From Clostridia bacterium (GTDB lineage Bacteria > Bacillota_A > Clostridia > Oscillospirales > CAG-272), in the NCBI GenBank assembly GCA_017626655.1, contig JAGAIH010000215.1:1-5447 (forward strand): 5,447 bases of DNA. Direction: 5' to 3'. Below are positions 1 to 5,447 of the stretch, piece after piece. The notes beneath the pieces were generated by a model. It was not told the origin of the DNA and made no database searches. It was given only the letters and a program-made list of their open reading frames with translations. The position numbers and the translations under genes were made by a program. Position 1 is the first letter of the stretch; each line of letters opens with the position of its first letter.

Positions 1-258
1 AACGGCGACGGCACCAAGGATCTGTACGCCAAGAATGAGCATAACCGTTTCGCTCTGGTCAACGCCGACAAGAACATGGTCATGTCCCCCGCTGAGGACA
101 CCATTATTGCCGCCGCTACCTACGAGCTTCACGGCTGGGCTGTGGCTCCCATCGAGATCGACCTGACCGGTATCGACTACAACGGTCCCGTGTTCCTGAC
201 CCACGATTCTCTGGCAGGCGGCTTCGCTCTGGTCTACTCCATTGAGTTCGTTGCCTGA
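1..258 (+). CDS. C-terminal fragment of an unrecognised protein (5' end outside window)
   Basis: The frame is open from the first base and ends in TGA at 256-258, giving the last 85 residues of a longer protein. Codons end overwhelmingly in C or G (GCC, GAC, AAC, ACC, ATC), the mark of a resident, possibly well-expressed gene. The fragment begins with an Asp/Asn/Gly-rich stretch (NGDGTKD), which resembles part of a calcium-binding loop, but one loop-like string is not enough to call a dockerin or EF-hand. The rest is mixed hydrophobic and polar, with likely beta strands (AVAPIEIDLTGI, GPVFLTHDS, GFALVYSIEFVA) and no membrane segment. No family is recognised. A strong terminator follows within 15 nt of the stop, so this is the last gene of its unit. 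Confidence 0.75.
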   Translation, partial: NGDGTKDLYAKNEHNRFALVNADKNMVMSPAEDTIIAAATYELHGWAVAPIEIDLTGIDYNGPVFLTHDSLAGGFALVYSIEFVA

Positions 259-272
259 TTCTTCAGCATCCC

Positions 273-302
273 ATCCCCGCCCGTTTGGGCGGGGATCTTT
301 TT
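273..302 (+). terminator. Intrinsic terminator of the leftmost gene
   Basis: A perfect 10-bp GC-rich stem (ATCCCCGCCC at 273-282, GGGCGGGGAT at 287-296) with a GTTT loop is followed by C and five T residues (298-302). It lies 14 nt after the stop codon. It also shields the IS200 element just downstream from read-through transcription. Confidence 0.93.
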
Positions 303-319
303 GGTAACAGCCAAATAAA

Positions 320-338
320 CCCCCGGCTATGCCGGGGG
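320..338 (+). repeat. IS200 left-end hairpin
   Basis: CCCCCGGC (320-327) and GCCGGGGG (331-338) form an 8-bp perfect stem with a TAT loop. In IS200/IS605 elements the subterminal hairpin is the structure TnpA binds on single-stranded DNA. That this hairpin has that role is inferred from its position before tnpA. No T-tract follows, so it is not an obvious terminator. Confidence 0.75.
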
Positions 339-365
339 AGGAGAAGAGCTTCAGTTACAAGCATA

Positions 366-392
366 TGGACAAAAATCCTCCGATGTTATAAT
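366..392 (+). promoter_or_regulatory. Probable tnpA promoter with extended -10
   Basis: A perfect TATAAT (387-392) is preceded by TG at 384-385, giving an extended -10. A TGGACA -35-like box lies at 366-371 with a short 15-nt spacer, which the extended -10 may offset. The expected start is near 399, giving a leader of about 40 nt before the tnpA ATG at 441. Confidence 0.55.
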
Positions 393-434
393 GAAAGAGG
401 TCTGCCAACCAAATCAAAAATAACAAAGGAGGAT
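375..434 (+). promoter_or_regulatory. Potential hairpin sequestering the tnpA ribosome binding site
   Basis: ATCCTCC (375-381) is perfectly complementary to GGAGGAT (428-434), which covers the tnpA Shine-Dalgarno AAAGGAGG (425-432). The outer segments GGAC (367-370) and GTCC (435-438) can extend the pairing past a 4-nt bulge. The upstream arm lies before the predicted transcription start, so it would be present only in transcripts entering from outside the element. RBS sequestration is known to limit IS200 and IS10 transposase expression. Its use here is inference. Confidence 0.5.
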
Positions 435-440
435 GTCCAA

Positions 441-910
441 ATGGACACAAATAGTTTAGCACATACGAAGTGGGAATGCAAGTACCATCTGGTATTTGCG
501 CAAAAATATCGACGTAGAATCATATACGGAGAGTTAAGACAGGAAATCGGTCAAATATTGAGAGAATTGTGTAATCGAAAAGGAGTGGAAATCATTGAAG
601 CAGAAGCGTGCCCCGATCACATTCACATGCTGGTTAGAATCCCTCCGAAATATAGTGTGTCGGAAATCATGGGCTACTTAAAGGGAAAAGTTCACTTATA
701 ATATTCGATAGACACACAAATTTGAAATACAAGTATGGGAATCGGCACTTCTGGTGTCGAGGATATTATGTTGACACTGTGGGCAAGAATGAGAAGAAAA
801 TACAAGAGTACATCCAAAAACAATTGCAAGAAGACATGCTTGCAGATCAAATAAGTATCAATGAATACTATGACCCGTTTACGGGAAAGCCGGTGAAAAA
901 AGGCAAATAA
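441..910 (+). pseudogene. tnpA: IS200-type transposase TnpA, interrupted by a -1 frameshift
   Basis: The product is a single-strand DNA transposase of the HUH/Y1 type. ATG 441 is chosen because a full AAAGGAGG (425-432) precedes it by 8 nt and the IS200 N-terminus (MDTNSLAHTKW) starts there; the frame stays open upstream but has no such support. Frame 1 carries residues 1-83, including the HUH motif His60-Ile-His62 (DHIHML). It then runs into TAA at 699-701. The family sequence continues in another frame (SSLIIFDRHTNLKYKYGNR) to TAA at 908-910, including the expected catalytic tyrosine in EYIQKQ (Tyr124 of the reconstructed 156-residue protein). One A missing from the run at 686-689, or a -1 ribosomal slip on AAAA, joins the two parts exactly. 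Without that, the HUH motif and nucleophile are separated and the protein is dead. Length is otherwise normal for IS200 TnpA. Confidence 0.88.
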
Positions 911-912
911 AA

Positions 913-1030
913 CACCGCTTCAGCGGTAGTCCGTAGAAGCGGTGCGGTTGGCAGACTTTCAAGCACGATAGTGCTGCCGGTAATAGGCCCTTATAGGGCC
1001 AGTGCGGGCCACCAGCTAAGCTGGTGGTCC
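913..1030 (+). repeat. IS200 right end: series of four hairpins
   Basis: Within 120 nt after the tnpA stop four stems can form. CACCGCTTC (913-921) pairs with GAAGCGGTG (936-944), with a competing inner stem at 915-926. AGCAC (962-966) pairs with GTGCT (971-975). GGCCCT (986-991) pairs with AGGGCC (995-1000). GGGCCACCAGC (1006-1016) pairs with GCTGGTGGTCC (1020-1030), loop TAA and one G-T pair. The last and strongest is the likely TnpA-binding right-end hairpin, by analogy with the family. The role of the others is unknown. Confidence 0.65.
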
Positions 1031-1218
1031 TGACTTGATATAGGGGGAGTTGATGACTCAGCCCCTGTGGGTGATACTACAACAAAATTGATATATACAG
1101 GGCTATTGCACAAAAAATGTCCATAATTATTTCTGTTAGGGTAGGCTGATCTCTTGGCGGTGACGGGAGTTGCACTTGCTCCCTATCCGTGGGGGCTGAT
1201 CTATGCCTGGAAAAGGAT
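1031..1218. other. Gene-free stretch between the IS200 right end and the LRR gene
   Basis: No ORF with a ribosome binding site or recognisable family was found on either strand. Small stems are visible: GGGG-GAGT/ACTC-CCCC around 1043-1065, and GGGAG/CTCCC at 1165-1183. The string ACAGGGCTATTGCACAAAA (from 1097) resembles the style of DDE insertion-sequence tips, but no partner end or transposase is here. GGCTGATCT occurs twice (about 1144 and 1195). It is the 3' flank of two converging units (tnpA + and the LRR gene -), yet I see no convincing T-tract terminator. Confidence 0.5.
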
Positions 1219-2055
1219 CTAAGTATCCTTCCCCAGTTCCGCCCTGTATCTCGCGACTAGGGCGTCGAACTCGCGGATATACTTATCCAGTCTGGCTTGC
1301 CCCTTGGGGAGGTCCAGCCCTGGCTTTCTGTAGCCGCACACCCGGACGTCGTTGAGGATGGCGTCCTCGGTGTTGTAGGCGCCCAGGGAGCTTCCCCGGA
1401 TATGAGGGTACTTGGCGCACATGTAGGCGATCTCCTCGGTGTAAAACATCCCCGCAGGGAAATCGAAGCGGGTCAGGCTGGGGACGCTCTCCAGGACGTC
1501 GGTATCACGGTCCTCCAGCTTGATGTTGTAGAGGATCACCTCCTCCAGGGACTCCATGCCCCGCATCCATTCCAGGCTCTTCATGGGGTAGGGGGTGTCC
1601 ATGTCGCCGCGAAAGAAGATCCCCTTCAGGGACTTGGCCCTTTGCAGGGCGAGGGGATCGTAGGCGATCTTTTTGGTGGAATCCAGCCAGAGGTATTCCA
1701 GTTGGGGATTTTTCGACATATCCCAAAGGGTGCTGTTGCGGATGTTCCAGTAGATGCTGACACCTTGGAGGTGCTTCAAATCCTCGAGGGGGGAGAAGTC
1801 CGAGATCAGCTGGCACTTGAAGAAGCTCAGATACTCGTACTCCGCGCCGTATTTCTCGACGAAATACTCGAAGCTCTTCTGCTCCATCCCGCAAATCTCC
1901 AGGATCTTTTTGCTTTTTCCGAAGCTCATCTCGTAGTCCACGTCGTCGGGGGACATATTGCAGGGGGAGAAGGCGCCGCTGGGGTTGGGCTTGGGGCGGG
2001 AGACGAAGAGGCGCTTGTCGGTGTCGTTTGTGTGGATGAACCAGTCGTTTTTCAT
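1219..2055 (-). CDS. Hypothetical protein with leucine-rich-repeat-like segments
   Basis: This is a 278-residue protein starting at ATG 2055, with AAAGGAGC 5 nt upstream (2061-2068) and stop TAG at 1219-1221. Residues about 73-202 contain irregular LRR-type units in which a hydrophobic ladder follows a short helix: ISDFSPLEDLKHLQGVSIYW (84-103), NPQLEYLWLDST (116-127), AKSLKGIFFRG (140-150), MRGMESLEEVILYNIKL (164-180), SVPSLTRFDFPAG (190-202). The C-terminal about 40 residues (ARLDKYIREFDALVARYRAEL) form a charged amphipathic helix. There is no signal peptide or membrane segment, so it is probably cytosolic. LRR folds usually bind protein partners; no specific role can be assigned. It lies 154 nt after the kinase gene on the same strand but has clearly higher GC, so it need not share its origin or operon. 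No convincing promoter was found in the gap. Confidence 0.8.
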   Translation of the reverse strand: MKNDWFIHTNDTDKRLFVSRPKPNPSGAFSPCNMSPDDVDYEMSFGKSKKILEICGMEQKSFEYFVEKYGAEYEYLSFFKCQLISDFSPLEDLKHLQGVSIYWNIRNSTLWDMSKNPQLEYLWLDSTKKIAYDPLALQRAKSLKGIFFRGDMDTPYPMKSLEWMRGMESLEEVILYNIKLEDRDTDVLESVPSLTRFDFPAGMFYTEEIAYMCAKYPHIRGSSLGAYNTEDAILNDVRVCGYRKPGLDLPKGQARLDKYIREFDALVARYRAELGKDT

Positions 2056-2209
2056 GGGTTGCTCCTTTGGGGGACGGTCGATCTTCCTTTGAATTTCAAG
2101 AATCTTTTCACTTTATATTTTCCTTTGCTATTTTGAGGGAGTTACTTCGCATTGCAGCATATTTCCTCCCAAATGGCAATTCTATGCTTGTAAACGAAGC
2201 TATGTAATA

Positions 2210-3217
2210 TCAAATAATATTCAAGTCTGCTTGATCATTTGCCAGCATTGCTAAACGCTTATACGCTCCAAAAAACATATCCAAGTGATAATCGGTCATG
2301 TAATAAAACGCTCCTTGGTTTTGTTCTCTGCACTTCGCATGATATGAGAGGACTCTGAGCATATGTAATGCCGCAAAAATATAGATTGCTTTTTCCTCGT
2401 CATCATTCAATATACGAATGTCACGATACCCCTTGATTACAGAACGCCAAAGATCTTTTTGGTAGATTTCATTATCCATGAAAGTCAAATTGGCAAGCAA
2501 AACGCCCAGATCATATACAAAATATCCGCGCCCCATGCAGTCGAAGTCAAATAAAACGGGATACTCGCCGTTATAAAAATAATTGTTCGGTTGTACATCA
2601 CCATGGCAAAAGCCAAGGGTTTCGCTAAGTTTTGAAAGTGTGGAATCAACTGATATCCATAACGGTAGCGCAGTTTTGCTTAAAAAATCAAGATCAGCTG
2701 TACGGTGCTTCAAAAAAGGATTCAGCAATCGGGTAGGTTCCTCTACGAGCATAGTTTCATTGATCAATGGCCTTGCAGAATGATTCTGGAAGGAACGGGA
2801 CGATATATGCACTTGGGCGAGGAGGCTCCCAAGATTTTTCATTCTAATATTTGCATCTCCTGCTGGAGATTGCTCAATTCCTCGGAACAAAACAGCTTGG
2901 CGCATACCTTCGGGTGCATCAAGCTCCAATACATAGGATTTGTCCGTACATTGAATCGGTTCAACCACAGATAATCCACGAGCTCGAAGGTGATGAATAA
3001 ATTGAATTTCTTCCTCAATTTGTATTGTGTTATATACGTTAAATAATGATACTCGCAGGAAATAACTGTTATTTTTTGCAGTTATCTTATATATGTCATT
3101 TAATCCGGATTTGAAGAATATGCATGAGGAATCTGTTGGTAAATTATAATGGTGCTTTAATTCTTCTAAAAGCGCACCAGGCGAAAATTGTGAATAGTTT
3201 ACTTTGATTGAACTCAT
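2210..3217 (-). CDS. APH/choline-kinase-fold phosphotransferase
   Basis: The 335-residue protein belongs to the phosphotransferase (APH) family of kinase-like enzymes, which move the ATP gamma-phosphate to small molecules such as aminoglycosides, choline, homoserine or, for SrkA-like members, proteins. The N-lobe has a nucleotide-loop-like FKSGLNDIYKI (35-45) and the strand SYFLRVS (51-57). The C-lobe carries the catalytic motif HGDVQPNN (His205, Asp207, Asn212) and the metal-binding LFDFD (Asp224, Asp226), followed by YDLG. All key residues are present, so it is probably active; the substrate is unknown. ATG 3217 is preferred over an in-frame ATG 60 nt upstream because it has AAGGAGA at about 6 nt and overlaps the upstream stop as ATGA, implying translational coupling to the four-helix gene. 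Base composition is AT-rich compared with the LRR and mannosidase genes. A resistance role is possible but unsupported. Confidence 0.88.
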   Translation of the reverse strand: MSSIKVNYSQFSPGALLEELKHHYNLPTDSSCIFFKSGLNDIYKITAKNNSYFLRVSLFNVYNTIQIEEEIQFIHHLRARGLSVVEPIQCTDKSYVLELDAPEGMRQAVLFRGIEQSPAGDANIRMKNLGSLLAQVHISSRSFQNHSARPLINETMLVEEPTRLLNPFLKHRTADLDFLSKTALPLWISVDSTLSKLSETLGFCHGDVQPNNYFYNGEYPVLFDFDCMGRGYFVYDLGVLLANLTFMDNEIYQKDLWRSVIKGYRDIRILNDDEEKAIYIFAALHMLRVLSYHAKCREQNQGAFYYMTDYHLDMFFGAYKRLAMLANDQADLNII

Positions 3218-3561
3218 TTGTTTTCTCCTTTCGCCGTGTTGATGGAGGCAATCAACATTCTGCGGATCGTACCGCATTGATTATATAAATCTTTCGCAAT
3301 CTCACGGTCAAGCAATTCGGATTTTACAAACAATTCAAGCCAATATTCGGTTTCGTAGCACTCCTTCAATGCAATTTGAAACTTGTCAACAAAGTCGGCT
3401 TTGCCATGGGCATAATTCGCTTCGTGAATATTTGCACCAATTGAGGTAGAGGAACGCTCTAACTGATTGATAAGAGAATAGTGACCTTTTATACTGTCAT
3501 ACATTTTAATGACTTTAACCGCAAAGTCTGTGGATAGTTCCCGAAGTTTTGATTCTGCCAT
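3214..3561 (-). CDS. Four-helix-bundle protein (23S rRNA intervening-sequence / Avd-like family)
   Basis: A 115-residue, all-helical protein. The family signature is clear: QLERSSTSIGANIHEA (33-48), then an F-x-x-x-x-x-IALKE-x-x-E helix (57-72, DFVDKFQIALKECYETEYW). Family members were first noted as ORFs in 23S rRNA intervening sequences, and also include free-standing genes and the Avd accessory proteins of diversity-generating retroelements. They form small oligomeric bundles, and nucleic-acid binding is suspected for some. Here the gene is free-standing: no rRNA or reverse transcriptase is in the window. It is first in a two-gene unit, with its TGA (3216-3214) overlapping the kinase ATG. 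The ribosome binding site is weak (AGAAGGG, 10 nt from ATG). An array of linker-spaced hairpins lies immediately upstream of its promoter, which suggests a functional link (inference). Confidence 0.88.
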   Translation of the reverse strand: MAESKLRELSTDFAVKVIKMYDSIKGHYSLINQLERSSTSIGANIHEANYAHGKADFVDKFQIALKECYETEYWLELFVKSELLDREIAKDLYNQCGTIRRMLIASINTAKGENK

Positions 3562-3584
3562 AGTAACACCGCCCTTCTTCTGTT

Positions 3585-3613
3585 ATTATATCATAGATCC
3601 GTAAGTTTTTCAA
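3585..3613 (-). promoter_or_regulatory. Promoter of the four-helix/kinase pair
   Basis: Read on the minus strand: TTGAAA (3613-3608), a 17-nt spacer, then TATAAT (3590-3585) preceded by TGA, an extended -10. The expected start is near 3578, leaving a leader of only about 17 nt, so the weak AGAAGGG (3578-3572) lies at the very 5' end of the transcript. The -35 box directly abuts the first linker (3614-3620) of the hairpin array, so anything binding the array could affect this promoter. Confidence 0.8.
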
Positions 3614-3795
3614 GTGAAATATTCGGCTTACGCCGAATGTGAAATAATTCACTTCGTGAATTGTGAAATATTGCTCCTTGCAGTCGCAATGTGAAATAAA
3701 ATTCGTTCCTTCACACGCCGCAGGCGTATTTCACTGCCGCTGGCAATTTCACACGCGCCAGCGTCTTTCACTCGTTCCGCAGGAACGAATTTCAC
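3614..3795. repeat. Array of short hairpins separated by a constant GTGAAAT linker
   Basis: Seven-base linkers GTGAAAT occur at 3614, 3639, 3663 and 3691; the reverse complement ATTTCAC occurs at 3728, 3746 and 3789, with a one-base variant CTTTCAC at 3765. Between them sit short palindromes whose sequences all differ: ATTCGGC/GCCGAAT (3621-3638), AATTCAC/GTGAATT (3646-3662), ATTGC/GCAAT (3670-3690), ACGCC/GGCGT (3715-3727), TGCC/GGCA (3735-3745), ACGC/GCGT (3753-3764), TCGTTCC/GGAACGA (3772-3788). Loops are mostly 3-4 nt (TTAC, TTC, GCA, GCT, GCCA). One unpaired half-arm, AAATTCGTTCC (3699-3709), marks the orientation switch. This is the reverse of a CRISPR layout: here the linker is constant and short, and the variable parts are self-complementary. 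It fills the gap between the tRNA terminator and the four-helix promoter. Function is unknown. Confidence 0.9.
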
Positions 3796-3833
3796 TGAAA
3801 AAAGCCATTCGCTTACGCGAATGGCTTTTTTCA
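3796..3833 (-). terminator. Bidirectional intrinsic terminator of the tRNA-Trp unit
   Basis: TGAAAAAAGCCATTCGC (3796-3812) and its exact reverse complement (3817-3833) form a 17-bp stem around a TTAC loop. Six A residues on one side and six T residues on the other give a U-tract in either direction. It begins immediately at the encoded CCA of the tRNA (3834-3836). Its GC core and TTAC loop resemble the first hairpin of the neighbouring array (3621-3638). Confidence 0.88.
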
Positions 3834-3909
3834 TGGCAGGGGCAGGAGGATTCGAACCCGCGACCCACGGTTTTGGAGACCGGTACTCTACCAGCTGAGC
3901 TATACCCCT
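3834..3909 (-). tRNA. trnW: tRNA-Trp (anticodon CCA), CCA encoded, with two stem mismatches
   Basis: The minus strand gives a 76-nt cloverleaf: acceptor AGGGGTA/TGCCCCT (7 bp, one G-T), D arm GCTC...GAGT, anticodon loop CTCCAAA (anticodon CCA, tryptophan), T loop TTCGAAT, discriminator G and encoded CCA at 3836-3834. Two non-pairs stand out: C27 opposite U43 in the anticodon stem and C50 opposite C64 in the T stem. There is also a U-G pair at 51-63 and a G-U at 10-25. Length and all loop landmarks are normal, so it is probably a real, slightly imperfect tRNA, though a decaying extra copy or a base-calling error is possible. It is transcribed as a single-gene unit. Confidence 0.95.
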
Positions 3910-3923
3910 GTGCAACAGGTGAT

Positions 3924-3952
3924 ATTATACCACACTTCTTTGAAAATTGCAA
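3924..3952 (-). promoter_or_regulatory. Promoter of tRNA-Trp
   Basis: On the minus strand: TTGCAA (3952-3947), a 17-nt spacer, then TATAAT (3929-3924) with a TGG extension just upstream. The start is expected near 3917, about 8 nt before the mature tRNA 5' end, as is usual for a bacterial monocistronic tRNA. Confidence 0.85.
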
Positions 3953-3961
3953 GGGGTTTTG

Positions 3962-3985
3962 CGAAAAAAGTTTTGCTTTTTTTCG
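3962..3985 (-). terminator. Possible weak terminator after the alpha-mannosidase gene
   Basis: On the minus strand CG-A7-G (3985-3976) pairs with C-T6-CG (3970-3962) around a CAAAA loop, with one bulged A. It lies about 17 nt after the TAA stop. The T-run is inside the stem rather than after it, so it is not a classical intrinsic terminator; strong termination here is uncertain. Confidence 0.3.
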
Positions 3986-4003
3986 GCTTTTTTCGGCTTT
4001 TTT
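3984..4003. repeat. Tandem CGGCTTTTTT repeat overlapping the alpha-mannosidase stop codon
   Basis: Two exact 10-bp copies lie at 3984-3993 and 3994-4003, with a degenerate third copy (TTGCTTTTTTT) just before at 3973-3983. The right copy overlaps the TAA stop at 4004-4002. It may be replication slippage in an A/T run. Confidence 0.6.
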
Positions 4004-5447
4004 AGCCCAGCTCCACCGTGACGATCTTCTTGGCGGGGATATCCAGGGTCAGCTTGCCGTCCCGGATCGCCAGGTCGGTTTTGGCTACCTCGTTCAGGTC
4101 GGTGAGCTTGGCGGTCGTGAACTTATCGGAGAGGTCCACCGTGAGGGTGACGGTCTCGGCGGTGGTGTTGAAGAGGCGGAGGATGGCGGTGTCGCGGTCC
4201 TCGGCCTTCTTGAGGGCGGTCATGCGGATATGCTCGTTATTCAAGCGGACGTAGTCACGGGCGGCGGGGAGGGTGCCCTCGTGCTTGGGGGTGCCGATGG
4301 CCAGGGCGGCGGGGTAGGCGAAGGTGTAGCCCTCGCGGTAGGCTTCGGCGCGGTCGGCGGTGTCGTAGGGGATGAGGGAATACTCCAGGGTCCAGGTGCC
4401 CTTCTTCTGCCCCAGGGGAGTGGGGAAGACGCCCCAGTCGCCGATCTCGCCTACGGCGCGGAGGAGGGTGACGGCCAAGGTGTTGCGGCCGTCGCGGAGG
4501 ACCTCATACTCGCAGAGGCCGCGGTTGGCCACCATCAGGGCGTCGGTGCCGTTATCCGACTCCAAGGTGACGAAGGCCTGGACGCGCTGGGCGTTGCAGG
4601 GGTTCTGCCAGATGGGGGAGGGGCGGATGTCGCGGCGTACCACGTCGAACTGGCCCTCGGCGTAGACCGAGTCGGTGGCGATATCCGAGGTGAACAGGGC
4701 GCGGAGGCGGTGATCCTCCATGCGGTTGGTGACGACGGTCTTGAAGTCCACCCGGGCGATCTTGTCGGAGAGGGTGACGTAGGTGGTGATATCGGCGTCG
4801 ATGGCCATGGGGATGACGGCCTTGAAGGTGACCGACCAGGGGGTGACCTCGTGGAGGGAGATCTCGGCCTTGGAATCGGCGGTGGTGACGGCCACGTCGC
4901 CCTCGGGCTGGACGTAGTTGTAGAGGTTACCCTGATCGCGGGTGTCCTCGAAGAGGTTCTGATTCTTGTAGGCGCGGCCGGTCCTCTTGTCGGTGACGTC
5001 CACGGTGCCGTTTTCATTGAAGTTCACCGAAAGGAACTCGTTCTCCATGGAGGAGTCGGTGTAGCGGACGGCGGTCTTGACGGCGGGGGCCTGCTTCTTG
5101 ACGGCGAAGGTGCGGTAGCCGATGCCATGGGACTCTACCTGCATCTCCACCTCAAAGCGGTTGACGTAGCGGGGCTGGCGGAAGCGGTCCTTGGGGAGGG
5201 TATAGGTGAACCGGTTGGGGATATACTTGATCTTGGCGGGAACCTCGTTGCCGTTCTCGTCGAAGATGGCGATGGCGGTGGCGGGGTCGTCGCGGTCCAG
5301 GTCCACGTTGGCCTTGACGGTCAGCACCGACTTGTTCGGCTCAAGGGACAGCACCAGGGTGGCGTGGTCGCCCTCGGCGGCGGAGGTGTCTACTACGGCG
5401 GCCAGATGATCCAGCGCCCCGTCGCGGAGCTGCTCACCGCAGGCGGT
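4002..5447 (-). CDS. GH38 family alpha-mannosidase, C-terminal part (5' end outside window)
   Basis: The frame is open to the right edge: 481 residues plus TAA. GH38 enzymes are zinc-dependent, retaining hydrolases of alpha-linked mannose. The catalytic N-terminal barrel with its Asp nucleophile and metal ligands is outside the window; what is seen is the C-terminal beta-sandwich half. Landmarks in fragment numbering: GIGYRTFAV (about 108-116), the linker that opens the domain; MENEFLSVNFNENGTVDVTDKRTGR (134-158); FEDTRDQGNLYNY (166-178); TNRMEDHRLRALF (240-252), the family DHRLR motif; ANRGLCEYEV (307-316); WGVFPTP (338-344); and a C-terminal all-beta tail ending in AKKIVTVELG. The GTG at 5354 is not a credible start because 31 conserved-looking residues precede it in frame. 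No signal is visible because the N-terminus is missing, so location is unknown. GC is high with C/G-ending codons, matching resident genes. Mannosidases of this class in gut Clostridia serve mannan or glycan breakdown (family knowledge). Confidence 0.9.
   Translation of the reverse strand, partial: TACGEQLRDGALDHLAAVVDTSAAEGDHATLVLSLEPNKSVLTVKANVDLDRDDPATAIAIFDENGNEVPAKIKYIPNRFTYTLPKDRFRQPRYVNRFEVEMQVESHGIGYRTFAVKKQAPAVKTAVRYTDSSMENEFLSVNFNENGTVDVTDKRTGRAYKNQNLFEDTRDQGNLYNYVQPEGDVAVTTADSKAEISLHEVTPWSVTFKAVIPMAIDADITTYVTLSDKIARVDFKTVVTNRMEDHRLRALFTSDIATDSVYAEGQFDVVRRDIRPSPIWQNPCNAQRVQAFVTLESDNGTDALMVANRGLCEYEVLRDGRNTLAVTLLRAVGEIGDWGVFPTPLGQKKGTWTLEYSLIPYDTADRAEAYREGYTFAYPAALAIGTPKHEGTLPAARDYVRLNNEHIRMTALKKAEDRDTAILRLFNTTAETVTLTVDLSDKFTTAKLTDLNEVAKTDLAIRDGKLTLDIPAKKIVTVELG

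Follow-up and report, generated by a model that had tools for sequence, protein, structure and literature searches.

A linker-hairpin array behind tRNA genes as the candidate left end of a mobile S23 cassette in gut Clostridia

The linker-hairpin array of a 5,447-nucleotide stretch of Clostridia DNA (contig JAGAIH010000215.1; the whole stretch is called the window here) is best explained, with a probability that we put at roughly 60%, as the structured domain at the left end of a mobile gene cassette that encodes S23 and sits directly behind the 3' CCA of a tRNA gene. Comparisons among related loci establish the order of the parts, boundaries close to the CCA and at the S23 stop codon, the exchange of passengers, the conserved pairing, and the clade-specific linkers, and they suggest that the cassette is mobile.

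RESULTS

The array consists of two inverted halves

A sequence-only reading of the window had described eight near-identical 7-nt linkers between positions 3614 and 3795. The linkers are present there, but they form two inverted blocks of four and not a single direct repeat. Along the plus strand, four GTGAAAT linkers are followed by four reversed linkers of the ATTTCAC type, so the array is composed of two head-to-head halves. Seven exact copies of GTGAAAT or ATTTCAC lie in this span (mean of 0.94 in shuffled windows, with seven reached in 0 of 200 shuffles), the eighth linker, at 3765-3771, is a variant (CTTTCAC), and three spaced GTGAAAT copies were found twice in the window and in 0 of 200 shuffles. 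The array is real and beyond chance.

Each half matched the Rfam Gut-1 covariance model (RF01706) above its gathering score of 50 bits. The left half (3703-3797, minus strand; 50.5 bits) contains the linkers at 3789-3795, 3765-3771, 3746-3752, and 3728-3734, and the reversed right half (3612-3702, plus strand; 57.6 bits) contains those at 3691-3697, 3663-3669, 3639-3645, and 3614-3620. Among the matches listed, each of 10 genomes had 6 to 45 Gut-1 matches, compared with 2 to 5 S23 matches, with the proviso that one complete array can yield two Gut-1 matches. The pattern is therefore not absent elsewhere, the outcome that the sequence-only reading had linked to a chance or degenerate repeat; such a repeat is ruled out by the shuffles and by the abundance of Gut-1 matches. 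A CRISPR-like array is ruled out by the self-complementary spacers, and no cas family was found among the seven ORFs scanned.

Pairing within and between array units

Uninterrupted stems in the four parsed window spacers are 7, 7, 5, and 4 bp (the spacers beside the variant linker fall outside the parse), at odds with the earlier statement that pairing is perfect in every hairpin. The companion proposal, that structure and not hairpin sequence is kept, was upheld across 79 arrays: their 436 spacers comprise 274 different sequences, and the mean stem is 5.4 bp, compared with 2.2 bp in single-base shuffles, with stems of at least 4 bp in 372 spacers. Two further kinds of pairing had gone unremarked. 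The forward linkers of the window can pair with its reverse linkers, and an arm at the array center (3699-3710) is a 12-nt complement of the first-hairpin arm (3781-3792), which provides an alternative outer stem. The longest exact complement for the outer stem averaged 10.6 nt within a locus and 5.9 nt between loci with different arms; a complement of at least 8 nt was found for 69 of 74 relatives within the locus, compared with 620 of 3,770 comparisons between loci.

The number of units per array is nearly fixed at about 4+4, with few longer arrays (e.g., L003, L004, L011, and L017). Gain or loss of single hairpin units, which had been anticipated, was thus not the pattern; loci vary in tRNA and passenger instead. 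The near-fixed number across loci also lends no support to hairpin-templated synthesis as the origin of the array. The rival expectation of a fixed, non-expanding stretch half holds, as judged by comparison between loci.

In the window, the predicted fold, both as RNA and as DNA, is a ladder of four-way junctions flanked by hairpins on either side, and at least two forward-reverse linker helices were predicted in 60 of 71 folded arrays, a count without its own shuffled control. We infer that the array may form such a ladder when single-stranded. The folds also bear on an unlikely alternative, in which the array works as a noncoding RNA, perhaps one that S23 binds in the role of RNA chaperone or regulator, and the cassette is merely its carrier. 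The RNA fold is unusual (z of −5.8), many spacers have CUUCG-type loops that suit RNA, Gut-1 is matched on both strands, and S23 genes are found elsewhere inside 23S rRNA and RNase P RNA. The S23 family PF05635 is also reported to resemble the retroelement protein Avd, a reverse-transcriptase partner (PMC10053308). The DNA fold, however, is as unusual as the RNA fold (z of −7.8; 200 shuffles each), and the two halves read alike when taken on opposite strands. Moreover, the array has a terminator-like palindrome on one side and the S23 promoter on the other, so neither the tRNA transcript nor the S23 transcript should contain it.

A cassette of about 2.8 kb in the window

The span first noted does hold the array, but it is only part of a larger element at about 1068 to 3833. 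Along the minus strand, the order is tRNA CCA, palindrome, linker-hairpin array, promoter, S23, passenger gene, second gene, and right-end repeat, and the features below are all on that strand. The element starts directly behind the 3' CCA of tRNA-Trp(cca) (3834-3909), a junction that is also found in relatives. It opens with a terminator-like palindrome (TGAAAAAAGCC...GGCTTTTTTCA; 3796-3833), similar in kind to those at the left end of relatives and missing from the terminator scan because its T run lies inside the stem. A promoter-like TTGAAA-17-TATAAT (3585-3613) lies directly behind the last linker, towards S23. The S23/four-helix-bundle gene (3214-3561; 115 aa) matched PF05635 at 89.3 bits (cut-off, 33.8) and TIGR02436 at 98.3 bits (cut-off, 24); 2rld is a relative with a solved structure. 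The ATG of passenger 1, which encodes a phosphotransferase-family (APH-fold) protein (2210-3217; 335 aa), overlaps the S23 stop by 4 nt, and behind this passenger is a truncated start of a class-A right end (2170-2205; word match TTCGTTTACAAGCAT). Gene 2 (1219-2055; 278 aa) had an LRR match only below threshold and is a relative of the L003 passenger (L003 and the window are 67.6% identical over 981 bp). The class-A right-end repeat at 1040-1237 (profile E of 4.5e-46, the window being one of the seven seeds) gives a cassette of about 2.8 kb; its right terminus, read against L001, L003, and L304, is at about 1068. None of the three window ORFs tested matched PADLOC anti-phage families. Upstream of the tRNA, positions 4002-5447 (minus strand) encode the C-terminal part of a glycoside hydrolase family 38/mannosylglycerate hydrolase-like protein.

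The −35 box adjoins the last linker, and linker and S23 go together. Both would suit an array that is cis-regulatory DNA, with the linkers as operators for repression of the S23 promoter by S23 itself, or with the array as an insulator between tRNA and passenger. We consider this improbable, since operators need neither kept hairpins nor a distant outer stem, and many arrays with no S23 behind them keep the whole design.

Beside the right end of the cassette, at 441-910, is an IS200-like transposase split into two ORFs. Known REP/BIME elements with RAYT combine short hairpins that have a conserved foot with a Y1 transposase partner, and the hairpins described here could in principle be REP/RAYT or IS200/IS605-like units moved by such an enzyme; their shortness and conserved foot, insertions that lack an evident target duplication, and the neighboring transposase are all consistent with this. 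The window transposase, however, had one other match among the loci then collected, and Y1 genes were present in 15 of 54 S23-bearing genomes, compared with 22 of 66 S23-free genomes. A Y1 transposase acting in cis or in trans found no support, with no association with S23 loci or genomes, and we regard this origin as very improbable. The partner here is S23, and the near-fixed 4+4 inverted design and the tRNA site likewise differ from REP/BIME elements.

Related cassettes lie mostly at tRNA genes

Relatives were collected by a search with the S23 protein alone in one genome per species; the array and the tRNA played no part in choosing them. At least 557 were confirmed, and the best 80 were kept, all named Clostridia or subgroups and many from ruminant guts. 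The genomes are mostly fragmentary metagenome assemblies, and contigs often end a few hundred bases upstream of S23 (e.g., L005, L012, L015, and L019), as expected if multicopy arrays break assemblies. In nearly all of the best 80, an array lies about 60 to 230 nt upstream of S23. A blind 6-mer detector, with first-order Markov resamples as the null, recovered an array at 75 of 78 S23 genes (at least 250 nt upstream, duplicates dropped), exact 6-mer detection being prone to miss arrays with mixed linkers.

A same-strand tRNA gene ended within 420 nt of S23 in 48 of the 64 loci with more than 420 nt upstream; with four loci of shorter upstream sequence, 52 of 81 (window included) bear a tRNA. 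The gap between the tRNA end and the A run in these 52 is 0 nt (41 loci), 1 nt (9 loci), or 2 nt (2 loci). As many as 25 tRNA kinds serve as anchor, and among the 70 loci whose upstream sequence reaches at least 330 nt, a text search found CCA before the palindrome in 56.

Of the 16 loci (among 64) that had no tRNA call, one (L074) has its cassette directly behind a tmRNA gene, which suggests that a tRNA-like CCA end suffices. Six others lie behind a copied tRNA 3' end, the tRNA itself being further upstream in the same locus (19 to 22 of 21 to 22 nt identical in L016, L020, L027, L057, and L063; by eye in L010), and L001 sits behind the right end of an earlier cassette. The remainder are degenerate or traceless, and at least four with no tRNA trace (L066, L068, L077, and L080) count against a cassette anchored at tRNA genes. 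In L020, L010, L016, and L027, units of about 150 to 230 nt lie between tRNA and cassette, with a terminator-like palindrome at the start and a tRNA 3'-end copy at the end; three of them also hold an inverted T-arm copy. These units seem to be small elements in their own right.

The 3' end of a locus's own tRNA was not duplicated downstream in general: the best match averaged 11.9 of 19 positions, compared with 12.0 for other tRNAs (n = 43). An ordinary integrase-made tRNA island with a downstream tRNA-end copy was therefore not supported. In the sequences compared, the lack of a general copy, unlike in integrase-made tRNA insertions, is also counted against the mobile cassette.

Homology is bounded by the CCA and the S23 stop codon

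Long homology across S23 joined 215 locus pairs, 192 of which had different tRNA kinds. In these 192, homology was lost within 25 nt of the S23 stop in 186 pairs and started within −35 to +45 of the CCA in 153 pairs, with both limits observed in 150. For example, the window (tRNA-Trp) and L007 (tRNA-Gln) are 87.3% identical over 648 bp, from CCA-24 to stop+0. The pairs L034/L238 and L045/L072 are exceptions in which the passenger is also common to the pair.

The gene behind S23 varies by locus; in 39 of 81 loci it starts with the same 4-nt overlap with the S23 stop. No ORF of at least 40 aa was found directly behind S23 in 19 of 81 loci, which counts against the cassette explanation. The 44 complete passengers (62 loci had an ORF) matched 32 Pfam families, including GNAT, DUF4279, WapI-like, AAA, HAD, SfsA, NUDIX, ASCH, and MazG. 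Two classes of right end were recognized, with places fetched twice removed. Class A (15 copies in 10 distinct loci; profile from seven seeds including the window) begins no more than about 20 nt from the passenger stop in 7 loci. For class B (28 copies from 25 distinct loci; profile iterated on the same loci), the start is −10 to 60 nt from that stop in 11 loci. Class-B right ends contain imperfect direct repeats, and a new palindrome and a new array often follow directly behind.

Insertion differences and arrays without S23

Genomes G006 and G291 have common flanks, at 89% identity up to tRNA-Trp and 92 to 96% thereafter, with about 1.26 kb behind the tRNA in G006 where G291 has about 150 bp. 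A GGATGG...CCATCC-type palindrome lies directly behind this tRNA-Trp in relatives; in G006 it is found 1,160 bp behind the tRNA, after the array, S23, the passenger, and the right end. Alignment of the two thus shows one well-resolved difference, read as an insertion that displaced the tRNA's own terminator-like palindrome. Behind the same tRNA-Trp, G288 has an S23-less array and another gene. A comparison at tRNA-Leu agrees as an apparent second insertion difference: the distance from the tRNA to the point behind it where homology returns is 2.7 kb in G001 and about 0.43 kb in G280.

Most arrays per genome have no S23, a finding that counts against the cassette explanation. Among 40 Gut-1 places away from S23, 26 had a cluster of at least four GTGAAAT/ATGAAAT-type linkers, and 12 of these clusters were directly behind a tRNA gene, by reading of the list. 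Near-identical S23-less elements (94 to 97%) occur at different places in different genomes; those of L115 and L118 are 94.3% identical over 352 bp, with identity starting at the CCA.

These comparisons speak to whether the block moves at all. An old, immobile module of the tRNA neighborhood could be inherited vertically and have its passengers swapped by homologous recombination, and the multiple copies per genome, mostly at tRNA genes, would fit. So would the divergence of locus pairs, typically 8 to 18%, which indicates that moves were not recent. Such a module is hard to reconcile with the same flanks holding different content behind the same tRNA, with S23-less elements so alike at different places in different genomes, or with tandem cassettes that have different linkers in one locus, and we judge it quite unlikely.

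Linker type follows the S23 tree

The layout recurs in other S23 clades with different linkers; the types found were GTGAAAT, ATGAAAT, ATGATAT, ATGAAGC, GTGAAGT, GTTATAT, GTGATGC, and TCGATAT. Forward and reverse words, found independently, were reverse complements in 86 of the 97 loci having both (of 199), and linker groups were complementary in 9 of 17 own combinations, compared with 6 of 272 crossed ones. On an S23 tree of 97 rows (72 labeled, GTGAAAT thinned to 23 of 51, many forks not resolved), linker type required 10 changes (minimum, 6), compared with 40.4 when shuffled, a value as low being reached in 0 of 200. The earlier suggestion of protein landing sites fits this pattern, at least in sequence; plain co-inheritance would also make the linker follow the S23 tree, which is counted against our explanation. 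In L035 and L060, cassettes with different linkers occupy one locus, so the linker goes with its S23 and not with the host.

DISCUSSION

A working model of the cassette

The cassette is proposed to carry its own terminator-like palindrome, by which the tRNA could still terminate, followed by the array, the promoter, S23, a passenger overlapping the S23 stop, and the right-end repeat, behind which another cassette could follow. When array DNA becomes single-stranded or is extruded, forward linkers would pair with reverse linkers and spacers would fold out, giving the four-way-junction ladder. An S23 oligomer would bind this ladder, reading its own linker, and the complex would mark the left end for excision and insertion by a recombinase that probably acts in trans. 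No recombinase was found in the cassette, and none was identified in trans by the Y1 and integron-integrase searches, which weighs against the model. More tentatively, at slightly less than even odds, we propose a new class of mobile cassettes for which nearly every tRNA gene, as well as tmRNA, offers a docking place at its CCA end. Their left end would be a self-assembling four-way-junction ladder addressed by a 7-nt linker, the clade-specific word of their own S23. A large superfamily of selfish elements, located within stable-RNA genes or next to them (23S rRNA, RNase P RNA, tRNA, and tmRNA), would then have S23 as its structure-binding protein.

Relation to known elements

Compact passengers, a site directly behind the stop codon, and tandem cassettes recall integron cassettes, as does folded DNA as a likely substrate. 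In contrast to integrons, each unit here has its own promoter and S23, and the anchor is a tRNA end. The IntI profile TIGR02249 exceeded its cut-off in 0 of 120 family genomes, a set that lies outside the window genome and whose control genomes also gave 0. Most likely, by analogy, the array works like the structured site of an integron while, on what was tested, being no member of that group. The use of a tRNA 3' end as insertion place is common to tRNA-targeted genomic islands and tycheposons; the S23 element differs in having no integrase, about 25 tRNA kinds, a length of about 1 to 3 kb, and no general tRNA-end duplication.

Gut-1 in Rfam corresponds to one half of the array and is reported as a free noncoding RNA with human gut sequences as its only known source (PMC2864571). 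In the animal-gut Clostridia compared here, by contrast, the array has two such halves, inverted, and makes up the left end of an S23 cassette behind tRNA genes. Partial matches in phage and plasmid records were found in two unannotated fecal phage scaffolds and one Monoglobus plasmid. In a viral collection, at least 120 stretches matched three spaced linkers; of the 80 analyzed, 2 had at least three forward and at least three reverse linkers, and none had an S23 match at E of 1e-3, so most viral matches are probably chance. In the open-licence literature, a body that leaves preprints and most subscription papers outside, no title or abstract start joined S23 with tRNA genes, passengers, or Gut-1. 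The Gut-1 and S23 families are thus known already, both without known function, and their combination is apparently undescribed in that literature.

If the proposal is true, gut Clostridia collect and express passengers at tRNA genes in an integron-like manner, from cassettes without an integrase, and the passengers so gathered include acetyltransferases, NUDIX, MazG, and immunity-like proteins. The identity of Gut-1 and the role of S23 become testable together, and the matched linker/S23 pairs are a ready series of specificity variants for binding work.

S23 elements in and beside stable-RNA genes

S23 is known chiefly from rRNA inserts, where its ORF has had no explanation. The intervening sequences in 23S rRNA of Leptospira and Coxiella resemble the cassette in having a stable-RNA gene as insertion place, inverted arms, and an S23 gene; for Coxiella, short tandem heptamers are reported to adjoin S23, and the Xanthomonas S23 crystal structure is said to be a homopentamer (PMC4990558). 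The window element differs in lying behind and not inside an RNA gene (tRNA-Trp), in having both arms upstream of S23 and a hairpin between linkers, and in carrying its own promoter and passengers. We regard it as a form of S23 selfish element that has become a passenger-carrying cassette.

In a family-level sample, 38 of 76 S23 loci had significant inverted linker arrays, 29 had a tRNA, and 23 had both; in a phylum-level sample, an inverted linker array or a tRNA was found in 0 of 29. By reading, S23 in the 29 sampled Bacillota loci is mostly between inverted short-word runs without hairpins, and some of these genes lie within 23S rRNA, as judged by motif match. The S23 elements in or beside stable-RNA genes appear to constitute one superfamily.

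Several individual loci were noted in the course of this comparison. In two Bacillota genomes (L166 and L168), the RNase P RNA gene (RF00010 match over 775 nt, 1229-2003, minus strand) contains an S23 element whose inverted arms consist of short words. A second kind of element behind tRNA genes (L104, L105, L237, L248, and L262) has hairpin-free inverted runs of simple words (TTCACTATTCACT.../...AGTGAATAGTGAA) upstream of S23. On a Monoglobus pectinilyticus plasmid (NZ_OY725736.1; L182), a type I restriction system has, between its hsdS and hsdR genes, an unannotated S23 ORF with inverted short words (AATTAGGAATGAGGAGTTAG.../...CCTAATTGCTAATTCCTCATT). On a Nostoc plasmid (NZ_CP046705.1; L180), a long run of CGACTTG heptamers lies behind S23 and the complementary CAAGTCG lies before it, heptamers that we take to be reminiscent of the cyanobacterial STRR repeats.
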